A DNA stretch of 64,000 nucleotides from Phorcus lineatus (lineage: Eukaryota > Mollusca > Gastropoda > Trochida > Trochidae). The notes beneath the pieces are model-generated. The model was not told the DNA's origin, did not search any database, and saw only the letters and a list, made by a program, of their open reading frames with translations. Shown piece after piece: positions 1 to 64,000 of this stretch. The position numbers and the translations under genes are program-made. The DNA lies in contig OV121091.1 in assembly GCA_921293015.1 (NCBI GenBank), positions 29,868,839-29,932,838 on the forward strand. Direction: 5' to 3'. How positions within the stretch are numbered: position 1 is the stretch's first letter; each line of letters begins with the position of its first letter.

Positions 1-271
1 ATTTAACTAATCTACATGTAAATGGGACGCAGAGTTTCCACTTCTTGAGACTTATATGGCCGTTTTTCGTTTAATAATGAAAACCAGAAAACATACCCAT
101 TTTTGGCATTTTAGAGAGAAAGATGTAAATTTTCAAAGTTTATTTGAACTTCATCATTTTTATATGATATTTTGTTTCTTATATAAACGTCATACAAAAT
201 TTATAAAGCATACTTTGTTACCCATTTCAGCTACGCATGTAATGTTAAGTGTTCAAATGTTTCACAATAAT
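1..271. repeat. Dispersed repeat, copy A (cut by window edge)
   Basis: This stretch aligns by eye with 45101-45340 on the same strand. Shared blocks include atttaactaat, atgggacgc, atatggccgtt, ttttggcatt, agagaaagat, atttgaactt and atacaaaatt, in the same order and with similar spacing. The copies are diverged, with many substitutions and small indels, so the element is old. No coding capacity is convincing; the small open frame inside looks incidental. The family is unknown, and the left end may lie outside the window. Confidence 0.6.
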
Positions 272-1690
272 CCTTGACGTCATCTTGGGCTTCAGAATTT
301 GGAACAAACCTGTTATCATGAATTATTTATTACGTTCTGTCTGCTCTTGGAGTTTTGAAATTTACGAAAGTCACGAAGTATACGTGATCTTTTCATAAAT
401 GCCAGTTATGCGAAACAAACATTGTTATCTATTCTAAATAAGTAGAACAATAAAAAGTTTCGCAGAGTTTGCAAATAACAAACACGTTAGAGCATAGTTT
501 TAAGAGAACGTTGGTCACGGTACAAAAACCGGATATATGTTCATTGAAAAACGTATTTACATAAATTTTAGGCATTTAGATGAGAATCAGTACCATTATT
601 TCCGTAGTAAGTCAGAACCTTTGTGTTTAGACGGAGATGAAAATGTGCAAAAGGAGCAAGCATTTGAACAACTACCACATAACTAATCATTTACTGGAAA
701 GAAATGACAAATACAGTTCCGTACAAAAGGTTATGGAGTCAAGACATTTTGAACTACTTGTTCCTATAAATAAAGCTTTTCTTGATGTAAAAAAATGCTT
801 TTCGGAGAACAAAATAACTACCCTTTTCAACTAGTCAGTATGTTGAATTTTTTTAGGTCCCAATGGATTACATGTTTTTTAACGGAATAATCAATCAGTA
901 ATAATTAAAATCTAAGAAAACACCTTAATCAGTTCTCTCTATACTAAACAATTCGTAATTTGAACTTTAAGTTTGAAACACTACCAAAAAACGAACCATC
1001 TTGCTGAGAACTTACTGTCAAAAGACTGATGTAAATATCTCTGTGTCCTAACATGTTTACATACGTTTATTTTATCGTTAGAGATCGAGAAATTAAAATC
1101 ATTTAAGACAATATCCACCATCGTTTGTCCTTGAAACAATTTAGACAAGTCAATGACTGTTTTGTTTTGATTTGTAAATATTATGTTCTTCTTACCTGTT
1201 GTTGTTAATCTTTTAAAATAGATAATGTTATATATTTCATTATTCTTTGAAAAGGTTATCATTTTTAACGTTATTAATATATAGAAATTTGAAATATTAT
1301 ATTTACGACATGAGTGCCTAACTATATTAGCAATTCGAGAGCGAGAGCGAGGGATATACTGTTATTTAGACACTTTCTCTAGGAAAGGCTAACTGTAAAT
1401 TAATTCATTGTCCTCGAATGACAGTTGTTGCAAATAAATTGGTGATTGGTAATAAAATGAAAGGTTAGGAACCGTAAGTAACACATGTATGTTTTGGAAA
1501 AAACTTATCTCTTACGCACACAAATAGATGTGTATCTATCACCTATTACCATTTACCACCTTGCGGAGAACAAAGCAGCCTTCCTTTCATTTTTTTCTAT
1601 TAGAATTAGCTTAAACTTGTCAGGAAGTCAATTTCAAATATTGTATTTTAAGACTTTAAACAACTATTAAATCTGATCTAGAGAACTCAC
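272..1690. other. AT-rich non-coding stretch
   Basis: I see no exon, RNA gene or clear repeat here. Short open frames on both strands lack domain resemblance and splice signals. Since the ion-channel exon at 1691-1819 reads leftward and ends in a donor site, this stretch is probably its downstream intron. Confidence 0.5.
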
Positions 1691-1819
1691 AGACTGAATC
1701 TGTCCGTCCATGGTTGGTTCTCGCCATCTCGCTCTGACTATCACATCAGCCGTATACTGTTCTTTGAGCGTATCAATCTCCCCGACCTTGAAGAACTGGA
1801 CGCATACCTGTACCTTCAC
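1691..1819 (-). CDS. Cys-loop ligand-gated ion channel, ligand-binding domain exon
   Basis: A 43-codon internal exon, phase 0 at both ends. It encodes the start of a pentameric ligand-gated channel ligand-binding domain. The core reads FFKVGEIDTLKEQYTADV followed by ARWREP: the first beta strand, its turn, and the strand carrying the conserved Trp and Arg seen in invertebrate Cys-loop channels with a GEIDT-type start. The donor (CAGTCT then gtgagt) is at 1690. The nearest in-frame acceptor (tgcag then GTGAAGG) is at 1820-1824; a second possible acceptor six codons in (tacag then GTATGC) would give a shorter exon. The product would be a subunit of a membrane channel opened by a small ligand. 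Which ligand, and anion or cation selectivity, cannot be told from this exon. The Cys loop and the four membrane helices would lie in exons to the left of the window. The exon's first 20 bases match the unit of the adjoining minisatellite. Confidence 0.8.
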
Positions 1820-2690
1820 CTGCAACACAATCAGACAATATACCTGTACCATCACCTGAAACACAAACAGACATTATATTTTTATCTTCACCTGAAACAC
1901 AAACATATATTTCACCAGTACCTTCACCTAAAACACAATCAGACAATATACCCGTACCTTCACCCGAAACACAATCAGACAATATACCTGTACCTTCACC
2001 TGCAACACAATCAGACAATATACCCGTACCTTCACCTGCAACACAATCAGACAATATACCTGTACCTTCACCTGCAACACAATCAGACTATATACCCGTA
2101 CCTTCACCTAAAACACAATCAGACAATATACCTGTACCTTCACCTGAAACACAATCAGACAATATACCTGTACCTTCACCTGCAACACAATCAGACTATA
2201 TACCCGTACCTTCACCCGAAACACAATCAGACTATATACCCGTACCTTCACCCGAAACACAATCAGACTATATACCCGTACCTTCACCTGCAACACAATC
2301 AGACAATATACCTGTACCATCACCTGAAACACAAACAGACATTATATTTTTATCTTCACCTGAAACACAATCAGACTATATACCCGTACCTTCACCCGAA
2401 ACACAATCAGACTATATACCCGTACCTTCACCCGAAACACAATCAGACTATATACCCGTACCTTCACCCGAAACACAATCAAACATTATACCATGTACTT
2501 TCAACTAAAACATAGTCAGATAACATAGCCGTACCTTCACCTGAATCACAAAAAGACATTATATCCTTTACCTTCACCTAAAACACAATCTAACCATACA
2601 CAGTACCTGTATCTTCACCTAAAACACAATAAGACATTGTACCTGTACCTCCACCTGAAACACAATCCTACATTATACCTGTACCTTCAC
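1804..2690. repeat. 36-bp minisatellite fused to an exon's 3' splice site
   Basis: Nineteen units of exactly 36 bp run from 1804 to 2487 without a single length change. About five degraded units follow, to roughly 2690. On the plus strand the unit reads ataccygtaccttcaccy, then g/a-aa or gca, then acacaatcagac and a/t-at. Variation sits at a few positions: cct/ccc, gaa/gca/aaa and aat/tat. One two-unit block (1840-1911) recurs with minor change at 2308-2379, 13 units away, so expansion copied multi-unit blocks. On the minus strand each unit carries a pyrimidine-rich run ending in g-t-t-g/t-c-a-g followed by GTGAAGGTACAGGTAT, the same sequence as the acceptor and first bases of the ion-channel exon at 1691-1819. 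The array also overlaps that exon by 16 bp. On the plus strand the units form one uninterrupted reading frame of a 12-residue repeat (VPSPxTQSDNIP type). Confidence 0.95.
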
Positions 2691-2699
2691 ATTACCTTA

Positions 2700-5600
2700 C
2701 ATCACATAACTATTCAACTCAATAGAATGCAAACAATATCAAATATTAAAAAAAACGACCCAAACAAACGCAAGAGATCAACGCAAGTCCATCACAAAGT
2801 ACAAATGGGGACATAGATGTGTAAATATGCCATGTCATATTAATTCTAAGTGGTACAGCGACGTAACACGTTGTATGACACTTGAGTAACACTGCTTTAC
2901 CAAATATTAATAGCACAGAACGAGTATAGAGAAACTGTGAATACCATTTCCTGTTGCAAAAACGTCTTCCTTAAAAACATGGACGCCATCGGTCTTCTGA
3001 AATTACATCGATTACCAACAAGCTTGCAGCATACAGCAATATTGACATACATACTTGTATCTAATCGTTGCTGACATTATTTGCTCATTACAGAAGCAAT
3101 GGTCAATTAACACGCTCCTTTATTGGAGAGCTATCTTGTCGCCTCGGAACAAATAAGAAGATATAGTAATCTATTGACCTTTTACAGGCTTTGGAATGTG
3201 AATTAGGCAACACTTGTAGTAATTGGTCCCTGTATAACATAAATAATATTAGGCAGTCTGTCTTCAGCCTCCTGCACTCCATTCACCTCGAGAGGGTGCA
3301 CTATAGAAGAGTAGTTGTCTTTAAACAATCGGACATCAATTGTCTTGTTTCAAGTGTGAGTTACTATGGTAACATGAAGCATGACGGTGGTTAAGTGAAA
3401 GACAAACATGATAAAAAAAACGTAAATGCAGGAAGGTCTCCAAGGAATCAAGGCACGAATTTCAACCATCAAAATAGACCTATATGGCAAACACTTAAAG
3501 GCAGGGACGTATCCAAAGAATCAAGATACGTATTTCAACCATCAACAGACAGATAATTACCACACGCACACTCAGGAATCAAGACAGGTCTTTCAAGAAG
3601 ATCCAGGATTTGAATATCGAATACATTCTCTCCCAAATCAACGTATTACAAGCATCATCATTTAAGACAATTATTTTTTATGACAAAATCTGAAAGCAGT
3701 AACGTTGTCAAAGCAAAAGAAGCAACAACTGAAATATTCATTTGAATTGCAATGACGTTAATTTGGTAACATGTTTTGGAAATTGTATGACATGAACATT
3801 CTGTTAAGTGTGATAAACCTCGAGCTGTAATCAAACCTTAGCATGAACGAAATTTTAAGATGTCTGAAAAGACAGCGTATTTCAGTTAACGGATAAAAAT
3901 ACAATTATGATATTAAAACGTTATGTGAGTCTTTTGAATTAACGCCAGACATATGGATTCCATTCTTACACATTCATCAAATGGAAAAAATGATATTGAA
4001 CATTATACAATAAACATAGCTAGTTGAATATAATGTAAGAGTAGAGCTCTCTTTTGAGACTATAAAATCTACATGATAGTTAACACATGTGAGAGTTGAG
4101 ACCTATCTACCAATCGACAGCCTGAAAATGTTTTGGCACCAGGCGTTGTCAGGGCCACAAGACTTCCAGAATTAGTCGTAGGCGGTAGCTATATTGAGTA
4201 CCAGTCGCGGAACCGTTATGCTTGATTGATTCTACATTGAGCAAGCAATTCTGTTTCTGATGTATTTCTCTATACTTATGCGTCCTACGAGAGCAATGCT
4301 TCTATTGCGATGGAAGTCTAATAAAGCTGCGGTTAGATAGCGTTATATAGGTTGTGTATCAGAGTACATGTACACATGGAAGCGATAGAGAGTAAATGAA
4401 CGTGGTCTGGCGTGAGTGGAACCAGTTAGGATCATGCTGCAAGGTTGTTCCATGCCAGCAGGGAGTCGCACATTTACCATTTGCTGTGCATACTCTACAC
4501 AGGCTTACAATCAGCTTTACCGCAACGTCAAAACTGGGGTGAACCTTTCTGTAAGACCTGGTGTTGTCTTACAGTTCCTACAGATTATCAGTGGCAAACT
4601 CACAATATTTGTGAATCTCCGAGGTTGTTTTGAAGTTCCAGTGGTGATTTGTACACGTGATGAAACTGAAACCACATGTAGTGCAGGTGCGCGAAATGAA
4701 TGAAACTAACACCCACAAGCCAATTTTCTGTGTAATGATGGTAATCTTAATCCCTTTAATTTAAATTCCTTAACACCCAATTATGCATTCCTTTGACCTC
4801 TTTCTATCTTAATGTAAATTTTACCACCTGTTTTTTTGTTTGTTATACAAAGTCTTCTCTTTTTTGACAAATTTAGATTTCTATTGCATGTTATGTATTG
4901 GACAATATTGCGTTGTTATGAGTAAGTATTACTGAAGTCCATATAGTCCATATGTTTACGTCTTTAAATTGATAAACAACAAAACCGATAATTTGTAAAT
5001 GTTAAAACTAGGATGACTGTAAAACTTACTTTTAAATAATAAACGTCTTGGGATACATAATGATATTCTTATGGTGCGCGTTGATGCACGATCGACCTCA
5101 ATTGAAGTACCCTCATTTTACGGAATGGCAAGTGTATCTTGAACGCATTTTGAACGTTTGTCAACATAAATTGAATATTCAGTCCATAATTTACATTTCC
5201 GTCGAAAATATGCCAGCAGATACATGGTGGCAAAGTATTTGCATGAGAAATTCCGGGATGTAACACAGACAAATTGTGCGTCAGATTTGGCGTCAGTATT
5301 CCATCATATGCAAACTTAAAAATAATTCAGGGCTACTTACGATGATCTCCAATATTGATACGAGAGGATAGAATAGAGCCTTATGGGGTTTAATATGCGC
5401 ATGTCTTTGAGGGTGGAGGAAAAGACATGCATAAATGGTTCTCCGCAGTGTCCAGTATATATCCCAGGGAAGGATCAGTACTATTATGTGAGTGGAGGAT
5501 GGACCTCATTAACACTCGTGAAAAAGTTCAATGGACTTCGGTAGCTAAAGGAGATTCTTGACAGGGTTGTTATCCTACATTTTTAAAACCAATGTTATTA

Positions 5601-7102
5601 AGCGGAAATAAAAACGTCAGGAGGGATAAAAAATCTCAGATGATAGCCCAGACCTACGAAGCACCTCGATGCTTGTCAGATAGCACGGAATGTCCGCAAC
5701 CATGTTAAAGTTCAAGTAAGAGAGAAGCGCCTTTTTGTGATTCATTCAAAGCTAATTTCATTTCAAGTGAAGCAAACGGTCTAATGGTTGGTCTTATTCT
5801 GAAATATAGGCCTTGGTTGTTTAAGAATATTGATAAAAGACGCAAAATTTATGCATCGGCTGACAGCCACAGTCATAACATCGCATGACCTCTGCATTTT
5901 TAATTGAAATCAGAACGTCAGAGAAATCTCCTTGTTCATAATGCAACACGCTGCCAAAGGTGCTTAAAAGTACCAATGTCCACATAACACCATTTTGGCA
6001 TAATCTACACTCAGTATTGAGTGATAAAGGGAGTAAATGTAATTTCAATGAGGACTATGAAAGATTGCATGAATTAAGACCAAGGCCGCCAAAACTTGCT
6101 AATTGTTTTCAGTAATCAGTTCAGCAACTTTATCTGCAGATAAACCCCATCGAGGCCATACATAAAATCGAGTTCTCTGAGATCTCTAAAACAATGTTTA
6201 CATAAGTGTTTATATGTATGCAAATGGTTAACATTACTCTTTGAACGTTATTTACCAAAATTGTAAAAAAAAATCATGCATCTCGTATTGTATTTATGAT
6301 GTATTTAATTTTGGGCCTCTGAAATGAATCAACAGGGTGACGTTTGTTTTGCGGTTTCTGTATATTACCCAAAATCCATAAAAGTGCCAATATCAACATC
6401 AAGATTTTAGATATCTACTGCCAGTGGTTTTGATTGTTAAAATTCTATAAGTATATGATCGAATCCATAATGCCAAAGCCATAACGAACATAACCGGCTA
6501 ATGAGTTAATGTGTTGATAATTTAAAAACATGCGTTTCATGAAAATATCTTCGTGAAAGATATTCCATACCTGAAATTAGATAGCCAAAATTGCAAATGA
6601 TATTCACTGATCAGAGACATTTCATTATTAGAAATAATTGTATTTCATTGGTTGGCATTTCGACTTCTATGCATTTAAAAACAGTTATCAAACACGACGC
6701 CAGGACATCACCTGATAATGTTAACTAAGAAAATCTGTTTAGCGTAACAAAAAGCGCTATAAAATACCAAGAAATTAAATTAAAGATATCAATAAAATAT
6801 ATGCGGTATACTGTAATGATAAGGTCATACATGTATGATATACTTGAATAAATATTTCATTAGAAATCAATACGCAGCCGTTCCCAGCCAAATAGTTCGA
6901 AATGTCCTTGTTCATGTCAAGTGAAAGTTAAGCATTTACTTCATGTCAACCCACGTATTTTCATCATTGCATGTGCATATACATGGAATACTAATCTCAG
7001 TTTTGTCTTATACAAAGTTAAAACAATAATCACACATCCATCGATACATTCAATATCAATCCAATTTCATAATACAACGCTGTATGAACACGGTCATCAG
7101 GA

Positions 7103-7104
<2 letters not shown>
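2700..7104. other. Non-coding stretch, no recognisable gene
   Basis: Nothing here resembles a known gene. A short imperfect duplication lies near 3434-3545: two copies of a segment containing aatcaag and atttcaaccatca, about 76 bp apart. The open frame near 4416-4703 sits in slightly less AT-rich sequence and has several cysteines, but it shows no domain I recognise and no convincing splice sites. The stretch is probably intron of the upstream part of the ion-channel gene, or intergenic. Confidence 0.45.

Positions 7105-7187
<83 letters not shown>
7105..7187. repeat. (AT)n microsatellite, about 41 repeats
   Basis: An almost pure AT dinucleotide run of 83 bp. Open frames through it, such as poly Ile-Tyr, are artefacts of the repeat. 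It is followed directly by two direct repeats at 7193-7260. Confidence 0.97.
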
Positions 7188-7191
<4 letters not shown>

Positions 7192-7192
7192 T

Positions 7193-7260
7193 ATATTGTA
7201 CCATACACAAAGCAATCTGTATATATATAATATTGTACCATAAACAAAGCAATCTGTATA
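7193..7260. repeat. Two 31-bp direct repeats next to the AT run
   Basis: Copies at 7193-7223 and 7230-7260 share tattgtaccata, one a/c difference, then acaaagcaatctgtata. Each is bordered by AT-rich sequence, so the pair probably arose by slippage or duplication of the AT-run edge. Confidence 0.85.
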
Positions 7261-7597
7261 CGAGAAGAGAACGAAGCAGGTATTTTGACAATGAATCACA
7301 ACATGAATACATACATCACTGGAATAACTCTAAGCTCAAAGATTATCCAACAATAATATAGGATACTGTATTTCGTTCAATAGAAATAAAAGATTGTATG
7401 TACATATCAATCGGTATATGGAGACGTGTACACCAAGCTCATTCCCCAGTCGAGGAATGCACCTATTCTCGTGTATTCACTATATGAGCCCTGCTCCAGA
7501 TATCTCTCGGTCAAGGTCGAGTGTATGCTGTATGCAGAGCGTTCCTGCAGTACTGGTGCATTCCTCTCATATCTCACTGACAGCGTGTAGCGGTATA

Positions 7598-7800
7598 TTG
7601 AGATTAATGTATGTGACACATGCCACCATATGCAGTGACGAAGGGTAACATATTTCTGTTTATTGGTTTTAACATGGAAATAAAGTGGTTATTAAACATT
7701 TACAAACACCCCTTACAATTCTGAGTGTGTTGTTGAAGAGTTGAGATCGATATGTGACATATGCCTACATGTGTAGTGATGGAGGGGAACTCATTTTTGC
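7598..7800. repeat. Diverged duplication, spacing about 143 bp
   Basis: The segment starting at 7598 (ttgagatt, then atgtgacacatgcc, gcagtgacgaagggtaac) recurs at 7741-7798 as ttgagatc, atgtgacatatgcc, gtagtgatggaggggaac. Identity by eye is about 75-80%. It shows no coding signal. Confidence 0.65.
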
Positions 7801-9406
7801 ATATTATATATACGTGTATTAATGGAGAAAGTCGATATCTAGAATTTATAAACCTATAGTTTTGTTTGAAAGAAAATTGCATAATCCCAATCTGAATTTT
7901 TTCCATGTTTAAAGTCTGTGACCAAGGAAATTTATTTGTGAATACTTGATACCGACAAAAGTGTATCAGACAAAACAATAATTTGTAAACTCCACACAGT
8001 TCCCTCCATCGGTCACCCAGGAGCATTTCTCAATTCAAATATATTTTAATTAACTGCCATTGTGTCTTTATGTGAAATAAAAAACGCATAACAAATACCA
8101 AGTATTGACAGTTTGCGACCTGTTAGTCTAGTGTTTGAATCCTACCTTTTCAGTGCAGGCTAAGGGAATATATTGCAACCTGATCCGTTAACAATAGTAA
8201 AAGCTAAAAAGCTGGAATTTTAAGCAAAAGTTCTCAACGGCAGACAAAAGCGTGATAAAAGGGATTGGTGAATGGCCCGCAACACCAATGAGCGCGTAGA
8301 AGTTAGATCGTCTTATATGTTAATCAAAAGCTGGTAATTTCAGTACGAATTTTGCCCTATGAAAAGACAAAGAGGTGATACAGTGTCGGAACATATGGCC
8401 AAAAGGACATAGTCCGTACATGCAGGGCAGGGTATAAACAAGTGGAATTCTTTGAATCTCTTTATGTCAGTTATAACAGCGTTTAATACATCTTTGGACA
8501 CAAATCTGAAACGTACCTCTTCTACACTTAATCTCAGCTGATTCAATACTCAATGACAATATTGAAGTTGTTTATGCAACACATGCGCGAATTCTAAAGC
8601 TTTACCAATATGACTTCATCTGAAAGGTCTTATTACAAAAGAAAACTTATATGAAAGAACTGATCATAAAGAATGCACAGAGGTTTGACCATATGTCAAG
8701 TATCTAGAGCCTACCATTATAAAATCAAAAGTTATTGACAAGGATAGACAGATTGACATTTGAAAAGCCATATAACAAATATTCTCCCATTCGATGTTAA
8801 AACAAATATAAGAACTGTTTGTTCTGTAATTCATCTTTCATGATTTATATTATACTTAAGGTATTTTTAGATTTGCATATGAAACAAGAAGACATAATCA
8901 TCAACATCGATATCCCCTGCCAGATTGGCTCTCCTTATCCTCACGGCCTTTCACAAATGTCCCAAATTTGAGTAAAACGCGGAACACGTCTCCGGAAAAA
9001 CAATTGTGTGACAATATTACCTAATGTAGAACAATTGATTCCCTATATACACAGCTCCTATACAGAATAGATATATTGGCTTTTAACTCATGTCTTTCAT
9101 GATCGAATACTTGCATATGAAGTAAGAGGTCTATGACATGCACTAAATAATTAATGAAATACAAGTATGACCTGCTTATTACAGTTTGCCTATTCGAGAC
9201 TACTGTTTTTGAGTGTCTTTCCCGCAAATCTTTGTAAGGGGTAAGCCTTTATGAAAACCACATATAGTGACTTTTTACCAGACACTAACACATTCATTTT
9301 GTACCTGCTTTCAAATCACTACATTTACATTATCATTCACATTACCAATACAATCCGAACACCCCTTTTCTTCTACCACCCAAATTAAACATACATGTAA
9401 ATAGAG
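7801..9406. other. Non-coding stretch
   Basis: I see no repeat, RNA gene or dependable exon. A minus-strand open frame at 8340-8546 contains an IPCPAC motif that faintly resembles zinc-binding segments of some invertebrate proteins. It has no flanking splice signals that I trust, so it is not called. Confidence 0.4.
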
Positions 9407-9519
9407 ATTATTACCCTAGGAAGTGTGTCATATGACTTTTACGAAACGAGTGTCAGGGTTATACGCAAATTCGCACGAGTTTCGTAAAAGTCATATGACA
9501 AACTTCCGAGCGTAATAAT
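9407..9519. repeat. Long hairpin (41-bp arms, 31-bp loop)
   Basis: The left arm 9407-9447 and right arm 9479-9519 are reverse complements with three mismatches. The inner 21 bp (gtcatatgacttttacgaaac) match perfectly. The loop is 31 bp. The structure looks like a foldback or miniature inverted-repeat element. No transposase or clear target duplication was found, so the family is unknown. Confidence 0.9.
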
Positions 9520-9603
9520 TTCTTTATTACCGATTCCTTTCAATCTAAAAAGCATGGATTTAGTCAGAAAACGGTCTGTTTCCCTTGCGACGGCCCGCTA
9601 TAG

Positions 9604-9634
9604 TGACGTCATGAACAATAGTTTAATGACGTCA
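9604..9634. promoter_or_regulatory. Two CRE-type palindromes, 23 bp apart
   Basis: TGACGTCA, the consensus for CREB/ATF factors, occurs at 9604-9611 and again at 9627-9634. The surrounding 9560-9680 is richer in CpG than its flanks. No exon is seen nearby, so the pair may be a piece of a repeat rather than a working regulatory site. Confidence 0.35.
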
Positions 9635-9639
9635 CAGAC

Positions 9640-10157
9640 GACGAAATGCGGTTACTCGCGCTGAATCAATCGTTGCTAGGCAAAACCGATATGTGCACAT
9701 GTGCTCATATTGAACATATGTCACCACTTATGATTAACCATATGGGTAATAAACAGTGACATTATGCAATTAGACAATATGCAGGTGACCAGTTGATTTT
9801 ATGTTTATAGTTTGTTTATTAATTGTGGTTCATACAAGAACATTTTGCTTACTTGAATTCAGACCTAAACGGATCTGCACCTTGCCATGTTCTTGTCTTT
9901 GGGAGTAGGTAAATGCATTTACAAATCTAATTCTCCATCCAACGTAGATGACATGCTTAAATGTAGAGATACATTGTAACGAATAGTGTCTGAAGGAAAG
10001 ATAAAGACGGTTTACGGATGGACACCATGCCGCGTCCGTATTTAGATGGCAATTACGACCAAATCTACTAACTTTAAAAGTCGTCTAAAGGATAATGACT
10101 GCCACATGTTTGGGACACAGGCACCAGGTTTAAATTATACTTATAAATATACATATA
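9640..10157. other. Non-coding flank of the Tc1-like transposon
   Basis: I see nothing recognisable in it. Its last two bases, TA at 10156-10157, are the left target duplication of the transposon. Confidence 0.5.
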
Positions 10158-10181
10158 CTATCCCCAAAAAGTAACGCATAG
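10158..10181 (+). repeat. Left terminal inverted repeat of the Tc1-like element
   Basis: It pairs with 11661-11684 at 21 of 24 positions. It would be the transposase recognition end, next to the TA at 10156-10157. Confidence 0.92.
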
Positions 10182-10481
10182 GTGATTTTTCATAATTGAA
10201 ATCGAAATATTTTTATTTGTATTATTTTTATTGTCCAAAAAAGTAATGATATTGATGATACTGACAAGTTGCTTTCGTTTTCTTTTCCAAAAATGGATCT
10301 TACATGGAAATGTTGACTTTGGTGAACATTTTAAGGGTAAATCAAAAACGCTTCGCCACAACGCAACACGTGCAATTACGCACGTGAAAGTTTTGTGGAA
10401 AATGCATGCAGTGTGTGGCTATAAAAAGGGATGCCACATTCGGATTTGCCACTTGTTTGGAGATTGATTGTAAGACACTCC

Positions 10482-11492
10482 ATGGTGGCACGTCTTGACG
10501 CTATAACAAGAAACATCGCCATCGGAAGACTTCAAGCTGGAGAGTCCCAATGTTCGGTGACAGGACGTTTCCACGTTAGCCAGAGCACCATTTCAAGACT
10601 TTTCGACAGGTTCTTTCAGACCAACACGACAAATGACAGTCCCCGTTCAGGCAGGCCATGTGTCACCACACCAGCTCAAGATCGCTACATCCGGGGCATC
10701 CATTTGCGTTATCGCACAACTACTGCCGAAAGTACTGCAGGCAACATACCAGAACTGAGAAGAATTTCAAGCCAGACTGTAGGGAACAGCTTGAGGGAGG
10801 ATGGATTGAGAGCCAGGAGACCCTACGTTGTCAACGTTCCACGTCGTCAACACCGTGCCAATCGACTTCGTTGGTGTAACACAGTTGGTGTTTGGAATCT
10901 TCGCAACTAGCGCCTAGTTTGGTTCGGTGATGAATCCAGGTTCCTATTGCGGAGGCGAGATGGCAGAAACCGTGTTTAATGGCGTCGGAACGAACGTTTT
11001 GCCGCTTACTGTGTTCTTGAGGTGGACAAATTTGGTGGAAGCAGCGTTATGATGTGGGCGGCGATATTGTACACTGGTCGCACCAATTTAATCCACGTTC
11101 ATGGAAATTTGACGGTCGTACGCTACAGAGACAACATCCTACAGCCACACCCCCTGCCCGTTATTGACGTCCAATGTGAACTGTTCCAGCAGGACAACGC
11201 CAGGCCACATGCTGGACGAGTCACTGGAGATTTCCTCGCCAGAAACAACATTAATAAGTTCCAATGGCCGTTTCGTTACCAAGATTTGAATGCAATTGAA
11301 CATCTTTGGGATGAACTTGATCGACGTCTTCTTCAGCGTCAACAACAGCCTCAAACTCTACAAGAACTGGCTCTATTTGTGCAGCAGGAGTGGCAGACGA
11401 TTCCAAAACCAACCATATAGCGTCTAATCCAGTCGATGCCAAGGCGGGTGAGAACTGTCATCAACGCACAAGGTGGCCACAACAGATGCTAA
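10482..11492 (+). pseudogene. Tc1-like transposase, interrupted by three stops
   Basis: The frame starts at ATG 10482 (MVARLDAITRN) and ends at TAA 11490-11492, 336 codons, the usual size for Tc1-type transposases. The N-terminal part is a helix-turn-helix DNA-binding region (GESQCSVTGRFHVSQSTISR), followed by a GRP linker (SPRSGRP). The catalytic part keeps the DDE pattern: first Asp in WFGDESRF, second in QQDNARPH, and Glu in NAIEHLWDEL. In-frame stops lie at 10908-10910, 10977-10979 and 11418-11420, so the gene cannot make a full enzyme. No frameshift is seen; the frame is the same throughout. The intact protein would cut and paste the element into TA sites in the nucleus. An earlier in-frame start at 10431 is less likely, because family members begin near MARLDA. 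Confidence 0.92.
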
Positions 11493-11660
11493 CTTTCTAC
11501 GGACGTCTGTGAAATATTGTGAAAGCCATATCTAATGTTTTTACGTAATTTCGTTAATTGATATTTCCTTAAATCTGATGTAAAAAATCACACTTGTAAC
11601 TTCATTTCCTTTCAATTTATATGCGTTTGAAAATACAACAATTTCTCCTAACAAATCTGG

Positions 11661-11684
11661 CTATGCGTTTCTTTTTTTGGATAG
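11661..11684 (-). repeat. Right terminal inverted repeat of the Tc1-like element
   Basis: Read on the minus strand it is CTATCC, an A-rich run, then AACGCATAG, matching the left end with three substitutions. It is followed by the TA target duplication. Confidence 0.92.
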
Positions 11685-11686
11685 TA

Positions 11687-14600
11687 TATAATATATCTAC
11701 TCGTATATAACATCTAAACATGGTAAGACAGGGTTGGGTCTGCAAGGGGACAAGAAATGATTAGACAGATTTCCGGGCTCAGTTAAGCTTAACGAATTTA
11801 GTCGACCAAACTCAGTTTCAACTTCCAGTTCGCTTGCAGACCTTTCTCTGTCATACTTATATGTTATATAAATAGGTGTGAATGCTGACATGTATAAATA
11901 GACTATGGTGCCTGTGGTTCATGACAAAAACTACAAACGTAAGTATAAAATGAGACAAAAATGACAGAGAAGTGAACAATGAGAATTTTTTACAGGCGAC
12001 GGTCGACGGGCAATGTCGTAAGCCAATCTGGCCTCAAATAATTTGATTCTTATTAAAAGGTCATAGAAAGGTGTTCGCACGCGAATTCTGTTGACTCTTT
12101 TAAGAGCCACAGGTCGGGTTTCCTTTATCAATTTATTATTCAGCTGCTTTGATTTTAAAGGTTTTTCCGGGCTTGGCTAGATATCACAAGGGTATGAAAT
12201 TTACTATTAATAATTGACATCATTCTCTCTCCATAGAAGCTCTGTCAAACAGTTAGACATTCAGAGCAGTTGTTTCAAATTTTGCCCTTTTTCTGTTTCC
12301 CTAGCCGTTGAGAAGGTTGGAGTTCAAACACAAAAAGACTTGCGTAGTCTCTAACGGATTGGAGATAATGCATTGAATAAGCTATGGGGTTACATAAAGT
12401 TTCAGATCTGTAGATCATTTGATCCTTCAGGTCTGATGTACTAACTTCTTATAGTAAGACCCAAGATCTTATCCTAAGATAAAAGCTATAAAATTAAGAA
12501 CATATAATTAGATCAAAATCAGAAATATAAAGTTTTATCTTCGAAACTCTCAGCATTTGGTGATAAAATTTGAAAGCTTAGAAAACTTCTGCAGTTGAAA
12601 AATAAACGTCATTGGAAATATATATCAAAAGCAAACAACAAACTATTCATAGGGTTTTGGGTTAAGAGTCCCGAATAACTCGTCTATGTTGCTTTATTGA
12701 ACAGTACTCTTTATTTTTCTGCTACAATAGGATAACAAATCATCGTGACTTATCTTACCAGAAAACCATAAGAGCTAACTGGGAGAGCTCCAAAATAATC
12801 ATATCTATCTATACTTATCAACCAAAGCGCTGCCAACTTCAACAAAAATGCATAAGAAGGAGCACTCAATACCTGTGAGCAGTTACACAGACACTGAACA
12901 AGTGTTAACAAGTTCTCAGCGAACAGTATTTACATTGTATATATCTATGCCAGCTATGAGTAGCAGTTTATTCATATGTGATTCCAGATACCCAAAATAA
13001 GATTTTAACGAGACCGCCGAGAACAAATGAGTCCTGGTTATCGGGCTTTCGTTGTATAAGAATGTTGTAATAAAACCTAGAGCCATGGTCTTTGCAGCTC
13101 GTCATGTACAGCATGATTTATTTCGCTTAGGTTGAAGACGTAAACGACAGATCAAGACATCGTCTATATGGTCTCTATCGTAGGTAAGACATCAACAAAG
13201 TTACCAACGTAAAAGTTTCATTGATGAAGGCATGTTTACATATTTCAGTAAGTTAGGCCTTTGATTTCTAAGTAATATAAGTAAAAAGAGCTTCTACGGT
13301 ACTAACCTTTTGCCTTTATTACAGACTCGTACAATTAAGCTAAATAAACACCCCTTAAAACAGAACTCCCCTGAAAGAAACTAGCCCATCAAACAACGTC
13401 CTTTACCTACTCCCCACTACCTCACTAACCCTCTCTCAACTGTGGCTGTCCCCTGCTCCCTCACTCCTCTTTCCAACGCTCTTGACTCAGTGTGTTATAG
13501 GCACGTCTGTGAAACAATACACGGTTCAATAAACGATGAAATGTTGCTTAATGATTATAACTACGCTAGGTGACACAATAAGGTCGATGTTTGGTTCATT
13601 GTAAAAAAGTTAGATTAGTACATGAGAAAAATACTGTTATAATAAGTTTTAAAATTCTTCATGATAAAGAAATGAAATTCGGTTTATTTGAAGGTTTATG
13701 AACATAGCTGGTACAATGGAGTCGGTATCATACAAGATAAATGTTATTCTGAAAAGTTTAGCTTTCTAAACCAGCTGGATTTGATTTTGCTGGACCAAGC
13801 CCTACCACGACCACATTGTGGGGATTAAAATGTACGCATCTTAAACCGCGTTGTGGGGATTTAAATTTAAACATCTTAAACCGCGTTTACATGCATGTTT
13901 ACATGCATCGTTTACCACCGGGGGTAAAATATCTCCTGGGGCAAATCTGTCTCCAAGGGGCAAATTTAGTCATGTAAAAGGTACATAGAGGGGTAAAAGT
14001 TTTCCTCCTGTGAGGATTTTGAGGCAATTTTTGCCGTAGATAAATAGGCTTCAGGCCACGAATGGACATCTTTTTCTCAAGTCATTAATTGTTCGGTTAA
14101 AAGCTGAGAATTAACTATATCTTATGACAACGTTGTTGTTGATTTAATAACCACTGAGCAAGGGATATGTTTAATGGATTCCAACTTCTTTATGGCATAA
14201 GAAAGGTGAAGTTTCGGTATAGATCCTCATACCGTTATCGAACATTATGTATTATAATGTGTATGCTTGATAATGGTATATTGATCTATAACTACAACAA
14301 AGAATTTGGAATCCATAAAACCTGTCCTTTGCTTCGTATCACAACTTATAAAATGCATATCAAAGAAGTTAGAGTAAACACTGTCTCGCTTATATAAATA
14401 AGAGCTGGCAAATTGCACTCTTCTTAAAGAGCTGATTCGGTGACTGCATGGATCTGAGGGAAACACATCCATATCTTATGATTGCAGCCAACTCGTGTAA
14501 ATTGTCACACAAGTTGCACGGGGCCACTAAAACTAAAGGAGGTATACTGCTGGTAACTACACATCTTCATCAATACATCAAAACGTCTCCATCACCTGAG

Positions 14601-14770
14601 AATTCATCCTGTAGGTTAACTATAGTTGTTCCTCTGTCAGAGCTGCTCTGGTGCTTTTTGGTTTCCTCAACCATGGTACATAGGTAGATTTAAGGTGTTT
14701 CCAATTTATGGTCAAACTGTCTATTCAGTTTTTAACAGTACATTACAGGCATCACCAAAAGCAGTCAAAG
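11687..14770. other. Non-coding stretch
   Basis: I see no gene. The only clear structure is a small tandem duplication at 13816-13885, listed separately. The segment 13900-14040 after it is unusual in having several short runs such as ggggtaaaa and ggggcaaat, suggesting a worn repeat. Confidence 0.45.
13816..13885. repeat. 35-bp tandem duplication
   Basis: Two adjacent 35-bp units, each starting ttgtggggatt and ending atcttaaaccgcg, with a few internal substitutions. The sequence after the second copy carries tttacatgcatg and tttacatgcatc, another short repetition. Confidence 0.85.
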
Positions 14771-14779
14771 TTTAAAAAC

Positions 14780-15580
14780 ACCCGTGCTTCGTACACTCAA
14801 CCATACCCGCCTATGCAGACACCTGAGTACATGTATACAGATAGCTTGCATGATAATGGAAATAAATCCCTTACTATTCATATAAAGAGAGGCATTGCTT
14901 TAAGACAAATTGGAAATGTGTGTTGCAAATATAAATTCCATTTCATTTTCAATCCGGCTATCCCCTCCAGTGTACTTGACATATATGAGCGTAGACTGCA
15001 TTACACACCTCCTGCGGCCGAGTTTGGACTTTGTGTTCTCAAAATAACTGTCAATGATGCGATATTTGTAATATCCTTTCGTAGCCGGAAAATATGCTGC
15101 AACGATTACTTTAAACTAAGAAATTTGAGAATTCTGGAACGTTTATAAACGTTAGAACATCTGAAGGCTTCTCTCAATCTAGCACCATCAAATGCATGTA
15201 CTGTAACTTCCCACCAGCATTGACTTCCCTCTACCATTCGCTTTGCTTTCAGTGTATTGTAGATGCCAATTAAAGTCCTATAAAGTTAAGATGGCAAAGA
15301 TCTGTTTCTCCTCCTTTTGTTTGAGACTAGTACTTTCTAAATCCAGCTTGGGAATCTGGAATCAAATCTTTCATATTTCACCATTGTGAAAGCCTATTCT
15401 TAATAATGAAAACAAATGTCTTACCAACAACCCTTGTTAGAGAAATACCCCTATGACTATTAGAATAATGTATATCGTCATTCTTAACCAGTTGAACAAT
15501 TATCGACCTAGCCAATACAGAAGGAAAATGTCTCTTATCAAAAATTCGATAAAATCTACTTACAATTGAAGCTTTCATTT
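14780..15580 (-). mobile_element. LINE reverse transcriptase fragment, decayed
   Basis: The segment 15270-15580 reads on the minus strand as the early part of a non-LTR reverse transcriptase: FDKRHFPSVLARSIIV, then HRGISLTRVVGKTF, NRLSQW, and after a stop the QAGFRK motif. These are the fingers-region motifs of CR1/RTE-like LINEs (fP..W, NYRGISL, QxGFRKG). Frames between 14780 and 15150 contain weaker resemblance to the later thumb region, with an AMPLF block followed by a YG-VYEAR block where LINEs have KA....YGxEVWG. That extension is less certain. Several stops interrupt the frame and the distance between motifs is shorter than normal, so the copy is a truncated relic. Confidence 0.65.
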
Positions 15581-15583
15581 ATT

Positions 15584-18064
15584 CTGTTAAAGGAAATTCC
15601 ACAACAGGCTTATAAACATTACTGATCACACAATTTGTCACGTCAATCGTCACACTGTATTGATATAACGTTACCTTATACATGCACATCATGCATGATA
15701 TTGTCCTTAAAAAACAAATCCCTGAAATGACAAAATTGTTATGTTTGCGATATGTTTGATATAGGCCTGGAACCGCGGTGAAGGGAGCGAATATTTGGCT
15801 AAAATGGCCTTGGACTATGCCGGGTACTAGTAAGTCGTGATAGCCTTGAAAATTGAACCCCACGTTTGAAAGCCTTACATTAACTTTATACTTATTATAT
15901 CTTATATACTAAACCTTCTAAGAGCGTTCCTTTTTGCTTATCTAGATAAAATACAATCCTTATTGAATTTAGGTTTGCAATTTGGACCACGTTGTCCACA
16001 CATCTTCCTTATACAAGATGCCTAATCTAACATACATTGAGTGATGTTATCTATACGATCTTCAAGAGAAGTATCCAGTGTAGAAAATAAAGTACATCGT
16101 TCTGATAATAATAATGAATATAGAATGAATAACCCTACTTTAAACATAAGACTGGAAGACCATTTGAGTCAATAATTTCGTGACAATGTGATTGAAACAT
16201 ATACCTCTTAAGCCGAAAACATTGATATGGTAAACCAGGTAGCTTAATGATATCATTGCAATGCAAAGCTTGATGAATAAGTCTTTTTTTAAACGGGATA
16301 CATTGGGTTGATGATTATGTTGTACGAGACGTTAATCATCCATCTCTATTGAGCAACATTTGAACCGTTGTCAAACTTGGGTCATATCATGATCGCTTAT
16401 CACAAGATTTACAGTAACTGACACAGTCTGTATCAGGTCATCTCGCGTTTTGTTCAGGTTTGTGCCAAAAAGCGAACATCTATTTTAGCTGTTTCCTTTT
16501 TATCATCACATAGCTAGTGTTCCTGTGCACTTACGTCCTATCTGATGGTCCATGCACCTGTGCATACGTTTATTGATTCATTTTGTACTTAGATATTTCA
16601 GTATTCGAGTATTGGAGGGGAAAGTTTCGGTTGTAAATAGAAGTTTATAAAACTTTGCAGTTTCAATCCTCTGGAGAATTATGAAGTAATTTGTATAGAC
16701 GTATTTCATCCTTGTGGTAAGAAACGCTGGATGAGTGCGAGTCGATTCCTTCATAAGACTGTTTACTTATATTTAAGGAAAATGTTCATCGAAACAGGTT
16801 TTAGGGACGCGTGTAATATCATGATTTAGGCGATTAGTAAACCTTCACTTAAAATCCAATGACGACGGAAACCGATATACGGTTTTTTAAATTGTGATTC
16901 GAGGAAAACGGTTAAAAAGTGTCTAATAAAGTATAACTTATATCTTATCGAAAATGCAAGAGTGTTTGCGGACGCATGGGTGAAGGACGTATTGCAATGC
17001 AAAAACACAATCGAATGCTTTAGATCTGATTTGGAATGCCTCCGTTTGTCACGAAATCGGCCCTTTTTATCAGCACAACACATCATGTCTCACTGAATTT
17101 TTTTGAAAACCCCAAATTATTTCACCTTATATGGTCATTGAAAACGATATGCTTTTGCTAAAAGGTTTCTTCAATGAAATATTCAAACTAGACAATTGCC
17201 AAAAATAGTTTAAAACCAGCATGCTATTATTAACAAGCTTGTATTGTCGTAGTCAGTTATAGACATTGGAAATTTGAACACAGCCGTTATATAGAGGTGG
17301 AATAAAGTAGAATACAGGCTACGTGTGTTAAAAGCGCCAACAGCACGTGAGTGTTATCAACAATCTGTAGTACAAGCACGTATGCGATAAGAGGAAACAC
17401 GCTTAAATCCTGTGCTTGAAGACTGAATTTATTGTGCATTGCCATGGAGATAGAAGAGTGAACTCGTACGCGTTGGACGTCCTCTAACAAGTCCAGATAC
17501 AATGAAGTGTGTTCAGTTAAGTAAAGGCTATGGTTTTAACTTATAGAATATGACATAACTTATGACATATAATCATTGGCAAAGAATTCAAACGATTTCG
17601 AAATTAGTAAATGCTACAATTTGAATGGTAATGTGTTTCGGTATGTCCTGCCAGATGAATGCTAATCCGCTATCCGTTACCAGATAGAGAGTATTTCGCT
17701 GTAATTGTACATGATCAGTTGAAAGTATGAGTTAATCAATAAAAAGGAATGCATTTGTTTCAAACAATGTGAACAATAACCATGCAAGTACTGTTGCATA
17801 ACCACCAATGTCACCATGACATTTCAAACGACAGGGAGAGAGATAAACGTATACAAATTTGATGTTTATATACTTTACAGCAAGACTATAACTTAAAATC
17901 GATGCTATTTAACACACGCAATTAGATTTCTTTAAATTGGCAAACTTCCCAAAACTAGTTGAATCTGAGAGTTCAGAACGGAAGAAAGTTGAAACCAACA
18001 AAAACACAAACCAACTTAGAAATAGTCTTCAAAAAGTGAAATGAGGGATTCATAGCTCTCTTAC
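15584..18064. other. Non-coding stretch
   Basis: I find no exon, RNA gene or clear repeat. Open frames are short and lack domain resemblance. Confidence 0.45.
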
Positions 18065-18250
18065 CTTGAAACAGTCGTGTATGTATAAAGGACGTGCGCA
18101 GCGCTGAGGGTCAAACCGACAAACACTGGAACAAGTCATGTCTCGAGTCAGGCAGCATAAGCATGTAATACAAGCCCCAACTGACTCGACTTCCTAAACT
18201 GTCTAGCAGACAGCGCGACTACACGGACAGCGATCTCTTTCTCTCACTGT
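18065..18250 (-). other. Possible non-coding first exon (minus strand)
   Basis: The sequence at 18060-18260 is clearly less AT-rich than its surroundings and has several CpGs. On the minus strand it ends in a good donor (TTTCAAG then gtaagag, junction at 18065/18064). No long open frame runs into the donor, so if real it is 5' UTR. Its start is not defined. It could belong to the minus-strand ion-channel gene whose domain exon lies at 1691-1819; this link is inference from orientation only. Confidence 0.25.
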
Positions 18251-18259
18251 CTAACTCTG

Positions 18260-21200
18260 TCTCTGTCAGGCGATGAAAAAGCCTTTGTCGACTAATAAAC
18301 GAGTATTCTGATTCAAATGCAGCAGTACAGACGTAATGCAAGAAGGATGCAAGCAAGAGTGCGATAACTATGTAAACTTCTCATATCTAGTTGCTGTTTC
18401 TTTGGGAACGGAGTACTCTTAGCTCGAGACAGTGGTTTTAAGCATGAGCTTCTTCTCAGCCATTCTACTTTACCGGTAAAGGATTCCCCGTGGTAGGATA
18501 ATAATACCACTTGAAGTGAAAACCTGAGAAAATTGCTACCTACATCTACTTCCATAAATTGAACAAACGTCTCTGGCGCAACAGAACTTGCATTCATGAA
18601 TACTTATTAACTATTTCATCTAAGGATGTGGTTGAATCTAATCGTTTTTGGTCCAAAGGGTAATCCAGAACCTAAATAACAGTCATCCCTAGTATTAGTA
18701 AATTGCATGGAACTTAGTTTCTGTCTGCATGAAGGTCTCCAAGTACCAGGGACGAAGCTAAATTCAATAATACTGCACTTCATTTCTCCCCAGGGAAAAA
18801 CGATAACACATTCAATGCGCATGTTTTGTAAATAATCCTGTTATAACAGGGTGCAACAGCTTATATTAAACCAACTAAATTTACACAGAAATAATATTAA
18901 CCTTTTACTTAAGCATCAACGTTTGTATGTTAATTGAGACTGATTTAATTACTAATTGGGTATCTACAAATACGCCAAAATGGGTTGATCACACCATGTC
19001 TGTCCTAGGGAGCATCATGCTCTCAAGCATTGACACTTTAAGGTCACACCTTATTTAAACTGTTGAAGAATGGAAGAATAGATTGTGTTATCCATACTTA
19101 CATTAATTGAGAAAATTTGGGCGTTCTCAATGTTTATCGTAGTGTAAGTACATGTATATACTTTTCTGTATAAATAGATAAACACAGCATGCCCCTCTAA
19201 AGTCATTTCAAGTCGTTAACATATGTATAAAAACGGTATATTCAAGTCTATTCACTCACAAAGCATTTATTCAAGAGATTTGAAAAGATTGCTGCTGTTT
19301 GATATTTTGAAATAGCTTATCATAAATATAAAAAGGTAAATAATTTTGAAAACATCCAGTCATCCCTCCCAATAATGGGTACAGGGATTTTATTATAGAT
19401 GAATGATAATAGATGACTATCTTCACCTCTTTTCTTCATGTTTTCGTGAAAGTGCTATTGTCTCATGAGAGCTATGGATGAATAATGGCATCACAAAACA
19501 TAACAATCTACAAGCACAATGTAAAATCATGAGCTTCGTTCAGAGATCCTTGGATCAATATGCCCTTCCCACATGTGGATGTCTCTTCCCAAAGATCTTA
19601 TCATGTAGTCTAAAACCTATCTTTTAATCCCATCAGTTTCTATCATATAACGTATACAGCTACAAAACAAAAGTTTGTTTAATTGCAATCAAATATAGTG
19701 CAAATATAATGTAAGATGATGTTCATTTAAGTTTGACTTCTTCAAGCATCAATCATCAAAAAATTTCGTATTTTTTATGAGATGAAGAAAAAACATATTC
19801 CTATCAGATACTCAAACAAAATAAGCATAGTACTACAGGAACACATCTGGCAGGTTTTTTTTTGCAAACCTGGGGGTCAATATGCAAAAACTCAAATTTC
19901 TTAGTTATCTTATAAAATTCTAATTTTAAAACCTTGAAAAATGTTAACCCATGTTGTCTATTTTGACCACAATTATGTCTTAAGTGTTCAAATAATATTT
20001 TATTTCAGGAATAAGAAAATCTCAGTTTTCATTTTTTTACTGGAAATTATTGCTGCTATTCTTCATATCTGTCTCTTTTATATGAAGTGTTAAAAAACTA
20101 TCCCTTCATAAAATGTAAAAATCCCTATCCCTTCCTAAAATGAAAAAATGAAGTTTTGATTAAAAGTATTTTGCAATGAAATGGGGATAGAAAGGAATTC
20201 TTACGCAGTGAAACAAATTTTTTTGCAGCGAGTTATTGCCAACATCTCTGCTTATGGTTATTTTACTTTTGCAGCTAGAGTATACAGCAAACTTGAACAA
20301 GAATGCATTATAAATATGTAATATTGACTATAGTGTAGATGGTCAATTTGTGCTAGATGAAGACGACGCGTACGGCACTTCAATTATTTTGTTAACGAAC
20401 TTAAGCAACTATTTCATTGATTTCACCATTTGACTTTATTGGTAAAAATTGTTTTATAAATGACACACTTTTTAAAGTTATCTTTCAGTTTTTCGTTGAA
20501 AATAAGTACGTCGATGTGATTTAATAGACTCATGAAAAGAAACGATTACATTTAGAGCAAAAGCATGATTTCAATCAAAAGGAAGGTGAGAATTTATACG
20601 CTACGGACAAAGAGATAGCAACACGACCTTTTGTGATTTTACCAGAACCAGAATTAAGTTTTTAAGATTCCAGTTCTTGACTTTGCAATACCGCTGTAGG
20701 CGATTGCACAGTTGGATGTTTCACAGTTGGATGTTTCGCCAAAACGGAGGCGGCGCTACAGGCGCTAACCGTTAGGTTGAATATCCACGGTACCCGATAG
20801 GTTGGTCGGAATTTTGCCCAGAATAAGAATGTGTTGGGTCGCCTTAAAAAAGACGATGGCACAAATGATTAACCGGACTGTAACGATTTCGGGCTTGGGA
20901 AGTAACTCTTGGTCGCATAAATCACTGGCTCTGTTTGGTGGAACGGATCTGCAGGGACGGATCCAAAAGACAAGATAAGGGGCCTAATGTCGGGAAACTG
21001 CAGATTGATAGTCTACAGTTTCGATCCAAGCTATGTTTACGTTTCCATTTTCGCCACTCATGGCATGATGATAACCTTTTGAAAGTAAATACGAGCAACA
21101 ACATTTAAAACAAGTTTGTTGTTTTGAAAGTAATCCGTGCAACATACTTTCGCGCTTACTGTCACGTCAGTTGTGCCATACATGTTTTTGCGATCTTCAA

Positions 21201-24200
21201 CTGCTTCTCAACAACTTGTGTTTATCCATTTAGACACAGACAAATAATGACTGAAGAAATAATGGTTACATTTAGATACAGATAAAATATTATAAATATA
21301 CATTAAAATGTGTTATATTTTACAATTATATATTCTAAAGTAAAAAATGCAAATATGTTGATAGAATCATTACAATATGGTGACAACTTTCTTTTGATCT
21401 TCAGTATATCATAGTGCGATCTGTATTCATAGCTATTTAAGTAATATCTTTAAGTTTATTCAAAATTATAAACACACTCACCAGAAATACATGTAGAAGC
21501 AGTTAGAAACAACTGTCTCTTGGTTTTTGTTGCACGAGGATTATTTGTTAATGTTTTTTATGTTCTATATGCTGTGGTACACACACTAAACGATAAATCA
21601 ACCAGTTATGACAATGTCGATGTTCAATGTGAAGGTCGTCATGAACTCACCAAGAGTTTATAGAATTTACATGCTTGACAAAAACACTAAATAAGTAAGC
21701 TCAGGAGTCATGATACAAAATAGTGTCCATCATTACCACAAGAGTTTATAAATTCCCATGAAACTCGTATCTTATATTATATAGAAATAGCACCCTAACA
21801 ACATGAACTGTTTTTTGTAATTTGTGAAAAAATTATATAAGATATAATCAAGATTACTAAATTGCTACTAGCACACACATCTCAGGTCTACGCGTGTTCG
21901 TGCCAACAGGTGATGGACATACCGTATCATTTAAAAAATATAAGCATGATGCTTTCTACTATATTGCTGATCACAAGCTTTTGCTTCACATAAATATCAA
22001 AGGTGATGCTATCTTTCCTTAATAATGAAATAATTTCCATATGTTCTTTTATCATTTGTAACAGTTTAGTTTGATTTCAGGTAGCAATAACTGAACATCT
22101 ATTCTTACCCTCATTTAGGGAAGCAATGACTCATTAGAATCTGAGAGGCCCTTTAATTCTTAGAATCCTTATATTGACCTTTAACTGAAAAACATTAAAT
22201 CATGAGACCATGGAAAGTATTTTGAGACATTTTGGTGTATTAAAAGTCATCCATAAATCAATTCCATTATGTAAAACCATCCTGGCAGTACATAATAGTT
22301 CGTTTAAGGAACACGTTTACATCTAAGCAATGACAACATTACAATAGCTGCTAGTATATCTCTCCATGAAAGCAATTTCAAAGCATCTATGAACCTTTAC
22401 ATAATATATGAATGAGTGATTTCGCAATTACTACAATACCTTTACCAATTATACTATTACTCTATTCCTTATAATTTGTTAGACTATACACATGTATACA
22501 ATTGTTGCACTCAGTTTTTGATAGAATGCGACCAATGTTACGTATATAGACATCTTCCTCATCATGATAAAATACTTACATGTAAGCTTCAACTCTAGAA
22601 AAGAAATTTCAGATCAGACAAGTTAACTTTTATAGTTATTGTCTTTGTGATTTTTTTCTTATCCTTTTATGTTTGACATCATCTGTAAAACTTGTTTTAA
22701 TGATATCTAATCCATCACGTTAGAGAAACTGTTGTACAAGAATAATAAATTGATTTTTGCTGTATAATTATCAATGAGATATAAAGGAGAACAAGCTATT
22801 TATTGATAGCAACTTCCATTCCGGAGCTCTACTTCGTTTTGATAAATTGTTGTTTCGTTTTAATGGAATCTACAGAAGACTTTTTCTAATTTGACTTCGA
22901 AACTTCTAAAATGACCCTTTAAGAAATAAGATATTAACTGCAAAAATGATTTGAATTTGAATACATACATTTCATGAACGTTTTCTGTTAAAAAAATCAG
23001 GATATATTGTTTTGGGAGAAAAGTGTTTATCGACTCGTTTCAATACTTTCCCCTACTACTCTTTTAATCGAACTTAAGCCAGGGCTGGAGTGCAAATGTC
23101 TTTAATGATTTATCATATGAGGTCGAAGACTTGCATATGAAATAACAGATTCGTCAAATGCAATAACTGGTTGCAAAACATAGAATAATCAAAATTTGCT
23201 GGTCAATGTTTGTTTACTCAATATTTCAGCAATCAATTGTTTTCAGCATTCCAAAAACCTTTTAGAAAGTGCTCTGTTTGACTGCATATATTCAATCATA
23301 GATCCACACACTAACACTATCAAAATGACCTTTGTAATCTAGCCAATAAGAGACGAGGGTGGAAAGCATGACTTGGTATTCTAGATCTAAAAGCTCCTAG
23401 AATAGGTTACATGACTAAATGGGAATCAAAACTTTTTTATTTGAAATAAAATTACGAAAAACAAAACGAATGTTGACAATTAAATCGTTTTTTTCCAGAG
23501 TTGAAATATGATTCTGTATTTTTTTTTAGCTAAAAGTAACATTTCATATTCATGGGAGTCACAATCTCACTGTAGTCGAGTGGAAACTAAAATGTATCTC
23601 GCTGCGTTTCTGATATTGTCATTGCTCCATAGTACTAAAGAGTAGATTTAAGAATTTGGAAATTCTGAATAATAATTGATACTTTATAACATTTTGCTCC
23701 AAATGACATTCTAAGCAGAGAAGCCTTTTCAGTGACATTTTGACCAATGAATTGATTATGAGCAGAAACAACTATTGCTATCTGACAGGAGGCAATTCAT
23801 CGTTGTATGACATCATATATTTGATTTCGTCAAATGCTGTTAGATCAATGCATTGCATGTGATAGGCTTTGATTTTAACAAATGCAGAATGTGAAGTAGC
23901 TTTGTCAATGGTAATGTAAATATTGAACATCAGAAGATACTTGAGTAACATTTCCGAAATTCGCTTCATAAATACATGTTGCTACTATTGTTTTTCATTG
24001 CTTTTAAAATATCTCTTCAAAGATAATTATTTCCATGAAATGAATAGGAATACTAGATAACGATAAATGTCACGACAAGAAGTGAAAAGTGCTTTAGTAA
24101 AAGCTTTGACATGCTAGAAATCTGGTTATATTTTTAAAGATGTGCTCTTATGTGAAAATGTATTGCATATTTTCTAATTGGATTCATATTTTTATTATAT

Positions 24201-27200
24201 TAACATTTTTTAACTATTTTTTTGTAGGTAAGACAATGCCTTGTCCAACGTTTTGCACAAGGTAAAGATTATCTATTCCAGACAATCATTTTCATTCTCT
24301 TTTTCTTCTTTTGACTTTTAAGTGAAAAATTAATGTTTTTATTGAATGCAGTAGGGGAAATACATATTGTATATTAAGACTGTAACATATTTGCTCTTAA
24401 CACTGTTATCACAAGACCCGGATGAAGAAAGATACTCTGCTTTAATTCCATGTTCTAAGAATAACGTATGAGTGACGACGCCAAAGAACAAACGTACTCA
24501 AAAACCAGCTTATTGGAGCCAACTGACAGAGCGAACTAGCTGATGGAGAAGGACGGTATAAAGAATATACAGTACACTTACAATGCCTCAGGACGGGATA
24601 ACCTTTAAGAGAATAATGCTAAGCGTTGTTCATTAACATGCCTTAGATAATCTGCTACATATATATGCATAATGTACAGTAACGTTTTTATCATTATAGA
24701 AGATTCAATCGATTGTATCTTCTAGTCTTTAAGTTATTAATGATAGTTACCTTTATCAAAATGATCTTGGTTTGCAATCTTGTGCTGACAATCAATTTCT
24801 TATCTTTAAAAATATTTTTTCAAATTAAATATTTACCAAACTGATTATATTATCATTATATTTTATAAGGCTTTTTCTTCTTTTTAAAATTCAAACTAAA
24901 AACTTTAAAAGTAGATTGCATTGTAATCAGTTCAATGGCTATGGACACGTTTGAACACTGCCGATGATAAACAAACGCTGCAAATCTGAGCTACTTAAAT
25001 GAAGCTATATATCTACATACAGGTTACTCTGCGACATCTTGGTGAGCCCTGAGAGGATAACGACGCAAGCATACATACCATGTATACCTCCAAGAGATGA
25101 ATAATCCAATAAAATATCCCAACAAGACAATGATTACTCCACTGGGTTAGTTGATGCACATCACAAATACAGCTGAATGTATTCCTACCAATTTATCCTT
25201 GCCCGTTGCCCGACCATAGTTGGTGAGCATTTCGCACCATCTCAGAGGTAAGCAACAAACTATACCAACAAGTGATCGCCAAGAACATATGGCAAGCGAA
25301 TCTGTCTTACTCGGGCATGTGTTCACAAAGCAATACTGATATGTGAAGATGGCACGTGTGCATGTGAGAGTACAAAACATGCGGATGACAAGCATGTGAA
25401 GATTACACACATGCTTTTGTTAAATATATAAGGTGTGATGTGTAAGAACAGGAAGTGTAATTTTTCATGTCTCAACACTTAGTTGATCATCTCTTCGAAG
25501 TAGTCAAGCAGATCATTCCTTTCATTTTCATCAAATTCCTGAGTAATTTTTCAAAGTCTCTCAGGAGTTGAGTTTAAATATGAATTTCAATATCCAAAAG
25601 ATGTATGTGAATAAGAAATCCTCAACATACAGATTCTAGTTTGTGAAATAGTTTTAAAGATATTTCCACTCATAACGAAGTCACTTTACGATGTTTATTC
25701 ACACATGAAAAGCACTTGATAGAATGATAGAATAACTCAGTACATAACCTTCATAAATCGAGAGCAGCACTTTTGAATAAGCCTCGCGCATAATTCCTTC
25801 ATCCAATCTAGGATACCGGTCGGCTAAATTATTTACGATGATGCGTTGGCTTTTATTCCTATCATGATATCGTGTTACCGGAATTGTGATTGTTAAATGA
25901 TCACCGTGTTACGAATTATAATATGTCAGAAAGGGGAACACAGGGGCAAACGCAATTATACAAACATCTTTTTGTTGTTATCAACAGCATCCAAAAGTGT
26001 CAAATTAATGAAGTAATTCGTTTGAGAGACAAGATAATTGACCATGTTTTGATCGAATTTGAAAAAGGTGTGCCGAAGAATGTGTACGAATAGCATCGTA
26101 AATAGCAAACAAATGTCAATTTGCGAAAAAAAACCCACGTATTTTAAGAGACTACAGATAGCGCTTTTGTTCACAAACTCTGCTAAACATTGTTTTAAAA
26201 CGAGTTTTTCTCGATCTCCCGGTAGAAAAAAATTCCGGAAAAACACTTTCAGCACAAAATATCTGATGAATTTCAGCAAATGAAAGCCTTTCATACATAG
26301 AAACCTTACTGTTGTCACCAAAGCATTTGCCATAATACATATACTTTGACCATGTTCCGAAGCATACTAAAAAGACTGAAGCTTTTCGAATGACTACTAT
26401 TTAAATGGTGACGCTTAATGCACAACTAACTTTGATTGAATCAAATCAGCTTGATAAATATATATATTTATGTTCTTCGGTTGGAAATAGGTAAGGCTGT
26501 CAGCTTGCGTCTGTCTATATATATATGATTAAATAGAATCATATATATCATGTTTAATCACCATTGTTTTAAACAAAAAAATATGTTATTCGAGAAAACA
26601 AATTTGTTAAAACTTCTGTCTCATTAAATCGTGGATTCATATGGAACACGTAATCAATACAGGTCACTTTACTTTTAAAGATATTCAACTTAATGATAAA
26701 TTTATGCATAAATAAGAACCAACGATTATTATTGCAGTTAATACAAATAGCAAGTATTGCTGTTACTCGGTGCCGTTAGTTCTAAATCTATTTCCAAATT
26801 ACGTAGACAATATCTCTGTTAGGCATAAAAAGATCATTAAGCATTCATATGAAGCATCTAAATGATAGGCCTATTAATTGCACACAGTCACGTACCCACA
26901 TGCTCAGACAATCGTCCACATACCACAGACATGTATCCGTGCACTGTTATCCCACAACACACATTGGAATAATGTTCAATAGTAGAGATCAAAGACAGGT
27001 ATGATCTGCTCGTTAACCTTCAATATACTATTCATAGCTGTTGAGGCATAAGAACTGGTTTGAATGATGAATGTGGACCCTTCTCTTCAACTGCTGAACA
27101 GTTACTTCACGTGCTTCTCAAAACCTCAAACCAAATATAAAGCAAATGGTGACGGCCATTAAACAGAATGATTATTTGAATAATGCTAAGTAACCGCTAT

Positions 27201-28800
27201 TGTCAATATGTATACACTTCTGTAGCCTTCTTGTGTAGAGGTGCCGGGTGAATGGTGTCTCCGCGACGTAGTGACTTTGCGTGAACGTTGGCAGTCAGTA
27301 AAATAACACTTACATGTATGTTAATTGACGAAATACGCAAATAATATATCTCATTGTGCTACTACAGTATTTCTTCTTACAGTTCGAAGAGATTCATGAA
27401 AAGAACCTTGACTTAAAACGAATGTAACTCAACCATTCATTTCAAATTTTCTTGTGTGGGCATCATTTGAGTATATGTGCATGCAGTAACAGTACATGAA
27501 GGAGCATCGCTACCGTATGCCGAATATACCCCATATGTAGGAGTTCAGGTGTCTTCAATGTGTGTTCAGGAATGAATTGCGCCAATATCAATTGTGTGGT
27601 GCTATATATAGGTGAGACGATTAGTTAGCATAATCATTAATTACGTTTGCAGTTAGTAACACTGTTATAACAGTGATGATGTTGACTATTCATTGAAATT
27701 GGTTATTTCTCCTCCTCTTTAATGCTTCTTTAATGAATATTCCAGGCTATTTATTTTGTGAGCGAATGTAATATTCTATATTATCTGTACTAGTATAATT
27801 TCACTCGAAAGTCAGATAATTTGTTTTCAAATCGTGCAAATATTTCATATGACACATCGATTTATGTTAATGACTTCATATCATGGACCTCATCGATATA
27901 AATTTTACCATAATTTCATTTCTAAAATGATTTCTAATTCTTTGATTTGGTAACACATACAGACTTTATTCTATAACTCTAACAAAATCTACGTGCATTT
28001 TGTTCTGAGAGGCACATTCCCTTGGGTTGTTCAGAATTTATCAAGTTAGTATATGCCTTAGTGTTTATTGAACAAGCACATAACCAATATACATGTATGC
28101 ATACATTTTTACATCTCAAATATTAGTAATGCAAGAATAGAATTCAATTATCATACAATGATTTAAGATAGTGACAGGTAACAGGATGGATACAACATGT
28201 TTTAAAGCATCTTTTCCAAATGTGTAAATATTGGGTCGAAAATAACAGAGAAGGTATGCTTGTCGTATTTATAAAAACCTGTTTAAAACGTAGAGACGAA
28301 ACGCAAAGAGAGAAAGCAGACGTCATTGAGTAAAAAGATGAAATATACACTGTTTCTAGTCTAACGCTTCATTTGAAATGTATTGCATAGATTCTATTAT
28401 AAACCTCAGAGTTCTAAAGAATGTAACAAATGAGAGCGAATGCGGGCAAATTTCAACCAATCAGAGAGCAGCTGGAACATACGTCAGTTGGCATTTTTTT
28501 ACGTTACATTTAAAACTATGTAACAGGTCTGATTTATTCCCTGAACGTAACTCTGCAAGTACTATCTATTTTGGGAAGGCCAGCTGCTTCTTTATATGTA
28601 ATTTCATCTTAACAGGATATTTGTATAATTGGTGCCAAAGGTATTCCTGGAACCAGGACTATACTCATCTTCACCCGTGAAGTACAGCGTTGCTGTTATA
28701 ATTCATATCTAATGAAATAGAATATAATAAGATGCGGTATGTCATTAGAAAACTAATTCAGACAAATTCAGTTGTCCCTGTCAGAAATAAATGTATCAAA
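18260..28800. other. Long gene-poor stretch
   Basis: About 10.5 kb without a recognisable exon, RNA gene or transposon. The patch at 20690-21000 is locally GC-richer and contains a duplicated ttggatgtttc and the string cagggacggatccaaaag, which loosely resembles termini of some hAT-type elements. A short diverged repeat (accaagagtttatagaattt and accacaagagtttataaattc) lies at 21645-21760. The rest looks like intron or intergenic DNA. Confidence 0.4.
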
Positions 28801-28819
28801 TTGTTATGAGGCATTTTTG

Positions 28820-29120
28820 TTACACAACATTCAAGCTAAAGGATACATTATAAAGGTCTTATATGGTATTCTTATATTATACACCATTCAAGATAAGGGG
28901 TATTCCATAAATGTTTTATGTTGCCATCTTCTCTTATCTTTCAAGCTTAGGGAAACTGTATACGTGCAAATGTTTTATAAGGTAATCTTCTAACACACCA
29001 TTCAAGCATTTGGATATAGTATAAACATCTGAAATCCATTCAAGCAAAGAAGTAAAGTATACTATTTTTTTAAAAGTAACCTTGTGAAAAGACCATTTTT
29101 ACAAAGGAATATAGTATAAG
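28820..29120. repeat. Worn-out tandem repeats beside the 55-bp array
   Basis: Loose copies of one theme (acacca/acaaca, ttcaag, a-rich spacer, ggatat or ggtatt, ataaa) appear near 28822, 28880 and 28993, at spacings close to 57 bp or twice that. They resemble the unit of the clean array that follows and are probably its ancient, diverged edge. Confidence 0.5.
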
Positions 29121-29540
29121 TGTTTGTTGAAGTTACCTACTGGAACACTATACAATCAGAGGAATATGTTAGACCTGTTTGTTGAAGTTACCTACTGGAA
29201 CACCCTACAAGCAGAGGAATGTGTTAAACCTGTTTGTTGAAGTTACCTACTGGAACACTCTACAAGCAGAGGAATATGTTAGACCTGTTTGTTGAAGTTA
29301 CCTACTGGAACACCCTACAAGCAGAGGAATATGTTAGACCTGTTTGTTGAAGTGACCTACTGGACCACTATACAAGCAGAGGAATATGTTAGACCTGTTT
29401 GTTGAAGTGACCTACTGGACCACTATACAAGCAGAGGAATATGTTAGACCTGTTTGTTGAAGTGACCTACTGGACCACTATACAAGCAGAGGAATATGTT
29501 AGACCTGTTTGTTGAAGTGACCTACTGGAACATGGTTCAA
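29121..29540. repeat. 55-bp minisatellite, about 7.6 units
   Basis: The string tgtttgttga begins at 29121, 29176, 29231, 29286, 29341, 29396, 29451 and 29506, exactly 55 bp apart each time. Units differ by a few substitutions (gttacc or gtgacc, ggaacac or ggaccac, ccctac or tatac). The units starting at 29341, 29396 and 29451 are identical, so the right half was copied most recently. The array stops abruptly at about 29540. Confidence 0.95.
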
Positions 29541-30126
29541 GCTACAGCTATGCTTTAGTGCAAAGTGTTTAAATTTGCACTGTTTAAATTATAAAAATCA
29601 TGCGCCGCTAATGAAATATTGCCGAAGCGGCGTTAACATTAACTCACTCACCATTAAAATCATGAATCAAAGCGTAAATGAATTATTATCGACGTCAGTA
29701 TGCTCTTAAAAATGAGGCGTAACTCATTATTTTGCTTATTGCAAATGGTTATTTGTATTCGTTTCACTTAAACGAATCAGAAGAACAAAAAAAAGGAGAA
29801 AACATACCCTTTTATTCGACTGAAACTCGATCTATTTGTTTTTTTCTTTATCTTTTAAAAGCTAATTCATCAGTTAAAATATGGGCAATAGCATTACCGA
29901 AATTTATTGATATGAAATTTGAATTGTCTCGAACAAAATGAAAGTTGTTAATGAACGGGATACAATGTCATATATGTTTAGTATAGTTACATTTGTATCA
30001 TATTTCGTTAAAAAATACTTCTTTTCTTTTACTCAACTTTCGTGACAAATTAGTACTAAAGTGGATTATTCGTGTGAATTACATTACATATCTTGTTATC
30101 TAGTGATACATTTCACACCATGTGGC

Positions 30127-30158
<32 letters not shown>

Positions 30159-32560
30159 CTTGAAAGCAACAACCAATGCTATTATAACATACCTGGCGAG
30201 AGCGTTAGATACATCCTGAATAATTCAAAAGGAATTTGGTAACATTTCCAAACGATCTACTTTTTCAAATGATTTTCATTTTCGGTAGAAAAGCATGAAC
30301 CCAATCTCCTTCTTTATTTAATTGGTTGAGTGTATATTCTACAAGTTCATTGGTTCATATGACTTTGATTTCGTGAGAATATACTCAGTGGTAATCGAAT
30401 GACAAGAGAAACGCTATCATGACAGGACGTTTGACACACGCGGCTTGTTACCAACGGGTCCAAGGCGTGAAAATCCAAAATGTGTAATTAGAAACCATCA
30501 AATTAAGAACTGAATTTGGATGTAATGGGTTTACATAATGGGTATATATTTGTCATAAAAATTACTCTTTTTAACCCTATCTGATGTCTAACAATTCGGC
30601 AGACGTCGTAAATGATTAACACATGTTGTAGGATAATGCTCACAGCATCGTATTAAAGCACTGTTTTTCGCTTGGAACAATACAAATTACTAAAGATATA
30701 TCAAAATCAATTAATCGAAGGTTTGATTTGTTTGGATAATTTCTAATATGTTTAAACGTTGACTGAAACAGCGAGATTTCTTTTCATTACTGTTCACTTG
30801 TGCTAATTAGCTGGTGTTTTGAAAAGCCGTATTTAAGTTTTTATCGGTCGATTTCAGAAATTTAAAGTTAAGTAATTGTCAAATTTAAACATTTAAATCA
30901 CAAGATTGGCCATAGGTCATTTCAGTCTATCTTTAAAAACACAATGTTTGTGCTCGTGAATCCCTCTTTTTTTAAATAAATAAAGACTAGCTTTCAAGTA
31001 AAGTAGCAAATAACTGCAGAAACATGTTGATCAATGAAAAACAACACTCCACACTTGGTTCATTACTTTCTTTTATTCAACGGAACAATCCACAACAGAT
31101 TTGCTCGTCTTTCTGGAAAGAATGATGAAAGGCAGAGGACCTTCCCGATGAAGAAATTACACGGTTTTGGACTCTTTGAGAAGACATAAAAAGAGTAGGG
31201 CTGCGTATCTTGAAAGAAGCCAAATTGCCAATTTACCCGGCGACTACGACAAAGTTAGTGTAACGAGTTAATCTCTAGTTGTTTACTTGCCTATTGGCTG
31301 TAATATAGGATGTGCTACTTTTCTAGATAAACAGTGGCTGGGTGGAACCTTGCCACATATTTGAAACCTTAAATCTACCAACAAACTTACCAACTTAAGT
31401 CTAATATACAACATGTTACAATAAGATTATTTCTCAATTTTGTTGCTATAATCGTCCACTAAAGGAGAAAATAATAAGATAAGACAAAACAGCTACATAT
31501 GTTAATTCCATTAAGGTTATCATTATTTCAAAAGACAACCCAAGAATATATAAGAGCATTTGTTATAATCTACCCCTAATTGGCTACATTGGGAAATTAG
31601 AGAAACGCCCTTCGTAATTTCTGAAAAGGTTTTGGGTTCAAATTGACATAGTTGAGATATTTTGATAGATCTTAAACGCACTAGTGCACACCAATATTTC
31701 GTAAACACAACTAATGCACAGATACTGCGTGTCTCTCGATAATACCCACGACCCTCACTCAAGTAATCTACCTCGTAAGTTATTTAACAAATATTTACGT
31801 ATTCAGGTAGTAAAGTTGATTTTAAAAGGCCGGAAGTATTTAATGCAACGTAACTTTAAATCCGCATGAACTACGATACCGGAAATATTAAAATTTTGCT
31901 TATAAACAGAAAAGCGGAAACGGCAGCCGCTTTGGTCAATCTAATAACAATGCTAATGTTGTGTTATTAAATCGGTTTATTTACAACATTGCCTTCATAA
32001 AACATATTTCATTCTTTGTTCTCAGTTCAGAGTTTAGGTAAATTCAATAGCTGCACAGAATACTAGTTCGGCCGCGTTCAACTGTCCATAATTTATCCGT
32101 TTTGTGCACAGCTAACCATAGATTTTTTTTATATGTCTAAGCCAACAGCGGCTGTCTAAATTTTTTCTTTGTTGATTGCAGGTCTTTGAATCGATAGAGA
32201 GCTTAAGTAAATGCATAAGTCCTCCTAAACCTTAAAATAGTCAATTTAAACCGTAAAAGCGTGCACTAGTGCCTTTAAGCCATAGACAAGAAGATGAACA
32301 TAATTTACCACGCAAAGAATCAATTATAAATCCAAGACAAATGTCGTTTCAAAGAAATATAAATATCAACAAAACCACTATCAATTATAATTTTCTTGAT
32401 ATTTCGGCTTCTTCGCCATGGAATGTTTTTTGTAAGTTAAAAGGATTATTAAGTTACCGGCACATAGTCTACAACAAATACTTAAAAATAATATATGAGA
32501 CCTTTTGCCTCGAGATAACATTATTACACGTCATTGTCGTTAAACATTTAGCATCATAAC
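29541..32560. other. Non-coding stretch with a TC microsatellite
   Basis: I see no gene. A (TC)14 run lies at about 30131-30158, followed by ordinary AT-rich sequence. Confidence 0.45.
30131..30158. repeat. (TC)14 microsatellite
   Basis: A pure TC dinucleotide run of about 28 bp. Confidence 0.95.
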
Positions 32561-32564
32561 ATAA

Positions 32565-32630
32565 AAAAGACACATTGGCTTTGTAGCTCATCAGGCTTTA
32601 GATGCTAATAAGTTGAACATTTACATTTTC
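32565..32630. repeat. Short copy of the head of the 40.5-kb repeat element
   Basis: The segment attggctttgtagctcatc, then aggctt, matches the start of the element at about 40520 (attggctctgtaactgat, aaggct). Only the first 40 or so bases agree. The remainder differs, so this is a fragment or a chance partial match. Confidence 0.35.
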
Positions 32631-33010
32631 ACTAACACAATCCATTTAATGGTTACCCTTACATAGCACAATCCTTTGTATGAATTATAAAGTATTCAGT
32701 CACCAACTCTTTAGTTATTGGTGGGTGTCACTAAAATTTACTGATAACAAAATAATGAAAAAAGCTGTCATTCTAAATGCATTTAGACTGTCTATCCTAT
32801 CTCTCTAATCCTTCCAGACTCCTCCACTGTCCTAGCTCAATGGTCAAGCCATCGGACTGGTCAGTTGTCTATGTAAGGCCTGAACGAGCAACATCGCCAT
32901 TGTATCTATAGCAAATCATATATATATTAACATAAACACAAAAAAACTTCTTCATAGTTCAAGTAATAAATGGATAAAAAACAAAAATCTGGAAATGATT
33001 TGAATCCCCG

Positions 33011-33089
33011 ACCGGTTTCACACTATTCAGTGATCATCATATGGTCTTTATGACGTTGCCTTGCTATGACGTCATAGTGTGAAACCGGT
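33011..33089. repeat. Perfect 16-bp inverted repeat containing a CRE palindrome
   Basis: accggtttcacactat at 33011-33026 is the exact reverse complement of 33074-33089, with a 47-bp interval. Inside, ctatgacgtcatag (33064-33077) is a perfect 14-bp palindrome containing TGACGTCA. It overlaps the right arm by four bases. It could be a small foldback element or a cruciform-forming site. Confidence 0.9.
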
Positions 33090-34395
33090 TTTAATACTCA
33101 TTACCAGACCAATATGGTTATATTTTATCAAAGGACTTGCATTGTAAATTGGTAGACTTTTTCAATCAACACCCCAGCCACCATCACAATTTTCAGTAGA
33201 ACAATGACGTAAGACTCCGCCCTCCAAATATGATATTAAAAAAATGTGACATTCCTAGCGTTGATAGAAATGAGAAAAAAGGGGGATTTTAGAGCGGAAA
33301 CCCTGTCATACCAAAATTCACACCATAAAAAAAAAAAAATCACAATAACAGATCTCTATGCGTATTTCTTTACACAGAATGTATGAAACCATGTTACGAT
33401 ACCGCAGGTGCACTGGTCAAGCAGACCAATCAACCACTGATAACCATTGCAGAAAAAGACGATGTATATGTATCAATTTAAAGTACATAAGTTGAGGCGA
33501 ACAAAACAGACATCATTGCTGCATGAAGAATTGGATGTACTTCATCAAATGCCTCTCACCATCTTCTACCCCTCGTAGCTTACTGCTAACCAAGGACTTA
33601 GTGTCAAAATAATATTCAAAAGAACAAATCATATGAATTGACCAAATCTCAAATCAAAACTACCATACATACGCTTATGAAGTCTAAAGTTGATTTAGAG
33701 TGATATAGACCATGAGAAAGTCTATAGCGTCATCTGTATTGTGTTAACATGGTAGAATGTTGGCATGTCACACCGCCGTTACACACTGTGTTATGCTTTG
33801 ACAGCAACCCCTGGACTCGTATCATGCAGAGCTCACCGGCTGGTTAGAGATTAACTCTGCACAACATCATAAAAAACATAGAGTATATTATAGCTATTTG
33901 AAGGATATTGATCAACTGAAAGCCGATATAACATAACGTTATGAAATTTAAATAATGAATAGCTATATGTACAAGTACACAATAAATCGAGCTCTGGAAC
34001 CTGCTGTTGAGAATATCAATAGTCTTATTTATTTGCTGTATTAGCGAAATCATTGCTTTCTTGTGATTTAGTAGTCTATGCATGCTTGAGAAAAGCGGCG
34101 ATTTATAGGTTACAGGTAAAAATGTATCACAGATGCCAAATATATCATATACAACTATACATTATTAATAATTGGAAGTTAAATTGTTTCTTACTTTCTA
34201 TAATCGGGTAGTGTGGAAAAACTCTTCCCAAGCTGAACAAACAAAATTTGCTTTTATCATGAAAATTATAGTCAGATTTATAACATTATGTTATTATAAT
34301 GATCAAGTTTATTCATGTTGTGAGTTGTAAAATTATCCATGACACTCAACGAATTAAATCAAATTATAGCGATGTTTCTCAAACTTCACTGACTA

Positions 34396-34454
<59 letters not shown>

Positions 34455-37400
34455 TTTATTTTCGTGTACGGAAATATTTCCAACACATTCGGCATATATG
34501 GTACCAGGCCCATCTGAAATGAGAACTCTCGACTTCACAAAACTTTTATTTATGGTCATTTCAAGGTTAAGGTGACAGAGTATTTTCATGCTTTTTAGTG
34601 TGGCTTAGTAAAAGCCAAAATACGTTCTGTCCTGACTTAAGCCCTAGAAATGTTAACATTTCGAAATTCTTGGTCAAATTAAAGTATATATTAGACAAAT
34701 GACTTACTTAACACTATCAACCTATGTTTGTCTTTCCATTGGCTATAAATAAGTTTCAAAAATTAACGACGTTAACCCGTTTATTGTCACTATACTGAAC
34801 TGATAAGCGTTAGGATTTTGATTTTCTGAAACTACCATTACCTTTAGGTAAAATAACACCATTTTCGAAGTTCGAACTATTTGACTCCAACAACATACTC
34901 TGTGTCCCTTTAAGTGTTCAGTATGAAGACTATCATATCATTTGATTCCAGCTATTCATAAACGATATTTTTCAAAAATGTCAAACTTCATTGTTAGATT
35001 TGTCATTCATAAATGATGATAAAAGTTGTTTTACGTGCGACAAGAATCCTTTACACCTGAACCCTATAGTATATCGTGAAGTCACGTTGATTATACTTTA
35101 ACCAGTTGTACTTTGCATCGTTATGATGCACGCCGGACATTTGCATAAAAGATTAATTCTTCCTGTTTAGACAATTTAAGCTAAGCAGCAACGATAGCTT
35201 GTTTAGCAGATTTCCTACAGTTTCTCAGGGGACTTTCAACGGATGTACACCAGCGATAACGACAGTTCTTGAAACCAACCCCTAAAATCTGATGAAAAAC
35301 ATAAAATAAGTTCTCCTTCCAGTAATCGACTGTAGGACCGATTATAGGAACAACAATAACATGTTAAGAGACTTTTAGAACAGGCTCAATTGAGTTCATT
35401 ACCTCTACTTCCGATGCAAAGCTCTTCATAACTTCCTTTATTTATTCAAAATGGTATAGAGTTTACGCTTCAGGCATGGAAAAGAACGTATAGAATGGAG
35501 TCTTGATGAGTGATTACATTACCACTTCATATACTGTACAAATAGATAAAAAGAGGTAGGCTGTGGAATAAATAACACGTCCCAAACATCAAAGCGCTGA
35601 AGGAAATGTGGAATGTCTCTCTCGTCTGTATTTGCATTCAAATTAGGTCTCTAGTGAGGAGTGTTGAAATCTCCCACTCCGATGAGAATACATGCTTTGA
35701 TCGATGTTTATTAAGGCTTTTCATCTAATCAATTTCTCGGGTTGCAGTGAGAAGAGAGGAAGAACATTCATATTAACGCTGTACACAACAGGTCTTGTTT
35801 CATAAGAGCATCAAAATAACTCGCACCGTGAGTGTGAATATCATCATTGTTTTTCATATAACTTGATTAGCTAAACTATATACAAAACACTTGCTCAAAT
35901 TGCAAATTCAGCAACCACATAATGTTATAACAAAAAAATGCGCATAAGCATTAATGCAAAACCATTACGGTGCCTTTTAACCATTCTTACATGTACACAT
36001 GTAACACAAGCTCTGTGTATAGAATTAGGGGTATCATATCTCTCTCTTTCTTTCTAAAGCAAGAATAAACAAGAATTATAAACTAAGGAAATTTCGCAGT
36101 TTAAAGGTTTTAACCAAAGTCATTTTAGTAGCTATGAATGTTTACAAGAATACCGACCTTTAGAGAAATTTATCACGTATATGAGATACCTTTCAACTGT
36201 AATTGGGTTATTCTATAAATACATGAACGGATTCCAAACTAAATCAAAAAATATCGAAAAAATAGAATTTTACAATTACAAGGTATTTACATACTTTACT
36301 AGAGATTTTGATTATTTCTAAAACATAGCTTTCAAAACTTTAACATTATGTGTTATGATACACAATGAGTTATACAGAGGTCAATCCACATACATGACAT
36401 ATATTAGCAGAAAAGTGCTGGGCCAGATCTATTTCCTAAACTCAAGATTGGAACCTTGTAATATAAGCATTCGCTGATGTTACGCCGTAGTTATCACATC
36501 CCGTTAATCTTCAAAACAGGTGTGAAATCTGATGCTATCAGGGTTAATTGGTAGATAACTATAAAATTAAGCGCTTCTTTCAGTCCGCGCAACGTCTAGC
36601 AATGAAACTACCAACAAACAGCTCAACAGAAACAGACCTATCTTATCTGGATAATGATGCCGGATAATATGCATACACTTTGCTATTTTGCATTATCTGG
36701 TATATGTGAAAGTACAACAGAGGCGAACAGCTGTTGTTAAATTTTGCCATGCGAAAAGAATAAAACGTCACGATAGAATCTGGTTTCAAGAAATTTTTGA
36801 CTTTTTGTTGCTTATCTAAATGTGTAAGTATGGACAATATAGATTGATTGTGTCTCATTTTTAGAAAGTCAATTGTTTTAATCATATCTTGTCATTTAAC
36901 TGAATTCATACATGAATCAAAAGAGACGACATCACTTTTTCCAAGAAGATAATTCTGATAATTTCTTTATCTATAAATATGGAATATAGGGTCCCATTTC
37001 AAACTGTATAATAAGTCGGTGGAAAGAATGTTGATTAAAACAAGCCATTACCATCAGATATGGAAAGGTTGTTATACATGTAGGAAACTGACGTCGAACT
37101 AAGATCAGTCTGAATCTTTGAAGGGCACTTAAAAGTGGAATACGTATAAGGAATGCAAGACTTTTCGAAACAATTGAAGGTTGATTTTTTTACAGTTTCT
37201 TTTTTGAAAACTCAGTATGAAATGACATTTGATTATTCGACTTTCAGTGAGACTAGACAACCTCTCGACGTGTATGTGTGACGTAGATGGAGAATTAAAG
37301 TATATTTATGAAAACGTCCGTCGAATTTAGATACAAATCTCACCGTGACCCTTAAATTGAATTATTTACAAAGAACAATACGTCGTGTCTAAGGAATGAA

Positions 37401-38331
37401 GATAAAACTTTGATGGTACCCCTGAGATGTAATTACACAGACCCGATACCAAAGTAAGATATACAAACTATTCGAGAAACATCGGTGACTTACGCCTACA
37501 TTTCAAACTATGCACAGGTCGACCACTTAATAACGAAGAAGATTAAAATACAGCAAACAAAAACAAAACTCGAGGGAAATTACCCTACGGAGGATCCAGA
37601 AATATTTCATTGACGCATTTAGGGTGCCGAAGGTGTTCGTAAACTAAGCGTTGTGTAAGCATGGATGTGTCGGCATCTGCAGATGAAGCGAGTTGCCATA
37701 ATCGATTTCAAGTGTGTGACTTTACATATAGGTGAAACATGCATACATACGTTTCTGCAGTGTACAGTTAATGCTGTACTGTCTGCCAGATGACCTTTGA
37801 CCCAGAAAAGAACGTCAGACATATGGTTTGTATCTTCATACACCAAAACAACCTACAGCTAATGATTGGTTGGCTTTAACCGCATGACTTCAGAGTATTT
37901 TATACTATGCTGACATATTCAGTATATTTCGTTTGTAAATAACAAGTATCATAAGTTTTACATCACCAGTAGATGTCACCTTAAACTTACTATCGATGGT
38001 TTTAAAACACTTGTAGATGTCCTCTGTTAATTGAGCTACCAAAATTCTTAAAGAAGATTTGATTTTCTAAATGATTGCAGGAAAAGTAGTGCCTTGTGTC
38101 CTATTTTCAATATAACTACAAATAACCTAAAATCACAAGTAGATTTAATTTCTTTATATGGATGGGTATACATCTAAGTATCAAAATCTCAAGTTCTTAT
38201 GTCAAATTGCTTAGATTTAATGGCACTTTATACATGTAGTTACGATTTCTTAAATGTGAAGAATTACGTATCTTGATATTTCTAAATTGTACGTTTATAA
38301 GGTAGTAGAATATGTTATGACTGCCATTTTG
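33090..38331. other. Non-coding stretch
   Basis: I see no exon or RNA gene. Contents include a 13-base A run near 33329 and an AT microsatellite at 34398-34451. Short open frames here have no recognisable domains. Confidence 0.45.
34398..34451. repeat. (AT)27 microsatellite
   Basis: A pure AT run of 54 bp. Confidence 0.97.
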
Positions 38332-38351
38332 TTATATCTTCTTGTTTGATT

Positions 38352-38577
38352 AAAATATCCTGAATGTAACAGTTATTGGAAACCTTTTAGTTTAAACATC
38401 AAATGAATAATCTAACTTCAGATTGTACTATCTAAATTACTCATTATTCAACGTTATCAGTTATCATACACATTAACAAATCATAAAGTGATCTTTATTA
38501 TTCATAAAAATAATCCACCATCTGCAAGAAAGAATTTGTTTACACAGCAAAAGCTAATACAGGGGAAATAATGTTGA
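38352..38577. mobile_element. 226-bp insert with a 20-bp target-site duplication, copy 1
   Basis: The perfect 20-bp direct repeat ttatatcttcttgtttgatt flanks the insert at 38332-38351 and 38578-38597. Most of the insert (38365-38570) matches 39625-39875 in the same orientation, sharing cagtta, tggaaaccttttagt, tcattattcaacgttatcag and aatccaccatctgcaag. A long perfect target duplication around a short, non-coding, repeated sequence is what a SINE-like retroposon leaves. No tRNA-like head is evident, and the element has no clear poly(A) tail. Confidence 0.75.
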
Positions 38578-39609
38578 TTATATCTTCTTGTTTGATTGAA
38601 AACGTCAATCCTAAATGTCAATATAGATGACAATCGTGCATCATCATTGTGGAAGAATAAAACTTTGTTTTGTAACAAGACTTCAGGAAGTCAATCATGG
38701 CGTTACGTTTCGTTAGAAATCTTACGTTTTGGACTTGGCGATAGCAATTCGACACTCTGCAAACATGTGTTAATTTGTGTGATTTTTAAAAATGCGATGA
38801 AATGTAGTTTTAGCTGTTCATATTGGTTGTGGTATTTGAAATTAACTTTCCAAGAGCCATGTTTATAACACAGTATTATCAGTCCATACGGATAATGGTA
38901 ACTATATACTATTCTTGAGTATGACCAGTGTATACAGTGAATGCAATGGTATCCCGTCTTGCATCGGATATCAAGGAAGCTTTTTTATCCATTTTACTAT
39001 GCTATGAAATGTTTAAAATGATTTTGAATAGATTCAAATCTGGAACTAAAAAGCAAGCTTTTATACAACAATTCCAAGTAGTTTGCCAAATGAAGAGCAT
39101 CTGCTTATGCGGTTTGTAATCAGTACGTACATATTGGTGAGAAGTAAATAAGTTATTTAGAGCCTTGAAGCATCCAACAGAGGCAATCTCCACTGGATAA
39201 GGTATTTGTTATAAGTACGTAGAACCGGGTAATATGCAGCGCTATATATATACTCCTCGATTGCAGTGCACCGGATATCACTTTATTGCACAACAATGAA
39301 GTGAGTTTAACAAGTGTAAGCTATAGTGTAAACAGAGGTTATTGTCTCCCGCTTTAAAACATGAATCAGGGTACAGCTTGAACCTTGGTTCTCTGATATG
39401 TAGGGATACAACATTATATTTCAATTAAGACAAATCTTCACAAATTTGGAATATTTTTCAAACTCTGGCTCATTTCAATCTTTTCTATCCTTATGGCATT
39501 TCACTTATGATCGAGGTTAAAGAGAATATTATCTGGTCATATTGTGAGTAGGGACATGTAAAAAGATTGTCATCAATTGATCACGAAATCCTTTAATAAA
39601 AGCCATGAC

Positions 39610-39876
39610 AAAAAGAAATCTAACTGTAACAGTTACTGGAAACCTTTTAGTTTTAACACCAAATGAACAATCTAATTTCAGATCGTACTAATTATAAATA
39701 CTCATTATTCAACGTTATCAGTGAATGAGTTGTTCATGTTTACAATTTAATTAAACTATCAACAAATAATATTATGATATTTATTGTGCAGCATATTTTT
39801 TGTTGTCTAAAATAATAATCCACCATCTGCAAGTAAGAATTGGTTTCCACAGGAAAAGCTTATACAGGCGAAATAC
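39610..39876. mobile_element. Second copy of the 38.4-kb insert
   Basis: It matches 38352-38570 over its full length at roughly 85% identity by eye. It carries about 45 extra bases between the ttatcag block and the aatccaccatctgc block. Possible target duplication remnants (ctttaataaa on the left, cttttaatataa on the right) are weak. It is older than, or a different subfamily from, the first copy. Confidence 0.7.
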
Positions 39877-40504
39877 ATGTGTGTGATTACTTTTAATATA
39901 AGGTGTTATAGATAGTTACACATTTGACGTGAATAAACTTTATATTCAAAGTTTTAAAACAATGCATCTAGTTTAACCATAAAATTTCCTCACGTTCTGT
40001 ACCAATCAAATTTAAGACATTCAGAACAATTTATCTTTTTCAACTCAAGGGTTGTCTCTCCAATAATAAATGCCTGTGAGAGTTTCGAACACTTTCATTT
40101 TGTTCAACTCAACTGTTTTATAAGAAATCATCGCCCTTTCAATAAAGATATTGATAACAACCGAGTTTTTCTACAATCTCTTAAAACAATTTCCTAGCTA
40201 TAGCTTGTCAAATTTGTCAAAGAGTTTTCAATAGCATACATAAAATACTAACTAGGAAAATAAAGCTTTGATTGCATATTGCCCTTTTTTCTATAGCAGG
40301 TAAAGACTTTTAGCAAACACGCATATAAAGGTTATGTTGCAATGATACGTTATTGAACTATTTAAGTTAGTGATTGCCCTGACCTTATCATATTCCTTTG
40401 GCATTTAACAATCATAGGTTCTGGGAATATAATTTGGAAGTCAAACTTCGATAGATATTCATTGTATGTGTGATCATTTATTATACGACGACAACTCCAT
40501 GCTT

Positions 40505-41110
40505 AGTTTAAAAAAATAGAGCCATTGGCTCTGTAACTGATAAGGCTATCTACAATTCACTTTATTAATAGTCAAAAGCCACCTCATGAGCTGCATCATG
40601 ACTACCAAATCTATTTATTACCATTTTCATCAGCTGAGGACTCAAATTTTAGCTCTTATTCCGTTTGGCTCTAGACCTGAAGTTGAAAATATGTTTCGGG
40701 TGGGGCCCCTGGCTCTTATCAGGGGCCACAGGGTTAAAATATCTATTTAGAATCCCCATTAGCTAAGGAGTACAAGTTTATGCTTTCTAGGCCTTTTGCT
40801 TCTGACGAAGAGGATGAAAAAAGGTTATTAGGGAGTTGCCCCTGTAACCCTTAGCAGGGGTCATAGATCACCAAATCTGTAAATTTGAACTCCTTCAGCT
40901 AAGGAGTCTGTTCATAAGTATCAGATTTCTAGAACTTTTGGTTCTAGAGAAGAAGATGGAAATAAATTTTAGGGCGTGGTCCTTAGCTCTTATTAGGGGT
41001 CACAGAGTCAACAAACCTATAAATTAGAATGAGCCAATGGTTCTGGAGAAGAAGAAGAAATAGTTTACGGACGCCCAACGACATGCAATGCCATAAGCCC
41101 GTCGTCGTGC
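40505..41110. repeat. Non-autonomous element with about four tandem units of 135-139 bp
   Basis: The block cttat/cttag, then caggggcca/aggggtcac, recurs at about 40715, 40850 and 40990. The block gctaaggagt recurs near 40760 and 40898. A third theme (ttggttct-gagaagaagat) recurs in each unit. The head has the palindrome agagccattggctct (about 40520), and the tail (41060-41090) has gacgcccaacgacatgc and a reversed gtcgtcgtgc that can fold back. No protein is encoded. Similar tandem-unit elements ending in cggacgcc-type hairpins are, from memory, frequent in bivalve and gastropod genomes. Confidence 0.7.
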
Positions 41111-41537
41111 ATCCCGGCCAAATGGCTAAAAAGGTTGCATCAAAGAATGATTTAAATGAATAATGAAAAAAATGGTATTGCGTATAGAGAACAATTTAAG
41201 AATACTCATGCACAAAATGATTTCCTTACATTCTCTATCATTAAAGGAAGAAACTAACAGAATCGAAAAATATTTATGCTCCAGTTTGCACCTGCGAGCT
41301 TCTTTGTATTTCTGTCCCCGAGGATACAGTCATGTGATTGGTAAAAGAAATTAAAGGCAGTTCTAACGGCAGAGTACATGGCATAATGCCACCCTCTTCA
41401 TTCATGATTACTTGAAATCATTTCATCACTAATACATAACGTCAATGTAATCAATGAAAATGAAAAAAAAATTATTATATAATTTGGAACCCAATACTTT
41501 TTAATGTTCGTATAGCTGACTAAAATACGTAGCTTAC

Positions 41538-41820
41538 CTTTTTGTGGTTCGAGTGCACTATAGCCGCTGCAGATTTCTTCCTGCTACGCTTCTTTGATTT
41601 TGTCATGGATGACGTTTCACTGACGACGCTCAACCCATCCATGTGTGTGCTGTATCGACGTTGGTGAGCGTTAGAATCCATCGTCATGAAGTTGTAGGCA
41701 ACAACGCTTGCCATGACGGTGCTAACTACATAAAACGCGACACACGCACGTGTAGGCTGCCTCTCACTCGTGTGCACGTGATGGTCCTCACCTTTTGATA
41801 CAGTGGCCGCCAGCTTTAGT
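41538..41820 (-). CDS. Candidate exon of a single-pass membrane protein (possible TNF-like ligand)
   Basis: An open segment on the minus strand, less AT-rich than its surroundings, ends in a strong donor (CACAAAAAG then gtaagc at 41537). It encodes a polar stretch with His and Arg, then one hydrophobic span (ACVAFYVVSTVMASVVAYNF), then about 47 polar residues with a strongly basic cluster (KSKKRSRKKS), then AAAIVHSN. No in-frame ATG precedes the membrane span, so this is probably an internal exon. Acceptors at 41821 (acgtag) or 41814 (ctaaag) are possible. The layout of cytoplasmic tail, span, basic stalk and an AAxIV-type strand would suit the first part of a TNF-family ligand, but the resemblance is slight. 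Other type II membrane proteins are equally possible. Confidence 0.4.
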
Positions 41821-41849
41821 CTACGTAGTGACGGAAGCAAAACGTTAAA

Positions 41850-43441
41850 GGTAGAGGTCAGCAGTGACTATAGTATCCGTAATATCCATTAGTTGAGGGT
41901 GATGACGTTAATGAAAAAGAAGTATCCAGATAACACTAAGGGCCCATTCTGTCCATGAATGGAATCTGGAAGATATAGAAAAATACATTGAATACAATCA
42001 AGCAAAATTGAATATTCATAACTTAAGTACCATATAACCAAAATACTGTAACAATATAATGTCAACAATGCAAAGTCAATACAGTGCTGTTGTTTAAACA
42101 ACATTTTCAAACTAAACTGAAATTTTGTCACATAAGAGCACAAGAATAAATAGAAATCTAAAAAATTAGTAAATCTAAGAGTAAATTAAAATTGCGTATG
42201 AATATAATGAAATGATGAATCAAAACATTATATTTTCATACTTCTCAAAACCCATAACTGAATGCAAGACTATCTGAACCAAACAGATATTACTCTCTAA
42301 ATCTTTGAACGCGACTATACCCCAAGACTGCATTTAATATTTATTAAGTATTAGAGAAATCTTAATATCAAATTAAAATCAATGACTCTTAGAATTCACT
42401 AAGATTGAATTGCAACCTCTTAACATTATATCCGAGGACATTAGTGCGAGTAATTTTGCTATTCTTAGAATGAAGTTTTGATATATAATTCATCGTCTAC
42501 AAGCAATGAATGTTGAAAATGTTGTTATTATTGAATCTTTTCCTTCATATAATATCAAATAGTCAAATATTGTAACTGTAGTTCGAGTGAGGAGATACAG
42601 CTTTTACTAACCACTCATTTCTTGAATCAGGACAGTGTGTTAGATTTTAAATGCACAAATGAAAACCTCACCTCTAAAAAATAAAAATGAAAGCTGCAAT
42701 TCTGCCATACGTACATTTAGTATCTGTCTGTTTTCAGGAACAACTATATTCAATAACTCAAATGAAAATTGCGTGTGAATTAATGCTCCAATGCAGTTAA
42801 TGCACATAAGTTATGACGACAACATGCACCTATATAAAGAAAATTGGGACCTACGTCAAAGCCTTTGTTTACTGCAACCGCATTTATACTGCATTCTTTA
42901 AGAATTCATTACAAATTCAGGTTTATATTCCAGATTAGTTAATCATTTGTTATCAGAAAGGTCGCTTTCAATAACAATATTTTACCCAATTTTTTGCATT
43001 TCTGATTCCAAACATATCCTGAAAAATCTGATATTCGTTAGTGATTCCGGCCATCTCGCCTTTCTCGAAAATTGATGATAGGAATGTTGTAACCGAAGTT
43101 CAGAAAATTGCAGTGGCGTATCCAAGGGTATAATTCTCTCAGTATAACCTAATCAAAAAGCGTGCTAACCTGTCTTAAAGGATCCTAGCTGTCCTAGCTT
43201 TAGAAAGTCCTGCTGTCAGAAAGAACATACCCATTGTGAATTAAGCCTCCTAATTCATTGAAATAAGACTATGATTCAAATACATTCACGCTACAAAATC
43301 CTAAAGATTTCAACTTTCGCTATTTGATAAACTAAAAACAAAGTCTATTATATCTTGTTTAAAGTTCATCCACACATGTAACAAATTGTATAGATTAGGG
43401 TATATATGATGTCACCACTAATTGTATTTCTGTCACAACTA
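41850..43441. other. Non-coding stretch
   Basis: I see no recognisable exon or repeat. The string cagtggcgtatccaagg near 43110 loosely resembles hAT-type termini, but no partner end was found. Confidence 0.4.
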
Positions 43442-44022
43442 CAGCTGCATGCCAAAAGTTTGTTCACATACTTGTATATAATAGTGCAAATATCATGTAA
43501 TTTCAGGTGCATGCCTTTGAGGTATCGTAGCGTTGCGAAAAGAAACTTATAATATTGAATTTTCAATACACATTTGCAGATCAATACTTCTTTAAGGCAA
43601 ATGTTTATCATACCCCACAATTACCTGTAACAGTTTTGGTAGGTCATTGAAGTGACCAGGGGTCAAAATTCCGAAAACACTAACTTTTATTTTTCTCCAT
43701 AAAATCCTTTATAAGTTATCCTTATTATTAAAAAATACGCCACTTTTGTACCTTAGCACAAAGTCAATGTGATTATGTTGACATTTAACGAAATCGAAAT
43801 TTCGAAAATGTGACCCCCTCTGTCTTTATCACTATGCCAAAAGTTTTGAGAGTCCAGACGATCCCAAAAAGAGTTCAAGAATGCCTATTTCACAAATAGA
43901 CTGTGGGTGATCCATTGTCAGTTTTGCTAGAGTTATTCTATTGACGTTGAAAGGAAACCCATATTACATGATATTTACACTACGATTCAGTGGTAAGTGA
44001 ACAAACTTTCGGTATGCAGCTA
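43442..44022. mobile_element. Element of about 580 bp with inverted ends (copy 1)
   Basis: The left end (cagctgcatgccaaaagttt, then gttcacatact) is the reverse complement of the right end (aagtgaacaaactttcggta, then tgcagct) with a few differences. The similarity continues inward for about 60 bp, through the block atcatgtaat on the left and attacatgat on the right. TA lies just outside each end, consistent with a Tc1/mariner-type miniature element. It contains no transposase. A reverse-oriented relative lies at 45640-46070. Confidence 0.65.
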
Positions 44023-44029
44023 TACGCTG

Positions 44030-45100
44030 ACTATCTGAAATATGGAGGGATAAAACGTTTCACACTGAAATTGGGTTTTCATGTTCTTTCTAAAATCATC
44101 AGATGGGATGAATTATAGAATGGATCAAAAACATTGCTGTCGGAAATTCATCTAATTAAACATGGGAAGGAAAAAATCATTTCTACGAACACAAGTATAG
44201 TCAGGAAACCACCACCAGGAAACTAAATAATTTTTATGGTTTACTCAAATACGTCTTTGGTTTACTCTTGTGAAAATAAACCATAATTCTGAATACGAAT
44301 TATTAAGTAACGAGGGTTGTTGACATGTTATTACTTGTGAAATAAATTTCTTGGAATCAAAGTGCTAACCCATGAATTCATAAAATGTGTGAAAATGAAA
44401 AATGAAATCAATTTAACAACATCTGAAGTTCTAATTTACATAACATTCTTCAAATGATGGATCAGCACTTCTGTCAACGTTTTCAAGGATCGATGTATAG
44501 CTGATGTAAACTTGCCCATCCGAACACATGGTTTTGTTGGCTCTCAAACCGTTTTTAACTGGTCTACCCTTGTGTGAATTGTAACATATAGGGAGACAAT
44601 GTAGAAGACATCCTGGTAGAGATAAGGGAGACAAACAGATCTCAGATGTTGCTTTATGGTCTTTTATGATCCATCAGGAATTTGAAATCTCCAAAAATTA
44701 CATTGCATGGGCTATGGCTATATGCCCCCGAGATCTTCACCTGAGTAAATAATTTACTATGTATCAAACCTAAATTCAATGTCATTTAGTAGACTATTGA
44801 GAAACTTTGTGGTATCAATGATAATACTTCATGTTGTCAAATTTACTGGTACGTCAGCAGGGGTTTAAAGTATTTTGTTGGGGTTAAATATGTCAAACCT
44901 CCTAAATAATGTTATTTCATCAAAAAGTAGTGGTTGTTTCTGAAAATCTCAATGATCGTCATTAAGCGCAGTGAAAATTAACAGGAATAAAGCCGAGATT
45001 TAAGATAAAAAACGGACAGTGACGCACGTTAATGACTCAAACGTATATTGGAATCTTATTTAAAGCAGTCTAAACGAGGGATATAGATTATTAGTAAGTC
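44030..45100. other. Non-coding stretch
   Basis: Nothing recognisable is seen. The minus-strand open frame at 44431-44634 has no domain resemblance. Confidence 0.4.
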
Positions 45101-45340
45101 ATTTAACTAATATAACTTCAATGGGACGCTAAATTGTAACTTCATAACATTCATATGGCCGTTCTTTATTTCTTATCGAAACAAGAAAATGTCATAATTT
45201 TGGCATTGTAGAGAAAAAGATACAACTTTAGATAAGCGATTTGAACTTTATTCAGGACAAATGACATTTTCGCTCTAAATTAGCCAGATACAAAATTCAT
45301 GAAACATTCTAACTTTAAGCATATGCGTGAGAATGTTTCA
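45101..45340. repeat. Dispersed repeat, copy B
   Basis: It matches 1-271 of the window in the same orientation, starting with atttaactaat and including atgggacgct, atatggccgtt, ttttggcatt, tttgaactt and atacaaaatt. A weaker third match lies near 48105-48225. It shows no terminal repeats or coding potential. Confidence 0.65.
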
Positions 45341-45639
45341 GGTAAATAGGAAAAAAAAAGGAACGAGTTTAATATGTCTATAATTTAGTGACTGAATTAC
45401 TCCAAGGCTAAATTGTTTTTAAATATTTTAACAAATAATAACTTTTTGTAGTTAATTATAACAAGTTGAATGCAATCATGTTAGTTTAACATTCAACAAA
45501 AGTTACTTGAATCAATATCATGCTTAACTAAACAAAATATTCTCTACGGTATATGCTCTACAGGACAGATTGTCAATATATCTTCTAAATTTGAAGATAT
45601 TTATCCATTTACAATTGATATAACTTTATGAAAGGAACG

Positions 45640-46070
45640 CGATATGAAAATGATGCCCATGTGTAAAATAGCCATCCATTAACTTATTCAAATCGTCTGG
45701 CCTCCCTTGCCAAAAATCGAATTTGGAATGATGCAATTTCCTTAATTTTTTTATAAAGATATTTCGACTTTCTGAGAAAACAATTTGCACAATCACATTG
45801 ACTTAATGCAAGGAACAAGCATGTTTAAAGCTATAGATCACTTTTTGAAAATAAAAAAGAAAATTAGTGTTTTTGAAAATTTGTCCCCTAGTCAGCTCAA
45901 TGACTGTTTAACTGTTACGGTCAACGGTTGAGTATGAAATAAGAATTGATCTTCGCGCAGATTATCCGTTTCCTTTTTGGCATTGTTACGATTCCTCAAC
46001 GACATCTCAAATCACCCGATATTTGCACTGGGATAGACAAGTATGTGAACAAACTTTCGACAGCAGCTGT
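45640..46070. mobile_element. Inverted relative of the 43.4-kb element (copy 2)
   Basis: Read on the plus strand, it matches the reverse complement of about 43445-43880. Shared blocks include caatcacattgact, ttagtgttttt, cccctagtca or cccctggtca, gatatttgcact, aagtatgtgaacaaactt and cagctgta. The match is good near the right end and fades to the left, where the other terminal repeat cannot be found. Confidence 0.65.
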
Positions 46071-46089
46071 ACTTTTGTGTATAGTTATC

Positions 46090-48100
46090 ACGAAAGGAAA
46101 TAACCTCTTTTGTCTTTATAAACATTCGGACCAACATGTTTCAAATGGACCGTGTTATATAAACAGATGCATTGATAGCACACATGTTTACTTCATTCAA
46201 TAACGATTCAAAGTGTGTAATAAATGTCTTTGACAACCCCAGTGTTGATGTTACCTCATAAGTGTTCAATGATATATGTTTATTTCCCCCCTGATGAACT
46301 CATTTAAAACCGGATACTTTTAAACTTTCAAAACCACTCAAAATTGAAAATGTCAAACTAAACTAACAATGGTACATTATAGATGATATAAGTAACAGCC
46401 GATGTCGACCACTCCGTACCACAATACATTTGATTACGTCCAAATGTCAATCTTTTCAGACATGTGAGTAGGGATATAAACAACAGACATGATCGAATCT
46501 GCGTTAAAATCTGAAATGTTCTGAAAATTGTTACACCAATACACATATAGTTCAGAGTACGAATTGAGAAGGATAACATATTCTGCATAGAAATAGTGTC
46601 AAGAAGGTTATGTATATATATAATATCTGCAACACAACTCTGAGAGATAGCAATATAGTTTATCATAATGCCAATGATTGATTACATTAAAGAGGATACA
46701 ATGTGTTGTAATAGAAATGGGGATGTTGTTCAGGAAGCGCATTGCATTCTTATACATTCAGTTTCAACCTCGCAAGGGCTTCATCAATCAATCCTGGCGT
46801 CAGATTTGGGAAATATCCGACACTCATGGAAATATTCTATATTTGAACTACTTGAAGCGAGAGATATTAAGATATTGAAAAGAAAGTTTGTAATCTTACC
46901 TATTTCCCTTCTTGATCAAAACTCAGGGTAAAAATAAATAGTTTACTCTGAGTTTGATAAATCACTTATATTTCACAAAACTGATGTTAGAAAACGCTGT
47001 CACTTTTACATGCTTATTTCTGCTTCACAAACGATGTTCATTAATTTTTTTAGTGGGAATTCCATTATGGCATAGTGGCATACACTTGCCCCTAGTTTCC
47101 AAAAGCGAGAAGATGTTCGTCTAATTGAGTAGAGAGTAACATGCTTTTTATACTCAAATGGTAAATTCCAAGACTTTAACGTCATGGAACAATGGTCTGA
47201 CGTCACGAGTCACGTCAATAGCAATACTATGGAAATGAAAATGAAAAAATCTAAAGTTGATTGAAAGGAATTGAACAGGATGATGTTCTCGTTGCAATAC
47301 ATTTATCGGATAAATTTGGTATACAAATCTGATTAACATGCAAATTAGGGCAAAAGACGAATCGTTTTCGCAAAACTCCATAAATTGCATGCGAATCCTA
47401 AAACGATTTCCCATCATTTATGACACCATCGCGAGTTGACAGGGTGTTTTCTGTTCTAGTAAATATTCGTTCGAACAATTACCACGCTTGGTTATCGAGA
47501 CATTGTAATGTTTTTTCAAATAATTATTTTCAGGACACATGTTATATTTGTTAGTAATCAAACGACATACACAATTTTGAAAATACTCTGTGTCACACTT
47601 TAAGCAATAAGAATAACAAGGTCACACTATTTATAACAAAGAAATGCGTTTCTATATTTGATTAATTCCTTTACTTGAAGAATAGACTATTCATATCCTT
47701 GGAAAGGCGAGTTAATTAGTGTTATCAAACCAGTTTCTAGATGTAACACAGAACACTTCAAGCTATAAACATGCCACTGAGAGGCGGATCTGCAGCTGAT
47801 AATTTTATTTCTCCTAAATAAAGGCCTAGTCACTCAAGTTACAAAGCAACCCGTTAAAGCATTGCCAATGTGAATTTGGTATTGGTGGTATATTTTGTTT
47901 ATCAATGGCTAGCCATTACGTCATAGCTTCTGAATTCATCAGAATGGGTTTTACTTTTTTATTTTTTTGGAAAGAATTTCAGATTCTATGAGGAAAACAG
48001 AAAAGTTTTTAATTTATCTTATTTACAATTATTGTCAAGAGCAGCCCGTCCTATGGCTATTAAAGTTTTTTTAAATTAAAATTCTTCAACATATGATCTG
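46090..48100. other. Non-coding stretch
   Basis: Several short open frames (46358-46931, 47006-47417) lie here on both strands. None has a recognisable domain or matched splice sites. Confidence 0.4.
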
Positions 48101-48104
48101 CATT

Positions 48105-48225
48105 TGATTAATGGACGCCCAACTTAATGTAACTTCATCCATATTATTTTTATGTTCCAGTTATCAATTAAAAAAAATCATTTGAATTTTGATAATATTG
48201 GGCCATTACATATCAAATGGATTGA
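48105..48225. repeat. Possible third copy of the dispersed repeat
   Basis: It shares ggacgc, taatgtaacttcat and attttgataatattgggcc-like blocks with 45120-45215, in order. Divergence is high and the match is short. Confidence 0.35.
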
Positions 48226-49295
48226 CCTTATAGCATCGAAAGCACAAAGACCACCAAATGTTTTAATGGTCGACAATTGAAAAGATCCTAGTGAATTATG
48301 TACAAACTATATAACATTCAGTCTAACGCAGAGAGTCTAAATGTTAGTGAGTGAGAGATGGATGGTAGAAGATAGAGGCTAAACATCTGGCCATCGAGTG
48401 TCTCTTGTGTACAGTCTAGCGATCAGCTCCAGTGTATGTAACTCATAATTACAAGCCGTCTGAAAACGTACTAAGGGCACGTAATATCCACTCTGCGGGC
48501 TGGGTCAGGGGCGATAATTAACCCGCTATAGCCAAGGGAGATAATTAATTGCACGTGACGCTAAGCGATTTATCAGACGGTGCCTCTGTTTAATGTTGTG
48601 ACAAATGGTACTAAGAGGATTAGACGAATTTCTGAATGTTGAATAAGTTGCCACTTGTAGAAATATATCAACTGCCCTCGTGATACCTTGAATATCGATA
48701 ATTTAATCTGATAATCAACTGTATGTCTTGAAAATCGTTTCCAAAATGCATGTAAATTCATTTCAAATTTAAACAAATATGGACTTTTTTTCTATTCACA
48801 GGAACTTTACTATATATAAAGATATAAAGACTGTTACTCATTGTGTTTCCATTGGTTTGACTTCTATCATTTTGAATATAAATGTAATGCTTTAGTCCAT
48901 TTGGAAATAGAAATTGAAATATAAAGATCTCCACAATCGTTATTACTGTTGCTTGATAACATCGTCCGTAGTGCGTCGTTAGGAGTTTACAGAATATTTC
49001 ATGCGATTGCAAAAAGCTCCCATTGAACAATAACAAACAATACTGATCCAAGTTAGGAAGCTGACAGAATGGGTGAATCAAGTTGAATAACTGAAAAGCT
49101 CTTTCAATAATGATCTCATGACATCCCAGTCTGCATTAAATACACTTGATAGTAACTACCACAGAGGCATTTCATGATGATAATTGTTGTCATGTGTTGA
49201 TGTAAAAAGAAGATCCTCTGAACTACTCTGTGGTTTTCCAAAAGCCAGGGCCAACTATTGAGGAAGTGAGGTGGAAGTAAAGATAGATATCTCAC

Positions 49296-49391
49296 CTTAA
49301 ACCTGTTTCTTTGGTTTCTAGTGACCAGTGATCTATCGACTTCGTCTTCAATGTGAAAGTGCATTTTCTCACGACGACGGCGAGATTCCAT
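49296..49391 (-). CDS. Candidate short first coding exon, unknown protein
   Basis: On the minus strand an ATG at 49391 opens 32 codons (start MESRRRREKMHF, end TRNQRNRFK) that run into a clear donor (TTTAAG then gtgaga at 49295) in phase 0. The peptide is very basic at its start, then acidic (EDEVD), then basic. It has no hydrophobic segment and no domain I recognise. It lies about 830 bp downstream, on the same strand, of a YY1-like promoter motif at 50216-50226. It could encode the cytoplasmic start of the membrane-protein exon at 41538-41820, because one possible acceptor there (41813) is also in phase 0. That join is inference. Confidence 0.35.
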
Positions 49392-50215
49392 CACTGTCCC
49401 TGGCCATAGTCCAAGAAAATGGTACCTTTTAGATAAGTGCTTCCAAAATATGCAGCACAAGCTAACTCGGTGTTTCCTCAATACTTATCAGTGTTGTCTG
49501 CGGGTGCAGTAGTATCTCTGCTGTGTAAACCCGAGCCCTCAGCCACGCCAGTGCGTCAGTTCCACGTGTTGCTTCTCTTCACTTATCTAGCTCTCTTAAT
49601 GAACGACATATACAAGTGTACTGCTCTTTGACACAGTGTGTATCCAATTGTTAATGTGTTCACTTCAATTCTCGGAGGTATATGGATATAAAATAGTGTC
49701 CAACACCTTCTTAGTCTTTGTTTCGTGAGTTGTAAAGTTGAAGGTACTTCGACTTTTGAGTTTCCCAGTCGAAGATGAGGCGTCAGATAATTAATGCATT
49801 TGCATGCTTTACAATAAGGACGTGGAACCTATTTGCTTTACCTCAAATCGTAAACATTTACACTTTGTAGTACTTACAGCATTTTGACTCACGAACAAGC
49901 CAGAGGTGAAGATGTAACGAACTTAAAACATCCCCAGTCACAGAGCACATTAATGCCAAAGTTGTCAACGAAGCCAAGACAATCCGAATTGGCAATGATA
50001 TCAAAGTTCGAATGACAGGTAGTCAAAACGAAGGTTTGCTTCCAACGATGGCGCGTGCATTGTCATTACGCTCTGGATGCATGCTGAGGCGGGCATCCCT
50101 CCAGAGGTAACTCGAGACTTTGAGAGAGTACCAGGAAAAGATGTGCCAAAAATAAGACGGCAGATACTAATTTGCGAACTGCTCTCTGTCGCTCCCCCCT
50201 CTCAACATGCAGGCG

Positions 50216-50226
50216 GCCGCCATCTT
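50216..50226 (-). promoter_or_regulatory. YY1-type motif in a CpG-rich patch, possible minus-strand promoter
   Basis: On the minus strand the sequence is AAGATGGCGGC, the consensus for YY1, which typically lies just downstream of start sites in sense orientation. The surrounding 50040-50260 is the most CpG-rich patch in this part of the window. The orientation predicts transcription leftward, towards the candidate exon at 49296-49391. No TATA box is apparent. Confidence 0.4.
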
Positions 50227-50279
50227 TGTTTCTCAAGCAGACGACATTTGTCACCTGACCTTCGAAAATGCATTTGATT

Positions 50280-53200
50280 GGTTAAAAGTTTTTATGCCAT
50301 TAGTTCAGTTGTTTCTGTCTTGCGAGTCTGTTTATAACCCAATCATCAATAACATGAGGCGAGAATTGGTAGTTATATATTTCACAAAGCGATGAAGACT
50401 GGTGCAAGATACGTATCGGATGCCATTCATGATTATTAGGTTTAGCTTATAAAATGCTCTACTAACCATATTAATTGATTTGACATTTAGTTACGAGGGG
50501 CCCGCTAAATTATTGCTGATCGTTTACTGTGCTGTTATTAGTACAACAGTAAGTGAAGCAGGACCTTTTCTCAATTGACCACAAATGAAATATACATTCA
50601 ATTATAATAGCATTATTGATATAATTGACGTAATAGATATTATGTAGTATATCTTAATGAAAATTGTATATAACAAATCACTGTATACATATTAAATGTA
50701 TATATGCATGTAAAAGCATTATTTAACACTGTTGAATTTGCATATCCTTATAACTGGCATAATTAAAGAAATTTTGATGGTATCTTTGATGAAAGAATTA
50801 GCTTTAAAATGAATCTGTCGATTTACGAAGTTTATTATGATTTTTTCATTTTCTATATGTTAAATGCCCTTAATCTAATTTCTATCACATGTTTAGACTA
50901 CGTTATGGCATGATCGTGATTTACGATTCGTAAAAGCATTAAAAAGCAACATTTCTGTCGATTATATGAACATTACACTAATACTGAATTCTTCGACATT
51001 TGGTCTCATATCCAGGATATGACGTTGCTATGGAAACAGAGTGACGATGACGCAACCAAGGGTTACTATGTGCCAACCTGACAAGTGAGATTATTCATCT
51101 AATGCGTCAGATACGTTCCTGTCAAGGGTCTTGTAGCGAGTTGCATACGCCCCAACCACAACCAGATGCTCCGCGTCCTCTAATGTGTGTACATGCACAT
51201 GTGTACATGTAGATACCTCAAATAGTGTAACAAACCATTTGAGTATTTTGCAGAAATATAATAACGATTAAATAAATATTTTATTTCCGTTAATATATTT
51301 CTGTTATGTTATAATGAAAAGAGTTAACTATAAACTGTTATACTTCTTACAACTGTGACTGTTTAGTCATTAAATATCTGGAATTTAAACACATATCAAC
51401 AAAATATATTGGTTTTATTTCGAATTTATTGAACTTCTATAACAGGCGATTATACGTTCAGTTTGGTCTCTCACTGTAGCACCCTTCGGTATAACTCTAT
51501 ATTGGTTTAATGCTTACTGCAATTGAATGCTCGTACATTCAGTGGTGACCTACAAAGGAACTGACTGTCAGATCATATGAATACACTGAAATTAAGTCCG
51601 ATAGTCCGAAACTAATATCCGAGATGGGTAATTCAAAAAGAGGGGTACCCGAGATGGGTAATTCAATGAGAGTACTCGATTTTTGCGTGACCGCACATGC
51701 GCCTACAATTTTACATTGCATATGATAAAATATCGGTCTATTTATGCATTTTTTAAGGAAATGTAGTGATCGATAGAACGAGAGCGATTTAGAGACAAAT
51801 TTAGAGAAAAGGAATTAATCGATTAAGTAAAAGGAATAAGGTAGAGAAAAAACTAAAACTTCATAGAATATGTATTTAAAAAATATTAAGATCAACTTTT
51901 ATCTCTCGCCCTACACAATGTATTTATTCCCGGGCATAAGATTATGTAGATAGATGTGCATTTTTTCAATGTTATAAAAACGTCGTTATATTTGGAAATA
52001 ACGTGTACATTTTAACACAGTGTTCATTCTTATTTTCTTAAAGTTATTATTTAGTTATCATCATCAGAAGGAATCTCATAATTGCATTCCACGCATAATA
52101 CATCGGATGGTTAATTAATATATTGGCCCTTGCATTGTAAACAGTATGACACGGGCATTCATACATTATTATCCATGCCATCCATGAATTTCAACGGTGT
52201 CCGCTTGTCTGTCATACTCGTTGAAGTATTGGCTTTAAACGTTATGACAACGTGCCATCGCCTTATATGTTTACATTGTAGGTTGTAGACTCTAGTTTTC
52301 GAATTTCTTAATTTTTAAACGCGGAAAGAAATTCAAAAGTATTGCTAAAATAACCTCCAACAATTCTGATATTTTACGTTGAACAACTTAAAATGGAATT
52401 TGCCCATATTGGTACATTGTAATGTAAAACATGACCACAGTCTGAATTAAGAAATGGATAATGAGATCGAATAGTTCAAAATATTAACCGTTGTTAAAGA
52501 TTGAAATAAGTTTAAGTGTACCATAACATGTACTCATAAAGAATTTCAACCTTCCAATATAATAGACCTGCAATACATATGTATTTGAACCTGTCTACAA
52601 TGTGAACAAGTACTTTTGTATCTAACTCTTGTATGTATATCTGCATCTATGTATCATATATAATATGTCTACAATTTATGTACAACAAACTAGGTAAACA
52701 TCTTATGGGAAATAAAAATATAAAAAAAATAAATAAAGAATTTCAAGAAAACAATTTGAAGTAACACTGCAAGGTGGAAAAATTTATTCAAACAGGATAA
52801 TTTTCAATTTGGGGTCAGTTTTTCTTTCTTTAGATTTCTTACTGAAGTTACACTTCATTCACTTCACTTCATACGATCATTCATCTTATGAACAACTAGA
52901 GATAGAGATTACTGATTATATAGAAATATATACACTAGAAAATGATTGATATCTAGTGTTACTGTCTCCTGTAGCCAGTTTCTCAAGCAGTATATTCTTT
53001 AGCTTCTCAATATATTTATACTCCAATACAAGTCGATACCAGGAAGTATTAGATGACAGGAATACTTATGCATCCTATATAACAAGAAACAATGATTTAC
53101 CAATTGAAAATGGTCGCATGACTTATATTTGAAAGCATTATGAATGTATAAAGTTTTTATGTTAATGACTTCGGTGACGACTATTTTTATGGGTTTATCT

Positions 53201-53726
53201 GCAATGTGATGATAGCTTAAATACTCCATCATTAATGAAAAGATTGTTACACTAAGAAGATTAGTCTGATTATAACTATAAGCGTTGAATATTGCGAAGA
53301 ATTTCTTGAACAATGAAAGTAATAATCATTATGTATCTTAATGGCATCTTATATTATCATGTAACATGCACATCTTCAATAACACGTCTGTCGTTTTAGT
53401 TGAAATGCAAATGACTGTTTGTACCGCAAGCATGTACCATATTGTACCCTCATGTGTTGCTGCAAGTGACCTGAGTACATAAACTAGTCTGTTCATTTAG
53501 AGGATATTATGTGAGCTTCAAATACAGTGCGATATATAAGGAAACTGGAAATCGATGCACCGGTAGTTTGGAGCTTTATAGTCTAACGTACATATTGCTA
53601 TTTTTACCTAAATAACCTTTTGGTAAGCAAGTCTAGATTCGAATTCAACTACTCAATATCTGAAGCTTCTTTGTTATTTTTGAAAATATATGTATATGTA
53701 TGTATACTGAAAATATATGTATATAT

Positions 53727-53762
<36 letters not shown>

Positions 53763-54445
53763 GTATGTATATGTTTTTAAGACATTTTTCACTGTGTTCA
53801 GGCTGTTCATAGTAAGTTATTTTACGGTCATCGTAAGATGGCGTCCACCGATAACCCTTGAATTGTTCATTTCTCAAGAACCTGTCTATGTGATTTCAAA
53901 ACTATTGCTCATATAATGTACTTGTGTCACATGTATTTCATATAAAGTAGGAAATTACTGAAATACTTCATATCAGGCGTTGGAAAAAAATCGCGATGAG
54001 CCTGGTTATAGAAGCTGACCTCGATGATTATGCACTGGCCAAAAAAACTGACATTAAGCCAAATTACAAAAGAAACGCCAATAAACATTTTACACGGGTC
54101 TATTCTTATAAACTTGTAAAAAACGAAGACATGATGCTTGTACATAATTGTTATTAACGTTCTTATATTCAAAAATATCAAAAGGCGTTATCATAACCTA
54201 GAGGATTAGTTTAGATTGTATTTTAATGAGATTGGATCAAAAGGGGGAGTGGAATTTTGATGCTATCATGACTGTTTCCTAATGGTTGGCAGTTTGGTGT
54301 CTTCATACAAAGGACACTACGCATTATTTACTGCTTAGATGAATCATGATGATACAAAAAAAACTATTTTTTAAAAAGTAGGTTACATTTACACTAGTTT
54401 GTGAAGACCAAATGATGGTAATAACACAACGGCAATTTCTCCAGA
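50280..54445. other. Non-coding stretch
   Basis: I see no exon or RNA gene. There is a small 30-bp tandem duplication (gagatgggtaattca twice) at about 51619-51670 and a compound microsatellite at 53727-53762. Confidence 0.45.
53727..53762. repeat. Compound (AC)n-(AT)n microsatellite
   Basis: An AC run of about 11 repeats is followed by an AT run of about 7, with irregular atgt/gtat repeats on both sides. Confidence 0.93.
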
Positions 54446-54449
54446 CTTG

Positions 54450-54881
54450 CGATAACAGGGCTGCACGACTGACATCTCGCTCAATCATTGGCTACACGTG
54501 AATGTGCGAAGAGAACATATAATCCTGATCTACACATTCATGGCGCTAAATAGTGCTGCTCCAGCGTATCTTCAAGCGCTCATACAACCCCATATACCAG
54601 CTTGATCGCTACGGTTATGGACTGAACCTCTAAGAACAGTTCCTAGAACTAGAATAAGCCGCTACGGCAGCAGATGCTTCAAGAAAGCTGCACTAGATCT
54701 ATGAAATAGACGTCCATTACAGCTGAGGAACATCAGCTCATATACAACTTCAAAATGCAGTCAAAATTATCTATTCCAGCAAGTTTATCCAATTTAGACT
54801 CATGACTGTATTTATGTACTGATTTATAGATATAAATCAGAGCGCTATACAAATTTTGCTTATCATTATTATCATTCTTAG
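54450..54881 (+). mobile_element. CR1/L2-like LINE, 3' end with the protein's C-terminus
   Basis: The translated pieces carry the typical C-terminal tail of CR1/L2-clade reverse transcriptase proteins. They include a piece like NRAARL, then HWLHVNVRREHIILIYTF, MALNSAAPAYLQALIQ, the PRTRISRYGSR block and KAALDL, and a final QNYLFQQVYP, ending in a stop at 54795-54797. The untranslated tail gagcgctatac-aaatttt, then cattattatcatt, is the usual short repeat-rich 3' end of this group. Two in-frame stops and one frame jump near 54490 show it is dead. It is 5'-truncated, as is normal for LINEs. Confidence 0.85.
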
Positions 54882-57412
54882 TATATTCCCATGCTATATG
54901 ATTCATTTCTTTAAATTCCTCTTATAAATACACTATTTCCTAAATCAATAAAGCACGAGAGCTTTAAGTTGGTCTAGCCAATCTTGCATTCAAGCAATCA
55001 AAAAGTTTTTCAGATTTTTGATTAAATTTTCTATATATAAGCAATATGTGTCGTGATTCAACCTGTCCCAGGACGCACTCTCTGATCGAAGGTGAAAAGC
55101 TGTTGATGACGTCATTTAGCGGCTGTAACGGTCCAAAATGAAACATATCTGAAAGCATGTTCACCGTCGGGATGGTATGGTTGGCCTCTTGCACGTGTTT
55201 ATGAAGCGTGAAAGTGTTTCACAATCGGTGGCAAAGTTTAGGAAATTTACAATTTCATACCGATTCGAAGTTACACCGTCATATGCTGTATTCAGTATGT
55301 GAAAGTTGGCTTATCAGCATTTGTTCTGTGAGCAGTAAAATAACTCGGTAATAATAATAACAATTGTGCAGTTTCTTCAGGTGCATGAGCGCAGCTGGCA
55401 TTCCGATCTATTAAACATGTCAGTTGTAACGTCACTGAAAGAAAGGGTAAAGTTGGTCTAAAGCTATCATGTGACGAAGAACAGTTTAAATCAATGATAG
55501 GATTATCCAATATCGCTTCATCTAGAGGGTATTTTGACATCATTTGTTCAATGGAAATGCAAGAACAATAATGTGTTCTCTAACAGTAGTGTCCGTTGAC
55601 CTGTTTTTGTCCACTTTCAGAAAAAGTTTACATTTTTATATGTAGATTTTACTAGTTTTTTATTGATAACATAAGAATTTGACTCTCTGTAGGAAATGTC
55701 TTATGTCCACATCCATGAATGATATATGCTTATCGATATTTCATTTAAAAACTGACAACTTCATTTGATCTTCAGGTTAGGGAATTCGGTTCAAATATTG
55801 CAGTAAAGATTATAGAAAGGCTTTGATAAGAGCCTGTGCACGTTACTTGCTTAACGGCGAAGTCTTTAATTATTTATCAGGAAGATAAACAAAAAAACGA
55901 TGTAACCGCTGAACGATAAACAGGATATGCTAATACACTCTATTAGAGCTGTAGAAATAGATAAATTTTCGATAGACCATTCAAACCGAATCAATTTTCC
56001 CTTTGGTGACATGATTCTTTTACGAGCGTTATCTCCTTAACAAAAGGCTGAAGTTTGAGCAGCAAATACAAATTTGAAATTCAATAGTTTGATCAATATG
56101 CAACAGACTCTGTTTATTGGTAACTTTGTCGATGTAAACAAAGGAAACACATATAATAAAGAATCTTCTTTAGTTGCAGTGGTAAACATGAATGATGTAT
56201 GATTTAAAAACAGTTATATGTTTTTATTAAACTTATCTTATAAGACCGCACGATGTTAAACTGAAAACTTGAAAATATAAACATTTACATACATAACGTT
56301 ACAATTTAAATGTATAATTTGTTTTCACATATCTAAGTAAACAGGTTTTAATTATTCTAAACTTATTGAACCTAATAAAATAAGTATAAATAAACTTACA
56401 CAGTCATTGTAATAACGGCATGTATATGTAAATAACTTATATGACAGTTAAAGATGCCTCTTTGTGTCTGTTTAAAGAAAGGTAGATGCATTCACATGTA
56501 GATATTTTCAAAATGCTGTTGTGACAATCTTTATCCTGAATTAATAGCACACAAAAACTCTTTTCAAATAAGGAAAGAGTCGTCAAGTGCGGGATAAAAA
56601 GCTGAATAAATGAATCTAAATCGAATACAGTAAAGGCTTTTTGTTTTTTACCCTGTGTAACCTTTAAAAAAGATGATCAGTCATCATCGGTCAATTGATT
56701 CCTCTAAACGTAAGATATTCTTTCTTCTAGGAGATAAAGTGAAATCAATTCGGTCCAGTAATTTGTTATTGATTTGTTCGGCTTCGATATACTTTTATAT
56801 TCTAGCACAGTTTCGGTAAAGATCAGAGGCTCCGCCCTTCCTTTGTTCGGTCTTTAAGTATATGACGTCAAGAAAAAATAGCACATGACGTCTAAATCGG
56901 TAGCGTTATTAAATTACCAACTATTTCCATAGTCGAGGATTTTCATTTCGAGGCCAAATTCATTTACGTTTATTTTGATTAAAATATTATTTACACGAGT
57001 TAAAATATACCTGCTAGAAAACAAACAGGGTAACCTCAAAGATCATTATTTTTGCTAAAAAGTACTATGTTCCGTGCACTACTATTATTGTCAAACCACT
57101 CGGCCTTCGGCCTCGTCCTTTAATTATATCAGTTTAGGGCAAAACTACTTTATTGCAAAACACATGATGGTTGAGGCTCCTCTTTTTCTTAATTGTATAA
57201 TGTTATACCTAAAATATGATTGCGCCCTGGTATATAAAATATTTGTGACATAAATTTAAACTCATTTTGAATTATTATTTGAAAATAACACATTGTTGAT
57301 TCTTGCGTTCATTCCAAATAAGAAAGAGGATACCATTTTCCTGTTATCTGATGTGATTATTGAAGCTAGTTAACTCCTTTAAGTATATTTCAGCAGTTTT
57401 TACTTTTTGTAG
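54882..57412. other. Non-coding stretch upstream of the sulfotransferase gene
   Basis: Open frames at 54964-55194 and 55292-55543 (minus) have no recognisable domain. Two partial CRE-like sites (tgacgtca, tgacgtct) lie near 56865 and 56887 in a short CpG-containing patch. A promoter for the sulfotransferase gene may lie here, but no core element is obvious. Confidence 0.4.
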
Positions 57413-57481
57413 GAAAAGGCAAGAGCGTAGTGAGATGGATTTATATGACGTTTATCGAGTGTGATAACAAAATCAAGTAAG
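57413..57481 (+). other. Probable 5' UTR exon of the sulfotransferase gene
   Basis: A 69-bp segment is bounded by a strong acceptor (a T-rich tract, actttttgtag, ending at 57412) and a strong donor (AAG then gtaagc at 57482). All frames contain stops, so it is not coding. It holds a short upstream frame starting at its ATG. It precedes the first coding exon by about 1 kb on the same strand. Confidence 0.5.
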
Positions 57482-58559
57482 GTAAGCATTTTTTAGAAGT
57501 AAACATTCATGTTCTAGGTAAAAGATACAAAAATGTATTGCTTTCTCATGAAATTGGTGACTTCATACTAATAATTTAAGGAAAGCGTCGATTCGAATTA
57601 CACCACAGTTAGCTAGACGGCAACTATTCAGCCTGTGTTCAGGGCAGCCTTTTCTTGAATTGTTCTCAGTCAGCGCGAACTCAAACAATGCATCATACCC
57701 AGTCCAATATCCCCATCTGTTGCTCCTACCGCGTACCAGTTTGAACCTCTATAATGACTTAAATACTCTCGAATGACAATAAGTCAATGTACTGAACGAA
57801 CAGGTAATATTGACAAAAATTACAATCATTACTCAGACTGAAAAAAACCCTGCTAACCCAGTTCAATATTTCAGTGTGGCTACAACCGGATGGTAGATGG
57901 TAGGTGAATTTTAAACACTCAATTCATGAATAGTTATGTCGCTTTGTAATTGCAGAGATATATATTTATGTTACGCTGCCATGAACAGCTCATGTTGCCG
58001 GAAGCTGCGTATATTTACTTACCTTATAGCAGTTTATTGTTTTTTAAATGTTGCTCGCTTATACTAAAATGACAACCTCAAATTTCGTTCGGCAATTAAT
58101 TCAGTGAATGTTTTTTTTATTGCTTTGCAACGACACATCGTTCCGTTTTCAGTGATTGTCTTATTTCCAAAGTGCATCCATGAGTTACTTCCCTTGAATT
58201 TCAATATGCTGCTTCACTGTACTGTTAAAGTGATAATGTCGTTTCATGTCTACGCCAAGTATTACCAATGAGTAGCTTCGGAAAAGGATAAATAAATGAT
58301 GAATATTGGATCTGCGATATAACGTCATTATCTTATATAAAGTTGTATTCATTTGAATGCTTGGATAAGTGGAAGAACAGTTTGTAAAATAATCTTATTG
58401 AGCATTGTGGTTTGGACATTTATGTTATGTGAACCACGGCCATATTATTCAGATATTTTAAACCGAGTAAGAAAAATAAACGTTCTATCTTGCAGAGTTA
58501 TACTGATGTCAGTCAGCTTGACAAAGTAATGACAAGAATCCAGCCACTTGTTTGATGGG

Positions 58560-58662
58560 ATGAAGACCATTTTGAGAAAATACTCTTTCTCTGTGAAAAG
58601 AAAAAGGAAAAAGATCCTGGCCTTACTATTAGTGATGCTTACTGTATTCATAATCCAAACGG
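58560..58662 (+). CDS. Carbohydrate sulfotransferase, coding exon 1 (signal anchor)
   Basis: The ATG at 58560 opens 34 codons plus one base. The peptide starts MKTILRKYSF, has a basic cluster (KRKRKK), then a hydrophobic span (ILALLLVMLTVFII). This is a short cytoplasmic tail and signal anchor, as expected for a type II Golgi enzyme. The acceptor before the exon (ttctatcttgcag, ending at 58495) gives 64 bp of 5' UTR, and the donor (ACGG then gtgaga) is at 58663. The one spare base pairs with two bases of the next coding exon to give a Gly codon. A nearby earlier ATG (58555) is in another frame and meets a stop at once. Confidence 0.85.
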
Positions 58663-58917
58663 GTGAGAAAAAATTCATACGTAAAATCCTAAGCAATTTA
58701 TACCCCCATCCTTGTTTACAATCGTGACTTAACTTTGGGTATTTTATGATGAAAAAGAGCGATGAAAACAGCTATCAGCAAGAAAACCCTTTTAATTTGG
58801 GTCGAGGTTCAGTAAAGTCATGGTCGACAATCTTTACCTGGAATGTTTGATTTGAATTGTATGAACATTATCTACAAAGCCTTTTGTGTATGGTTAAATT
58901 GATTGCTGAACATAGAC

Positions 58918-58923
<6 letters not shown>

Positions 58924-58984
<61 letters not shown>
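58924..58984. repeat. (TA)30 microsatellite in an intron
   Basis: A pure TA run of about 61 bp in the intron between coding exons 1 and 2 of the sulfotransferase gene. Confidence 0.97.
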
Positions 58985-58988
<4 letters not shown>

Positions 58989-59267
58989 CTTTGCAGTCAT
59001 GTCAGTCATGTTGTATTTTTGTTGCCATTTCCTTACATCATGACTGTTCTGTTACACAACTAATTTCATATTTTTTCTCAACTGCATCAAAAGATAATGT
59101 TATTATTTGTATCGTGACTCAAATTGAAAGAATTAACCAACATACATATATAAATATTGAGATAAGTTTAGATTCATTTTGAAATCACTTCAACTTTTCG
59201 AATATAAAAGAGAAATGGAACACCCTAACGATTTGTCATCTTACCAATGAATGTAAATAATTGACAG

Positions 59268-59410
59268 GTAATCCGTTTGTGAGGAAGGGAAATGACTTAC
59301 GAACGTTTTCTTTGATTCCCGTTCTGCCTGAGGATACCAAAAGCATCGATAACTTATTGAAGACGTACAACAATCATCTTCTAGATCAACTACAGGAGGA
59401 AGACGTGAAA
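59268..59410 (+). CDS. Carbohydrate sulfotransferase, coding exon 2 (stem region)
   Basis: The acceptor aattgacag ends at 59267 and the donor (GTGAAA then gtaaga) begins at 59411. It encodes residues 35-82 of the joined protein, a hydrophilic, partly acidic stretch (GNPFVRKGND to QEEDVK). This is the lumenal stem that holds the catalytic domain away from the membrane. Phases fit exon 1 (one base carried in) and exon 3 (phase 0). Confidence 0.82.
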
Positions 59411-59733
59411 GTAAGAATACTTTACCCTATCGTAGCCATTACAGACTTAAAAGAAATCACTACTCATATCATGAGTATCAAAATATGTTTACGAGTTTAA
59501 TCATAAATGGTGAAAAATACAAATGGTAACTAAATTACGATTAGCTACTTTCTGATATATATTAAAACGTAACTACATGTTTCTCTTCTAAATAAGATGA
59601 ATACAATTTGAATTTTAACGTAAATTCATTAATCATTTACTCAATTCTGTTATTACTTGATATAAAGGTAAATGAGAAATTGACTCTTTAATGTTATCTT
59701 CGAAAATTCAAGCCTATCCCTTTGTCACTGCAG

Positions 59734-60849
59734 GAAGTGGATACCAAAGTTTATCAAGAAAGAAATATTCATTTGCAAAGGGCATGTAAAAGGGTACAAG
59801 CAACACTGGGTCGAGTCAATGGTAAATCCCTGTCGCACATGTGGACTCTACAGAAACCACCAATCGTTTTTTGTCCGGCATATAAAGCCGGAACTACTTT
59901 TTGGGCAAAAGTATTGCATGTGCTAAGACTTGATGATTCAAGACTGTTGTCCCCGTTTCATGTGTTTGACAGCTTTTCATTACAACATAACTTAACCCTA
60001 CTGTCACACCAGTTCGTTACTTTTTCGTCTGTTCCAACAAGGTATTTGGATAATTTCATGAAGTTCTTATTTGTGAGGAATCCATATCAAAGACTGTTTT
60101 CTGTGTATGTAGATAAAGTGTTGGCACCCAACAACTTTTTTGTGGAGTATGGATCCAAAGTTAAACTGAGTTCAAGAAATGATTCCACGAATGACGATCC
60201 TTTGTGTGCCACTGATATGACGTTTAAGGAGTTCATCACATCAATTCTAGATACCAGTGTTCTTGAGAAACATTTGGTACCCATGCATAAATTGTGTCAT
60301 GTTTGTCATATAAAGTATGACATAATAGGCAAGTTTGAAACTTTTCAACAAGATGTCGGTCATGTGTTGAAGAAAATTGGCAGTCTCAATCAAAGACTTA
60401 CTTTCAAGAACTTGGACTACGAGAAGCGTCTGGATATTTTGTTATATCAGGTGATCCGAGCATTTAAGCTTGAAACGAATTGGGGGAAATGCCTCACGAA
60501 ACATTCTGCCTGGGCTAGGCTCTGGAGACAGCTTCAGATATCGGGCTTTATCAACAAGGAACAAAGCTACAATTTATCCAAGGAAGAGAGTGAACGTATT
60601 ACAATGGCAGATTACATTAATATGGCTCTGAAAGCCTTTAAAGTTTCTGATTGGAGAGCTCATCGCAATAAGCACGAGGCCTTCCTTCAAGCTTACAGTC
60701 AACTATCAAAGAATCAGTTGTCAAGGCTGAGGTCACTATACTTGAAGGACTTTTGGCTCTTCGGCTATGAGGACCGACCTATGGAACTTTTTACAATGCC
60801 AAAACCTCGGCAGGTCGATTTTGATTTTTTTGACGTTATGAGTAAATAA
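59734..60849 (+). CDS. Carbohydrate sulfotransferase, CHST8-14 type, catalytic exon
   Basis: This last coding exon follows the acceptor tttgtcactgcag and ends at TAA 60847-60849. With exons 1 and 2 it gives a 453-residue type II Golgi enzyme. The enzyme moves sulfate from PAPS to a sugar chain, likely a glycosaminoglycan or N-acetylhexosamine glycan. The 5'-phosphosulfate-binding loop is CPAYKAGTTFW (residues 129-139). The 3'-phosphate-binding motif is FVRNPYQRLFSVY (195-207). The block HLVPMHKLCHVCHIKYDIIG (262-281) and the ending LYLKDFWLFGY (417-427) are marks of the CHST8-14/HNK-1 sulfotransferase family. Possible N-glycosylation sites are at Asn168, 231 and 362. The segment 300-405 is longer than in vertebrate members, a common trait of the expanded molluscan relatives. 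Which sugar position is sulfated cannot be told. The gene looks intact. Confidence 0.95.
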   Translation, partial: EVDTKVYQERNIHLQRACKRVQATLGRVNGKSLSHMWTLQKPPIVFCPAYKAGTTFWAKVLHVLRLDDSRLLSPFHVFDSFSLQHNLTLLSHQFVTFSSVPTRYLDNFMKFLFVRNPYQRLFSVYVDKVLAPNNFFVEYGSKVKLSSRNDSTNDDPLCATDMTFKEFITSILDTSVLEKHLVPMHKLCHVCHIKYDIIGKFETFQQDVGHVLKKIGSLNQRLTFKNLDYEKRLDILLYQVIRAFKLETNWGKCLTKHSAWARLWRQLQISGFINKEQSYNLSKEESERITMADYINMALKAFKVSDWRAHRNKHEAFLQAYSQLSKNQLSRLRSLYLKDFWLFGYEDRPMELFTMPKPRQVDFDFFDVMSK

Positions 60850-60850
60850 A
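60845..60850 (+). terminator. Poly(A) signal overlapping the stop codon
   Basis: AATAAA at 60845-60850 includes the stop TAA (60847-60849) of the sulfotransferase gene. About 30-45 bases later comes a GU/U-rich run (ctctgtctgtatgt), as expected downstream of a cleavage site. If used, the 3' UTR would be only about 20-30 bases. A later signal could be used instead. Confidence 0.55.
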
Positions 60851-60889
60851 GATAATTTTTAACTTTTTAGAATGACTCAAGACCTCTGT

Positions 60890-63355
60890 CTGTATGTCCA
60901 CATGAACGTAAGGGCAGCAATCCGCCTTGGCAATGGTTTATAAATATGTTAACGTTAGCAACAGCCATGCAATTTTTTATAGTTCAAGCAAGGTTTTCTG
61001 GGATATCCATGCGTCCAACGGTACGTTCAATCTGGTTCCAAGTATGATCTCTGGAATTGTCATTTTGACTGTAAGTTTCCAACGGTAGTTGATCAATATC
61101 CTGTTTCTGCAAGAATGCTTCCGTTGTCTGCGTTCTGTGAGCAGGTTCTTCGAATTCAAGCATGTCGTAAAAGCGTTGTTTCGATTTTGTTCGGTATGTA
61201 TTGCAAGTGAAATTTCCTTTTAACTCTCAGTTTTACTGTTATTGTAAATTCCAGTTTATACATTAACGGACCCCCGCAATGGCTCACTCTACTTTGTAAG
61301 TAGTCTTTAATTATTTCACCTCCCAACCGTTGCACTAGCATTTTTCTATCTACACAGTTTTAATCAGAAAACACTGTGTTTGCACTACGCCAAATAATGA
61401 CGTGAATGACGATGTTTGCTCCCCCTAAAATGTACTCTGACATCCTTTGTAGACATAAAGACATGTGGTAGAATTCTTTATAGTCGGAAAACGTCATTGT
61501 GTTGAGTTGCAGCAATGACGCAATGGGTTGCCTCTGTATGACTCATTCTAATGTTTTGATGACGTATTGTAGTTGTATGAAGAGGTATCTTCATTAAAAT
61601 GTATGATTTAAAAGACAACGAAATGGACCTTCAGCATCAGGTCTAAAAAAAGGCCCTCCCCTATATCAATGGCTATAGGACTGACAATCGCAAGATTGTC
61701 AAAATTCTCGCCAAGACGGAAATATAAATTAAGTTATTCGATAATCATTTGTCCATTGTCTATTTAGACCTCTAGACCGCCTAGATATTATTTCAAAAAG
61801 TTTAGAGTCGATACACTCTTGTAATTTTTCACGATTTATTTAATTAAATTAATTTACGTGTTAATTATTTGTCCCCTCCAAGATATGAAGTTAGAGAACA
61901 CTTTCTCGATGCAGTTTGGTAATTACCAACAAATAGCTAAATACAAATTGCGTGATCGCGAAACCCAGAAATATTCAAGGGATTACAGCCATTGGCAATG
62001 TTGTAATACAAGCTTATTAATAGTTGTAATTAGGACTTGAGAGAAAAAGAAGGACAAGAAAACAATTATAGAAGATTTATTTCATTTTACTATAGCCCCA
62101 AAAGAGATGCCGTATTTGCGCCCCTTTCATGCTTGTATTTTGGAGAATAAGACACTTAATATCAAAAGCTTCTCTTTTCAAAAAGGTGACTTGGATTACT
62201 TGGTTAGTTATCAGAAGTAGAGATCGTATACTAATAACCGAGAGTGATAGTTCTAATACTTCGAGTTTGATTACCCTAATGGCTATGATTTCCATCCGGT
62301 AGACAAATGATATAAAACTTTATTTCCTACTCAAAACGAAAAACGAAACTTAGAAATGTCCATCCTTTTGCCAAATTTGTCTTTCAAATGACAAGCGTGT
62401 GGGGCTTTTACATGTAAGTGAGTTATCACTATTTGGCTTGTATTTCTGGTTCTTATAGTCTCTGAAGGCTTCTCAGAGGGAGAAAGCAGTGGAAATAGGG
62501 GCGACCACTATTAAGCACTTCTGTTCCAGAGATAAACGATCTAACTGCTGCTTACAGCTACTGAGATACACTATATCTTCACCTATGCATCGTCGACTGT
62601 TTTCCAACAATAACAATACGGTAATATATCAATGTTAGACATGAAAAAATCCCCTCGAGACACTAAATCAAACAAAGTAAAAGGCATCAACAAAATTTAG
62701 CATATATTCGAATTTAATCAAAATGTAATCTTCCAAGTGTCCAAGGTGATCAAGATATCTAAACTCTAAAGAGCAGAGAAACATTAGGCATACAGCACAA
62801 TGAAACACTTTAGTATTTGTTTTATGGTAAAATATTTTACTCATTAACCATAGCAACTAATGAAGACAATTTACCCTCAATCGAGTGACATGATTATCTT
62901 TCCGGCCATTGGCCCTTCTGACCAGGAAGAATGACTTCAAGAATGTTTCAATTTACTTGATATTTCATCGGTATGACAGGATGAGCACCGTACCATCAGG
63001 ATTATACTTGTTAAAAAAGACCTTAACTTGTATTTCTCGTTCCATCACAGATAATTCAATAATATTAATGAAATGCTAGCAGAGTTGTAGACTAATCTTA
63101 CATCGACTTTTTATAATAAATAATTCCTAAAAATTCAACACCTCTAAATAATTGTTCTAAACCTCTAAATAATCCTACACTTACATGTACATAAGAAACA
63201 CTTGTTAGGTAAACAATAAAAACTACTCGTTCGACATTCTTTATATCAATTTGATAACAGTAGAAGGACACACAACGAAACCACCTCTGCCGTGAAGGTG
63301 AAGTGGAACATAAAGGAGGTTGGTTATCTGTGAAGATTATTTTTGCAAACGATTG
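60890..63355. other. Non-coding stretch between two convergent genes
   Basis: I see no exon. It must contain the 3' UTR of the minus-strand fibrinogen-domain gene at its right end. No canonical AATAAA on the minus strand was found close to that stop; only TATAAA-type variants occur (near 63110 and 63240). Confidence 0.4.
61682..61701. repeat. Small perfect hairpin
   Basis: An 8-bp stem (tgacaatc / gattgtca) closes a gcaa tetraloop of the stable GNRA type. It is too short to assign a role. Confidence 0.6.
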
Positions 63356-63716
63356 TTACCAATTTGAGGGAGTGACAAACAATGCAATTAGCCTGATTGA
63401 GTAATTAGAAAGGCCTGGTTTCCAGAAGAGCTCGTTTGGGACACCCAGTAGATAACCATCGGTTGGTTTGATCATGGGGCCCGTTGGGTTGCATTCTCCA
63501 CAGTCTGTGAACCACCACCCTCCTTCGTGGACATTGGCACAGTTACGTCCTGCCACGTCGTCGTTGTCGACATCGGGTGTGGTGAACTTCTTCCCAATTG
63601 CTGAAACCATGGCGTCCAACAGATTCTTCGGTTCCTCCTCAGCCACGTTTTTGTCGAATGTGTATGCGAATCCGCTTTCCTCGTTACCGATCATAAAGTT
63701 TCCGTAGTAGTGTTGT
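63356..63716 (-). CDS. Fibrinogen-related protein, last coding exon
   Basis: The exon starts after the acceptor ggtttcag (63717-63719 is the cag) and ends at the stop 63356-63358. It encodes 119 complete residues, the C-terminal part of a fibrinogen-like domain. Visible marks are FAYTFDKN, then KFTTPDVDNDD, matching the calcium-site pattern F-T/S-T-x-D-x-D-N-D. Next comes RNCANVHEGGWWFTDC, with the conserved Cys pair and GGWW, then a last strand SNYSIRLIALFVTP. The usual NLNG after the second Cys reads NPTG, and a run (EEEPKNLLDAMVSAIGKK) precedes the calcium site, so the protein is divergent. Such proteins (ficolin, FREP, angiopoietin-like, tenascin-like) are secreted and bind sugars or acetyl groups, and many serve in molluscan immunity. 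The earlier exons lie beyond the right edge. Confidence 0.85.
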
Positions 63717-64000
63717 CTGAAACCATACGCAGTTATAGAACATAGTGACGTCTAAAGAAATATGAAGGTACAGGCGATGTATTTAGATAGCATAGTTTGA
63801 CCATTTTCAATCATATGAGATGCATTTAATATTGAAATTTGAAAGCATGAAAGTCAGGGTTGTGATGTTACGACATTCACTGGTGAAGAAAAATACTAAA
63901 ATTTAAGAATCAAAGGCCAATAACTGCATAGTCAGGGAAAAATCTTCGAAAAATTCTACTTTTCTACAGAGAAGATTAGATATGACTCTCTATATGAAAG
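63717..64000 (-). other. Intron of the fibrinogen-domain gene
   Basis: It lies upstream of the last coding exon on the minus strand. No further exon is visible before the window ends. Confidence 0.6.

Follow-up and report, generated by a model that had tools for sequence, protein, structure and literature searches.

A minisatellite of splice-junction copies beside a ligand-gated channel exon in Phorcus lineatus

An exon of a ligand-gated channel gene in the gastropod Phorcus lineatus runs into a 36 bp minisatellite at its acceptor, and each unit of the array combines a copy of the exon start with a copy of the intron end that precedes it (Table 1). The array lies in a window of 64 000 nucleotides (the whole stretch of DNA that was analysed; contig OV121091.1 of assembly GCA_921293015.1), and Tandem Repeats Finder (TRF) gives it 24.4 copies with 84% matches. 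We consider it probable that it is an intronic minisatellite that arose by duplication of the junction, expanded neutrally and is spliced out with the intron. The head-to-tail units fall within the usual range of minisatellites (units of about 10–100 bp in many copies); the array abuts an exon and contains that exon's splice site, as in a junction VNTR of the ABCA7 type, and a tandem duplication of 20 nt of intron plus 16 nt of exon crosses the intron–exon boundary. A first-pass annotation of this DNA had ended the array at position 2505; the array itself is borne out, and TRF carries its end on to 2690.

Table 1. Features of the 36 bp array and its exon (window positions) and related arrays elsewhere in the genome (contig positions).
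Feature	Position	Strand	Details
Exon, start of ligand-binding domain	1691..1819	(-)	43 codons (VKVQVCVQFFKVGEIDTLKEQYTADVIVRARWREPTMDGQIQS); six paralogous exons
Acceptor AG of the exon	1820..1821	(-)	TTGCAG/GTGAAG; judged real by its position in 6/6 paralogues
Junction-spanning minisatellite, 36 bp × about 24	1804..2690	(-)	Unit of 16 nt from the exon start and 20 nt from the intron end
Units 1 and 0	1820..1891	(-)	Same sequence as units 14 and 13 (2288-2359)
Decoy acceptor one unit upstream (+36)	1856..1857	(-)	If used, in-frame extension by 12 residues, VMVQVYCLIVLQ
In-frame TAA of unit 1	1874..1876	(-)	Reached from all listed AGs from +66 nt onwards
Decayed intron-side units with indels	2504..2690	(-)	Last ~190 bp of the array
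Donor array of the same gene, 32 bp × about 20	C17:29861048-29861703 (L010)		Copies the TM2 exon donor junction
Paralogue acceptor array, 107 bp, about 12 copies (TRF)	C1:10.0 Mb		Exon 4 acceptor + up to 16 nt of exon
Paralogue acceptor array, 49 bp × 6.8	C1:14.52 Mb		Exon 6 acceptor + up to 32 nt of exon
Receptor gene donor array, 23 bp	L057:1403-1517 (C41:15364702-15364816)		Five nearly identical copies

A clean unit reads GTGAAGGTAC(A/G)GGTATATTGTCTGATTGTGTTTCAG on the minus strand. Its exon-copy part is GTGAAGGTACAGGTAT or near it, and is followed by the intron-end part, ATTGTCTGATTGTGTTTCAG and variants thereof. The exon itself starts with GTGAAGGTACAGGTAT, which is identical at 16/16 positions to several array units, and the majority base of 18 clean units differs from the exon start at one of these 16 positions. 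Recounting units 0–18 gave the figures of the first-pass annotation, with AG kept in 13/19 units and GG in the other six (units 4, 11, 12, 16, 17 and 18). The identity of units 1 and 0 to units 14 and 13 reads as the trace of a multi-unit duplication, a past rearrangement inside the array.

The genome searched comprises 957.8 Mb in 74 contigs. A 23-mer that spans the junction has 23 matches in it with three mismatches or fewer, all inside the 36 bp array, and the reversed control of this 23-mer has none under the same limit; a 30-mer of the unit has 15 matches genome-wide with two mismatches or fewer, again all inside the array. Judged by these searches, the unit is confined to a single locus in 958 Mb and the match between array and exon is not a matter of chance. 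A dispersed repeat as the source of the unit is ruled out by the lack of any unit match outside the array. Using the protein sequence of the exon, we found six paralogous exons in the genome. An AG stands directly before the same codon in all six, three of them start with V-x-V and one with P-K-V, and the 36 bp array was not found in the 100 nt upstream of any of them. One paralogue (L017) has an unrelated array (41 bp × 8.8) about 420 nt upstream of its exon 1. Because the acceptor is at the same codon in 6/6 paralogues that have no such array, the array is taken to be copied from the junction: by this comparison the junction came first and the array derives from it, which upholds the original proposal that a minisatellite had copied the 3′ splice site of an ion-channel exon. 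That the array is older than the exon start is disfavoured by the paralogues, which have the junction without it. Conversely, a pre-existing minisatellite could have spread into the exon and overwritten its start, and the identity of exon start and array over 16 nt would fit this; the splice position shared with six paralogues, the V-x-V start shared with three, the absence of the array there and the lack of a further unit copy anywhere in the genome make such a course highly improbable.

A donor (GTGAGT) starts at position 1690, directly after the exon, and four more exons (labelled 2, 4, 5 and 6) follow downstream on the same strand, open, in order and with AG and GT edges, one of the donors having been placed by its paralogue. 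A candidate exon labelled 3 was a false lead and was dropped. Regular-expression searches for further exons of the channel gene found none. From the splice positions of the paralogues we infer that the array is in an intron. The five joined exons match PF02931 with an E value of 2.2e-8, above its cut-off, and PF02932 with an E value of 1.1e-5 (26.2 bits, below its cut-off of 28.1), and their best solved relative is ELIC (3.6e-16), with an alignment that runs from residue 3. Ligand-binding and membrane domains are present in the order of a pentameric ligand-gated ion channel. A strict Cys-loop receptor has two cysteines flanking the FPFD loop; here the chain reads ...KGTFMENLELDNFPFDVQ/DLTVTV..., with no cysteine at that place. 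By these matches the gene is an ELIC-like pentameric ligand-gated channel without the Cys loop, and of the earlier label ‘Cys-loop channel exon’ the channel stands and the Cys loop falls. The point of insertion is near the start of the channel domain (the ELIC alignment begins at residue 3), and 12 added residues might be tolerated there. Dispersed partial matches to the ligand-binding domain (profile about 40–126) occur at several places on contig C12, several of them with one in-frame stop.

Arrays of the same kind occur at other junctions. The 32 bp donor array of the same gene adjoins the TM2 exon, whose end reads CTCACATACATG/GTGAGT, and the paralogue at C1:10.0 Mb holds decayed copies of three donors as well as its acceptor array. 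The repeated donor of the receptor gene on C41 is presumably at the TM2–TM3 loop; this is the one junction array among the eight receptor matches sampled of at least 153 in this large family (exon edges approximate), and two further receptor scores of 23/36 are weak and unconvincing. In a myosin gene (L059:3230-3690, C17:41.15 Mb), the 400 nt of intron after one exon contain decayed copies of that exon's end and donor; the local alignment score is 74, whereas 200 shuffles reach at most 38 and the reverse complement 20. The myosin sample was 11 of 124 matches with approximate exon edges. Among the kinesins (22 exon matches sampled of at least 123 listed, exon edges approximate), one gene (L045) has a 42 bp tandem duplication in two copies at a donor near C11:48847790 and another (L048) has one gapped match at an acceptor; ungapped probes gave some weaker scores besides. 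Downstream of a paralogue on C13 a 73 bp × 48 array (L042:5987-9517) ends near a pyrimidine-rich CTCAG and is possibly another acceptor array. In the region C2:56253553-57074307, myosin-head matches are numerous and densely packed on both strands, which suggests a tandem family of myosin genes.

In the explanation that we prefer, a 36 bp segment across the junction would have been duplicated in tandem and then expanded, presumably by slippage or unequal exchange. The working acceptor would stay with the exon-side unit, and the other copies would be intronic and removed with the intron; the duplication would be tolerated since the mRNA stays the same as long as one copy remains on the exon side. 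If used, the nearest decoys would add 8 or 12 residues, as their frames indicate, and farther ones, which meet a stop or shift the frame, would give transcripts that are presumably lost by nonsense-mediated decay. The sequences show the same process at other junctions of either type (donor or acceptor), which belong to this gene, to related channel genes and to at least one myosin and at least one kinesin gene.

The first-pass annotation had inferred a natural tandem-acceptor system, in which array length or acceptor choice could alter where the ligand-binding domain begins, or a splicing decoy. In a tuned form of such a system, the cell would choose between the last two or so acceptors and so vary how the channel domain starts, with the length of the array as the tuner. 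The arithmetic of the annotation is correct: the next acceptor upstream is open and would add exactly 12 residues in frame, and only a small extension could be tolerated, as the listed AGs from +66 on run into the TAA of unit 1. The AG at +24 is also open, and among the AGs listed only those at +24 and +36 are open in the frame of the exon; decoys at distances that are not a multiple of three would additionally shift it. Acceptors were scored with a matrix built from only 22 paralogue acceptors (leave-one-out scores −5.5 to 17.1, mean 8.1), on which the real acceptor scores 3.6, below that mean. Eight decoys score at least as high: +36 (5.3), +72 (3.7), +180, +216 and +468 (3.6 each), +324 (3.7), +504 (5.3) and +721 (5.5). 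Because these match or beat the real acceptor, an effect of the decoys on splicing is plausible, and of the earlier suggestions the splicing decoy survives in that form. The tuned system is not supported. The score of the +36 acceptor, its open frame and its place near the start of the channel domain speak for it; against this, every acceptor other than +24 and +36 meets a stop in the exon's frame, the decoy AG is lost in 5/18 units, and the columns look unconstrained (1.31 minority bases per column in the exon copy and 1.40 in the intron copy, which are alike), with no sign in these counts of selection preserving the junction copies. A coding array under protein constraint was likewise rejected, as there are units with TTTTAG and TAA and nearly every variable column alters a residue in the exon's frame. 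Sibling junction arrays have frame-shifting units of 32, 49, 107 and 23 bp, which rules out frame-keeping as a design rule; because these lengths are not multiples of three, the 12 residues in frame look like a one-in-three accident. We therefore regard a tandem-acceptor system as unlikely, and a modest leak to the +36 acceptor as possible.

The units might also act as a series of sites for dual-specific or recursive splicing (AG/GT), from which the array would be removed stepwise or which would yield 12 nt microexons, predicted as AG/GTGAAGGTACAG/GT and encoding VKVQ. There are 44 AGGT in the 900 nt upstream of the exon and seven microexon-like cassettes, one of which is the exon's own start; the donors CAG/GTATAT and CAG/GTGAAG score 9.0 and 7.9, within the range of 26 real donors (−0.3 to 10.7), and dual-specific sites in tandem array are known from UBC (PMC10809524). 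The exon opens with a valine codon, however, so that a GT after the AG needs no special cause, and the sibling acceptor arrays have AG/GA (L040) or AG/CA (paralogue exon 4) and never AG/GT; we judge this reading very unlikely. Hardly credible is the use of unit 0 as an alternative first exon: past the TAA, an ATG (1852-1850) begins a short hydrophobic leader that is in frame with the channel, and ATG GTA CAG ... reads MVQVYCLIVLQVKVQV into the exon, but the same ATG variant is present in unit 13.

Neutral duplication alone leaves an excess of arrays at junctions unexplained, because under a random-seed model only 0.31 of seven arrays are expected to be junction-seeded and four are observed (P 9e-5), or five with a decayed one (exon 6 donor, paralogue A), the assignment being made by judgement from probe matches. 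Leaving out the given array gives 3/6 (P 1.5e-3). Adding an eighth, non-junction array (the 41 bp × 8.8 array of L017, outside the span originally fetched) gives 4/8 (P 1.1e-4, or 2.1e-3 with the given array excluded). The null rates for the 24 and 32 bp units are too high in this model, as seeds wholly in an exon were counted, and all of the tests of junction preference are post hoc. In seven paralogous channel genes, ungapped 36 nt junction probes compared with the neighbouring 2 kb found 71 copies at 9/50 junctions (1.77 expected; reverse-complement control 1), 55 of which come from three arrays (24, 21 and 10); these probes and TRF miss decayed copies, so that the rates are lower bounds. 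A gapped test of 116 exon edges, which is blind within about 50 nt and so misses copies like those of kinesin L045, gave 11 matches, at 9/50 edges in channel genes, 1/44 in kinesins and 1/22 in myosins (reverse-complement control 1/116). Channel genes are richer in junction copies than the kinesin and myosin families.

Counted by point coverage, junctions are repeated no more than other positions, which speaks against such an excess: at least three copies are found at 5/50 junctions versus 528/7585 other positions (P 0.27) and at least one copy at 9/50 versus 866/7585 (P 0.11); against positions outside the listed arrays the latter comparison becomes 9/50 versus 390/7056 (P 0.0016). By TRF edges, only 2/7 arrays overlap an exon (P 0.045). 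Arrays away from junctions occur too, with units of 49 bp (C17, in the channel gene itself), 24 bp (paralogue B) and 41 bp (L017), and there are more in L030, L032, L042, L048, L053 and L059, which disfavours a strict junction rule. The recurrence of junction arrays is clear from these data, and the evidence that junctions are preferred is mixed. We offer only tentatively, as possible but on balance doubtful, the proposal that splice junctions are preferred birthplaces of minisatellites in this genome and that introns grow by repeated boundary duplication at donors and acceptors alike. The rationale is that each junction copy comes with the signals for its splicing and does not alter the mRNA. 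The decayed donor copies in the myosin gene lend the proposal slight additional weight. If it were true, the arrays would keep a continuing record of how splice sites are chosen under a heavy load of decoys.

The closest precedent is the human ABCA7 VNTR, which like the 36 bp array flanks an exon and holds its splice site. It lies in intron 18 (PMC5954066) on the donor side, has a 25 bp unit in 23.7 copies in the reference and includes the exon 18 donor, its first two bases being the donor GT; splicing also uses the donor one unit farther on, and exon 19 is skipped more often the longer the array. Unlike in ABCA7, the unit here carries an acceptor together with 16 nt of exon, and a single gene bears both an acceptor and a donor array. 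In potato RdRp, a study describes intron gain via tandem duplication across an intron–exon boundary, where a duplication across the 3′ splice junction likewise inherits the branch site, tract and AG; it has two copies and a spliced new intron, versus about 24 copies here (PMC4974935). UBC likewise has head-to-tail repeats each with AGGT, which are coding monomers with used sites (PMC10809524), whereas the repeats here are intronic copies of a junction and their sites are candidates. The closely spaced competing sites of TASS (PMC8055015) are similar, but here the candidate sites are many and their spacing is set by the minisatellite unit. Among the titles and abstract openings that searches of open-access literature brought up, we found no report of a gene with several junction-spanning arrays. 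What is new here is the acceptor side, the exon-bearing unit and the additional donor array in the same gene.

Such rows of near-identical splice sites provide a natural experiment on spliceosome choice where decoys score on a par with the real site. Recurrence of junction arrays would offer a route for harmless intron lengthening and would also let alternative splice sites arise ready-made, and the ABCA7 case indicates that an array of this type can alter splicing and disease risk (PMC5954066).

The G+C content is low. Elsewhere in the window, positions 29121-29532 hold a 55 bp × 7.5 array with units 96% alike, and positions 59692-60849 hold an open frame of 385 amino acids, which by its motifs resembles a carbohydrate sulfotransferase.
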